Shown here: in pieces, positions 1 to 38,817 of the stretch
Position numbering within the stretch: the stretch's first letter is position 1
Layout: each line of letters begins with the position of its first letter
Assembly: GCA_947572385.1 (NCBI GenBank)
Contig: CANPBX010000019.1
Coordinates: forward strand, 1-38,817
DNA from: an uncultured Clostridia bacterium
GTDB taxonomy: Bacteria; Bacillota; Clostridia; Oscillospirales; Acutalibacteraceae
Direction of reading: 5' to 3'
Length of the DNA: 38,817 bases
The notes under the pieces: generated by a model
The model's database searches: none
Seen by the model: only the letters and a program-made list of their open reading frames with translations
What the model was told of the DNA's origin: nothing
Made by a program: the position numbers and the translations under genes

Positions 1-34
1 TGTCCCACAAGGATACTCAAATCCTATAAGGACA
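1..34. other. Nested inverted repeat next to the left att copy
   Basis: Two nested stems are visible. An outer TGTCC/GGACA stem (1-5 with 30-34) encloses an inner AGGAT/ATCCT stem (10-14 with 21-25), separated by matching 4-nt internal loops. It lies just beyond the 3' end of the truncated tRNA-Pro copy, so it is probably chromosomal sequence that originally followed the tRNA and could act as its terminator. A T-run, if any, would lie outside the window. Confidence 0.35.
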
Positions 35-41
35 CTCCGCA

Positions 42-111
42 TGGTCCGAGTGGCGAGACTTGAACTCACGGCCTCTTGACCCCCAGTCAAGCGCGCTACC
101 AACTGCGCCAC
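42..111 (-). repeat. Left 70-bp att repeat, a truncated tRNA-Pro copy
   Basis: These 70 bases are identical to 8947-9016 and correspond to the tRNA-Pro gene from U8/G9 region to the CCA end. The seven bases that should form the 5' side of the acceptor stem (112-118) do not pair with the 3' side: only about four of seven positions can pair, two of them as G-T wobbles. No promoter is visible upstream. This is therefore the duplicated att half of an integrated element and not a working tRNA. Confidence 0.9.
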
Positions 112-155
112 GACTAGGCAAAATCTGTTGAAATTACTGGGTTTTTGAAGACAGG

Positions 156-201
156 CCGCTTGATTCAGTCAAACATTTGGCGCTTGATTCTTCACTTGAT
201 T
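156..201 (+). promoter_or_regulatory. Candidate integrase arm-type sites, left end
   Basis: The motif CTTGATT occurs three times, at 159-165, 183-189 and 195-201, with start-to-start spacings of 24 and 12 bp. The two leftmost copies share the longer form (C/G)CGCTTGATT. The same motif occurs twice at the opposite end of the element, next to the integrase gene. Placement at both ends and helical-phase spacing suggest arm-type binding sites for the tyrosine integrase. The function is inferred. Confidence 0.45.
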
Positions 202-260
202 TACTATACCACCCAGCCGCGAAAAAGTCAACCCTATACATCAATTTTTGCAAGAGGTTA

Positions 261-941
261 TTATTTATTCGCTTTTAATTCAGCCTTATATCGGTAATAC
301 GTATTTCTCGCAAGCCCTGTCAGTTTCATTATCTCGATATCCGACAGGCTCCCGCCAAAGTCTTTGCAGTGCTGCAAAATGATGGGCTTCATTTCAAGGC
401 TTTTCTTAGTGGTCAGCCTAGCTCCTTCCCGCTGGCCTATCTGCTTCCCATTAAGGCGGGCCGTCTGTATGCCCTCCCTTGTGCGCTGGTGCAAGTCCTC
501 AACTTCTTTTTCGGCTTGGTCAAAAGCAAGCCTGATCTGTTCTTTTGCCAATGCCATCAGGTATTGATTCACGCCTCGCAGAATGCAGTCTACCGCTGTC
601 CCCGTCATAGGCACACTGCTTTCAAGCGCCTTACGGTAAGTGTCTGTATCGATATGGTGTTCCTTTAGAAACACAAGAGACACACCACGCTTAAAAAGTT
701 CCTCATAGACTGCAAAGCCCTCTTCAGCGTTACGGCTCATGCGGCTCACGCTGTCGAACACCAGAATATCACCCGCTTTGACTTTTGTAAAAAGTTTCTT
801 CCACTCTTTGCGATCAAATTTTATTCCTGTATAGGATTCTTGCACGATTATAGCACCGGGGTATTCTCGCTCAATATTCCTGATCTGCCGTTCAATACTC
901 TGCTTTGCCGTGCTGATTCTCGCATAACCGTAAATGCTCAT
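261..941 (-). CDS. Serine recombinase (resolvase/invertase family)
   Basis: This 226-residue protein begins MSIYGYARIST, the typical N-terminus of serine recombinases, in which the Ser of ARIST is the nucleophile. It continues with the conserved DILVFDSVSRMSRN segment, which carries the family's active-site Arg residues. The C-terminal third (about residues 175-226) contains a helix-turn-helix-like stretch, so it is a short resolvase/invertase-type enzyme and not a large serine integrase. The ATG at 941 is preferred over an upstream GTG at 956 because GGGAG lies about 8 nt before it. A consensus promoter and two 16-bp direct repeats lie upstream. It may resolve multimers of the excised element or invert a segment; no invertible segment is obvious. 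It coexists with a tyrosine integrase, which is the more likely integration enzyme. Confidence 0.9.
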   Translation of the reverse strand: MSIYGYARISTAKQSIERQIRNIEREYPGAIIVQESYTGIKFDRKEWKKLFTKVKAGDILVFDSVSRMSRNAEEGFAVYEELFKRGVSLVFLKEHHIDTDTYRKALESSVPMTGTAVDCILRGVNQYLMALAKEQIRLAFDQAEKEVEDLHQRTREGIQTARLNGKQIGQREGARLTTKKSLEMKPIILQHCKDFGGSLSDIEIMKLTGLARNTYYRYKAELKANK

Positions 942-978
942 TGCTGTATCTCCCACTAAAAGTATTTGATTTATCGTT

Positions 979-1067
979 CGTCAGATTTGATACTCGCATT
1001 ATACCCTAAACTGGTGCTAAAGTCAAGGGGTTTTAATACATTTCTTAAAAACGTCAGATTTGATACT
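979..1067. repeat. Two 16-bp direct repeats bracketing the recombinase promoter
   Basis: CGTCAGATTTGATACT occurs at 979-994 and again at 1052-1067, 73 bp apart, which is about seven helical turns. One copy lies just downstream of the -10 and the other just upstream of the -35 of the serine recombinase promoter. This arrangement fits autoregulatory operators or res subsites of the recombinase. TTTGAT also recurs at 965-970. Confidence 0.6.
998..1026 (-). promoter_or_regulatory. Promoter of the serine recombinase gene
   Basis: On the minus strand, TTGACT (1021-1026) is followed after 17 bp by a perfect TATAAT (998-1003). The predicted start of transcription is about 40-50 nt upstream of the ATG at 941. 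The promoter is bracketed by the 16-bp direct repeats. Confidence 0.75.
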
Positions 1068-1180
1068 TTGCAAACAAAGAAAAAGCGGGAGTAGTTTATT
1101 GCCTACCCGCCGCTTCCCTCTAAGTATATCTACCAGGGGGCTACTATACATTTGTAAGAGTATTACCATAAAGAAAAATA

Positions 1181-2491
1181 TCAGTAGTTGCTCTGCGTTC
1201 GCATCTGCGGCATGTCTTGAAAATCCTCGCCAGCATACCGCCCAAACTCCGCAAGGGGTTTTTGCAAAAGCGCCAGCATAGGGTTATTCGGATCTTTAGC
1301 CGTACATGGTGTATTCTTGCGGTACTCTGTAACCTGTGTCCAGTGCGCCAAAAGATTGTTTTTAGCTTTTATGCCTTTCCCAGCATAGTACCCATATTCC
1401 TGGACTTTCGCCATGAACGCATTGAAACAATTCTTAAACGCTTCTGCTTCTAAAGGATTACTCAAATCGCTAAAAGAAAAGGATTTTTTATAACTCGTAC
1501 CATCAACACCGCATTCAACAAGCACCTTATCCCGCGCCCAATCGTGAATATTATACCAGTAGTACGGCGCTATAATTCCAGTACGCCGCGCACCAAGTGA
1601 AGTATTAAGGCCTCCAGACACAGCCGCCAGAAAATAAGCATACTCGTTGTGTGGGTTTTCTGATAAGTGATCCGCCTCAATTCCCGCCGCAGAAAACCTT
1701 TTGTGCATCTCAACTAGTGCAACTTCGATCTCAGATGTCACTTTACCAATCAAAGCGTCTGAAAGATAGCCCATATGATACCCGCAAATTATTTCAGCCG
1801 TAGAGATAGGCACTTTGTTTAGTTTTACTCTCAAGTGGCCTTTATCTGTAAGCTCCCATGATGATATTGTGTTGAAGATGTAACATAGCGTTTCGTTGTA
1901 TTCGGTGTTTAAAATCTTTCCCGATCTGTGGCACAACTGAATACAATTTCTTTTTGGGCTATCAACTACCCTAATCATTCCGCTACTGTCAGGGCTAGCA
2001 CTCAGTGTGTTATATAGGCTATCTCGGTTTACCTCATAAACTGTATGTGTTTTCAAATACTCCGCATACTCACCAGTGGTAGAAATATTAGCGGAGTACT
2101 TTCTTTTTAAGTCAACCTCTATCCCATTGATATTCTTAAAATCTGTTTCTTGGTATATGGCGTAAAGTACGTTACTTAGCTTGTAGATTGGATCTATTCG
2201 CGATGGTATTACAGAATTGCCTATCAATGAAAATTTTCCTACTTGTTCTATATGAGCTTTCAACAGTTCATAAACGTACACTTTGCCATCTGCTCCAGGC
2301 TCTAAGCCAGTATAAACACCTGCAAAGGCTTTCACATCCACCCTATACAAACCCTCAAATTCATAACCGATAACTTTCTCAGGTGATTTTGTTCTACCGA
2401 CTTCCAGAACCCAATCGCAGTCATCATCGAAAGAAAAAATTTTGTTGTAGTATACTTTCCTTCCGCTTTCTTTGAATAATAGTTCTTTCAT
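1181..2491 (-). CDS. Unknown 436-aa element protein, possible degenerate HNH/AP2-like
   Basis: I do not recognise this protein with confidence. The start is well supported: AAAGGAG lies 9 nt before the ATG. The middle reads like a diverged HNH homing-type core. A segment KGHLRVKLNK (about residue 230) precedes a segment around residues 272-300 with D-H-L, then N-E, then an N followed by GARR, spaced roughly as the His/Asn residues of HNH nucleases are. The stretch near residues 345-380, with an F-rich strand followed by EAEAFKNCFNAF and a YGYYAG end, recalls AP2-type DNA-binding modules that often follow HNH domains. These resemblances are by eye and weak. No signal peptide or membrane segment is visible. 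It sits between the serine recombinase and the helicase on the same strand and is AT-rich like the rest of the element. Alternative roles include a replication or regulatory protein. Confidence 0.55.
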   Translation of the reverse strand: MKELLFKESGRKVYYNKIFSFDDDCDWVLEVGRTKSPEKVIGYEFEGLYRVDVKAFAGVYTGLEPGADGKVYVYELLKAHIEQVGKFSLIGNSVIPSRIDPIYKLSNVLYAIYQETDFKNINGIEVDLKRKYSANISTTGEYAEYLKTHTVYEVNRDSLYNTLSASPDSSGMIRVVDSPKRNCIQLCHRSGKILNTEYNETLCYIFNTISSWELTDKGHLRVKLNKVPISTAEIICGYHMGYLSDALIGKVTSEIEVALVEMHKRFSAAGIEADHLSENPHNEYAYFLAAVSGGLNTSLGARRTGIIAPYYWYNIHDWARDKVLVECGVDGTSYKKSFSFSDLSNPLEAEAFKNCFNAFMAKVQEYGYYAGKGIKAKNNLLAHWTQVTEYRKNTPCTAKDPNNPMLALLQKPLAEFGRYAGEDFQDMPQMRTQSNY

Positions 2492-2586
2492 TTTACATCG
2501 CTCCTTTTTGCATTTCTACTGTAATCCTAGCCAAAAATACAGCGCTCCTTTACAGAGAAAAGTTCTAAAATTAAATCATGCTTTTG

Positions 2587-2786
2587 GGAAGCCGCATAAA
2601 ACCTAACAATTTTGAGTTCCGCACTAAAGGAAACCCTTAGAACACTCACTTACGTTTATACATTGTGAACATTCTGTTAACAAAATAGACTTACTGCCGT
2701 TTGGCCTCCTACCGCGCCTATGATCTCTGCTCTATACATTATTCTTTAAGGGAAAGCGATTTCTAAAGTCCCGGAAGCCGCATAAA
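2587..2786. repeat. 14-bp direct repeat GGAAGCCGCATAAA
   Basis: GGAAGCCGCATAAA is present at 2587-2600 and 2773-2786, 186 bp apart. A shortened version (GGAAGCCG followed by TAAA) occurs at 3226-3237. Repeats of this size in the largest non-coding gap of the element could be iteron-like binding sites. Confidence 0.45.
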
Positions 2787-3045
2787 TACTGGGTTTTTCG
2801 AGAGTCGGTTTTCAATTTTAGGAGTTTTATAGTAACAAATCAAGCGTAGAAACTGCAACTGCCCCATATAAAGAAAGAAATGAGTAACACATTTAAGCTT
2901 GGCTGTGGTACTGGCTAAACTCTACGTAGAAATTAGTTTGCAATTCCTACTCCCTACGACATCTAAAATCTTGTGCAAGACTGTAGTTGCATATCCCATA
3001 AGAAAAAAGAAAAGTATCCTCTCTGATCTATGCTGCCGTATCTGC

Positions 3046-3075
3046 GCCGGGTTCCGCTTAGGGGCTACACCCGGC
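3046..3075. other. GC-rich hairpin inside the non-coding region
   Basis: GCCGGGT (3046-3052) pairs perfectly with ACCCGGC (3069-3075) across a 16-nt loop. No T-run follows on either strand, so it is not an obvious terminator. It stands out against the AT-rich surroundings. A nick-site or origin hairpin is possible but unproven. Confidence 0.35.
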
Positions 3076-3349
3076 TTGACACTAACGTAATCTTAGATGT
3101 GGTACAGATTGATTCTGCGGAACAAATGTTACTGCGATACAATCAAAGGTTTTCGTGTATGGGCTTTATCAAAAGTAAGCGGCGGGGCAACTGCGCACAA
3201 CAAAGGCGCATGTTGACCCAGAGCGGGAAGCCGTAAACCCATTGGTAATATTGCATAAATATCAGGAAAATTCTACCTTAATTTCCGTTGCCACATGCAT
3301 TTTCAAGCACAAGGCTTTAATATAACCCTTGCGCCCAAAACTGCATATT

Positions 3350-4882
3350 TCATTCCTGATATATGACCACTTCCCATGCAGTATAAAATTTTTGCTTGTT
3401 GTTTTCCATACGACTTGTACGAAACTTTATTAATCTATAAGGCAGTCTGCTGCCTTTAAGCCACCCTTCTATACTCTCAAATGATCGAGACAATTTTCGG
3501 TTTTGCCGAATATCCATTCTTTGAATAAATGCGTCTTTCTCCTGCTTTGTCAGCAGTGGTCTATTCACTATAGAATCAAGATATCCTGCAAGGCTTTCCT
3601 TGTGCCGAACTTCTTCGACAACGCTATATTTATCGAGCTGTAATCGTTCAGCGATATAACCTCTGTAGCCATCTTCATGTGTCATAATCTCATCGTACAC
3701 AGCTATTGTTTGTTTTGCATAGCCAACCTTAGTAGGCGCAAGCTGTTTTTCAAAATAAGTCTTGCCATCGATTTCTATAGGAACATCTACCACAACACCC
3801 AAGCTGTCATTGCTCCTATCATGTGCGGCGTTATAATTCTCTGCTCCCTCATCGGTAAACTGGTCAGTTTTCTTTACTAGCTCTAATAGCTTGCGTTTAG
3901 CTCCCGCAATGCGATTGTTACCGTAGTTGCGCACGTAAACATTGACCGTATCGCTTATATCCAGCGGTCGCTTTCGTCCAATGCTTTGTATAACGGCATC
4001 GGGGTCTAGCATATCGATAACAATAATATTTAACTCTGAATCCTTGAAAGTTACGCCAACATCCAGTGCTGGTGTGGTGAATAATAGATTACAGCCAAAA
4101 TGTTCTGTTGCTATCATAGCCGCTATCGCGTCCTCGTCCATACACTTTGCATAAGTCGAATTACTTTTGCTGCAAAGGAATAAGCTGTTTTGCTGATATT
4201 TGCAATGTAATTCATAAGCTTTTTGTGCGCTCCATAGAAAAAAGATACCTTTCTTGTTATCCTTGATAATCTGATTTGCTAAAATCTCAAATTGTGATTC
4301 TTGCGAGAAGTAGTTTAAGCTGGTTATATTAGAGTTTGCTATAGGCACAAAATATTCTGTAAAGGGTATCTTGTTTGCTTCTAGGTGCGCTTCAATTCTA
4401 TCTGGGGTTGCTGTGAGAAAAATCTTAACCGCATTTTCCTGGCCTACAATCCAGTCAAAAGAAAGATCTGTTTGTTTGCTAAAGCTTGAATCACTGATGA
4501 AATAGTGGACTTCATCGCATATGATAATATCCCAATCTTTCGTTATAGGCTTACCAAATTTTATAGCGGCCTCAAGGCTCTGATAAGTTGCAAGGGCTAT
4601 TGTGTCGCTATCCCCAATTTCTTTTTGTAGCTGTTCCTTTAATAGCGCTCGTGGGACAAGGTATAGCACTTGCTTATGTTGTTCTCTGTAAAAGTCGAGC
4701 AAATTGTTCCGCACAAAATAACTTTTTCCTGTCCCGGTTCCGCTACAGATAATGGTATTACTGCCGGGTGTCCATGATTGAATGTCATTTTCATTCAGCC
4801 ATTCGCTAAGCTTTCCAGGGATATGGCTAAAATAGCGTTTATCCTCTTCGCCGTTAATGTATAGTGGTAGTCTAAATCGCAT
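3350..4882 (-). CDS. SF2 DEAD/DEAH-type helicase
   Basis: The 510-residue protein has the ordered motifs of superfamily 2 helicases: Walker A GTGTGKS (residues 48-54), a DEAH-like DEVH box (123-126), motif III TATP, and a motif VI of the form QSIGRKRP in the second RecA-like domain. The C-terminal roughly 170 residues match nothing I recognise. The start is well supported by AAAGGAG 8 nt upstream. It is probably a DNA or RNA unwinding enzyme used in replication or maintenance of the element, since no other replication gene is visible. A role in a defence function is an alternative. It lies downstream of the small gene at 5051-5386 and may be co-transcribed with it. Confidence 0.85.
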   Translation of the reverse strand: MRFRLPLYINGEEDKRYFSHIPGKLSEWLNENDIQSWTPGSNTIICSGTGTGKSYFVRNNLLDFYREQHKQVLYLVPRALLKEQLQKEIGDSDTIALATYQSLEAAIKFGKPITKDWDIIICDEVHYFISDSSFSKQTDLSFDWIVGQENAVKIFLTATPDRIEAHLEANKIPFTEYFVPIANSNITSLNYFSQESQFEILANQIIKDNKKGIFFLWSAQKAYELHCKYQQNSLFLCSKSNSTYAKCMDEDAIAAMIATEHFGCNLLFTTPALDVGVTFKDSELNIIVIDMLDPDAVIQSIGRKRPLDISDTVNVYVRNYGNNRIAGAKRKLLELVKKTDQFTDEGAENYNAAHDRSNDSLGVVVDVPIEIDGKTYFEKQLAPTKVGYAKQTIAVYDEIMTHEDGYRGYIAERLQLDKYSVVEEVRHKESLAGYLDSIVNRPLLTKQEKDAFIQRMDIRQNRKLSRSFESIEGWLKGSRLPYRLIKFRTSRMENNKQKFYTAWEVVIYQE

Positions 4883-5050
4883 ACGCTTGCACTCCTTTAA
4901 AATAAAAAATGCCGCAACAATGTTAGGCTAGTAATGGTAGCCTTTCCAATGCTCGACTTGTTTGCTGTAAGCGTCCCCTTTTCCGGAACGCATCTTATTC
5001 ACTTGTTCCATTATGATACTATCTTTACCGCCCTTTGTCAAGGGGGTAAT

Positions 5051-5386
5051 TCAATCTTTCCAAACCCTTTCAACTCCGAAAGCAAAGCGCACTTTCCCGC
5101 CGCTTGCGCTAATGCTCAAACGGTCTGCCATGCTAATAGCCCTTGCAAGCCTCCCAGCCGCTTCACCGTCCATCATGATTAAGTCGGGCATATCCAGCCA
5201 AAGTAAGGCGTTCTGTTCATGTGGGTTAGGCTCATAGCCGCCTACTGTGCATCCATCCAGCCGCTCTAACTCTGCCCTGATTTTGTAGTACAGGCGTACT
5301 TTCTCAAAGTCTGCTCGTTTACCTATAAAGTTCTCGTTGCGGTCGTGCATTTCTGCAATCTCCTCCGGAGTGTAATCCTTGCTCAT
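5051..5386 (-). CDS. Small element protein of unknown function (111 aa)
   Basis: The reading frame is preceded by GGAGG 9 nt before the ATG and is collinear with the helicase gene 168 bp downstream. The protein is soluble-looking, acidic at its N-terminus (a run of D and E in the first 15 residues), and has no membrane segment, signal peptide or Cys motif. I recognise no family. The central part is rich in charged helix-forming residues, and the C-terminal half has a Gly/Ala-rich stretch (GEAAGRLARA). It might be an accessory factor for the helicase, judged only from position. Confidence 0.6.
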   Translation of the reverse strand: MSKDYTPEEIAEMHDRNENFIGKRADFEKVRLYYKIRAELERLDGCTVGGYEPNPHEQNALLWLDMPDLIMMDGEAAGRLARAISMADRLSISASGGKVRFAFGVERVWKD

Positions 5387-5774
5387 TTATGAAAACCTCC
5401 ACTTCTATAAGTAGCCTTACGGCTCTGCTTATATTACAGAAAATCAAGGGGTTTTGCTAACTTTGAGAGAAAATTTTTTCTTTGTTTATGGGAAACGGCG
5501 GTAAGTACTTCAGATTACACTATACTTCTGTATTTTTTTGTATAGGTTATGATGATATCTCTAAAAGCAGTATATCGAACTCCAAAAGAAAATCGGCGGG
5601 AATGGGGTTAAAAACTCTCATAAAATAGTGGTTCGGTGGCAGTTCGCAAAACCTAAGTTAATCAACAGCATAACGCCTTTACTTTAGTGCGATAAAGTGT
5701 CTTTTATTCGGGTTCGGTGATTCTCTGTACAAAAGCCATGTGTGCAGCATATATACACCAGCATCACCAGAAAT
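5387..5774. other. 388-bp AT-rich gap with no recognised feature
   Basis: I see no supported gene, RNA or clear terminator here. The sequence between the small gene and the lipoprotein gene is AT-rich and probably carries the promoter for the small gene and helicase. Confidence 0.4.
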
Positions 5775-6380
5775 TCACGCCACCTCAATACTCATGCACA
5801 CGTTACCCGATAAAATGAAAAAGCTATAATTGAATTGGTTTAATCTCGTTTCGTAAGTACTTTTGAGGGCTTGATCATCAAAAAAATAATTCTGCATGAT
5901 ATCCATTCTGAAATCCACACTTTGATTTTCTGTCATGCTTTCGTCTATCCCATAAGCTACAACCGTCATTGCGTTCACTGTTTTGAAAAAATATGCAATG
6001 TCTTCCACTGCTGTATCTGGTTCAGCTGCAAAAAGCACGTTGTCTAAAGTCCCATCTTCGTTAAAACATATAGTTGCCTTTGTCCATGTTGTTGGCTGAA
6101 AAGAGTTATTGTCTTCCGATAACATCTCGATTTTGTCCGGAGTATCAGCTTCACCAATGTATTCATTATATCTCTGAACAAAATTGTTATAACCTTCTTG
6201 AACTAGGGGCGATGGCGTTGGTGTTGCTGATAATCTCGATTCTAGTGCATCAATCTGTTCTTGCAGCTCACTGTTTTGTTTATTCAGTGCATCAAGTTCT
6301 TCTTGTGAAACCGAGCTTCCACATCCCGTAAGCCAAAACGCAACCATAACTGTCAACATCAGTACAAGTACCCTTTTCAT
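5775..6380 (-). CDS. Putative lipoprotein (201 aa)
   Basis: The N-terminus is a classic lipoprotein signal: MKR, a hydrophobic segment, then the lipobox LTGC with the lipidated Cys at residue 20. After the Cys comes a short Ser linker and a heptad-like Glu/Gln/Leu-rich helix (about residues 25-50), probably a coiled coil, then a small TPTPSP linker and a C-terminal domain of about 145 residues. I recognise no family for the mature domain. It should be anchored on the outer face of the membrane. It is transcribed from a strong promoter (6444-6472) divergently from a ribbon-helix-helix regulator gene, which suggests regulation by that protein. As cargo of a small integrative element it might affect the cell surface, but nothing in the sequence settles this. 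Confidence 0.75.
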   Translation of the reverse strand: MKRVLVLMLTVMVAFWLTGCGSSVSQEELDALNKQNSELQEQIDALESRLSATPTPSPLVQEGYNNFVQRYNEYIGEADTPDKIEMLSEDNNSFQPTTWTKATICFNEDGTLDNVLFAAEPDTAVEDIAYFFKTVNAMTVVAYGIDESMTENQSVDFRMDIMQNYFFDDQALKSTYETRLNQFNYSFFILSGNVCMSIEVA

Positions 6381-6415
6381 CGTCCAATCCCTCCAAGCGA
6401 TTTCCGTATTCTAAT

Positions 6416-6465
6416 TTCGATATCGAATTTGGAATATAGAATCAGTATAACAGACAGGCTATACT
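6416..6465. promoter_or_regulatory. Operator-like dyads between lipoprotein and RHH genes
   Basis: There are two dyads. TTCGATATCGAA (6416-6427) is a perfect 12-bp palindrome in the early transcribed region of the lipoprotein gene. AGTATA (6444-6449) and TATACT (6460-6465) form an inverted repeat with a 10-bp spacer; the first arm is the lipoprotein -10 and the second is a possible -10 for the divergent regulator. Ribbon-helix-helix proteins typically bind such repeats. Confidence 0.5.
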
Positions 6466-6472
6466 ATGTCAA
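6444..6472 (-). promoter_or_regulatory. Promoter of the lipoprotein gene
   Basis: On the minus strand a perfect TTGACA (6467-6472) is followed after 17 bp by TATACT (6444-6449). It reads toward the lipoprotein gene starting at 6380. Confidence 0.75.
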
Positions 6473-6489
6473 GAGGGAGGGCGATACTT

Positions 6490-6666
6490 ATGCCAACTTT
6501 TATTCCCAGGCGTCTGGAAAAAGAAGTTATCAGTATGCGCATAGCTGTTGATCTGCTACAAGAAGTCGATTCCAAAGCCGCCGCTTTTGGCATAAGCCGA
6601 AACGAGCTTATCAATCAGATGATCCAGTTTGCATTAGATAATATGGCGGACACCCAAAACAAATAG
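6490..6666 (+). CDS. Ribbon-helix-helix (CopG/Arc-like) regulator
   Basis: The 58-residue protein starting MPTFIPRR fits the ribbon-helix-helix fold. A short basic strand region is followed by MRIAVDLLQEVDSKAAAFGI, then SRNELINQMIQFALDN, the typical second helix of CopG/Arc repressors. I chose the ATG at 6490 over 6466 because GGAGGG lies 8 nt before it and would be coding with the earlier start. It is the only clear plus-strand gene of the element and is divergent from the lipoprotein gene. The shared intergenic region carries dyads that could be its operators. Such proteins are usually autorepressors or antitoxin-type regulators; no partner toxin gene is visible downstream. Confidence 0.75.
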   Translation: MPTFIPRRLEKEVISMRIAVDLLQEVDSKAAAFGISRNELINQMIQFALDNMADTQNK

Positions 6667-6906
6667 CATTACAAGCCCTAAAAAGCTCTGTGTCGGCTTT
6701 TACAAGATTAAACGTGTCCCAATACCTTTAAGCCTGTATAATCGATTCTAGGGGCAAATACTTCAACATTTTATGTAAAATTTCAAGGCGTGAATACTGA
6801 CCTACTGAGGGCACATCCCGGTAAAAGGAAATCTTTGAAAATGTTTTGTACCCCCCTTGGCTTGTATAGGGCAACTACCGCCCGCCGCTTCTTGTGCTAA
6901 ATAAAA

Positions 6907-6931
6907 AAGCCCCAGCGCAATGCCAGGGCTT
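6907..6931 (-). terminator. Rho-independent terminator after the paralog pair
   Basis: On the minus strand a 10-bp stem (AAGCCCTGGC with GCTGGGGCTT, including G-T wobbles) with a 5-nt loop is followed by a run of T. It lies 25 bp after the stop at 6956 and ends the transcript of the two paralogous genes. Confidence 0.85.
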
Positions 6932-6955
6932 CCCTATATATAAACTAGCTTTCCA

Positions 6956-7375
6956 CTAGGGTTTGTTTACGGCCTCGCTGGTAGGCTCCGTTCTTGCGAT
7001 CTCGCGCAGTACTACCTTCCAGTCCGCATAGTGTGCCGCCCATGTCCCCTCCCAAAATGGGGCTAAACCAGTTTTCCCAAAGTTAGCCGTTCTGAAAAGC
7101 TGATCGAGAATTTCCCTAACTTCTCTCGGTTCTGCATCGACATTGGCAAATACCGGCTCATCGCCACGATCGGCTTTCAAGGAAATACGCACTTCAAACG
7201 GCCTTGCCATCAAAGATACTCGCGCAACGGAACATCCGTCAAACTGTTTTGGTAGCTTTCCAGTGTAAGGTAGCTCAACCTTATCTTCACGCAAGCTTGG
7301 CCCAGCAGCCTTGATTTTGCTTATATCAAGCACAAAGCCGCCGTATTCTTGTCCGTACTCGTTCACTAATACCAT
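6956..7375 (-). CDS. Unknown protein, paralog of the gene at 7389-7775
   Basis: The true start is at 7375 (MVLVNEYGQEYGG), because AAAGGAGGG lies 6 nt upstream; the longer open frame runs into the neighbour and is a shadow. The 139-residue product aligns by eye with the upstream gene's product over about 109 residues with about 57 identities. Shared elements include PSLR, YTG-LP-QF, ARVSL, DAEP and a C-terminal FW-G-W-AH--DWK block. No signal peptide, membrane segment or catalytic motif is apparent, and I recognise no family. The C-terminal tail beyond DWK is longer than in the paralog. The gene follows its paralog by 13 bp and shares its terminator, so the two are probably expressed together and may form a heteromer. 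Confidence 0.7.
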   Translation of the reverse strand: MVLVNEYGQEYGGFVLDISKIKAAGPSLREDKVELPYTGKLPKQFDGCSVARVSLMARPFEVRISLKADRGDEPVFANVDAEPREVREILDQLFRTANFGKTGLAPFWEGTWAAHYADWKVVLREIARTEPTSEAVNKP

Positions 7376-7388
7376 AGCTAACCCTCCT

Positions 7389-7775
7389 TTATGCGCTCTT
7401 CTGCGCTGCTTTCCAGTCCACAAAATGTGCAAACCAAACTCCCGACCAAAAACTTTCAAGGCCAGTGCTGCCGCTGTTTGGAGTTTCAAAAAAGCGGTCA
7501 AGTAGATTCTCAATCTCAGGCGGCTCCGCATCGATAACGGCAAGCAAATTCTTTTTGTCTCTGTAAGCTCTAAGGCAAACCCTGACATCACGGGGTTTAA
7601 CGATCAAAGAAACTCTTGCGTTCTCGCAGTCCCTAAACTGTGCTGGCAGTCTGCCAGTATAGGTAAGCTCAATTCGATCCCCGCGCAAGCTGGGGTTTTC
7701 TGCTTGAATGTTGTCCATGTCCAGGGCAAAACCGTTGTACTGCTCAGTGCTAAAAATACCGTTTCTTAATTTCAT
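7389..7775 (-). CDS. Unknown protein, first of a tandem paralog pair
   Basis: The 128-residue product has a well-placed AAGGAGAG 8 nt before its ATG. It shares roughly half of its residues with the following gene's product, including PSLR, YTGRLP, ARVSL, DAEPPE and the C-terminal FW-G-W-AH--DWK block. Both look like small soluble alpha/beta proteins with conserved aromatic C-termini. I recognise no family. The pair lies between the integrase and the lipoprotein/regulator genes, in what is often the cargo zone of small islands. Tandem duplication followed by divergence is the simplest history. Confidence 0.7.
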   Translation of the reverse strand: MKLRNGIFSTEQYNGFALDMDNIQAENPSLRGDRIELTYTGRLPAQFRDCENARVSLIVKPRDVRVCLRAYRDKKNLLAVIDAEPPEIENLLDRFFETPNSGSTGLESFWSGVWFAHFVDWKAAQKSA

Positions 7776-7887
7776 AATGAAAACTCTCCTTATCTACTCT
7801 TCTATATTTACAGGCCTACATAAATCTTTGCTAACTTGTCACCGCTTTTTCTATGTGCTGCACAATTTTCTGCCGTGTTACAGTGTG

Positions 7888-8823
7888 TTATTTGTGCATT
7901 TTAATCTTGTGCTTTTGTTTGCCCTGTAGCTGGGCTAAAGGTGAAACGCTGTCGTACTCTCTTGATATATCCGCATCGAATATAGCGCAGTAGTGTTTTG
8001 TCATCTCCAAAGTTGAATGTCCCAACAAGTGTTGTAATGTAAAGGCGTTTCCTTGACAATCAACTAAATACTTTCGGGCAAAAGTGTGTCTGAAAGCGTG
8101 AATGCTTGTCTTTAGTACACCCCGCCGCTTGTTATATGCTGCAATACTATTGTACATGGCATACTCGCTCAAAGGCTCTCCAACGTCATTACAAAACAAG
8201 TAATCTTCTTCCGCACCACCACGCACCCGCATATACTCTTTAAGCACCTTTACCATTTCTGCGCAAAGGGGCGTTGTCTGTGCATGTCCGTTCTTTGTGT
8301 GCCGTAGGTATATTATCTTTGAGGGTAGATCAACGTCTTTAATCTTGATATTACGTACCGTTGCCGCTCTGCATCCGCTGTTTATTAGCAAGTTGACGAT
8401 AACCCAGCTTCGGTATTCTGTAAATCCGCAACGCTTCATGTCGGGCTTTTTTAACAGCCGTAGCAGTTCCTCATCCGTATATAGCTCCTTGATTGGCTCA
8501 GAGGCCTTGTAAGGCCGCATAGTAAGCCGTGTAATACCCTCCTCATTGCACCACGATAGAAAAGCCTTGAATGAACGCACGTAACTTTTGATTGATGTTG
8601 GAGCTAAACTTGCGTTTCTCATACTGACTATCATGGTATCAAGTTTTTCCCTCGTCACTTCTCCTATAGGCGTTGCCATGTCCAGGTGCTTTCCTATAGC
8701 TGAAAAATGCTGTTGATAGGTTTTCAAAGTCTTGTCCGCAAGCCCCGCCGCTTTCTTGGCAAGCAGAAAATCTTGAAGGACTTCCTCTAAGGGTATGGTG
8801 TTTTGCACTGCGATTTTGACCAT
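7888..8823 (-). CDS. Tyrosine-family site-specific integrase
   Basis: The 311-residue protein has an N-terminal SAM-like core-binding domain (about residues 10-95) and a C-terminal catalytic domain with all the expected residues: R152 (SGCRAATV), K177 (HTKNG), H242-x-x-R245 (HAFRHTFA), H269 (LLGHST) and the nucleophile Y278 (MTKHY). Its length is typical of XerC/D-like island integrases. AAGGAG precedes the ATG by 8 nt. The gene lies 123 bp from the intact tRNA-Pro, reading away from it, and the intervening DNA holds candidate arm sites and a perfect dyad. It is expected to catalyse integration and excision at the 70-bp tRNA repeats. No separate excisionase gene is clear; the ribbon-helix-helix protein or another small protein might serve. 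Confidence 0.95.
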   Translation of the reverse strand: MVKIAVQNTIPLEEVLQDFLLAKKAAGLADKTLKTYQQHFSAIGKHLDMATPIGEVTREKLDTMIVSMRNASLAPTSIKSYVRSFKAFLSWCNEEGITRLTMRPYKASEPIKELYTDEELLRLLKKPDMKRCGFTEYRSWVIVNLLINSGCRAATVRNIKIKDVDLPSKIIYLRHTKNGHAQTTPLCAEMVKVLKEYMRVRGGAEEDYLFCNDVGEPLSEYAMYNSIAAYNKRRGVLKTSIHAFRHTFARKYLVDCQGNAFTLQHLLGHSTLEMTKHYCAIFDADISREYDSVSPLAQLQGKQKHKIKMHK

Positions 8824-8832
8824 CTCTCACAC

Positions 8833-8868
8833 TCCTTGATTCTTCGAATTTTGCAAAAAATCAAGCGC
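8833..8868. promoter_or_regulatory. Candidate integrase arm-type sites, right end
   Basis: CTTGATT occurs on the plus strand at 8835-8841, and its reverse complement occurs at 8859-8865 within AATCAAGCGC, the complement of the left-end motif GCGCTTGATT. The spacing is 24 bp, as in the left arm. They overlap the integrase 5' leader, so integrase binding could also repress its own expression. Confidence 0.45.
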
Positions 8869-8871
8869 TTC

Positions 8872-8890
8872 GGTTATAAGAAATATAACC
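8872..8890. promoter_or_regulatory. Perfect dyad GGTTATA-N5-TATAACC upstream of the integrase
   Basis: GGTTATA (8872-8878) and TATAACC (8884-8890) form a perfect inverted repeat with a 5-bp spacer, 50 bp upstream of the integrase start. It overlaps the only plausible -10 (minus-strand TATATT) for the integrase, so it is a good candidate operator. Confidence 0.45.
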
Positions 8891-8904
8891 CTTGACAAAA
8901 CAAA

Positions 8905-8939
8905 AAAACCGCTGAAACCCTAGAGATTTCAACGGTTTT
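8905..8939 (-). terminator. Terminator downstream of tRNA-Pro
   Basis: Seen on the minus strand, AAAACCG and TTGAAA pair with TTTCAG and CGGTTTT with one mismatch, and the hairpin runs into a long T tract. It follows the tRNA 3' end by 7 nt. Because it lies inside the element, the element seems to bring its own terminator for the tRNA and so shields its integrase from tRNA transcription. Confidence 0.75.
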
Positions 8940-8946
8940 ATGGTGG

Positions 8947-9016
8947 TGGTCCGAGTGGCGAGACTTGAACTCACGGCCTCTTGACCCCCAGTCAAGCGCG
9001 CTACCAACTGCGCCAC
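8947..9016 (-). repeat. Right 70-bp att repeat
   Basis: These bases are identical to 42-111. Identity stops where the 5' acceptor strand of the tRNA begins (9017) and just after the CCA end (8946 differs from 41). The crossover must lie within these 70 bp, probably in the anticodon or T-arm portion, as is usual for tyrosine integrases. Confidence 0.9.
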
Positions 9017-9022
9017 ACCCGG
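8947..9022 (-). tRNA. tRNA-Pro(GGG)
   Basis: The minus-strand sequence folds into a full cloverleaf. The acceptor stem CCGGGTG/CACTCGG has one G-T pair, the D-arm starts GCGC, the anticodon stem CTTGA/TCAAG has loop CTGGGGG (anticodon GGG), and the T-arm contains GTTCAAGTC. CCA is encoded (8947-8949). A consensus promoter lies just upstream. It is the attachment site of the adjacent element and remains intact after integration. Confidence 0.95.
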
Positions 9023-9033
9023 ACGACTCTTGT

Positions 9034-9062
9034 ATTATACCTCATTCCGCGGCAAAATGCAA
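9034..9062 (-). promoter_or_regulatory. Promoter of tRNA-Pro
   Basis: On the minus strand TTGCAT (9057-9062) is followed after 17 bp by TATAAT (9034-9039), which ends 11 bp before the tRNA 5' end. The left tRNA fragment at 42-111 has no such promoter. Confidence 0.85.
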
Positions 9063-9092
9063 GAGTTTTTTTGTGTTTTTTCAAAGTTTTTT

Positions 9093-10118
9093 TCAGGACT
9101 TATCCTTGCGTTGGAGGAGTACCGCGCCGATGATGATGGCTCCCTTAAAGGCCGCGCTGAGATATGGGTCCACGCCAATAAGGTTTAGGAGGTTGTTCAT
9201 CACCGCCACTATCAGGGTGCCGAAGACGGTGCCCACAATGGAGCCCCTGCCGCCGGACATGCTTGTGCCACCCACTATTACTGAGGCAATAGCGTCCATC
9301 TCAAAGCCGTTGCCCGCGCTGGCGTAGTCCATTGAGCCAATGCGCGAGGTCTGGATTATGGCTGCTATGGCTACCAGGAAGCCTGTGAGGGCGTATACCC
9401 TGCGCTTTACGGCCCGGACATTTACCCCTGAGAGGCGGGTGGTGCGTTCATTGGAGCCGATGGCGAAGACATAGCGCCCGAAGGTGGTCTTCTTTGAGAT
9501 AACGTACATGGCTGCCGCCAGCAGCCCCCAGTAGAGGATGGGCATCAACTGCTGTCCCCCTATCTCCAGCCTTGCAATGCTCTTATATGCCTCGGGCAGC
9601 TCGGTGCGCTGGGCCTTCATGAAATACTGGGTCACGCTGCGGAGTATCTGCATGGAGCCAAGGGTGGCGATAAACGGCGGCATCCTGCCGTTTGAGATGA
9701 GCAGGCCGTTGCCCTCACCCAGCAGGCTGCCAAGGACTACCGCACCTATCAGTCCTATAAGTATCGCCGGTATACCGCCAAGCCCCGCCAGGGGCCCTCC
9801 AGTGTTCAGCACGACCATTATGAACGCGCCCACTGTCACATACACCGAGCCCACAGACAGGTCAATACCCCCGGAGATTATTACGAATGTCATGCCCAGG
9901 GCGATTATGCCTATGCCCGCGTTGCCTCTAAGCAGCGATACCCAGTTCTGCAGCCAGCTCTGGACCCACTCCCCAAAGGAGCTAAAGCTGGTGTTCATAG
10001 ACAGGGCTATGGTCTGCACTATCACCATTACCAAAAGGGCCATGCCGGTGCTGAAAAGCGGGTCATTGCGCCACTGATCCCGCAGCCTTATAAGAAGCTG
10101 TTTTCCTGTTTTTTCCAT
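9093..10118 (-). CDS. Sugar ABC transporter permease (RbsC-like)
   Basis: The 341-residue protein is strongly hydrophobic with about eight to ten membrane segments. It carries the conserved GGIDLSVGS motif (about residue 85) and, near the C-terminus, GGTSMSGGRGSIVGT, both typical of the ribose/galactose/autoinducer-2 permease family. It should form the membrane channel, as a dimer, for the ATPase encoded just upstream. AGGAGGG lies 9 nt before the ATG, and the gene starts 24 bp after the ATPase stop. The family transports pentoses, hexoses or related polyols; the substrate cannot be told from sequence. No clear terminator separates its end from the tRNA-Pro promoter. Confidence 0.92.
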   Translation of the reverse strand: MEKTGKQLLIRLRDQWRNDPLFSTGMALLVMVIVQTIALSMNTSFSSFGEWVQSWLQNWVSLLRGNAGIGIIALGMTFVIISGGIDLSVGSVYVTVGAFIMVVLNTGGPLAGLGGIPAILIGLIGAVVLGSLLGEGNGLLISNGRMPPFIATLGSMQILRSVTQYFMKAQRTELPEAYKSIARLEIGGQQLMPILYWGLLAAAMYVISKKTTFGRYVFAIGSNERTTRLSGVNVRAVKRRVYALTGFLVAIAAIIQTSRIGSMDYASAGNGFEMDAIASVIVGGTSMSGGRGSIVGTVFGTLIVAVMNNLLNLIGVDPYLSAAFKGAIIIGAVLLQRKDKS

Positions 10119-10142
10119 TTTCTACTGCCCTCCTCTTATTCC

Positions 10143-11621
10143 TCACGCGCCGGTTGCAAGGCGCATTATCTCCTGCTCAGCCATCTCCCCGGCGGGGAGC
10201 TCACCCTGGACCCTGCCATGGTACATCACTATAGCCCTGTCGCAAAGGCGTATTATCTCCTGGGCCTCGCTGGAGAGGACGATGACCGCGACCCCTCCGC
10301 CGGCCAGCTCCAGGATGGTGTCATATATGTCCTCCTTCGCACCCACGTCCACGCCCTGGGTCGGATTGTCAAATATGAGCACCTTCGGCCCGGCGTTCAG
10401 CCACTTTGCCAGCACCACCTTCTGCTGGTTGCCTCCGGAGAGGCTGCCTATCAGGTCCCCCTCTGCCCCCATCTTTATCCTAAGGGCCTCGGCCTGCCGC
10501 ATGAATGCCTCCTTTACCTGGCGCCAGCTTATCAAACCGTATTTCACGTGCCTGGGCCAGGTTACTATGGAACCGTTTTCCAGGATATCCATATCCTTTA
10601 TAATGCCGTTCTCCTTGCGGTCCCGGGGGACATACCCTATACCCAGCTCAACGGCCTGGCGGGTGTCCCGGACGGTGACAGGCTTCCCCTCAAGGTAGAG
10701 CTGCCCCTGGTATTTCCCGCCGCTGCCAAACACCGCCTGGAAGAGCTCACTGCGCCCGTCGCCCAGAAGCCCTGTAAAGCCAAGCACCTCCCCTGCCCTT
10801 ACAGAAAAGCTGACAGACTCAAAGTGCCGCTCCTGGGAGAGCCCATCGGCCCTCAGCACCTCATCTCCCAATTCACGCTCCCGGCGCAGGGACTGGGTGC
10901 GCACCTCGTGGCCCACCATATGCTTTGCCAGCTCATCCACATTGGTATCGGAGACGCTCCCCCGGGCCACCATGGAGCCGTCCCGCAGGACGGTGTACCT
11001 GTCGCATATGTCCATGACCTCCCGGAGCTTATGGGAGATGAACACCATCGCCACCCCCTGGCCCTTCAGGGTGCGCATCATGTCGAAGACCCTGTCTATC
11101 TCGGGGTCCGTCAGCGAAGTGGTAGGCTCGTCCATGATGATCACCGACGCCTCCATCAGAAGGGCCCGGGCTATCTCCACTATCTGCTTATACGAGGCGT
11201 CCAGGTCCCGGACCATTACCCTGGGGTCCAGGTCCACATCCATGCGCTCAAAGACCCCGGAACAACGGGCGCACATTGCCTTTGCGTCCAGAAGGCCCGC
11301 CTTGGTCTTCAGCTCCCGGCCTATGAACATGTTCTCATATATGCTCAGGTCGTTCACCAGGTTCAGCTCCTGGTGAATAAAGGCTATCCCGGCGGCAAGG
11401 GACTCCGCTGGGCTTTTAAAGACGGCCTCCCTGCCGTCCAGGAGCACCGTGCCCCGGTCGGCGGGGAGCACGCCCCCCAGTATGTTCATAAGTGTGGACT
11501 TGCCCGCACCGTTCTCTCCCAAGAGGGCGCATATCTCCCCCGAGGCCACAGAGAAGCTTATGTCCCGCAGCACGTCATTTGCGCCGAAGGATCTGTATAT
11601 GCCGCGCATTTCCAGGGTCAT
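10143..11621 (-). CDS. Sugar ABC transporter dual ATPase (RbsA/MglA-like)
   Basis: The 492-residue protein contains two fused ABC domains, as in RbsA, MglA and XylG. The first has Walker A GENGAGKST and Walker B/Glu MDEPTTSLTD. The second has a degenerate P-loop (GLLGDGRSEL, normal for the family), an intact signature LSGGNQQKV, and a Walker B of the form IFDNPTQGVDVGAK. In that motif the catalytic Glu is replaced by Asn, so only one of the two composite sites is likely to hydrolyse ATP efficiently. GAGGAGG lies 8 nt before the ATG. It is the middle gene of the operon binding protein-ATPase-permease and should sit on the cytoplasmic face of the permease dimer. Confidence 0.93.
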   Translation of the reverse strand: MTLEMRGIYRSFGANDVLRDISFSVASGEICALLGENGAGKSTLMNILGGVLPADRGTVLLDGREAVFKSPAESLAAGIAFIHQELNLVNDLSIYENMFIGRELKTKAGLLDAKAMCARCSGVFERMDVDLDPRVMVRDLDASYKQIVEIARALLMEASVIIMDEPTTSLTDPEIDRVFDMMRTLKGQGVAMVFISHKLREVMDICDRYTVLRDGSMVARGSVSDTNVDELAKHMVGHEVRTQSLRRERELGDEVLRADGLSQERHFESVSFSVRAGEVLGFTGLLGDGRSELFQAVFGSGGKYQGQLYLEGKPVTVRDTRQAVELGIGYVPRDRKENGIIKDMDILENGSIVTWPRHVKYGLISWRQVKEAFMRQAEALRIKMGAEGDLIGSLSGGNQQKVVLAKWLNAGPKVLIFDNPTQGVDVGAKEDIYDTILELAGGGVAVIVLSSEAQEIIRLCDRAIVMYHGRVQGELPAGEMAEQEIMRLATGA

Positions 11622-11649
11622 ACCCTAAACCTCCTCAATAATTTACAGA

Positions 11650-11677
11650 AAGGCTATGACGTGTGCGCCATAGCCTT
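11650..11677 (-). other. Intergenic hairpin between binding protein and ATPase genes
   Basis: AAGGCTATG (11650-11658) and CATAGCCTT (11669-11677) form a perfect 9-bp stem with a 10-nt loop in the 79-bp gap. No T-run follows on the minus strand. Such hairpins often protect the upstream message and give higher levels of the binding protein than of the membrane parts. Confidence 0.55.
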
Positions 11678-11700
11678 CTGCTCAGGTCAAATAGATATTA

Positions 11701-12756
11701 TTAGTAGGGGGACTTCTCGTCCAGGTAGTCCGCGCAGTTCTCCCGGTCCACGATGGTGGTGGGGATGATCTTCTCCACGTCGGGGCTCTCACCCTTCAGC
11801 AGGGCCACTGCCACGTCCACAGCGTCCTTGACCATGTCGGGGCTGTAGAGGGCGGACTGGATCCAAATCTCCTCGTTCTCGGGCATCATGTTGAAGTACT
11901 CCTGGCACCCGCCGCCGCCGGTGACAACCTTGATGTCGGTGCGCTTGGCCTCGCTGATGGCCTGGAGCACGCCGATGGAGGTCTCGTCGTCCATGGAGAA
12001 CACGGCGTCGATCTGGGGGTTGGCGCTGAGCACGTCGGTGAAGTCAGCCAGGCCGTCCTCACGGGTAAAGGCGGTCTCGTAGTACAGGAGCTCCATGTCG
12101 GGGGCAAGCTCCTTTATCTTCTCCTCAAAGCCCTTCTTGCGCAGCTCGGAGACGGAGCCGGAGGATGGGACCTCCAGCACTGCGACCTTGCCGGTGGTGC
12201 CGATCTTGTCAACGATGTACTGGGCGCTCTGGGTACCCATATCCACGTTGTCGCCGGCCACATGGTACACGCCCTCAACGTCGATAACGATGTCGAAGTT
12301 CACCACAGGAATACCTGCGTCGATGAGGCCCTTGATGGGGTCCTCCATGCCCTCCCACTGGGGGAAGGCCACGACAGCCTGGGCGCCCCAGGTCTTGAGC
12401 TCGTCGATCTGGTTTGTCATCTCCTCGGCGTTGCTGCTGGTGAGCAGACGGTACTCAACGGTGTCGCTCAGCTCCTCGCAGCGCTCCTGGGCGTAGTAGG
12501 CAACGCCCGCCACCCAGCCGTGGGTAACTGCCGGGGCCAGGATGCCCACCTTGAACTTCTCGCCGCCGCTGGTGTCAGTGGCGCTGGCCTCAGATGATGA
12601 GTCCTCGGAGCTCTCCTCAACAGTGGAGCTCTCCTCGGTGGACGACTCGCTGGAGCTGTTGCCGGCCTCGCTGGAGCTGCTGGAGTCATTGCCGCAGGCC
12701 GCGAAGCAGCCCACTACCAGCATAAGGACCAGCAGCATGGAAATTACTTTCTTCAT
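11701..12756 (-). CDS. Sugar-binding lipoprotein of an ABC importer (RbsB/type-1 PBP-like)
   Basis: The 351-residue protein has a lipoprotein signal peptide (MKKVISMLLV, then a hydrophobic stretch). The lipidated Cys is either C17 (VVGC) or C21 (FAAC); a Ser/Glu-rich linker of about 40 residues follows. The mature part begins KVGILAPAVTHGW and shows the periplasmic-binding-protein type 1 pattern: a hinge segment IDAGIPVVNFD, IDAVFSMDDET, and a near-C-terminal strand. It captures a sugar or sugar-like ligand outside the membrane. The start at 12756 is chosen because AAGGAGG lies 9 nt upstream. It is the first gene of the importer operon, with its own promoter (12829-12857) and an operator-like dyad in the leader. 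The acidic tracts in the linker probably span the cell wall. Confidence 0.92.
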   Translation of the reverse strand: MKKVISMLLVLMLVVGCFAACGNDSSSSSEAGNSSSESSTEESSTVEESSEDSSSEASATDTSGGEKFKVGILAPAVTHGWVAGVAYYAQERCEELSDTVEYRLLTSSNAEEMTNQIDELKTWGAQAVVAFPQWEGMEDPIKGLIDAGIPVVNFDIVIDVEGVYHVAGDNVDMGTQSAQYIVDKIGTTGKVAVLEVPSSGSVSELRKKGFEEKIKELAPDMELLYYETAFTREDGLADFTDVLSANPQIDAVFSMDDETSIGVLQAISEAKRTDIKVVTGGGGCQEYFNMMPENEEIWIQSALYSPDMVKDAVDVAVALLKGESPDVEKIIPTTIVDRENCADYLDEKSPY

Positions 12757-12797
12757 GTTTGTTTTCCTCCTTGGTACATAATTTACCCGAATTGGTT

Positions 12798-12821
12798 TAC
12801 ATGCGGCATCTTCCGTATGTA
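12798..12821. promoter_or_regulatory. Operator-like inverted repeat at the importer promoter
   Basis: TACATGCGG (12798-12806) and CCGTATGTA (12813-12821) form an inverted repeat with a 6-bp spacer and one mismatch. It lies directly downstream of the -10 element, where a repressor would block elongation. No regulator gene adjoins it in this window. Confidence 0.5.
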
Positions 12822-12828
12822 CGCGCAC

Positions 12829-12857
12829 ATTATAGCACCCCTAAAAGAAAAAAGCAA
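12829..12857 (-). promoter_or_regulatory. Promoter of the sugar importer operon
   Basis: On the minus strand TTGCTT (12852-12857) is followed after 17 bp by TATAAT (12829-12834). The transcript start would be about 65 nt upstream of the binding-protein ATG. Confidence 0.75.
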
Positions 12858-12956
12858 GGGGGAATTTTTAAATAATTCTTTAACCCTTCCCTTTGTGCCG
12901 GGCCCTCCGCAGGCAGGCCCAGCCATACAGTATGGCATATTTTACCCTCTTTCTCC

Positions 12957-12986
12957 TTGACATTACCGGCGACGCCGGACTATAAT
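12957..12986 (+). promoter_or_regulatory. Promoter with spacer dyad, upstream of the PHP gene
   Basis: A perfect TTGACA (12957-12962) is followed after 18 bp by a perfect TATAAT (12981-12986). The spacer contains CCGGCG-A-CGCCGG (12966-12978), a perfect 13-bp inverted repeat. An operator between -35 and -10 suggests a repressor, or a MerR-type activator given the longer-than-optimal spacer. It reads toward the PHP gene and is divergent from the importer promoter. Confidence 0.7.
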
Positions 12987-13023
12987 GGGGCTTGGGAAAA
13001 CTACTATTCAAAGGAGCTGAAGA

Positions 13024-13044
13024 ATGGAAAAACAAACGGTTTAA
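13024..13044 (+). CDS. Possible 6-codon leader peptide (MEKQTV)
   Basis: AAGGAG lies about 7 nt before an ATG that opens a six-codon frame ending in TAA, about 30 nt after the expected transcription start. Past the stop the same frame stays open for about 80 codons, so it could instead be a small gene broken by a nonsense change. No codon repeats typical of amino-acid attenuators are present. Confidence 0.25.
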   Translation: MEKQTV

Positions 13045-13105
13045 GCAATACCCTGCATATCCTTTAATGGCAGGTGTGAGCAGGCTTCCGCGGCCTATAT
13101 GAGCG

Positions 13106-13177
13106 CCTCCGGCGGGAAGATGCTGCATATGTCCCGCTGGCCGGAGGATGCCTGTAAGACGCCCGAACAGGCGGGCG
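13106..13177 (+). promoter_or_regulatory. Structured leader of the PHP gene
   Basis: Two hairpins stand out. CCTCCGGC (13106-13113) pairs with GCCGGAGG (13140-13147), and inside it GGGA pairs with TCCC. CGCCCG (13160-13165) pairs with CGGGCG (13172-13177) over a 6-nt loop. They lie in a roughly 300-nt leader between the promoter at 12957 and the PHP start at 13291. I do not match it to a known riboswitch class. Confidence 0.35.
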
Positions 13178-13290
13178 GGATCCCTTCGCCCCCGCCCCTA
13201 CGACTGCGGCTCCGGCACCAGGTACCCCTTCGGCTGCGCCTAGACGATCACCTGCCCAAACCCTGAGTATCAAAAAGGAGGAAAACTAAA

Positions 13291-14244
13291 ATGAAAGACC
13301 AGGTACTTCTGCCCAAGTCCGGCCTGTACAAGGCCGATCTCCACTGCCATACCACCGTCTCCGACGGCAGGCTCACCCCTTTGGAGATAAAGGAGCTCTA
13401 TATGTCCGAGGGCTATTCCATCGTGGCCTACACCGACCACAGGGAATACGTCTGGCATAAGGAGCTGGACGACGAAAGCTTCCTGGCGCTCCCGGCTATG
13501 GAGGCCGACCTCACCGAGCAGCGTGGCTGCTGGCCCATTGAGCGCACCTTCCACTTTAATTTGTTCGACACCCGGCCCTCTAAGGACCGCGAGGGACGGG
13601 ACTTTATGCCCCACTGTGACTACCACGACAAGGCTGGGGTAAATGAGTACATAGCCAAGATGGTGGAGGAGGGGTTCTTAGTCTGCTATAACCACCCCTA
13701 CTGGTCCCTTCAGGACGTGACAGACTACTGCGATCTAAAGGGGCTCTTTGCCATGGAGATATATAACCACGGCTCCCAGCTTGAGGGCATGTACGGCTTC
13801 GCGCCCCAGGCCTATGACGATATGCTCAGGAGCGGCCAGCGGATATTTGCCGTTGCCGCCGACGACAACCATAACATGTTCCAAAGGGGGGACGTGGAGT
13901 TCGACTCCCTTGGGGGCTGCACCTATATCGCCGCTGAGAGCCTCACCCATGAGAGCGTGATAAAGGCGCTCAGGGAGGGCAGCTTCTACTGGTCAGCAGG
14001 GCCGGAAATACTTGGGCTTGAGATAAGGGACAGCACCCTGCATATTGGCTGTTCGCCGGTAGAAAAGATCTTCGTGGTGCAGAACGGCAGGAACTATTAC
14101 CGCAGCCAGGCGCTCCCGGGGGAAACCCTCACCGGGGCGCAGTTCCAGCTTACAGGGGACGAGGGCTGGTTCAGGGTCGAGATCCGGGACGCCCGCGGGC
14201 AGGCCGCAGGCAGCAGGGCCTACTTTATTGACGAGCTCCTATAG
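13291..14244 (+). CDS. PHP-domain metal-dependent phosphoesterase
   Basis: The 317-residue protein begins with the PHP signature ADLHCHTTVSDG (about residues 15-26), followed by YTDHREY, a conserved Glu in AMEADL, NHPYW and a late DDNHN. These are the metal ligands of the polymerase-and-histidinol-phosphatase fold. The C-terminal roughly 90 residues form a beta-rich addition (from about SAGPEI onward). AAAGGAGG lies 9 nt before the ATG. The enzyme probably hydrolyses a phosphoester, possibly a sugar or nucleotide phosphate. Its gene is divergent from the sugar importer, which suggests a link to that sugar's metabolism, but this is inference. Its stop abuts the stop of the convergent cysteine desulfidase gene with no gap. 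Confidence 0.85.
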   Translation: MKDQVLLPKSGLYKADLHCHTTVSDGRLTPLEIKELYMSEGYSIVAYTDHREYVWHKELDDESFLALPAMEADLTEQRGCWPIERTFHFNLFDTRPSKDREGRDFMPHCDYHDKAGVNEYIAKMVEEGFLVCYNHPYWSLQDVTDYCDLKGLFAMEIYNHGSQLEGMYGFAPQAYDDMLRSGQRIFAVAADDNHNMFQRGDVEFDSLGGCTYIAAESLTHESVIKALREGSFYWSAGPEILGLEIRDSTLHIGCSPVEKIFVVQNGRNYYRSQALPGETLTGAQFQLTGDEGWFRVEIRDARGQAAGSRAYFIDELL

Positions 14245-15525
14245 CTAGTCGCAGCGCTTTGTCATTATCTCGAGGATCTTCCGGTCCGTCTCCCTCATGC
14301 CCTCCTTCGCAAGCACGCCCACGTTGGCGATGGTATCGTCCACGGTCCGCGTAACTATGCCGTCGCCGCTTTTGAACTCCTGGCTGGATTTATACATATG
14401 GTAGCCTAAAATGCCCGCGTCAACGCTTGCGGCTATCTTCGCCGCACAGGAGGGCTTCGCGCCGTCGCAGATCGTGCCGCTGATAATGGCTACGGCGTTC
14501 ACGATGGTGTGGGCCACCGCCGTGAAGCTGCCGTCCAGCATATAGGCTATCCCGGCCCCGGCCCCCACCCCGGCGCTTACCGCTCCGCAGTAGGCCGATA
14601 GCCTGCCGATACCGCTCTTCTGCTGTATAGTGACAAGGTCGCTTACAAGCAGGGAGCGGTATAGTTTTTCCCTGTCTAGGCCATAGTGCTCCGCGTACCT
14701 GACTACTGGCACAGAGGCGGTGATACCCTGGTTCCCAGAGCCCGAAAGTATGACCACCGGCAGCTCGCAGCCGCTCATTCTGGCGTCACTGCCCGCCGCG
14801 GCCCAGGCCTTGGCCTCGTTTTTAATGTCCTCGGGATAGTCGTTCAGGAGAACCGAGCCTATATTGGCCCCCCAATCCCCCTTTATCCCCTCCCTGGCTA
14901 TAGCCGTGTTGCAGTCTGCCTGCTGCTCCAAAAGGCACTCTATCCCCGACAGGTCCACGGTGTCCGCAAACTCAACGATATCCTCCACGCGCATGAAGCC
15001 CCGGCCCGCAGCGCCGTCCTCCATGGAGCCGCTGTCAGGTTTCTCCAGCAGCACCCTGCCGTCCAGCTCCTCCCGGACTATATTGCTGTGGCTGTCGGCT
15101 ATCTGCACCAGGGCCCTATGGCCCCCCGCCCAGCCTGTAAGGCAGATGTCAAGGAGCCTTGGGGTATCGGCGCAGATTATGTCGATGGGCGTGGACTCCA
15201 TGTATTTCCCTATGTCCCTATGCCTGTCCCTGGGCACACAGGCTATCACCTGGAGCCTCAGCCCCGGGTCCCCGGCTACTATCCCCGCCGCTACAGCGGC
15301 CCTTATGCCCTTCCTGCCGCCGGTATTCGGCACGATCACGCTCTTTACATTTTTGATCATGTTCCCTGAGACCCGGGCCTCTACCCTCGTTGGGGCCTCC
15401 CCCAGCACCTCCCTGAGCCTTGCGGCACAGTAGGCCAGGGCTATGGGCTCCGTACAGCCTGTAGCCGGGACAAGCTCCTCCCTCAGTATCGATATGTAAG
15501 CGTCCGCCGTCTCCTTTTTAAGCAT
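14245..15525 (-). CDS. cyuA: L-cysteine desulfidase / serine-dehydratase-like (CyuA/YhaM family)
   Basis: The 426-residue protein carries the signature PATGCTEPIAL near its N-terminus (C24) and a later GTICDGAKPSCAAK, the conserved Cys residues of the CyuA/YhaM (UPF0597) family that hold an iron-sulfur cluster. Family members are oxygen-sensitive enzymes that split cysteine into sulfide, ammonia and pyruvate. Length and internal motifs (a Gly-rich SGSGNQGI and IQQKSGIGRLSAYCGAVSAG) fit. The ATG at 15525 has GGAAGGGG about 7 nt upstream and is preferred over 15543. It is the last gene of a minus-strand set with the zinc-ribbon and HD genes. Serine dehydratase activity is an alternative. Confidence 0.85.
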   Translation of the reverse strand: MLKKETADAYISILREELVPATGCTEPIALAYCAARLREVLGEAPTRVEARVSGNMIKNVKSVIVPNTGGRKGIRAAVAAGIVAGDPGLRLQVIACVPRDRHRDIGKYMESTPIDIICADTPRLLDICLTGWAGGHRALVQIADSHSNIVREELDGRVLLEKPDSGSMEDGAAGRGFMRVEDIVEFADTVDLSGIECLLEQQADCNTAIAREGIKGDWGANIGSVLLNDYPEDIKNEAKAWAAAGSDARMSGCELPVVILSGSGNQGITASVPVVRYAEHYGLDREKLYRSLLVSDLVTIQQKSGIGRLSAYCGAVSAGVGAGAGIAYMLDGSFTAVAHTIVNAVAIISGTICDGAKPSCAAKIAASVDAGILGYHMYKSSQEFKSGDGIVTRTVDDTIANVGVLAKEGMRETDRKILEIMTKRCD

Positions 15526-15558
15526 GGCTTTACCCCTTCCCATTAAGTTTTCTACGTC

Positions 15559-16035
15559 CTATCCCATTCCGAGCATGCCCTTCAGCCAGGCCGCAAGGCT
15601 GTCGGCGCCGTATACCGCCAGCATTATAAGGGCCAGGAACGCCGCCACGGACAGCACCTCGCAGGCGATCCGCTTTGCCCCCGGCCTGTTCCCTTCGCCG
15701 TCCTCCTCCGGGGAGCGCTCCAGCTCCACCTCCCTCGAGACAGCGGCGGCTATCTCGCCTGCCTTATCAAGGCCGCCATAGGGCACGTATATATTCTGAT
15801 CCGTGGGGCTGGAGCTGCTGTCGAAGTTGAAATATGCGCTGCCCGCGCTCTCGAGCCGGCTCTTGATCCCCGCCTCTATAAGGGCCCCGTTGATCCTGCC
15901 CGCGGCGTACATATCCGCGCAGCAGAGGAACACCTCGTCCCCATCTCCTGCCGGGCGGAGCTTCCTGCTCCGGCAGCCGGGACATTTTTCAATGCCCTCA
16001 CCGCATACCCTGCGGCATTTTCCGCAATACTGCAT
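15559..16035 (-). CDS. Zinc-ribbon protein with C-terminal membrane anchor
   Basis: The 158-residue protein starts with a zinc ribbon: Cys pairs at residues 4/7 and 18/21 (CGKC and CPGC). A central domain around ADMYAAGRINGALIEAGIK resembles DUF2007-type small signalling modules, which have an alpha/beta ferredoxin-like pattern. After an acidic linker, the C-terminal residues (about 125-150) form one hydrophobic membrane segment. The protein is probably a tail-anchored cytoplasmic-facing membrane protein. It lies 33 bp upstream of cyuA and 8 bp downstream of the HD gene on the same strand, which suggests co-transcription. Its function is unknown. Confidence 0.7.
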   Translation of the reverse strand: MQYCGKCRRVCGEGIEKCPGCRSRKLRPAGDGDEVFLCCADMYAAGRINGALIEAGIKSRLESAGSAYFNFDSSSSPTDQNIYVPYGGLDKAGEIAAAVSREVELERSPEEDGEGNRPGAKRIACEVLSVAAFLALIMLAVYGADSLAAWLKGMLGMG

Positions 16036-16043
16036 ATTCCCCC

Positions 16044-16703
16044 CTATATCAGCTCCTGGCCGTTTATAGCCAGCTTGAACTCCAGCCCCAGCTTCCCCGC
16101 CGCCTTGCGGCAGAGCATCATCCGGGCCATGAATATCTCGAAATACTCCATAACCGAGCTGAAGGCCGGATCCACCTCAAGCTTCAGCCAGATGGCGCCG
16201 CTGTCCCTGTCTATCACGGTCCTTGAGTCTGTGACCGAGTAATTCACCCGGTCGTGGATGTCGAAGGTGTGGACGTCCTTGCTGCGCACCCTTGTGCGGC
16301 GCACGTCGGACTTGTCCGCTATAATAAGTGCCGCGGCCTCGGGGCTCACGGGCACGCCGGTGCCCTCGTCGTGGTTGCCGATGGCTGTGGCGATAAGGGC
16401 TATCTCGTCGGGAGGGAAGCCCATATTGTCAAGGAGCCTGAAGGCCATCACCGCCCCGCTCTGGCTGTGGTCCACCCGGTTTACCAGGTTGCCGATATCG
16501 TGGAGGTACCCGGCTATCTTCGTCAGCTCCACCCGCCTCTCCGGGTAGCCCAGCTCCGAGAGTATGTCCCCCGCCACTGCCGCCACCCGGCCCACGTGGG
16601 CGAAGCTGTGCTCCGTAAAGCCCAGCGCCGCCATAGACGCGTCGGCCTGTGTGATATAGGTCTTAATGGCCCGGTCGTTTCTTATCTGCTCATAGGTCAC
16701 CAT
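16044..16703 (-). CDS. HD-domain phosphohydrolase
   Basis: The 219-residue protein has the ordered HD-superfamily metal ligands: the H of EHSFAH (about residue 36), the H-D pair of YLHDIGN (about 68), and later His residues in DHSQSGA and GNHDEGTG. The C-terminal portion contains a beta-rich segment around DSRTVIDRDSGA. Enzymes of this family remove phosphates from nucleotides or signalling nucleotides. The substrate is not evident. It is the first gene of the set running into the zinc-ribbon protein and cyuA. GGGGGAG lies close (4 nt) before the ATG, and a promoter is present at 16751-16779. Confidence 0.85.
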   Translation of the reverse strand: MVTYEQIRNDRAIKTYITQADASMAALGFTEHSFAHVGRVAAVAGDILSELGYPERRVELTKIAGYLHDIGNLVNRVDHSQSGAVMAFRLLDNMGFPPDEIALIATAIGNHDEGTGVPVSPEAAALIIADKSDVRRTRVRSKDVHTFDIHDRVNYSVTDSRTVIDRDSGAIWLKLEVDPAFSSVMEYFEIFMARMMLCRKAAGKLGLEFKLAINGQELI

Positions 16704-16750
16704 TGCGCTCCCCCAATACTCATTTCAATACTCATTTATATTACCCTTTG

Positions 16751-16779
16751 AGTTTACCATATTTCCCGGAAATTATCAA
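16751..16779 (-). promoter_or_regulatory. Promoter of the HD-domain gene set
   Basis: On the minus strand TTGATA (16774-16779) is followed after 17 bp by an extended -10, TGGTAAACT (-10 hexamer 16751-16756). The spacer contains ATTTCC-C-GGAAAT (16761-16773), a 13-bp inverted repeat that may be an operator. Confidence 0.6.
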
Positions 16780-16780
16780 G

Positions 16781-17446
16781 TCAAATCAGACAGTATATGC
16801 CGTATATCACGAGCAAATGGGCCGGGTAAAATATGTAAGAGAAATATCTTGGCAGCCTCCTGCCCTGCCTGCCGTTATAGAGAAGCATCGGCGCAGCCGC
16901 AAGCATGGCGTAGATCTGGAACACGCTTCCACGTTCCCAGCAGTACCAGGCCGTGAGCAGGCAAAGGCACAACGCGCCGGCCCATCGCTTTTCCCGGAAT
17001 ATGTAGAAGCAGATGCCCATGAGCACGCCGTAAGCGCCGTACATGGTCCCCGCGGCCCATGAGAGCACTACGCTAAGCACAGTTATGGCAGAATAGAGCC
17101 AGTGCTTATCCTTGGCGAGCTTAATGCCCCAGAGGGCTGTGAAGATGAGAATGAGCTCGTAGAAGACATTCGATACCGAGTTGCGCGCCAGCGCCTCCCG
17201 CCAGTAGGGGCCGCTGGTAAAGAGCTTATATGGCACCTCAGACAGCAGTGCGAACAGGGCCAGCCTTTTCAGGTAGTTCTTTTGGCTGCCGGTGTACACG
17301 AAACCCTCGGTGAGCATAAAGACGAACAGGGGGAAGCTGAGCCTGCCTATCATGCGCAAAAGCTCTGTCCCGGGAAAAAGGCGGTAGCCAATATGGTCTA
17401 TTGTCATTGTCATAAGGGCGGTAAGCTGCAGGAAAGCTGAGGTCAT
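16781..17446 (-). CDS. TraX-family integral membrane protein
   Basis: The 221-residue protein is very hydrophobic, with about six or seven membrane segments. It opens with the TraX family pattern: an N-terminal segment with MTIDHIGYRLFP, then MIGRLSFPLFVFMLTEGF, and a positively charged loop KNYLKRLALFALLSEVPY. In conjugative plasmids TraX acetylates pilin, but chromosomal homologues in Firmicutes are widespread and of unknown role, perhaps transferring acyl groups to cell-surface polymers. The start at 17446 is chosen because GGGAG lies about 9 nt before it; the longer frame upstream lacks a ribosome binding site. Its promoter overlaps the nth promoter. Confidence 0.8.
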   Translation of the reverse strand: MTSAFLQLTALMTMTIDHIGYRLFPGTELLRMIGRLSFPLFVFMLTEGFVYTGSQKNYLKRLALFALLSEVPYKLFTSGPYWREALARNSVSNVFYELILIFTALWGIKLAKDKHWLYSAITVLSVVLSWAAGTMYGAYGVLMGICFYIFREKRWAGALCLCLLTAWYCWERGSVFQIYAMLAAAPMLLYNGRQGRRLPRYFSYIFYPAHLLVIYGIYCLI

Positions 17447-17468
17447 TCCATAACACTCCCTTTTTCGT

Positions 17469-17497
17469 ATCATATATTCGCTTTTTGCGCTTGTCAA
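17469..17497 (-). promoter_or_regulatory. Promoter of the TraX-like gene
   Basis: On the minus strand a perfect TTGACA (17492-17497) is followed after 17 bp by TATGAT (17469-17474). Its -35 shares five base pairs with the -35 of the nth promoter. Confidence 0.7.
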
Positions 17498-17519
17498 CCG
17501 ACGGAATTTGTAGTATTAT
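17491..17519 (+). promoter_or_regulatory. Promoter of the nth operon
   Basis: TTGTCA (17491-17496) is followed after 17 bp by TATTAT (17514-17519). It drives nth, the PHP gene and the C-S lyase gene, and overlaps the opposing TraX-like promoter. Confidence 0.65.
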
Positions 17520-17551
17520 AATAGAAAACGATCTAAAAAGGACTGATTCAA

Positions 17552-18184
17552 ATGACTACTCAGGATCTGGCAGTAAAAGCCGTGGAGTCACTGAAGGCCG
17601 AGTACCCGGACGCTTTATGCTCGCTGGACTATGATGACCCCCTGCAGCTGCTCATTTCCGTAAGGCTTGCCGCCCAGTGCACCGACGCCCGGGTGAACCT
17701 TGTGACCCCCGCGCTCTTTGAGCGTTTCCCCACCCTCGACGCCTTCTGTGAGGGCAGCGAGGAGGAGATAGGGGAGCTGATACACTCATGCGGGTTCTTC
17801 AGGGCCAAGGCCAGGGATATTCTGGGGGCTTGCAAAAGGATCCGGGACAGCTTCGGCGGAAAGGTCCCGGACAATATGGAGGACCTTCTGAGCCTTCCGG
17901 GGGTGGGCCGGAAGACCGCCAATCTGATACTAGGGGACGTGTACCATAAGCCCGCCGTCGTCACCGACACCCACTGCATAAGGATATCCGGCCGGCTGGG
18001 GCTCACAAAGAGCAAGGCCCCCGAGAAGGTGGAGCGGGACCTGCGGGCAGTGCTGCCGCCGGAGGAATCCAATAACTTCTGCCACAGGCTGGTGCTCCAC
18101 GGCAGGGCCGTGTGTACTGCCAGGAAAGCCCTTTGCGGGGACTGCTGCATGAGGGAGTTTTGTATGAGGGCGGGGGTAGAATGA
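17552..18184 (+). CDS. nth: Endonuclease III
   Basis: The 210-residue protein is a full-length endonuclease III, a DNA glycosylase/AP lyase that removes oxidised pyrimidines. The helix-hairpin-helix LPGVGRKTANLIL contains the catalytic Lys (K121), and the catalytic Asp is D139 in VVTDTHC. The C-terminal iron-sulfur loop has Cys at 188, 195, 198 and 204, the exact C-X6-C-X2-C-X5-C pattern. An AAGGA lies 9 nt before the ATG. Its stop overlaps the start of the next gene by four bases (ATGA), so the two are translationally coupled. Confidence 0.97.
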   Translation: MTTQDLAVKAVESLKAEYPDALCSLDYDDPLQLLISVRLAAQCTDARVNLVTPALFERFPTLDAFCEGSEEEIGELIHSCGFFRAKARDILGACKRIRDSFGGKVPDNMEDLLSLPGVGRKTANLILGDVYHKPAVVTDTHCIRISGRLGLTKSKAPEKVERDLRAVLPPEESNNFCHRLVLHGRAVCTARKALCGDCCMREFCMRAGVE

Positions 18185-19050
18185 AAATGAAACGATTCGC
18201 CGATCTGCACGTACACACCGATCTCTCCGACGGCAGCGCTTCAGTATATGAAGTCCTGGCGCTGGCGGAGCGGAACAATGTCTCCCTCATCTCAATAACA
18301 GACCACAACACCCTTGCCGCCTATACCGAAGATGCCTTCCTGGAGGGGGAGCGACTGGGGGTGAAGCTGCTCCCCGGCGTGGAGCTGGACGTTATACACG
18401 GCGGGAAACAGTACCATATGCTTGGGCTTGGCGTCGACTACAAAAACCGTGAGCTTCTGGAAGCCTGCGCCTATAATGCCAAGGTGCAGGAGGAGTATAA
18501 CCTGGACCTGCTCAGGCTCATGGAGCAGGACGGGCTGGGGGTATCCGAGCCTGATTACCATAGGTATGAGATACCGGCAGGGCGGGGCGGCTGGAAGCTG
18601 CTCAACTACCTGCTGGATACAGGAGTCACCCAGTCCCTGCGGGAGGGGCTTAAATACTACGGCCAGTATGGGTTTAAGACCAATTCTATTAAATTCATCA
18701 GCCTCAAGGAGGCTATAGATGCCGTCAGGGGAGCCGGCGGGGCGGCCATACTTGCCCACCCCGGGGAGCAGATACCCTGCGACCAGTATGCTTCCGACAG
18801 CAGCCCCTTCTGGAGCGAGCTCGAGGGGCTGCTCATGGCCGGGCTGGACGGCGTGGAGTGTATACACCCGCTCCACGGCTTCGGGCTGCAGGAGGAGCTT
18901 ATCTCACTTTGCCATGAGCGCGGGCTCTTTATCTCCGGCGGCACGGACTACCACGGCAGCTTTTTCAGCAGGCAGAAGCAGGTTATCGGGGGGCAGTTCG
19001 TCCCGATGGAGCTTGTCAGTCCTGTTCTGAACAATAATATAAAAAACTAA
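18181..19050 (+). CDS. PHP-domain phosphoesterase (YciV/RNase AM-like)
   Basis: The 289-residue protein begins with the PHP motif ADLHVHTDLSDGS, then SITDHNT, PGVELDV, AILAHPGEQ and GGTDYHGS, which together supply the metal-binding His and Asp residues in the right order. Length and motif spacing fit the YciV group (3',5'-nucleoside bisphosphate phosphatase / 5'-3' RNA exonuclease, RNase AM). The start at 18181 overlaps the nth stop. It is distinct from the PHP protein at 13291-14244, sharing only the motifs. Downstream lies the C-S lyase gene, 15 bp away. Confidence 0.88.
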   Translation: MKMKRFADLHVHTDLSDGSASVYEVLALAERNNVSLISITDHNTLAAYTEDAFLEGERLGVKLLPGVELDVIHGGKQYHMLGLGVDYKNRELLEACAYNAKVQEEYNLDLLRLMEQDGLGVSEPDYHRYEIPAGRGGWKLLNYLLDTGVTQSLREGLKYYGQYGFKTNSIKFISLKEAIDAVRGAGGAAILAHPGEQIPCDQYASDSSPFWSELEGLLMAGLDGVECIHPLHGFGLQEELISLCHERGLFISGGTDYHGSFFSRQKQVIGGQFVPMELVSPVLNNNIKN

Positions 19051-19065
19051 AGGAGCGTATGCAAA

Positions 19066-20229
19066 ATGAAGTACGATTTCGAGACCCTTGTGGACCGTTC
19101 TACCCACGGCAGCGGCAAATGGGACGAAATGCGCCGCAAGAAGCCCGAGCTCTCGTACAGCCCGGTGCCCCTGTCCGTTGCGGACATGGAGTTTAAGAAC
19201 CCCCCCGAGATAGCCGAGGGCCTGAAGGAGTTTATGGACACCCATATCCTGGGGTATACCGGACCCACAGAGGAGTATCTTGGCACTGTCTGCGCCTGGA
19301 TGGAGAAGCACCACGGCTGGCATATAGAGCCCCAGTGGATCGTGGGCACCCACGGCGTTGTGGAGGCCCTGAAGGTCTCTGTGAAGGCTTTCTGTGAGCC
19401 CGGCGAAGGGGTCATAACCTTTACGCCCGTGTACTATCCCTTCTATATGGCTATTGAAAACCATGGCTGCGAAATAGTTCGCTGTCCGCTTGTCTACAAA
19501 GGCAACGCCTATACCATCGACTTTGACCTGTTTGAAAAGCTCTGCAAAGACGACAATAACAAAATGTTCATTCTTTGCAGCCCCCATAACCCGGTGGGCA
19601 GGGTCTGGAGCGCCGCCGAGCTCAAGAGGATCTGCGACATCTGCCGCAGGAATAATGTGCGCATTATCAGCGACGAGATACATTTTGACATTATCATGCC
19701 CGGGTTTGAGCACACGACCATACATAACGTGGCTGAGCCCTCGGACAATATAATAGTCTGCACCGCTCCCAGCAAGACCTTTAACCTGGCGACAATGCAG
19801 ACCTCAAATATTATTATCCCGGGTGATGAGGACCGCGGGCGCTTCCAGGAAGTGCTCGGCTTCGGCGGCCCCTCAGCCCTGGGGCTGGAGGCCTGCCGCA
19901 TTGCGTATACCCGCTGTGAGGAGTGGGTCGACGAGATGATCCAGGTCATTGACGGCAACCGCCGTATGGCTGTGGACTTTATCGGGGAGAGGCTGCCTGA
20001 GATAAAGGCCGTTGAGCTCCAGGGCACCTACCTTTTGTGGCTGGACTGTACTGCCCTTGGGAAAACCAAGGAGGAGCTGGAGGCCATGATGGTGGAGGCC
20101 GAGCTGTTCCTGGACGAAGGGTATATGTTCGGGGACGAGGGCGCCGGCTTCGAGCGGGTAAACCTGGCTGTGCCCAAGGACGTGCTCATGAAGGCCTTAG
20201 AGCGGCTGGAGAGGGCTGTTAAGGGTTAA
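19066..20229 (+). CDS. patB: PLP-dependent C-S beta-lyase (PatB/MalY family)
   Basis: The 387-residue protein is a fold-type I aminotransferase-like enzyme. It begins with the PatB/MalY pattern (WDEMRRKKPE, SVADMEF, LGYTGPTEEY), has D203 in IISDEIHFDI, and carries the PLP-binding Lys K237 in TAPSKTFN. SPHNPVGRVW is also conserved. PatB/MalY enzymes cleave cystathionine, cysteine or related thioethers to a thiol or sulfide, pyruvate and ammonia. AAGGAG lies before the start. The stop is 2 bp from the stop of the convergent RNase H gene. With the nearby cyuA, it gives two sulfide-releasing enzymes within 6 kb. Confidence 0.92.
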   Translation: MKYDFETLVDRSTHGSGKWDEMRRKKPELSYSPVPLSVADMEFKNPPEIAEGLKEFMDTHILGYTGPTEEYLGTVCAWMEKHHGWHIEPQWIVGTHGVVEALKVSVKAFCEPGEGVITFTPVYYPFYMAIENHGCEIVRCPLVYKGNAYTIDFDLFEKLCKDDNNKMFILCSPHNPVGRVWSAAELKRICDICRRNNVRIISDEIHFDIIMPGFEHTTIHNVAEPSDNIIVCTAPSKTFNLATMQTSNIIIPGDEDRGRFQEVLGFGGPSALGLEACRIAYTRCEEWVDEMIQVIDGNRRMAVDFIGERLPEIKAVELQGTYLLWLDCTALGKTKEELEAMMVEAELFLDEGYMFGDEGAGFERVNLAVPKDVLMKALERLERAVKG

Positions 20230-20231
20230 AG

Positions 20232-20837
20232 TCAGAGGCCGAGGGCTTCCCTTGCCAGGGAGTCCGCCATGTCGTTATACTTGTCCCCGGAGTGGCCCTT
20301 CACCTTCACAAAGCTCAATTTTATATGCTCCGACGCGGCCCTGCACTGGGCGGCATAGTCCTTGGTCCCGGGCTTATTGGCCCTCCAGCTGCCTGTGGCC
20401 CAGTGGGCCACGCCCTCATAGTCGTGGTGTATCTCAAGGGCCGGTATGCCATGCTCAAGGCAGTACCTGATCACCGTGAGGGCTCCCATTATCTCCCCCG
20501 CCACGTTGTGCATCGAGGAGAGCCCGGGGTCCGTGAAGCGCTCTGAGAAGGTGAGCTCACTGCCCTCATAAAACAGGACTGCCCCGCAGGAGAAGTCCCC
20601 TGTGAGCTTGTCGTAGCTTCCGTCCACATAGGCCACCGCGCCCTCGAAAGCTCCCTGCGCGCCGGCTGTACTGGCCGCTTCCCCACCCTCTATGAAAGCC
20701 TCGGCCTCCTGACGGGTGGGGAAGCTTTTGTATATGGCCCCCGCCACGCCGTGGACCTGGGCCCTGCACTTGTCCCAGGTCTCGTATATCCCTGCGCCGT
20801 CCCTGCCTATACGGACGGCATAAAATTTCTTTGCCAT
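20232..20837 (-). CDS. rnhA: Ribonuclease H with viroplasmin-like N-terminal domain
   Basis: The 201-residue protein has two parts. Residues 1-51 (MAKKFYAVRIGRDGAGIYET onward, with YKSFPTRQEAEAFIEG) are the viroplasmin/RNA-DNA hybrid-binding domain. Residues about 65-201 are an RNase H type 1 catalytic domain with D72 (AYVDGSYD), E115 (AGEIMGA), D139 (HHDYEGV) and D192 (NDMADSLA), plus H182. It should cleave RNA in RNA-DNA hybrids. AGGAGG lies 7 nt before the ATG. It is a monocistronic gene with its own promoter, convergent with the C-S lyase gene. Confidence 0.93.
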   Translation of the reverse strand: MAKKFYAVRIGRDGAGIYETWDKCRAQVHGVAGAIYKSFPTRQEAEAFIEGGEAASTAGAQGAFEGAVAYVDGSYDKLTGDFSCGAVLFYEGSELTFSERFTDPGLSSMHNVAGEIMGALTVIRYCLEHGIPALEIHHDYEGVAHWATGSWRANKPGTKDYAAQCRAASEHIKLSFVKVKGHSGDKYNDMADSLAREALGL

Positions 20838-20869
20838 ATGCTTACCTCCTGGTGTTATTCTCAGTCTAA

Positions 20870-20898
20870 AGTATAGCGGAAATCCCCGGCAAAAGCAA
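20870..20898 (-). promoter_or_regulatory. Promoter of the RNase H gene
   Basis: On the minus strand TTGCTT (20893-20898) is followed after 17 bp by TATACT (20870-20875), about 30 nt upstream of the start codon. Confidence 0.65.
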
Positions 20899-20967
20899 CC
20901 CTCTGGAAAATCGTGGGCAAATTAACAGTTTATTAAAAATAAATTAAAATATGATGGGCAAAACCGG

Positions 20968-20996
20968 TTGATATACGGTCCTGGATGATGTATAAT
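20968..20996 (+). promoter_or_regulatory. Promoter of the MacAB-type export operon
   Basis: TTGATA (20968-20973) is followed after 17 bp by a perfect TATAAT (20991-20996). An A/T-rich tract (about 20920-20951) just upstream could act as an UP element. The start codon at 21045 lies about 40 nt past the expected transcription start. Confidence 0.75.
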
Positions 20997-21044
20997 ATAA
21001 AGGAATGTATTGTGAGAATCTGGCATAAAGGAGCGCCTTTGCAT

Positions 21045-22802
21045 ATGGATAATCAGAACATGGAACATAGACCAGTACCGGAGCAGGCACAGAAGCCCGC
21101 CCCGCCCAGGCACGGGGAGCAAAAGCCCCAGGCCCAGCCGCCCGCTGTCCAACAGGGTAACGGACAGCAAAGTGCTGCCCAGCAAAATGCTACTCAACGA
21201 CCTGCTGCACAGCAGCATACTGAACAGCAGCCGGTCCAGCCCGCCCAGCAAAACCCACAGCACATGCAGCAGACTTCTGCACAGCAACCTGCCGCGCAGC
21301 CTTCTGCCCCCCACGAGGCGGCGCATATGGCTCCCAGGTCCACGAACCTGCCCATGCGCAAGCCCGCTGCACGCAAGGTGGATAAGCGGCTTATAGCCGC
21401 GGGCGTTGCTGTGGCTGTGATCGCCATAGCCCTTTGCGTATGGTTTTTCTGGCTCAAGGGGTACCTGGACGCGAAGAACGCGCCCCCTGTGTATGTGGCC
21501 CCGGTATCCTCCATCACCGGCGTGATGTCCGACACGGACCCCAGGTACTCCGGGCTGGTGGAGCCCCAGAAGGTGACAAAGGTAAACAAGGACGAGAGCC
21601 GCACGGTCTCCGAAGTGATCGTGTCCGAGGGGGACCAGGTCTATATAGGCGACCCGCTGTTCTCCTATGACACCGGCGAGATAGACCTTTCCATCCGCCA
21701 GGCCGAGCTGGAGCTGGAGGGCATAAGCAACCAGCTGACTACCCTCCAGGAGCAGAAGACCCAGCTTGAAAAGGAGCAGAAGGACGCCAGCAAGGACGAC
21801 CAGTTTAAGTATACCGTTGAGATACAGTCCGTGGAGCTGCAGATAAAGACCCAGGAGTACCAGCGGTCTGTAAAGCAGAGCGAGCTCGACAAGCTGCGCA
21901 GCTCCCAGGAGAACACCCAGGTCTTTGCCGAGGTGGAGGGCACCGTGCAGCAGGTAAACCTCACCCCCTCCACCGACTCCCAGGGCAACCCGCTGCCCTT
22001 TATAAGCATACTCTCCTCAGGGGAGTTCAGGATCAAGGGCACTATAACCGAAATGAACATGGGGGCCATTATGGAGGGCCAGGCCGTGACGGTCCGCTCA
22101 AGGGTAGACCCCAACGCCCGCTGGAGGGGCACCGTTGAGTCCGTTGAGCATGAGCCCGTCCAGGATAATAACAATATGTACTACGGTCCGGAGACCGGAG
22201 AGAAGGCCTCCAAGTACAACTTCTATGTGGTGCTGGAGTCCCCCGAGGGCCTTATGCTGGGACAGCACGTGTATATCGAGCCGGATACCGGGGCCTCCAT
22301 GACCCATAAGGGTATGTGGCTGCCCGCCATGTACCTGGTGATAGACGAGGAGGACAGCGGCAGCGGCTTTGTCTGGTGCCGCGACGAGGAGGAGAAGCTG
22401 GAGCTGCGCCCGGTAATGCTGGGTCAGTACGACCAGGGCGAGGACCTGTATGAGATCCTAAGCGGCCTTTCAGCCTCCGACTATATCGCCATGCCTACGG
22501 AGGACCTGATAGCCGGAGGGCCCACCACCACCGACGCCAGCGCCATTGCGACACCCGATATCGACGGTTCCAACGGCACCACGGATATGGAGCCCGGTAT
22601 GACCGACCCCGGTCAGGACGACGGCATGTCCCCCGACGTCGGTGACGGAGCTGATACCGGCGACGGCTATACCGAGGGCGGCGATGACACTTATGCTGAC
22701 GACGGCTTTACCGAGGGCGGGGAATCCTCCCCCTCTGACGGCGCAGATATGATCATGCCCCGGTCCGAGGACGGAGCTGCTGGGGGTGAACCTGTAGAAT
22801 GA
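21045..22802 (+). CDS. HlyD/MacA-type efflux adaptor with Gln/Pro-rich N-terminus
   Basis: The 585-residue protein begins with about 110 residues rich in Gln, Pro and Ala that should lie in the cytoplasm. One membrane helix (about 116-137) follows, then an extracytoplasmic adaptor: a lipoyl-like half (KVNKDESRTVSEVIVSEGDQ), a long Glu/Gln-rich coiled-coil hairpin (about 205-285), the second lipoyl half (FAEVEGTVQQV), a beta-barrel region, and an acidic Asp/Gly/Thr-rich tail of about 80 residues. The long N-terminal extension is unusual. I chose the ATG at 21045 because AAAGGAG lies 11 nt upstream. Its stop overlaps the ATPase start. It should link the MacB-like permease to the cell wall or outside. 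Confidence 0.87.
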   Translation: MDNQNMEHRPVPEQAQKPAPPRHGEQKPQAQPPAVQQGNGQQSAAQQNATQRPAAQQHTEQQPVQPAQQNPQHMQQTSAQQPAAQPSAPHEAAHMAPRSTNLPMRKPAARKVDKRLIAAGVAVAVIAIALCVWFFWLKGYLDAKNAPPVYVAPVSSITGVMSDTDPRYSGLVEPQKVTKVNKDESRTVSEVIVSEGDQVYIGDPLFSYDTGEIDLSIRQAELELEGISNQLTTLQEQKTQLEKEQKDASKDDQFKYTVEIQSVELQIKTQEYQRSVKQSELDKLRSSQENTQVFAEVEGTVQQVNLTPSTDSQGNPLPFISILSSGEFRIKGTITEMNMGAIMEGQAVTVRSRVDPNARWRGTVESVEHEPVQDNNNMYYGPETGEKASKYNFYVVLESPEGLMLGQHVYIEPDTGASMTHKGMWLPAMYLVIDEEDSGSGFVWCRDEEEKLELRPVMLGQYDQGEDLYEILSGLSASDYIAMPTEDLIAGGPTTTDASAIATPDIDGSNGTTDMEPGMTDPGQDDGMSPDVGDGADTGDGYTEGGDDTYADDGFTEGGESSPSDGADMIMPRSEDGAAGGEPVE

Positions 22803-23878
22803 TGCTTGAGCTCAGAGACATCTATAAGACCTATCTGCAGGGTAAGCTGGAGGTACCGGTGCTGGGGGGCATTTCCCTCACCGTCGAGGAGGGGGAGTAC
22901 CTGGCGATAATGGGGCCCTCCGGCTCCGGCAAGACCACCCTTATGAATATAATCGGCTGCCTTGACAGCGCCACCTCCGGGGAGTACATCCTTGAGGGGG
23001 AGGACATAGCCGGGGTCAGCGAGAAGCGTATGTCCGAGGTGCGGCTGCACAGCATCGGCTTTGTTTTCCAGAGCTTTTACCTTCTTTCCAGGCAGTCAGC
23101 CCTTGACAATGTGGCCCTGCCCCTCTTATACGCCGGGGTGCGCCGCAAGGAGCGCCAGGCCATAGCCCGCCGCGCCCTGGAGCGGGTGGGCCTTGGGGAC
23201 CGCACGGAATTTAAGCCCACCCAGCTCTCCGGCGGACAGTGCCAGAGGGTCGCCATAGCAAGGGCCATTGTGAACAGCCCGAAGATACTTCTGGCCGACG
23301 AGCCCACCGGCGCCCTGGACACCCGCTCCGGCGAGCAGATAATGGAGATCTTCCAGAGCCTTAACGACGAGGGCGTCACCATAGTCATGATAACCCACGA
23401 GCCCGAGATAGCTGCCCACGCAAAGCGCACGCTGCATATCAGGGACGGCCTGCTGGTAAATTCCTCTGGAAAGCCCGTCACCTCAAAGCCCGCGGCAGAT
23501 CCAACTCCAGCTGCGGCAGGCCCAGCTGTGGCAAAGGCCCCGGCCCCAGCGGTAGACAGGACCAGGGAGATAGTCACCCCCAGGATCAAAGCTCCGAAAC
23601 TGCCGAAGCTGCCAAAGCCAGGAAAGCATAAGGCCAAGGCCCCGGCAGACAGCGGCGCAGAGGCGGCTCCTTCGGCCCCCGCGCCCTCTGTGCAGACGCC
23701 CCCCCCGCAGGTCCCGGCCCCGGCAGCAGCTCCGGCAGCGACGAAGCCCCCGGAGCCCTCCAGGGAGGAGATAAGCGGGCAGACCATTATCGAGTCCCTT
23801 GAGCGCCAGCTTGAGGCGCTGAACAAAAAGCAGGACCCGTCCGGGCCCGCAAAAGGGGAGGGTCCAGCCAATGAATAA
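22799..23878 (+). CDS. MacB/LolD-type ABC ATPase with Ala/Pro-rich C-terminal tail
   Basis: The 359-residue protein has a complete ABC ATPase in residues 1-225: Walker A GPSGSGKTT, Q-loop VFQSFYLL, signature LSGGQCQRVAIARA, Walker B LLADEPTGALD and the switch His in MITHEPE. This is the MacB/LolD/FtsE class, which energises an FtsX-like permease. The rest, about 130 residues, is an Ala/Pro/Lys-rich low-complexity tail ending in a short charged helix (SLERQLEALNKK). Typical family members stop near residue 225-235, so the tail is unusual. The ATG overlaps the upstream stop (ATGA), and the stop overlaps the next start by 8 bp. Confidence 0.92.
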   Translation: MMLELRDIYKTYLQGKLEVPVLGGISLTVEEGEYLAIMGPSGSGKTTLMNIIGCLDSATSGEYILEGEDIAGVSEKRMSEVRLHSIGFVFQSFYLLSRQSALDNVALPLLYAGVRRKERQAIARRALERVGLGDRTEFKPTQLSGGQCQRVAIARAIVNSPKILLADEPTGALDTRSGEQIMEIFQSLNDEGVTIVMITHEPEIAAHAKRTLHIRDGLLVNSSGKPVTSKPAADPTPAAAGPAVAKAPAPAVDRTREIVTPRIKAPKLPKLPKPGKHKAKAPADSGAEAAPSAPAPSVQTPPPQVPAPAAAPAATKPPEPSREEISGQTIIESLERQLEALNKKQDPSGPAKGEGPANE

Positions 23879-25961
23879 AAAGAAACTGAAAAAGCGCCTG
23901 ATCATACTGGGGGTCACGTCTGTTATGATCGCCGGCTCCATTATCGGCGCCGTACAGTATATGAACTACCGAAACGACCAGAAGACCGTTGAGGTCCAGC
24001 CCATGGCCTATCTGAGCACAGGCTACTGGGGCAGCGACACCACTACCAGCGGCAACATCGTCCCGGACTATATGCAGGAGCTATTTCCCGACAGCTCCAA
24101 ATCCATAAGCGAGATATTTGTTGAGGAGGGCCAGAGCGTCGCCATAGGCGACCCGCTCCTCCAGTATAACAGGGAGGCCCTGGAGCTGGACGTGGAGGCA
24201 AAGACAGTGGCCCAGCAGCAGGTGCAGGTACGCATAGACGAGGCCAACAGGCAGCTCAAAAAGCTGCAGAAGACCAAGGCATATGTTGAGCCGACACCTA
24301 CGCCGAAGCCGCGCGTCACCCCCACGCCAAAGCCCACCAAAAAGCCTACCCCCACCCCGACACCTACGCCGAAGCCCACGCCCACCCCCTTCCCCACCCC
24401 GGACGTGAATATTTACTCTGAGCTGACGCTGGACTCGGTGCCCTACAGGGGCAGCGGCACCTCTTCGGACCCCTATGTGTTCCTATGTAAGGACGGCTAT
24501 AAGCTGACCCCGGACTTTATGAAGCTGATGATGGGCCTGCTGTCCACAGGCGAGCCCACTATGAGCCCGGAGCCCACCTTCACTCCGGAGCCTACAGAGA
24601 CCCCCGCGCCGGAGCCGGGGCCTGAGGAGACCCCTACCCCGGAGCCCACAGAGACTCCTACCCCGGCACCCACCGAGTCCCCCACTCCCCCGGCCTTTAA
24701 GCTCATCTCCCCCTTTGCGGCGGTGTTTGAGGTCCGGGAGCACGACTCAAACTACGGCGGCCTTATCTCCAAGGTCACCATAGACGGCACAGGCTTCTCG
24801 GGCTCTGTAAACCTGCCGGGTATCATAAAAGGGGTTGCCACCGCTACAGATGTGCTCACAGACGCTGTGAACTCCCCGGCCCAGGAGAAGGCCGCGGCTA
24901 CGCCGACTCCTACCCCAAAGCCCACCCCGGAGCCGGATAACTATAACCACATGAACTACACCAAGAAGGAGCTGGACGACCTGATCAAGGCCAAGAAGCG
25001 GGAGATAACCAATCTCCAGCACGACATGAAGCAGGCCCAGCTCGACCTGGATAAGGCCAACAGGGCCCTGGAGAACTCCACGGTGCTCAGCACGGTTGAC
25101 GGGCAGGTGCGCACGCTTATTGACATAGACACAGCCACCTCTGAGGGCAGGCCCTTCCTGGTGGTATCCGGCGCCCAGCGGTATTATGTCAGCGGTACTA
25201 TCAGCGAGTCACTCTTGGGGAGCGTAAATATAGGCGACCAGGTCACTGTGAACTCCTGGTCAAATGGCATGACCTACTCGGCCCAGATATTGTCTATCTC
25301 AGACTACCCCACCGAGGGCGGCTCCTGGTCCTCAGACACCAACCCAAATAACTCCTTCTATGAGTTTACTGCGGTGCTCATGGATGCCGACGACACCATA
25401 CAGAGCGGCAGCTGGGTGGAGATAACCCTTAGTGTCAACGACGCCAGCAGCATGGACGCCCTGTATCTTGAGAGGATGTATATACGCGAGGACGACTCCG
25501 GCTACTATGTGATGAAGGCCGGTAAAAACAACCGGCTCATGAAATCCTATGTCACCGTGGGCAAGAGCCTTGGCAGCTATGCCCTGGAGATAAAGTCCGG
25601 GGTCACCGGGGAGGATTTCATTGCCTTCCCCTATGGGCAGGATGTTAAGGAGGGCGTGCGGTGCGTGCTCCAGGAGAGCGGCGAGCCCCCATTCCCTGAG
25701 GACAGCGGTGAGGATGGATCCAGCAGCGGTCTTGAAAGCCTCCCGGATACATCCGGCGGTCTTGCGGATGGCGACGGCACTATGGATGACGTCACCGGCG
25801 CCGCGGATGACGCTGTAGACGGCGACAGCACTGCAGGCGACGATACCGGCGATCCAGGAGATACCGGCGCTGCCCTGCCTGAGGGCGGCGTGATAACCGG
25901 CAGGACCGAGGACGGCGTTACCTTTGAGACGGAAAACGGAGGGGGGATAATCCTTGATTGA
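23871..25961 (+). CDS. Second HlyD/MacA-type adaptor with Pro-Thr spacers
   Basis: The 696-residue protein has one N-terminal membrane helix (about 9-30), a lipoyl-like segment (ISEIFVEEGQSVAIGDPLL), a first coiled-coil arm (about 103-136), and then a long insert where a hairpin tip would be. The insert contains Pro-Thr repeats (141-177), a small domain (about 180-225), more Pro-Glu-Thr repeats (229-274), another domain and a third PT stretch (about 343-357). The second coiled-coil arm (KKELDDLIKAKKREITNL onward), the returning lipoyl half and a beta-barrel follow. The tail is Asp/Gly-rich. The PT stretches resemble cell-wall-spanning spacers. GGGAGGG precedes the ATG. A second adaptor in one operon suggests a heteromeric adaptor. 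Confidence 0.82.
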   Translation: MNKKKLKKRLIILGVTSVMIAGSIIGAVQYMNYRNDQKTVEVQPMAYLSTGYWGSDTTTSGNIVPDYMQELFPDSSKSISEIFVEEGQSVAIGDPLLQYNREALELDVEAKTVAQQQVQVRIDEANRQLKKLQKTKAYVEPTPTPKPRVTPTPKPTKKPTPTPTPTPKPTPTPFPTPDVNIYSELTLDSVPYRGSGTSSDPYVFLCKDGYKLTPDFMKLMMGLLSTGEPTMSPEPTFTPEPTETPAPEPGPEETPTPEPTETPTPAPTESPTPPAFKLISPFAAVFEVREHDSNYGGLISKVTIDGTGFSGSVNLPGIIKGVATATDVLTDAVNSPAQEKAAATPTPTPKPTPEPDNYNHMNYTKKELDDLIKAKKREITNLQHDMKQAQLDLDKANRALENSTVLSTVDGQVRTLIDIDTATSEGRPFLVVSGAQRYYVSGTISESLLGSVNIGDQVTVNSWSNGMTYSAQILSISDYPTEGGSWSSDTNPNNSFYEFTAVLMDADDTIQSGSWVEITLSVNDASSMDALYLERMYIREDDSGYYVMKAGKNNRLMKSYVTVGKSLGSYALEIKSGVTGEDFIAFPYGQDVKEGVRCVLQESGEPPFPEDSGEDGSSSGLESLPDTSGGLADGDGTMDDVTGAADDAVDGDSTAGDDTGDPGDTGAALPEGGVITGRTEDGVTFETENGGGIILD
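24291..24692 (+). repeat. Codon-level Pro-Thr repeat region
   Basis: Two blocks (24291-24401 and about 24555-24692) encode alternating Pro-Thr, Pro-Lys and Pro-Glu dipeptides, with CCx-ACx hexanucleotides repeated many times. Such tracts can expand or contract by slippage, so length may vary between strains. Confidence 0.7.
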
Positions 25962-27222
25962 GAATATACGCCTGTCATTCCAGGGCATTTGGGCCCATAA
26001 AATGCGCTCGTTCCTGACAATGCTGGGCATAATCATCGGCATTGCCTCCATTATCTCCATTGTGTCCACCATCAAGGGCACAAACGAGCAGATAAAGCAG
26101 AATCTTATCGGCGCGGGAAACAATGTGACCCGCATACAGCTCTACCATACCACCGACGGCAGCTATCCCTATACTATCGACTATGAGGGGATCCCGGACG
26201 GCGTACCACTTATGACCGAGGAAATGCTTGAGGCGATCGGGAGCCTTCCAAACGTGACGGCGGCTACGGCCTATACCAAGCGCCAGGACGGTTACTCCAG
26301 CACCTATTTCTACGGCAACGCCAGCCTCTCCGGCTGCTCCACCTACGGCATTGACGACAGTTATTTTGAGACCTGCGGCTATGTTATCAAAAAGGGGCGC
26401 ATGTTCGTGCCCAATGACCTGAGCGGCTTCAGGCCGGTGGTGATACTGGACGATAACGCCGCAAAGAGCCTGTTCCAGGGCGAGGATCCCATCGGCAAGA
26501 CGATCGAGTGCAACTCCATCGCCCTGGTGGTGGTGGGCGTGGTGGAACTGGACACGAAGTTCGAGCCGGTGATCAACTCCATCGAGGACTACTACACCTA
26601 TATGAACTCCAGGAACTCCGGTGCGGTCTTCCTGCCGGATGTGCTCTGGCCCGCGCTGTTCTCCTATGACGAGCCCAAGGAGGTCGCGGTGCAGGTGAGC
26701 TATACCGAGGCCATGTCCGCGGCGGGCAAGGCTGTGGCGGATCTGCTGAACACCTATAACACCAACACAAACGGCATCCAGTACAAGGCTGAGGACACCC
26801 TGGAACAGGCCAAGGAGCTTCAGGACCTCTCTAACGCTACAAACCAGCAGCTTGTCTGGATAGCCAGCATCTCCCTGCTTGTAGGCGGTATCGGCGTTAT
26901 GAACATAATGCTGGTGTCCGTAACCGAGCGCACCCGGGAGATAGGCCTGAAGAAGGCTATCGGGGCCAAGAAAAGCCGGATACTCTGGCAGTTCCTCACT
27001 GAGGCGGCGGTGCTCACAAGCATGGGCGGCCTGCTGGGCGTGGGGACCGGCATCGGCCTCGCGGAGGTCATTTCCAGGATCGCGGAGACGCCTGTGGCAA
27101 TAAGCGTGCCGGCCATAATCTTCGGCGTGGTGTTCTCCATGGTCATCGGGATAATCTTCGGACTGATACCGTCTATAAAGGCGGCTAACCTTAACCCCAT
27201 CGACGCGCTGAGGCACGAATAA
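25954..27222 (+). CDS. MacB-type FtsX-like ABC permease
   Basis: The 422-residue protein has an N-terminal membrane helix after MIENIRLSFQGIWAHKMRS and the typical LTMLGIIIGIASII stretch. An extracytoplasmic MacB-PCD domain of about 230 residues follows, then three C-terminal membrane helices with the family motif TERTREIGLKKAIGAKK between the first two, ending PIDALRHE. It forms the membrane part of the exporter with the ATPase and two adaptors. The start is a TTG at 25954 with GGAGGGGGG 7 nt upstream; no ATG fits. It overlaps the preceding stop by 8 bp. Substrates of such systems in Firmicutes include antimicrobial peptides and other amphiphiles, but the substrate here is unknown. Confidence 0.92.
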   Translation: MIENIRLSFQGIWAHKMRSFLTMLGIIIGIASIISIVSTIKGTNEQIKQNLIGAGNNVTRIQLYHTTDGSYPYTIDYEGIPDGVPLMTEEMLEAIGSLPNVTAATAYTKRQDGYSSTYFYGNASLSGCSTYGIDDSYFETCGYVIKKGRMFVPNDLSGFRPVVILDDNAAKSLFQGEDPIGKTIECNSIALVVVGVVELDTKFEPVINSIEDYYTYMNSRNSGAVFLPDVLWPALFSYDEPKEVAVQVSYTEAMSAAGKAVADLLNTYNTNTNGIQYKAEDTLEQAKELQDLSNATNQQLVWIASISLLVGGIGVMNIMLVSVTERTREIGLKKAIGAKKSRILWQFLTEAAVLTSMGGLLGVGTGIGLAEVISRIAETPVAISVPAIIFGVVFSMVIGIIFGLIPSIKAANLNPIDALRHE

Positions 27223-27234
27223 AAAGTATAATAA

Positions 27235-27273
27235 AAATCAGGACAGACCCCGTAAAGCGGTCTGTCCTGATTT
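27235..27273. terminator. Strong bidirectional terminator
   Basis: A perfect 15-bp stem (27235-27249 with 27259-27273) with a 9-nt loop is flanked by A and T tracts on both sides. It ends the export operon on the plus strand and could also serve pfkA, which ends at 27388 on the minus strand. Confidence 0.92.
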
Positions 27274-27387
27274 ATTTTACAAGCAAACTATTGCTTCACA
27301 TATACATCGCTCCACAAAGGGGTATGCAGTCCGGGTGGGAATAATTCACAAGAACAAGCTCGTTAAAAGCTTTCACGTTAGCATACC

Positions 27388-28356
27388 TTAAATGGACAGC
27401 CTTGCAGAGACCCTGTAAAGGTTCTCGTCAAAAATCCTGGGCATATTCAGAGCCTCGGTGATGTCAAAGTCTACCACCTGCTCGCCCTTAAGGGCCACGA
27501 CCCGGTTGGAAGCGCCGTTATACAGCAACTCCACAGCATGGTAACCCATGCGGCTGGCGACCACGCGGTCCCGGAGGGTCGGGGAGCCGCCGCGCTGCAC
27601 GTGGCCCAGGACAGTGGCGCGGCTCTCAATGCCGGTGGCCGCCTGGATACGCTCAGTGAGCTCCTGGGTATGGCCCACGCCCTCGGCTACAACTATGATG
27701 TAATGCCGCTTGCCGGTCTGCTGGGCGGCCTTCATGCGGTCAACAATATCCCTCTGGAAGTCATAGGGCACCTCGGGCACCAAGGTAGCCATAGCTCCCA
27801 CGGCAATACCGGTATGCAGGGCGATATCGCCGCAGCGGCGGCCCATTACCTCCACAACGCTGCAGCGGTCGTGGGACTCGGTGGTGTCGCGGATACGGTC
27901 GATCATCTCCATGGCGGTGTTCAGGGCCGTGTCGTAGCCGATAGTGTAGTCTGTGCAGGCGATGTCGTTGTCGATGGTGCCGGGTACGCCGATGCAGGGT
28001 ATCCCCGCGCCGCACAGGTCCCTTGCCCCCCTGAAGGAGCCGTCGCCGCCAATGACGACCACGCCCTCAATGCCCTTTGCGCGGCAGAAATCCGCTGCCT
28101 TCTGAACACCCTCGTTGGTGTTGAACTCAGGACTGCGGGCGGTGAACAGGGACGTGCCGCCATGCTGGATGATATCGGAGACGCTGCGCATATTCATCTC
28201 CTTGATGTCACCGTTGAGAAGGCCGTTATACCCGCGCATGACACCGTAGACGCTCATGCCGAAGGAGATGGCGCTGCGCACCACTGCACGGACAGCCGCA
28301 TTCATGCCCGGGGCGTCGCCGCCGCTGGTCAATACTGCTATTGTTTTTGCTCCCAT
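27388..28356 (-). CDS. pfkA: ATP-dependent 6-phosphofructokinase
   Basis: The 322-residue protein is a standard bacterial PFK, which phosphorylates fructose 6-phosphate with ATP in glycolysis. Motifs present are TSGGDAPGMNAAVRA (N-terminal ATP loop), GGDGSFRGA, PGTIDNDI with the catalytic Asp, and VEVMGRRCGDIALH. GGDG with Gly at the family's diagnostic position points to ATP use and not pyrophosphate. GGAGGG lies 9 nt before the ATG. It follows dnaE but has its own promoter in the 157-bp gap. Confidence 0.97.
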   Translation of the reverse strand: MGAKTIAVLTSGGDAPGMNAAVRAVVRSAISFGMSVYGVMRGYNGLLNGDIKEMNMRSVSDIIQHGGTSLFTARSPEFNTNEGVQKAADFCRAKGIEGVVVIGGDGSFRGARDLCGAGIPCIGVPGTIDNDIACTDYTIGYDTALNTAMEMIDRIRDTTESHDRCSVVEVMGRRCGDIALHTGIAVGAMATLVPEVPYDFQRDIVDRMKAAQQTGKRHYIIVVAEGVGHTQELTERIQAATGIESRATVLGHVQRGGSPTLRDRVVASRMGYHAVELLYNGASNRVVALKGEQVVDFDITEALNMPRIFDENLYRVSARLSI

Positions 28357-28424
28357 ATTTTTGTTCCCTCCAAGTTTTACCCGGGGGCATGGAGCCGCCC
28401 GGTCATTAACTGTTTTACCCTTTA

Positions 28425-28452
28425 ATTATACCAAATCTGCCGGAATTATCAA
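28425..28452 (-). promoter_or_regulatory. Promoter of pfkA
   Basis: On the minus strand TTGATA (28447-28452) is followed after 16 bp by TATAAT (28425-28430) with an upstream TGG. It resembles the HD-gene promoter at 16751-16779 over most of its length. Confidence 0.7.
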
Positions 28453-28513
28453 GGGGTTAGTTGATATTTTAGGGGGACATATTTGCGTTTTGGCAATATT
28501 TTCGGCCTTCCCC

Positions 28514-31500
28514 TCAGCCTCCATCAACATACCGGGCGTTCCCGCTTCCGAGCAGCCGCCCCAGCGCCGTCATAAGCTGACGGCTGACGTCCACCCTGTA
28601 CTTTTCCGGGGCGCGCTCCACCTTCCCGGTGTCCCTGAACATAATAAACACGTCGTAGCGTCCGCCGTCGAATATATCCACATACTGCATGGCCTTTTTG
28701 AGCCTTGGGTCCCCCTCCGAGTCCACCCGGAGGTACAGCCCCGGCGGAGAGGATCTTTTTGTACCTCTGGCCTCCCCGCCGGGCTTTGGTGGCTCTGAAA
28801 GGCTATCGCACAGGAGCTCCGGCTCCTTATCCTCCTGGAAGCTCAGCCGCCCCCGGGCCTCCACCACAGCACCCTCATAGAGCAGGTTACCGTACTGCTC
28901 TAGGACGCTGGGGAATATCAGTCCCATTACAGCGCCGGACATATCCTCCAAAGTGGCAAAGGCCATGGTCATGCCCGAGCGAGTGTCCTTCCTGCGCACC
29001 GACGTGACTATGGCCAGCATGGACACCCGCTGTCCATCGGAATAAGCCGTATCCCCGGCTTCCTCCTGGGCGCTGAGCAGGATATCGCTGCTCCTTGCGT
29101 ACCTGCCCCCGGCGTACAGCTCCGCGTAGGCGGACATGGGGTGCCCGCTCAGGTACATGCCGGTGACCTCCTTCTCCTGGGCCAGCTTCTCCAGTTGGGG
29201 GAAATCCTCGGCCCTTGTCAGCGGCTCCTCACCCTCCACGCCGGAGAGCTGGGGCGAGTCGAAGAAGCCCATCTGTCCCTCAATGTTCCGGCGGCGGTCC
29301 CCGTCCAGCTGGGCCAGGACCCCCTCTAGCCCTATGAGCATTTCCCGGCGGTTGTTCCCGAGGCCGTCCAGAGCCCCGCACTTTATAAGGCTCTCAATGG
29401 CCCTGCGGTTCATGTCCTTGCCGGTCATGCGCTTGCAGAAGTCCCTGAAGGATGTAAACCTGCCGCCGCCCTCGCGCTCCTGCTCCATCCTGGCTATCAC
29501 CGAGCGGCCCAGGTTTTTCACCGCCGCCAGCCCAAAGCGCAGGCTGTTGCCGTCCACCGTAAAGCCGACGCCGCTGTAGTTCACATGGGGAGGCAGCACC
29601 GCCAGCTCCAGCCGCCTGCACTCCTCCATATACTCCGCCACCTTGCCGGTGCTGCCCAGAACGCTTGAGAGCAGGGCCGCCATATACTCTCTGGGGTACC
29701 GGCACTTTAAGTAGGCCGTCTGGTAGGCCACCACAGCATACGCCGCCGCGTGGGCCTTATTAAAGGCATAAGAGGCGAAGTCCTGGATCTCCCGGAATAG
29801 GGTCTCGGCTGTGGCCTCGTCCACGCCCCTTTTAAGGCAGCCCTCCACCTCCCAGCTCCCGTCCTCCCGGCGCTGTCCGTGGATAAATATCTGCCGCTCC
29901 TTCTCCAGCACATCGTGCTTTTTCTTCGACATGGCCCTGCGCACGATATCGGCCCTGCCAAGGGAGTACCCGGCAAGGTCACGGAATATCTGCATTACCT
30001 GCTCCTGATAGATAATGCAGCCAAAGGTCACGTCAAGTATTGGCTTTAAAAGGGGGTGCTGATACTTGACCTTTAAGGGGTCCCGGGTATTCTCAATGTA
30101 CATTGGGATAAACTGCATGGGCCCCGGGCGGTACAGGGAGATTATCGCTATCAGGTCCTCTATGCACTTTGCCTGGGACTGTACCACCAGCCGGGTCATG
30201 CCAGCGGACTCAAGCTGGAAGACCCCCACAGTGTGCCCAGCGGCAAGCATTTCAAAGGTCTCCCTATCGTCCGGCGGCACGCTTTCCATGGAGAAATCCG
30301 GCTGGGACCTTCGTATGAGCTTTTCGGCGTTGTCTATGACAGACAGGTTCCTAAGCCCCAAAAAGTCCATTTTCAGCAGCCCCAGCTCCTCCACTGTAGT
30401 CATGGTGAACTGGGTGACTACCACGTTGTCGTTCCTTGCCAGGGGCACATATTCCATCACCGGCCTGTCCGTTATGAGCACCCCCGCCGCATGGGTCGCC
30501 GCATGCCGGGGCATTCCCTCCACCTTCATTGCCATGCCCACCAGGGCCTTTACCTGGGGGTCGGACTCACATCTGTCCCTGAAATCCCTGGAGGACTTCA
30601 GGGCCCTCTCAAGGGTCATGCCAAGGTCTGGGGGCACCAGCTTCGCCACCTGGTCCACCTTGTTAAAGGGGATAGCCATGGCCCTGCCTACGTCCCTTAT
30701 TGCCGACCTTGCAGCCATGGTGCCGAAGGTGACGATCTGGGCCACATGGTCCGCGCCGTACTTCTCCAGCACATATTCTATTATCTCGTCCCTGCGCTCG
30801 TCGCTGAAGTCTATGTCGAAATCAGGCATACTCACCCTCTCGGGGTTTAAGAAGCGCTCGAAGATAAGGCTGTAGCGCACCGGGTCGATATTGGTGATAC
30901 CGATACTGTAGGCTGCTATGCTCCCCGCACCTGAGCCCCGGCCTGGGCCCACTGGAATTCCCACGCTCTTGGCGTACCGTATAAAGTCCCAGACTATCAG
31001 GTAGTAGTTTACATAGCCCATCTGGGTTATGGTGCTTATCTCATACTCCAGCCGGTCGATAAGCTCCCTGCCGGGGTCTTTGCCGTATCTGTTTTCAAGC
31101 CCTTCCCGGCAGATGCGTTCAAAAAACTCCTGATTCGGGGAGCCGTCGGGGGTGCTGAACTTTGGCAGCTTGGTCTTGCCGAACTCGAACTCCACATTGC
31201 AGCGCTCCGCTATTTTGACCGTATTGTCCGCGGCCTCGGGGTACTCGGGGAACAGGGCGCGCATTTCCTCCTCGGTCTTTAAATACAGCTCCCCTGAACC
31301 GAATTCAAGGCCTCCCTCCTCCTCGATGGTGCGGCCTGTCTGTATGCACATGAGCACCCTGTGCATTTCCTGGTCCTCGGGGGCGATATAGTGGCAGTCG
31401 TTGGTGACTACCATGGGGATGCCTGTCTCCCGGGAAAGCTTTACAATGCCCGGGTTTACATATTGCTCATCACTCAGCCCATGGTCCTGGAGCTCAAGAA

Positions 31501-32011
31501 AGAAATTCTCCGGCCCGAATATCTCCCTGTACCGCAGTGCGGCCTCCCTGGCCTCCTCATAGTCCCCCCTGAGAAGGGCCCGGGGTATCTCGCCGGACAC
31601 GCAGGCCGACAGGGCGATAAGCCCCTCGCTGTGCTCCCGCATAAGCTCAAAATCTATGCGCGGCCTGTTGTAGAAGCCCTCTATCCACCCCTTTGACACC
31701 ATGGCGATAAGGTTGTGGTAGCCCGTTTGGTTTTCGCACAGCAGCACAAGATGGCGGTTTTCCCGGTCCAGGTCGCTGGCCTTGTCAAAGCGGGTGCGCT
31801 TGGCCACATAGACCTCGCAGCCGATTATGGGCTTTATCCCCCGCTTTCCCGCCGCCTTGTAAAAGTCCACCACGCCGTACATATTGCCGTGGTCCGTTAT
31901 CGCCACCGCCTCCTGGCCCAGCGCCTTCGCCCTGTCCAGAAGGCGCTCTATCCTGCAGGCCCCGTCAAGAAGGCTGTACTCAGTGTGCACGTGCAGATGT
32001 GCGAAAGCCAT
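28514..32011 (-). CDS. dnaE: DNA polymerase III alpha subunit (DnaE)
   Basis: The 1165-residue protein is a full-length DnaE-type replicative polymerase. The N-terminal PHP domain is intact (AHLHVHTEYSLLDGAC, AITDHGNMYG). The catalytic core contains GPGRGSGAGSIAAY, the Asp pair in PDFDIDFSDERRD, and the third Asp in the NLSVID segment. A helix-hairpin-helix and an OB-fold (about residues 990-1070) follow. In Firmicutes DnaE works with PolC, extending primers mainly on the lagging strand. I prefer the ATG at 32011 over a GTG at 32023 because the GAGGGGAG then lies about 11 nt upstream; with the GTG it would directly abut the start. It lies downstream of whiA, 50 bp away, on the same strand. 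Confidence 0.96.
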   Translation of the reverse strand: MAFAHLHVHTEYSLLDGACRIERLLDRAKALGQEAVAITDHGNMYGVVDFYKAAGKRGIKPIIGCEVYVAKRTRFDKASDLDRENRHLVLLCENQTGYHNLIAMVSKGWIEGFYNRPRIDFELMREHSEGLIALSACVSGEIPRALLRGDYEEAREAALRYREIFGPENFFLELQDHGLSDEQYVNPGIVKLSRETGIPMVVTNDCHYIAPEDQEMHRVLMCIQTGRTIEEEGGLEFGSGELYLKTEEEMRALFPEYPEAADNTVKIAERCNVEFEFGKTKLPKFSTPDGSPNQEFFERICREGLENRYGKDPGRELIDRLEYEISTITQMGYVNYYLIVWDFIRYAKSVGIPVGPGRGSGAGSIAAYSIGITNIDPVRYSLIFERFLNPERVSMPDFDIDFSDERRDEIIEYVLEKYGADHVAQIVTFGTMAARSAIRDVGRAMAIPFNKVDQVAKLVPPDLGMTLERALKSSRDFRDRCESDPQVKALVGMAMKVEGMPRHAATHAAGVLITDRPVMEYVPLARNDNVVVTQFTMTTVEELGLLKMDFLGLRNLSVIDNAEKLIRRSQPDFSMESVPPDDRETFEMLAAGHTVGVFQLESAGMTRLVVQSQAKCIEDLIAIISLYRPGPMQFIPMYIENTRDPLKVKYQHPLLKPILDVTFGCIIYQEQVMQIFRDLAGYSLGRADIVRRAMSKKKHDVLEKERQIFIHGQRREDGSWEVEGCLKRGVDEATAETLFREIQDFASYAFNKAHAAAYAVVAYQTAYLKCRYPREYMAALLSSVLGSTGKVAEYMEECRRLELAVLPPHVNYSGVGFTVDGNSLRFGLAAVKNLGRSVIARMEQEREGGGRFTSFRDFCKRMTGKDMNRRAIESLIKCGALDGLGNNRREMLIGLEGVLAQLDGDRRRNIEGQMGFFDSPQLSGVEGEEPLTRAEDFPQLEKLAQEKEVTGMYLSGHPMSAYAELYAGGRYARSSDILLSAQEEAGDTAYSDGQRVSMLAIVTSVRRKDTRSGMTMAFATLEDMSGAVMGLIFPSVLEQYGNLLYEGAVVEARGRLSFQEDKEPELLCDSLSEPPKPGGEARGTKRSSPPGLYLRVDSEGDPRLKKAMQYVDIFDGGRYDVFIMFRDTGKVERAPEKYRVDVSRQLMTALGRLLGSGNARYVDGG

Positions 32012-32061
32012 TTTTCCTGCCACTCCCCTCTGTACTGTGGTTTACATAAGCTTATTTTAAG

Positions 32062-32997
32062 CTACATGACCCCATCTACACCCTTCTCCTTCAGTATCTT
32101 CTCCCCCTGCTCCAGGAGCTTCTGGAGCCTATGGTTCACCCCGCTCCTGCTGATGCCCAGCCTCTCCCCCAGCTGCCGCAGGGTGAGCTCTGGCTCGTTG
32201 AGCCTCAGCGCTGCCAGCTCCTGCAGATTCTCCGGCAGGGACGAGAGGCCCACGGTGTCGCTGATGGCGGCTATTGCCGCAATCTGCCGGGCCGCCGCTG
32301 AGTAGGTCTTGTCCATATTGGCAGTTTCAAAGTTGGTCTTGCGGTTTATATTATTCTTAACTTCCTTGTACATCCTCACCTGCATAAGCTCCATGGACGC
32401 CCCGGTGGCTCCCAAAAAGGTCAACAGGTTCTCGATCTGCCCGCTGTCCTTCAAATAAATGCCATACCCCCCCGGACGGCGCACCATGCTGGGGTTTATC
32501 TGAAAAGTCTCTGCTTCTCCCAGCAAGGCATACAGATCCCCGGCGAGATTTTTATACGGCGCGGCAAACTCCAGGTGATAGCCCTTGTTGGGGTCCGTGG
32601 CGTTCCCGCACACCAGGAATACCCCCCGCAGGAACGCCACCTGACAGCAGCTGTCCTCAAGCGCAGCGCGGTTTATGCGCAGGCTGGGCTCCGTGCCGCT
32701 GTGCCCAAACTCCCTTAGCAGCCAGAGCCGCTCCTGCTCCTCCGGCAGGCTGACACGATAGGCGGGCTGTTTCCTGCGGCTTACCGCATAGGTCATCTGG
32801 GGGGAGACCCCCGCCCCGGCCGCAGCCAGTTCCAGCATCCGCCGTGCCACATGGACATTCTCTGTAGTGAAGGCGCTCTCCTTCACGCTAAAGCACTTGG
32901 AAAAAAGCCAAGCACCGTAACATTCAGCCCGCAGGCAGCATTGCTTTTTCAATTCAATTTTGCACAATTCGGATTTTATCTGTGAAGTAAATGACAT
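32062..32997 (-). CDS. whiA: DNA-binding protein WhiA
   Basis: The 311-residue protein opens with MSFTSQIKSELCKIE, as WhiA proteins do. The N-terminal two-thirds is the degenerate LAGLIDADG homing-endonuclease-like fold. The C-terminal 85 residues form the WhiA helix-turn-helix (LRLNEPELTLRQLGERLGIS followed by RSGVNHRL). It is a Gram-positive DNA-binding protein needed for sporulation in actinomycetes and influencing division in Bacillus. GAGG lies 6 nt before the ATG. It is in the conserved rapZ-whiA neighbourhood, here separated from rapZ by a P-loop kinase-like gene. Confidence 0.96.
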   Translation of the reverse strand: MSFTSQIKSELCKIELKKQCCLRAECYGAWLFSKCFSVKESAFTTENVHVARRMLELAAAGAGVSPQMTYAVSRRKQPAYRVSLPEEQERLWLLREFGHSGTEPSLRINRAALEDSCCQVAFLRGVFLVCGNATDPNKGYHLEFAAPYKNLAGDLYALLGEAETFQINPSMVRRPGGYGIYLKDSGQIENLLTFLGATGASMELMQVRMYKEVKNNINRKTNFETANMDKTYSAAARQIAAIAAISDTVGLSSLPENLQELAALRLNEPELTLRQLGERLGISRSGVNHRLQKLLEQGEKILKEKGVDGVM

Positions 32998-33036
32998 TTA
33001 CAGCCTCTGCAATAGATAACTTTTTGCCCAGCTCCG

Positions 33037-33630
33037 CTATAGCAGCGCCCTTACTTGCTCCGCCACGGCGGCGCAGTCCACCCTCCGGAAATCTGTCACG
33101 TCCACAACTATGCGCGGCCCGCCAATGTCAAACCCGGCCATGCCCCGCCTGGTAAAGCCCTCTATAAACTGCTCCAGGCTTATGGGCGCGTAAGTAGTAT
33201 CAGCCTGTCCCGGCAGCTCCGGGTAGCAGGTATTCAGCACATGGCCCCGGTGCCGCCCGGAGGACCGGTCCCGAGCCAAGAAGCGTTCGTAAAGCACATC
33301 GGCTTTCCCTGTCAGTTCGACTGTTACCGGCTGGCAGCAAAAACGCTCCATAAGCTTCTTTATGCCAGGTATCGAAGCGGTCTCAAAGTTGTTTTCCAGA
33401 ATAACTGCTCCGCCCCTTGACAGCACCTGTCCGGCCGCATAGTACATTATCTCCATGGCCCCGTTTCCCAGGGCAACCTTTTCCTCCCTGCTATGGAACC
33501 CTACCGTATCAAAAAGCCGCTCCTTTATGTCGTCCTTGGAGAACATGGGTATTCCAAGTATCTCCGATAGCTGCCCAGCCACATAGCTTTTCCCTGAAGC
33601 TGGTATACCGCAGACCAAAATGCAACACAT
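33037..33630 (-). CDS. P-loop ATPase/kinase-like protein (AAA_33 type)
   Basis: The 197-residue protein begins VCGIPASGKSYVAGQLSE, a kinase-type Walker A, followed by MFSKDDIKERLFD (a substrate-side Asp pair), VILENNF, and a lid-like RFLARDRSSGRH. This layout matches AAA_33 small-molecule or nucleic-acid-end kinases. The substrate is unknown. The gene lies between rapZ (10 bp away) and whiA (39 bp), on the same strand, so it is probably co-transcribed with them. It is not part of the usual rapZ-whiA pair, which makes it a candidate lineage-specific addition. GGGGGAAG precedes the ATG. Confidence 0.8.
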   Translation of the reverse strand: MCCILVCGIPASGKSYVAGQLSEILGIPMFSKDDIKERLFDTVGFHSREEKVALGNGAMEIMYYAAGQVLSRGGAVILENNFETASIPGIKKLMERFCCQPVTVELTGKADVLYERFLARDRSSGRHRGHVLNTCYPELPGQADTTYAPISLEQFIEGFTRRGMAGFDIGGPRIVVDVTDFRRVDCAAVAEQVRALL

Positions 33631-33640
33631 ATACTTCCCC

Positions 33641-34501
33641 CTAATGCTTCAGCATATCCCTATGTGTGACGCTGGCCTTGACGCCCTTCTCAATAAGATA
33701 CCCGCAGGTGTACTGGGCCAGGGCCACAGAGCGGTGGTGCCCGCCGGTACAGCCTACAGCCACCACCAGCTGGCTCTTGCCCTCCTTCTCGTAGAGCGGC
33801 AGCAGATAGTCAAGCAGTGCCGTGTACCTCTCCACAAAGCCCCTGGTCTCGCTGTTCTCCATCACATAGTCCCGCACGTCCGGGTCAAGGCCGGTCTTCG
33901 GGCGCAGCTCCGGGTCATAAAAGGGGTTTGGCAGGCACCGCACGTCCATTACCAGGTCCGCCTCCATGGGTATGCCGTGCTTGAAGCCGAAGCTAATACA
34001 GTGTACGGACATGGAGTCGCTGGAGCTTGTGAGGAACTGCTCGGCTATCCGGCCCTTCAGCTGGGCCGGGGACAGCCTTGTGGTGTCGATCACAAAGTCC
34101 GAGTTCTCCCGCACCGGCCCCAGCATGTCCCGCTCCAGCTTCACCGCCTGTTCTAAGGAGCCTGCCAAATCGTCCGAGAGGGGGTGCTTGCGCCGGGTCT
34201 CCTTAAAGCGCCGCACCAGCACGTCCTCAGAGGCGTCTAAGAACAGTATTTTATAGGGCCTGCCCTCCATCTTCAGGGTCTCCATAGCCGTGAAAAATGA
34301 CTTGAACAGCTCCCCGCCCCTTGTGTCCGACACCACCGCCACCCGGCCCATGGAGCCCTCAGACTTGGCGCATAGATCATAGAAAACCGGTATCAGCGCC
34401 GGGGGCAGGTTGTCCACACAGAAAAAGCCGATGTCCTCCATGGAGTGCATGGCCTGGGTCTTGCCCGCGCCGGAGAGCCCGGTGAGTATGACGAATTCCA
34501 T
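33641..34501 (-). CDS. rapZ: RapZ family nucleotide-binding protein
   Basis: The 286-residue protein has the RapZ (YvcJ) N-terminal P-loop GLSGAGKT (residues 8-15), the FLDASEDVLVRRFKETRR segment, and the C-terminal domain with VAVGCTGGHHRSVALA. In Gram-negatives RapZ controls amino-sugar synthesis through small RNAs; in Firmicutes YvcJ hydrolyses nucleotides and affects competence and envelope homeostasis. The start at 34501 is preferred over 34510 because GGGAAGGG would touch the earlier ATG. It follows murB by 32 bp. Confidence 0.95.
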   Translation of the reverse strand: MEFVILTGLSGAGKTQAMHSMEDIGFFCVDNLPPALIPVFYDLCAKSEGSMGRVAVVSDTRGGELFKSFFTAMETLKMEGRPYKILFLDASEDVLVRRFKETRRKHPLSDDLAGSLEQAVKLERDMLGPVRENSDFVIDTTRLSPAQLKGRIAEQFLTSSSDSMSVHCISFGFKHGIPMEADLVMDVRCLPNPFYDPELRPKTGLDPDVRDYVMENSETRGFVERYTALLDYLLPLYEKEGKSQLVVAVGCTGGHHRSVALAQYTCGYLIEKGVKASVTHRDMLKH

Positions 34502-34533
34502 TTTACACATCCCTTCCCTTACTATAAGGTCCC

Positions 34534-35466
34534 TCAGTTCTCCCCGATGATCCGCACCTCCGGCTCAAGCTGTGTGCCGGTCTTCTTGAGCACAGTCTCT
34601 CTGACTATTTCCATCAGCTCCAGCACGTCCTTACAGGTGGCCCCGCCGGCGTTCACGATAAATCCCGTGTGCTTCTCGCTGACCTGGGCGCCGCCCACCC
34701 TTCGGCCCTTCAGCCCGCACTGCTCTATAAGCGCGGCGGCGTAGCCGGTCTTGGGGCGTTTGAAGGTGCTGCCGGCGCTGGGCATGTCATAGGGCTGCTT
34801 CTCAAGGCGGCGGGCCTTTAGCTCATCCATCCTAGCTTTTATCTCATCTTTGTCGCCGTGGGTTAGCTTAAATTCCGCGCTGGTGATGATTTTTCCGCCG
34901 TCCATAAAGGCGCTCTTTCTGTAGCCGAAGCCCAGCTCCTCGCCGGTGCAGTCCAAAAGCCTGCCCTCAGCGTCCATGTACCAGACACGCTTGACTACGT
35001 CCTTCATCTCCCCGCCGTAGGCCCCGGCGTTCATGTACACCGCGCCGCCCACGGAGCCTGGTATCTGCCACGCAAACTCCAGGCCGGTCAGGCCTTCGTC
35101 CCGGGCAAAAACGCAGGTCGCTGCCAAACTCACTCCGGCCCCGGAGCGTATGGTCATGCCTTCATTCTCTATGGAGATCGCCGCTGCCGAGTTGAACACT
35201 CCTTCAAGCACTAAGGCAACCCCGGGATATCCCCCATCCCCCGCCAGCAGATTCGAGCCCTTGCCCAGTACGAAGTACGGCAGTTCAAGCCGGGAAAGCT
35301 CCCGAAGTATCCCAGAAAGCGGTTCATAATTATATATTGTGATAAGTCTGCGGACGGGACCGCCTATCTTGAAGCTCGTGTGCTTACTAAGCGGCTCGTC
35401 CCGATGCACCTCGCAGTCCAACTCTATCGCGAGCCTGTCGAGCTCCTGATATTTCAAATCGTCCAT
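34534..35466 (-). CDS. murB: UDP-N-acetylenolpyruvoylglucosamine reductase
   Basis: The 310-residue protein is MurB, the flavoenzyme that reduces UDP-GlcNAc-enolpyruvate to UDP-MurNAc in peptidoglycan synthesis. The FAD-binding part has KHTSFKIGGPV, GKGSNLLAGDGGY and IPGSVGGAVYMNAGAYGG. The catalytic residues are the Tyr of GYRKSAF, the Ser of AGSTFKRP and the Glu of LEPEVRII near the C-terminus. AAGGGGG lies 6 nt before the ATG. It sits between hprK (51 bp upstream) and rapZ. Confidence 0.97.
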   Translation of the reverse strand: MDDLKYQELDRLAIELDCEVHRDEPLSKHTSFKIGGPVRRLITIYNYEPLSGILRELSRLELPYFVLGKGSNLLAGDGGYPGVALVLEGVFNSAAAISIENEGMTIRSGAGVSLAATCVFARDEGLTGLEFAWQIPGSVGGAVYMNAGAYGGEMKDVVKRVWYMDAEGRLLDCTGEELGFGYRKSAFMDGGKIITSAEFKLTHGDKDEIKARMDELKARRLEKQPYDMPSAGSTFKRPKTGYAAALIEQCGLKGRRVGGAQVSEKHTGFIVNAGGATCKDVLELMEIVRETVLKKTGTQLEPEVRIIGEN

Positions 35467-35517
35467 ACCGGGCCCCCTTCTATAATATAGTATCGGTAAA
35501 TATATGCGCCGCAGGGC

Positions 35518-36483
35518 TCATATATCCAGATCCATCTTCACATCCTTGGGCTGGAGCTCATCGAAGTCCATGCCCATATTGGCGAGGAGCTCCTGGGCGG
35601 CGTTATAGCCCATCTCCTTCTGGCGGTTGTTCATGGCGGCAACCTCGATTATTACCGCAAGGTTCCGCCCGGGCTTTACCGGGATGGTGATCACCGGCAC
35701 ACGTATGCCCAGTATCTCTGCGAACTCGTTCTCAATACCCATGCGGTCGTAGGCCTTGGTGGCGTCCCAGGGCTCCATCTTGATGCACAGCTCTATCTTC
35801 TGGCTGGGCTTCACCGCGCCGGTGCCGAAGATACGCTGGGCGTTTATCACCCCGATACCCCGCAGCTCGATAAAATGCCTGATATTGTCAGGTGCAGAAC
35901 CCACCAGTGATATGGCGGACACCCGGCGTATCTCCACGGCGTCATCGGCAATGAGCCTGTGGCCCCGTTTGATAAGCTCTATAGCCGCCTCGGACTTGCC
36001 AACGCCGCTGTCACCCACCAGGAGTATCCCCTCGCCGTAGACCTCCATAAGCACGCCGTGCCGGGTAATGCGCGGGGCCAGCTCCACGTTCAGATATGCC
36101 ACCAGGCTGGCGACGGCCCCCGAGGTGGTGTCCCTAGATAGCAGAAGGGGTATCTCATAGCGCTCCGCGGCCTCAAGCATGGCGTCCCAGGGGTGCATGC
36201 TCCTTGCAAGTATCACCGCCACCGGGTGCAGGGCAAAATAGCGCTCTATCACCTCTGTGCGCTGCTCCTCCCCAAAGCGGTTCAAAAGCCCCATCTCCGC
36301 CCGGCCCATTATAGCCACGCGGTTGGTGTCAAAATACTCGTAAAACCCATTGAGCTCCAGCCCCGGACGTATCACGTCCCTGGAGCGCACGATAATATTC
36401 TCCGGGTCCCTGGGCATATAGAGGGGCTCAAGCTCCTCATGCTCTATTATTTTGGATAGGGGCAGGGTATATTCTTCCATCAT
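35518..36483 (-). CDS. hprK: HPr kinase/phosphorylase
   Basis: The 321-residue protein is HPrK/P, which phosphorylates HPr at Ser46 and reverses the reaction, controlling carbon catabolite repression in Firmicutes. The Walker A is GDSGVGKS (157-164), followed by the family signature region with LIADDAVEI, and the C-terminal segment RGIGVINAQRIFG. The N-terminal domain (about 1-130) is present in full. GAGGAGG lies 7 nt before the first ATG. Its start overlaps the stop of the small membrane protein gene by four bases, so the two are translationally coupled. Confidence 0.97.
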   Translation of the reverse strand: MMEEYTLPLSKIIEHEELEPLYMPRDPENIIVRSRDVIRPGLELNGFYEYFDTNRVAIMGRAEMGLLNRFGEEQRTEVIERYFALHPVAVILARSMHPWDAMLEAAERYEIPLLLSRDTTSGAVASLVAYLNVELAPRITRHGVLMEVYGEGILLVGDSGVGKSEAAIELIKRGHRLIADDAVEIRRVSAISLVGSAPDNIRHFIELRGIGVINAQRIFGTGAVKPSQKIELCIKMEPWDATKAYDRMGIENEFAEILGIRVPVITIPVKPGRNLAVIIEVAAMNNRQKEMGYNAAQELLANMGMDFDELQPKDVKMDLDI

Positions 36484-36668
36484 TCTTTTTCCTCCTCTTG
36501 ATCATCCTTCGTATCGTCCGAACAGCCGTAATAAATTTTGAAATCTCTCCGAAAGGTCTTCTTATATGCCTCCTCAAAGCCGTTCTTCACGGCCCATTTC
36601 ACAACAAAATACGTCGCAATCAGTATCACCAGCGCCGTACCGCCGCTGATACCCAGCTCCTCCCACAT
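36480..36668 (-). CDS. Small single-span membrane protein upstream of hprK
   Basis: The 62-residue protein has one membrane helix (about residues 8-26, GGTALVILIATYFVVKWAV), a basic juxtamembrane part and a highly acidic C-terminus (DDTKDDQEEEKE). I recognise no family. AAAGGAG lies before the ATG. It is the first gene after the promoter at 36712-36740 and overlaps hprK by ATGA, which argues that it is real. It might anchor or modulate HPr kinase, but this is inference from coupling only. Confidence 0.7.
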   Translation of the reverse strand: MWEELGISGGTALVILIATYFVVKWAVKNGFEEAYKKTFRRDFKIYYGCSDDTKDDQEEEKE

Positions 36669-36697
36669 AAAACCCTCTCCTTTGCCGTGCTAAACTC

Positions 36698-36709
36698 ACA
36701 AATATTTGT
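36698..36709. promoter_or_regulatory. 12-bp palindrome at the hprK-cluster promoter
   Basis: ACAAATATTTGT is a perfect palindrome starting 2 bp downstream of the -10, over the expected transcription start. It is a candidate operator for the hprK cluster. Confidence 0.4.
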
Positions 36710-36711
36710 TT

Positions 36712-36740
36712 ATTATACCACAAATCCTTGATATTGGAAA
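36712..36740 (-). promoter_or_regulatory. Promoter of the hprK-murB-rapZ-whiA-dnaE cluster
   Basis: On the minus strand an extended -10, TGGTATAAT (-10 hexamer 36712-36717), is preceded at 17 bp by a weak -35, TTTCCA (36735-36740). It serves the small membrane protein and hprK, and probably the genes downstream. Confidence 0.65.
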
Positions 36741-36798
36741 GCCCCTTCGCAAAACTTTGCCCCCAGAAAAAATTTTTAATAAATTTGTGAAAAAGGGG

Positions 36799-36827
36799 TT
36801 GCAATTTTATGAGAGCTGTAGTATAAT
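36799..36827 (+). promoter_or_regulatory. Promoter of tRNA-fMet
   Basis: TTGCAA (36799-36804) is followed after 17 bp by TATAAT (36822-36827), 30 bp upstream of the tRNA. Confidence 0.85.
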
Positions 36828-36857
36828 GATTAAGCTGTCTAGTGGGACGGCACATAT

Positions 36858-36935
<78 letters not shown>

Positions 36936-36969
36936 AAATCCCCGGAAACACTAGGGTTTCCGGGGATTT
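36936..36969. terminator. Terminator after tRNA-fMet
   Basis: A perfect 14-bp stem (36936-36949 with 36956-36969) with a 6-nt loop follows the tRNA directly. It has A and T tracts at its ends and so could work in both directions. Confidence 0.85.
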
Positions 36970-37041
36970 CAGTTTGCTTTTTCCTTATTTTCCCTTGCCT
37001 GACCCATGCGCTGACCCATACGGGGAAACGACTAGGTACTT

Positions 37042-37215
37042 CTAAACGCTGCCGGATAGTAAGTTGTCCATCGTCCGGGCCGCTTCTTTCTGCGCGGCGG
37101 TGGTGACGTGGGCGTAGGTGTCCAGGGTGAACCCTGCCGAATAGTGGCCCAGTATCCCCGAAACTGTCTTGATGTCTACACCATTTTGGAGTGCCAGGGT
37201 CGAAAACGTGTGCCC
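37042..37215 (-). pseudogene. C-terminal remnant of a tyrosine integrase
   Basis: The minus strand encodes 57 residues that match the end of element integrases. They run from the catalytic-region GHTFSTLAL through ILGHYSAGFT to the nucleophile Tyr in DTYAHVTTA, then NLLSGSV and a stop. An in-frame TAA directly precedes the GHTF, so everything upstream (the Arg and Lys regions and core-binding domain) is gone. The remnant sits next to tRNA-fMet and unlike the intact integrase at 7888-8823 it is a different subfamily. It marks a decayed or rearranged insertion. Confidence 0.85.
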
Positions 37216-37230
37216 TTATGTCATAATAAA

Positions 37231-37275
37231 GACAAATCAGAAATCCCAGTAATTTCTAGGGGATTCGGGTTTGTC
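37231..37275. other. Two-step hairpin between integrase remnant and parA
   Basis: GACAAA (37231-37236) pairs with TTTGTC (37270-37275), and inside it AATCCC (37242-37247) pairs with GGGATT (37260-37265). T-rich sequence follows on the plus strand. It could be a terminator or the scar of a rearrangement. Confidence 0.4.
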
Positions 37276-37366
37276 CTTATTCTTTTTCCAAGAAAAAACT
37301 CAAAATGGAGTCCATAAAAGATATTGTCCTAAAGTAACATGTCCCATTAAGAGTAAAACAAATAGC

Positions 37367-37377
37367 GCATAGTATGC
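37367..37377. promoter_or_regulatory. 11-bp palindrome upstream of parA
   Basis: GCATA-G-TATGC is a perfect inverted repeat 30 bp before the parA start. It could be an operator for parA-parB autoregulation. Confidence 0.3.
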
Positions 37378-37406
37378 TAAGATCTATAACTGAAAGGAAT
37401 AGTAAA

Positions 37407-38183
37407 ATGAATAAAACAATCGCAATCTGCAACCAAAAGGGCGGTGTCAGCAAGACCGTCACCACCGTAAACCTGGGTATCGGCCTAGCCCGCCAAGGAA
37501 AACGTGTCCTGCTGGTAGACGTGGACGCGCAGGGCTCCTTGACCGCCAGCCTGGGTTACCAGCACCCCGACCAGATAGAAGTGACCCTCTCCACCGTGCT
37601 GGGCAAAGTCATAGAGGAAAAACCCCTACTCTCCGACGAGGGAATCCTCCATCACGAGGAAGGCGTAGACATCCTCCCAGCCAACATCGACCTAGCGGCA
37701 ATGGAGGTCACGCTGGTGAACATCATGAGCTGGGAAACCCTCCTGCGCGAATACCTAAATGCCGTCCGCGACCAGTACGATGTTATCCTGCTGGGCTACT
37801 GCCCCTCTTTGGGTATGTTGACCATCAATGCCCTATCAGCCGCCGACACCGTGATCATCCCCATGATTGCCCATTACCTGTCCCTGAAAGGCATGGAGCA
37901 GCTCATGCGGACCATCGGCAAGGTAAAGCGGCAAATCAACCCCGGCCTGACCATCAGCGGTATTCTTGTCACAATGGCAGATATGCAGACTACCTACTCC
38001 CAGGAGATTGTAGAACTGCTGAGAAACTCCTGTGGCAGTCAACTTAAAATCTTCGACACCATCATCCCCCGCTCTATCCGGGCGGCGGAGACAAGCGCCG
38101 AGGGCAAGAGTATTTTCATACATGACCCTAGCGGTAAAGTCTCAGCAGCATACGAAACCTTGACTATGGAGGTAGCGTCATGA
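37407..38183 (+). CDS. parA: ParA-family ATPase of an integrative element, likely impaired
   Basis: The 258-residue protein starts MNKTIAICNQKGGVSKT, the deviant Walker A of ParA/MinD ATPases, with LLVDVDAQGS as the A' motif. The segment that normally reads I-D-C/M-x-P-S-L is here LLGYCPSLGM, so the conserved acidic residue of Walker B is replaced by Gly. Downstream, PRSIRAAETSAEGKS and the C-terminus are normal for ICE-type ParA proteins. The start at 37407 has AAAGGAA 7 nt upstream and is preferred over 37374. It overlaps the truncated parB by four bases. The altered motif and the broken partner suggest it no longer segregates DNA. Confidence 0.85.
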   Translation: MNKTIAICNQKGGVSKTVTTVNLGIGLARQGKRVLLVDVDAQGSLTASLGYQHPDQIEVTLSTVLGKVIEEKPLLSDEGILHHEEGVDILPANIDLAAMEVTLVNIMSWETLLREYLNAVRDQYDVILLGYCPSLGMLTINALSAADTVIIPMIAHYLSLKGMEQLMRTIGKVKRQINPGLTISGILVTMADMQTTYSQEIVELLRNSCGSQLKIFDTIIPRSIRAAETSAEGKSIFIHDPSGKVSAAYETLTMEVAS

Positions 38184-38368
38184 AAAGCAGCGCTGCAAAA
38201 ATCCAAGTGACTGGCCTGAACGCGCTGTTTGGCGAAGTACTTGCCCAAGACACCAACGGTCAGATTCAAGAAGTTGCACTGACAGAGCTGCACTCTTTCA
38301 AAGACCACCCTTTCCATGTGACTGACGATGAGAAAATGCAGGAAATGATGGAGAGTGTTTCCAAGTAA
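38180..38368 (+). pseudogene. parB: Truncated parB (N-terminal 62 residues)
   Basis: GGAGG precedes the ATG, which overlaps the parA stop. The product shows the N-terminus of an element ParB up to the start of its nuclease-like/CTP-binding domain (IQEVALTELHSFKDHPFHV, then DDEKMQEMMESV). Right after MESVSK the frame meets TAA. Full ParB proteins continue for over 200 residues. What follows is the 3' part of a different gene in the opposite orientation, so the truncation came from a rearrangement and not a point mutation. Confidence 0.8.
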
Positions 38369-38631
38369 AGAGTTTCGTTCTCTATCTCGTCCAGTAAATC
38401 AGAAACAGACTTTACTTCCGCCTGCTTTTCTCTGTCTGCCATACCCTCAAGGTATTTCCCGAAGTCGCTTGCCCATCGGTAAAACCGCCTGTTGGAATTA
38501 AAATCTGCCCTGTCGTCTGTGCGGATTTGCTCAATAGTCGCTTCATCAACGCCACACTCACGCAAAATCTTTTCCTCGGCTTCTTTCCAGATACGCCATT
38601 TTCTGTCCTCTCGTCCGTGGTTGTATGCCAT
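38266..38631 (-). pseudogene. Truncated element-type small protein (MAYNHGRE family)
   Basis: The N-terminus MAYNHGREDRKWRIWKEAEE and the following residues, with FNSNRRFYRWASDFGKYLE and LLDEIENETL, match a small protein found beside sigma-like genes in many integrative elements of gut Firmicutes; complete versions end in a sigma-70-region-4-like helix-turn-helix. Here the frame leaves family sequence after ENETL (about 38370) and continues antisense through parB. GGAGG precedes the ATG. The helix-turn-helix is missing, so the product is probably non-functional. Confidence 0.7.
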
Positions 38632-38685
38632 TCTTTTTCCTCCAATCGGGATTTTCTAAATCCAAGATTGAGAGGGCATAGAAAA

Positions 38686-38723
38686 AGCCCCCTCATTTTC
38701 CCAAAGGAAAAAACAAGGGGGCT
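38686..38723 (-). terminator. Terminator after the sigma-like gene
   Basis: AGCCCCCT (38686-38693) pairs with AGGGGGCT (38716-38723), and within the loop TTTTCC pairs with GGAAAA. On the minus strand a T-run follows. It lies just after the stop of the partial gene at the window edge. Confidence 0.8.
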
Positions 38724-38737
38724 GAACGCCATAAAAT

Positions 38738-38817
38738 TTAGTTTTCCAATATCTTTCTCAGTTTCGCAAGGATTTTGGCTTTGCGCTTGTTCACAACGCT
38801 CTGTGTCACGCCTAACC
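38738..38817 (-). CDS. C-terminus of a sigma-70-like element protein (partial)
   Basis: The last 25 codons before a TAA read LGVTQSVVNKRKAKILAKLR and a short tail ending ILEN. This is the recognition-helix end of a sigma-70 region 4-type helix-turn-helix. The gene continues beyond the window. In related elements such a gene sits just upstream of the MAYNHGRE-type gene, which matches this order. Confidence 0.6.
   Translation of the reverse strand, partial: LGVTQSVVNKRKAKILAKLRKILEN

Follow-up and report, generated by a model that had tools for sequence, protein, structure and literature searches.

How does a genomic island spread when it carries no recognised transfer gene? Many genomic islands are of this kind, and their mode of movement is described as an open question (PMC11389934). 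The window, that is, the whole stretch of DNA analysed here (38,817 nucleotides of a contig from an uncultured Clostridia bacterium, genome G000), raises this question near its left end, where a preliminary description made from the letters alone had pointed to a recently integrated, probably excisable element.

Results

The island lies between two copies of a tRNA-Pro sequence

A repeat search returned two 70-nt direct repeats at positions 42-111 and 8947-9016, 100% identical and with a spacing of 8905, the runner-up family within positions 1-12000 being 37 nt long at 73%. ARAGORN called tRNA-Pro(ggg) at 8947-9022 and 42-118, and Rfam gave 63.6 bits to the right copy (model 1-71) and 44.2 bits to the left one (52-111, model 7-64). 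The repeat starts with the encoded CCA and ends 6 nt before the 5' end of the tRNA; the left copy reads CCTAGTC, compared with CCGGGTG in the intact gene. The perfect repeat and the pair of intact and broken tRNA copies noted in the preliminary description are thus borne out, and no tandem tRNA array was found as an alternative origin of the repeats. The RNA search of the window gave these two tRNA matches above threshold and a single sub-threshold match, outside the island. The island also stands apart in base composition (G+C 42% vs 58%).

Since the window starts at a contig end, the left flank is only 41 bp long. Over 32 bp it is 94% identical to the DNA adjoining tRNA-Pro in another genome (G021), a score equalled by 0 of 2000 shuffles, and it folds as a hairpin, with 4 of 200 shuffles equally good. 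The terminator that the island carries is more stable than all 200 shuffles (z -4.82). In a survey of the tRNA and the 1.5 kb on either side, 75-76 of the 76 bases were present in 26 of 31 loci and a second copy in none of the 31, which is a weak test because the copy at a distance of 8.9 kb in G000 and G011 escapes it as well.

Features of the island and its borders (positions in the window)
Positions	Strand	Feature	Remarks
1..41		Host flank on the left side, at the contig end	Probably a piece of the displaced tRNA terminator
42..111	-	Left att copy	The 70 nt at the 3' end of tRNA-Pro(GGG); its 5' end is wrong
261..941	-	Serine recombinase (resolvase/invertase type), 226 aa	ATG at 941; PF00239 76.7 bits (match listed as 261-944)
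1181..2491	-	P436, orphan protein	No family match
2739..2833		Non-coding block common to island and prophages, 95 bp	E 3.5e-37 to G001:C72; 86% over 65 bp to G018:C16
3350..4882	-	SF2 helicase, 510 aa	PF04851 45.6 bits, PF00270 38.4 bits
5051..5386	-	P111, prophage-gene homologue	43% and 47% to genes of two prophages
5429..5462	-	Weaker promoter-like site (helper type), upstream of P111	4 mismatches, spacer 13; 18.7 bits
5775..6380	-	Predicted lipoprotein, 201 aa	SA0632_fam_LP 27 bits, cut-off 70 not reached; lipobox identified visually
6402..6441		Palindrome between lipoprotein and ribbon-helix-helix genes	Overlapping arms, 83% complementary
6466..6666	+	Ribbon-helix-helix regulator, 66 aa	phrog_18157 repressor E 3.9e-7; RHH_1 19.7 bits, cut-off 20.5
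6956..7375	-	P141, P128 paralogue	ATG at 7375; 45% to P128; 43% to both prophage genes
7389..7775	-	P128, prophage-gene homologue	51% and 45% to genes of two prophages
7803..7836	-	Promoter-like site (helper type), upstream of P128	0 mismatches (perfect core), spacer 13; 30.0 bits
7888..8823	-	Tyrosine integrase, 311 aa	PF00589 96.6 bits
8905..8939	-	Island-borne terminator immediately behind the tRNA	16 pairs, then a T-run
8947..9016	-	Right att copy	Belongs to the intact tRNA-Pro(GGG) gene 8947-9022

Recent transfer between species

A near-identical island is present at the tRNA-Pro of Neglectibacter sp. X58 (G011), within different flanks. Over 8981 bp the two copies show 4 differences, each of them between genes (probability 0.0056 under an even spread), whereas the host DNA common to the two species is only 75-81% identical. 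Transfer between these two gut bacteria was therefore recent. A search of related genomes for an empty site was also successful, as G018 holds the homologous tRNA-Pro site without the island; the recent integration and mobility first proposed are therefore upheld. With its att repeats, integrase and homologous empty site, the characters of a site-specific integrative element, the island is a mobile, non-autonomous integrative element at tRNA-Pro(GGG), and its mobility is near certain. A decayed island or plasmid remnant that has lost its mobility might be suspected from the few genes, the orphan protein, the plasmid-like resolvase and helicase and the lack of a known transfer gene, but the open genes, the identical att copies and the handful of intergenic differences between such diverged species make this highly improbable.

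Two recombinases and a helicase, with no recognised transfer gene

Pfam assigned the tyrosine integrase, the serine recombinase and the SF2 helicase, in line with the two recombinases of different families and the helicase of the preliminary description. The integrase residues R152, K177, H242, R245, H269 and Y278, which we take to be its catalytic set, are all retained in a 34% relative, as expected of the intact enzyme described there, and R9, S11, R68 and R71 of the serine recombinase are kept in two relatives. The helicase, which has full-length phage relatives at 31-34%, is likely to act in replication; an iteron search at 2480-3360 gave weak pairs only. It was set aside as a family marker, its best relatives among the matches listed being phage or prophage genes. 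The ribbon-helix-helix regulator is the sole gene on the plus strand, and the palindrome beside it is a possible operator.

No relaxase, secretion or phage structural model of Pfam or NCBIfam matched any of the nine island proteins, which agrees with the first reading. PHROGs added weak lines, in which the helicase matched a terminase model (E 0.066) and the lipoprotein matched spanin models (E 0.003-0.13), and the three collections together revealed no terminase, AlpA, capsid or capsid-size gene. By the same collections, the island has no AlpA-type regulator or terminase small subunit (PICI hallmarks), no capsid genes of its own (cfPICI), no conjugation or virion genes (ICE and prophage) and no relaxase of its own (canonical IME). 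Single-protein scans of IMG/VR with P436, helicase, integrase and P128 gave no matches, and an integrase alignment gave one relative (23%). When the nine proteins were compared by BLASTP with the ORFs of loci L098-L113, L116 and L117, the gene lists of five of which were examined, only the helicase and integrase had matches.

Relatives of P436 were limited, in database and genus searches, to the G011/X58 copy. It had no match in PDB at E 10, hhalign against four phage proteins (950-1167 aa, adjoining related helicases) gave 0.3% probability, and its single-sequence fold (pLDDT 35.9) was too poor for use. A relaxase, polymerase or replication protein was considered for P436 and dropped, as no profile matched; its divergence is too great to exclude a relaxase of a new kind.

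We weighed the possibility that a conjugative element mobilises the island in trans, which would make it an integrative mobilizable element without a relaxase (MGI or iOriT type) and its phage genes acquired cargo. Such elements are known (PMC5704250) and share with the island an integrase, a tRNA site and the lack of a transfer gene; unlike them, it has no detected oriT or conjugation-related gene. G011 has eight matches to the relaxase family PF03432, and one of its elements (L088) combines integrase, helicase, serine recombinase and a relaxase-domain gene. Against this, G000 has no match to PF03432, the one relaxase family searched, and no oriT-like match was found to seven G011 contigs with PF03432, the best (E 0.033, reversed controls 0.10) being a hairpin found genus-wide. 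Mobilisation in trans would also leave the phage-type sites upstream of phage-like genes, described below, unexplained, and we consider it unlikely.

Genes and a non-coding block shared with large prophages

Three of the nine island genes (P111, P128 and P141) have homologues in a pair of related prophages, about 125-130 kb long and SPbeta-like to judge from the terminase, that lie in two further species (G001 and G018). Across 29 genomes of the genus, P128 relatives occur only in the island (G000, G011) and in these prophages; judged by this marker, neither island host has such a prophage. The prophage P128 homologue adjoins an HTH regulator and an M78 peptidase in a lysogeny-like module. The prophage gene behind it was considered as an MrpR relative, which we do not claim as PDB gave no match at E 1.

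The 95-bp block is identical at 90 of 95 positions between island and G001, compared with 72 of 95 between the prophages themselves, which suggests that the island had contact with a G001-like phage. Its stability is not unusual (z -0.79). A 24-nt hairpin within it is found genus-wide, a 131-base query matching 26 of 29 genomes at E up to 1, mostly by this core alone; because the core recurs, we take as evidence only a match that spans all 95 bp.

Phage-type promoter-like sites upstream of phage-like genes

The two prophages contain 38 sites of a 34-bp promoter-like motif that includes the box CTGTAAATATA. Two sites with at most 4 mismatches and a spacer of 13 occur in the island, as against 0.15 expected (20 simulations), both upstream of genes with prophage homologues; the prophage P128 homologue has no site immediately upstream. 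The P128 site falls inside the training range of the motif matrix (24.1-43.0 bits) and the P111 site below its minimum. With 6 mismatches allowed, the 12 island matches are close to chance (mean 5.65, maximum 13). Weak matches to the island (E 0.003-0.1), which did not outperform the strongest reversed control (0.006), were what first drew attention to the motif, so that its discovery and the island sites are partly dependent on each other. In the other loci fetched, all 34 matrix matches at or above the training minimum lie in viral contigs, with none in about 859,000 non-viral bases. One IMG/VR contig was found via P128 and also via the motif. The motif is not claimed to be SPBRE, a repressor site of 15 bp (PMC10516654).

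Phage-type sites and phage-like genes would also be found in a defence or decoy island, in which P111 and P128-P141 are made as phage promoters fire and hinder the phage, the island itself moving by other means; the lysogeny-like setting of the prophage P128 homologue fits such a role. However, the PADLOC defence models gave nothing beyond weak helicase matches, and this explanation does not need the 95-bp block. We give it little credence as the main account, although it is compatible with a satellite and both could hold.

Discussion

Genes, a non-coding block and promoter-like signals of the island all match large phages of related bacteria, and it therefore probably spreads by riding on phages of this type. 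The preliminary description had named no element class; the phage link points to a satellite, and our favoured reading, a probable one on these sequence matches, is that large temperate Neglectibacter phages of the SPbeta-like type package the island as their satellite. Excision and replication would be the island's own work: the integrase would release it in circular form, the helicase would copy it, possibly together with P436, and the serine recombinase would resolve multimers. An active phage would switch on P128-P141 and P111 through the helper-type promoters, and the 95-bp block might act in cis, be it as an origin, as a start point for packaging or as a site of recombination. The DNA would then leave in helper particles and re-integrate at the tRNA-Pro of the next host. 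The chances seem to us evenly balanced that large SPbeta-like phages of gut Oscillospiraceae have a family of satellites of which this 9-kb island, with an integrase, helicase and resolvase of its own, is the first to become known, sensing the state of its helper via copied helper promoters and carrying a helper cis site. A literature search with little coverage of subscription journals returned, in the texts as far as seen, no description of satellites of SPbeta-like phages, and nothing on Neglectibacter together with a mobile element.

P4-like satellites transcribe genes from promoters on which factors of the helper act. The promoter sites of the island are similar in kind, but it has no recognised P4 gene, the type of helper differs, and the motif belongs to the replication-side gene block rather than the structural block. 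The island in MT836340 (L076) has an integrase (34%), a helicase (26%) and a serine recombinase (25%) on one 11-kb contig; unlike ours, it carries an AAA ATPase and a DUF4276 gene as cargo, and it has no motif site at or above the training minimum. Satellites of the PICMI/PICI type are likewise small and site-specific with their own integrase and replication gene and PICMI also lacks terS, sid and a ppi homologue (PMC10803314). It has AlpA, a DUF3987/DUF5906 primase and a fis site, whereas the island has none of these, uses tRNA-Pro and, unlike PICMI/PICI, has phage-type promoter sites. Islands carried by jumbo phages, such as I55, for which PMC12595487 reports demonstrated movement by a large phage, also combine a tyrosine integrase with direct repeats at an RNA gene and no transfer gene; I55 differs in its tmRNA site, 14-bp repeat, AlpA, larger size and unrelated phage.

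An island of this kind now has a specific, testable candidate helper, the phages that carry the 34-bp motif. Sites of this motif would account for the sensing of a phage by an island that itself encodes few regulators, and the motif offers an easy means of screening gut metagenomes for phages of this type and for additional satellites.

Island ends and the tRNA-Pro locus

The window is contig C19, from its first base, of a 2.39-Mb genome in 84 contigs. The preliminary description had reported perfect 70-bp repeats with one intact and one broken tRNA copy, and this was confirmed: the repeats (Table) are identical and correspond to the 3' 70 of the 76 nt of tRNA-Pro(GGG), the right copy being part of a full tRNA gene and the left one having a wrong 5' end. 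The G+C content was 42% between the repeats versus 58% in the remainder of the window. A 16-pair terminator lies at the right end of the island, immediately behind the tRNA, and the 41 bp on its left-hand side form a hairpin and match DNA adjoining a tRNA-Pro in another genome of the genus (G021); the island thus seems to restore the tRNA and also a terminator.

The tRNA query matched in 28 of the 29 genus genomes. A second copy ending at 70 nt was seen only in the window's own genome and in G011, taken as Neglectibacter sp. X58, with the window's genome taken as of that genus too; G023 had two full-length copies on separate contigs. When relatives were searched for tRNA-Pro loci with and without the island, as the preliminary description had proposed, an empty site was found in G018, where the right flank is 87% identical and a single tRNA is followed by a hairpin and then by a gene read by eye as an aldolase. 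G010, with a right flank 95% identical, carries a different tyrosine-integrase gene (by eye) at the tRNA, and tRNA-Pro(GGG) is an integration hotspot. G010 and G001 (L025, L097) share near-identical other DNA 3' of this tRNA, with the tyrosine-integrase gene there in G010.

Coordinates of the features (window unless a contig is named)
Feature	Sequence	Position	Remark
Left repeat	window	42-111	
Right repeat	window	8947-9016	
95-bp block	window	2739-2833	non-coding
24-nt hairpin	window	2775-2798	
P111 site	window	5429-5462	matrix score 18.7
P128 site	window	7803-7836	matrix score 30.0
Prophage, low G+C	G001:C72	about 17.5-147 kb	
Prophage, relative	G018:C16	about 38-163 kb	
Motif block	G001:C72	78.5-97.4 kb	sites all on one strand
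Motif block	G018:C16	82.9-100.2 kb	sites all on one strand

Recent movement of the island

The same island is present at tRNA-Pro in G011, with four differences across window 42-9022 and none in genes. The flanks of the two copies are unlike on both sides, and host DNA right of the tRNA in the window compared with G011:C98 is 75.1% identical over 2573 bp and 81.0% over 933 bp. The island has thus moved recently, in support of the recent integration previously suggested. All four differences fall in the 27% of the island that is non-coding (chance 0.0056 under even placement), a distribution that would fit selection on the genes, four differences being few.

Nine genes were found, encoding a serine recombinase, P436, a helicase, P111, a lipoprotein, an RHH regulator (divergent from the others), P141, P128 and a tyrosine integrase; the two recombinases of different families and the helicase already noticed are thus among them. 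Among 198 related genomes, P436 was detected in two, namely its own genome and G011, and among 391 class genomes in its own genome alone. Scanning 84,980 species genomes by peptide pattern, a method that detects close relatives only, gave one return, Neglectibacter sp. X58 (NZ_QWEO01000008.1), and P436 was not found in plasmids, phages or IMG/VR.

Two large prophages carry homologues of island genes

When island intergenic DNA was compared with mobile contigs, the 95-bp block proved to match G001:C72 along all 95 bp at 94.7% identity. This contig holds a low-G+C prophage with a relative in G018:C16; bounds were set from G+C and shared ORFs, and 119 ORFs of the former contig match the latter at 1e-10. 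PHROGs recognised a large terminase, a portal, a tail protein and integrases in the G001 prophage, and reading by eye added polymerase, reductase and tape-measure genes. Among the best 10 of 104 matching records, its terminase is 44.8% identical to that of a 176-kb fecal phage, 41% to that of Lysinibacillus phage LC76P1 and 38% to those of SPbeta-type phages of 124-132 kb; from terminase and size alone, the prophages may be given the working label "SPbeta-like".

Each prophage encodes a P111 homologue (43% and 47%) and a single P128/P141 homologue, with P128/P141 identities of 51%/43% and 45%/43%. P128 relatives occur in 4 of the 29 genus genomes, in the island (the window's genome and G011) or in the prophages (G001 and G018), and neither P128 nor P111 had a match in the phage collection. 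The block is identical at 90/95 positions between island and G001 and at 72/95 columns between the prophages, where its neighbours are a Phage_integrase gene on one side and, on the other, a P-loop gene of PHROG 2467, a family of unknown function. Even for SPbeta it is not yet established where packaging and replication begin (PMC8270828), so the block cannot be named.

A hairpin of 24 nt, about AAGCCGCATAAATACTGGGTTTTT, turns up repeatedly in the genus (L135-L154); its stem changes in matching ways, its loop GCATAAATACT is constant and T-runs follow. It is perhaps a terminator or a protein site with a fixed loop.

A promoter-like motif

Prophage intergenic DNA gave 28 forward matches to the island at E 1, versus 22 in a reversed control, the best E apart from the block being 0.003 and 0.006, respectively. 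On inspection, the weak matches represented a bipartite motif, about GGTTAGCAA-N14-CTGTAAATATA. Scanning for AGTTAGCAAA and CTGTAAATATA with up to four mismatches and spacers of 12-20 gave 23 matches in the G001 prophage, of which 20 have spacer 13, 18 in the G018 prophage, every one with spacer 13, one in the host parts of these two contigs and none in window host DNA. The island had two, both with spacer 13 (20 simulations: mean 0.15, maximum 1). At five mismatches it had five, some of them repeats of the same site at another spacer (simulated mean 0.55), and at six, 12, which is near chance (mean 5.65, maximum 13). Sigma-70-like candidates, by consensus only, stand before other island genes; 25 were seen, versus 16.7 expected.

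The 38 spacer-13 prophage sites form one block in each prophage; an ORF starts 0-145 nt downstream of 37 of them (raw count), and the remaining one is at a stretch edge. In a matrix built from these sites (training range 24.1-43.0), the P128 site scored within the range and the P111 site below it, and no site in window host DNA passed 10. A wider scan covered 930,448 bases of other, partly overlapping loci, 26 prophage-contig and 19 island loci having been excluded beforehand. All 34 matches reaching the training minimum fell in L173-L181 (71,326 bases of viral contigs); nine are the exact matches by which L174-L181 were fetched, and the other 25 are not. These eight stretches come from six IMG/VR contigs of 62-135 kb, and at four mismatches seven contained 4 to 9 sites and the shortest a single site; P128 and the motif each led to the same 87-kb contig. 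The motif, a dedicated promoter-like element of 34 bp, is common to large Neglectibacter prophages (L155-L172) and the six IMG/VR contigs, and clusters in one gene block.

All 21 core positions are kept in the P128 site, although the spacer differs and P128 itself shares just 45-51% identity with the prophage proteins, which suggests that its recognition by a phage-linked factor may be maintained by selection. The prophage P128 homologue has no close motif site, so the island's pairing of site and gene does not simply repeat what is seen in the phages; the motif block does include the prophage P111 homologue.

The island as a likely phage satellite

The island is likely a new variant of phage satellite, which is the simplest account of it; it is not placed in a named satellite family, because the defining genes tested for were not found. 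It would provide its own integration, replication and resolution, its gene expression would be timed by a helper phage and its DNA would be carried in helper particles. Against this reading count the unassigned functions of island genes and both island hosts, which by the P128 marker lack a helper. A satellite need not have any known packaging gene (PMC10803314), hitchers often occur where the genome offers no possible helper (PMC11389934) and carriage of such islands is shown for a jumbo phage (PMC12595487). An IME devoid of relaxase is a possible reading, since G011 has relaxases. A phage-sensing defence island is also possible, alone or alongside the satellite role.

Other elements and loci

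Adjoining tRNA-Met in G011:C97 (L088) is an element with an integrase, a helicase (28%), a serine recombinase (26%) and a short PF03432 relaxase-domain gene. An unannotated fecal "phage" record (L076, MT836340) has a similar integrase, helicase and serine recombinase, with an AAA ATPase and DUF4276 pair. Four phage loci (L098, L109, L116, L117) encode, near a related helicase, a 950-1167-aa protein without a confident Pfam match and with an invariant D-x-D-x-D, which is reminiscent of RNA polymerase-like barrels. Finally, a 13.7-kb circular "plasmid" (L077, Sarcina sp. JB2 plasmid p4) carries annotated capsid, portal, terminase and protease genes with a helicase relative, and is perhaps a capsid-coding satellite or a phage-plasmid.
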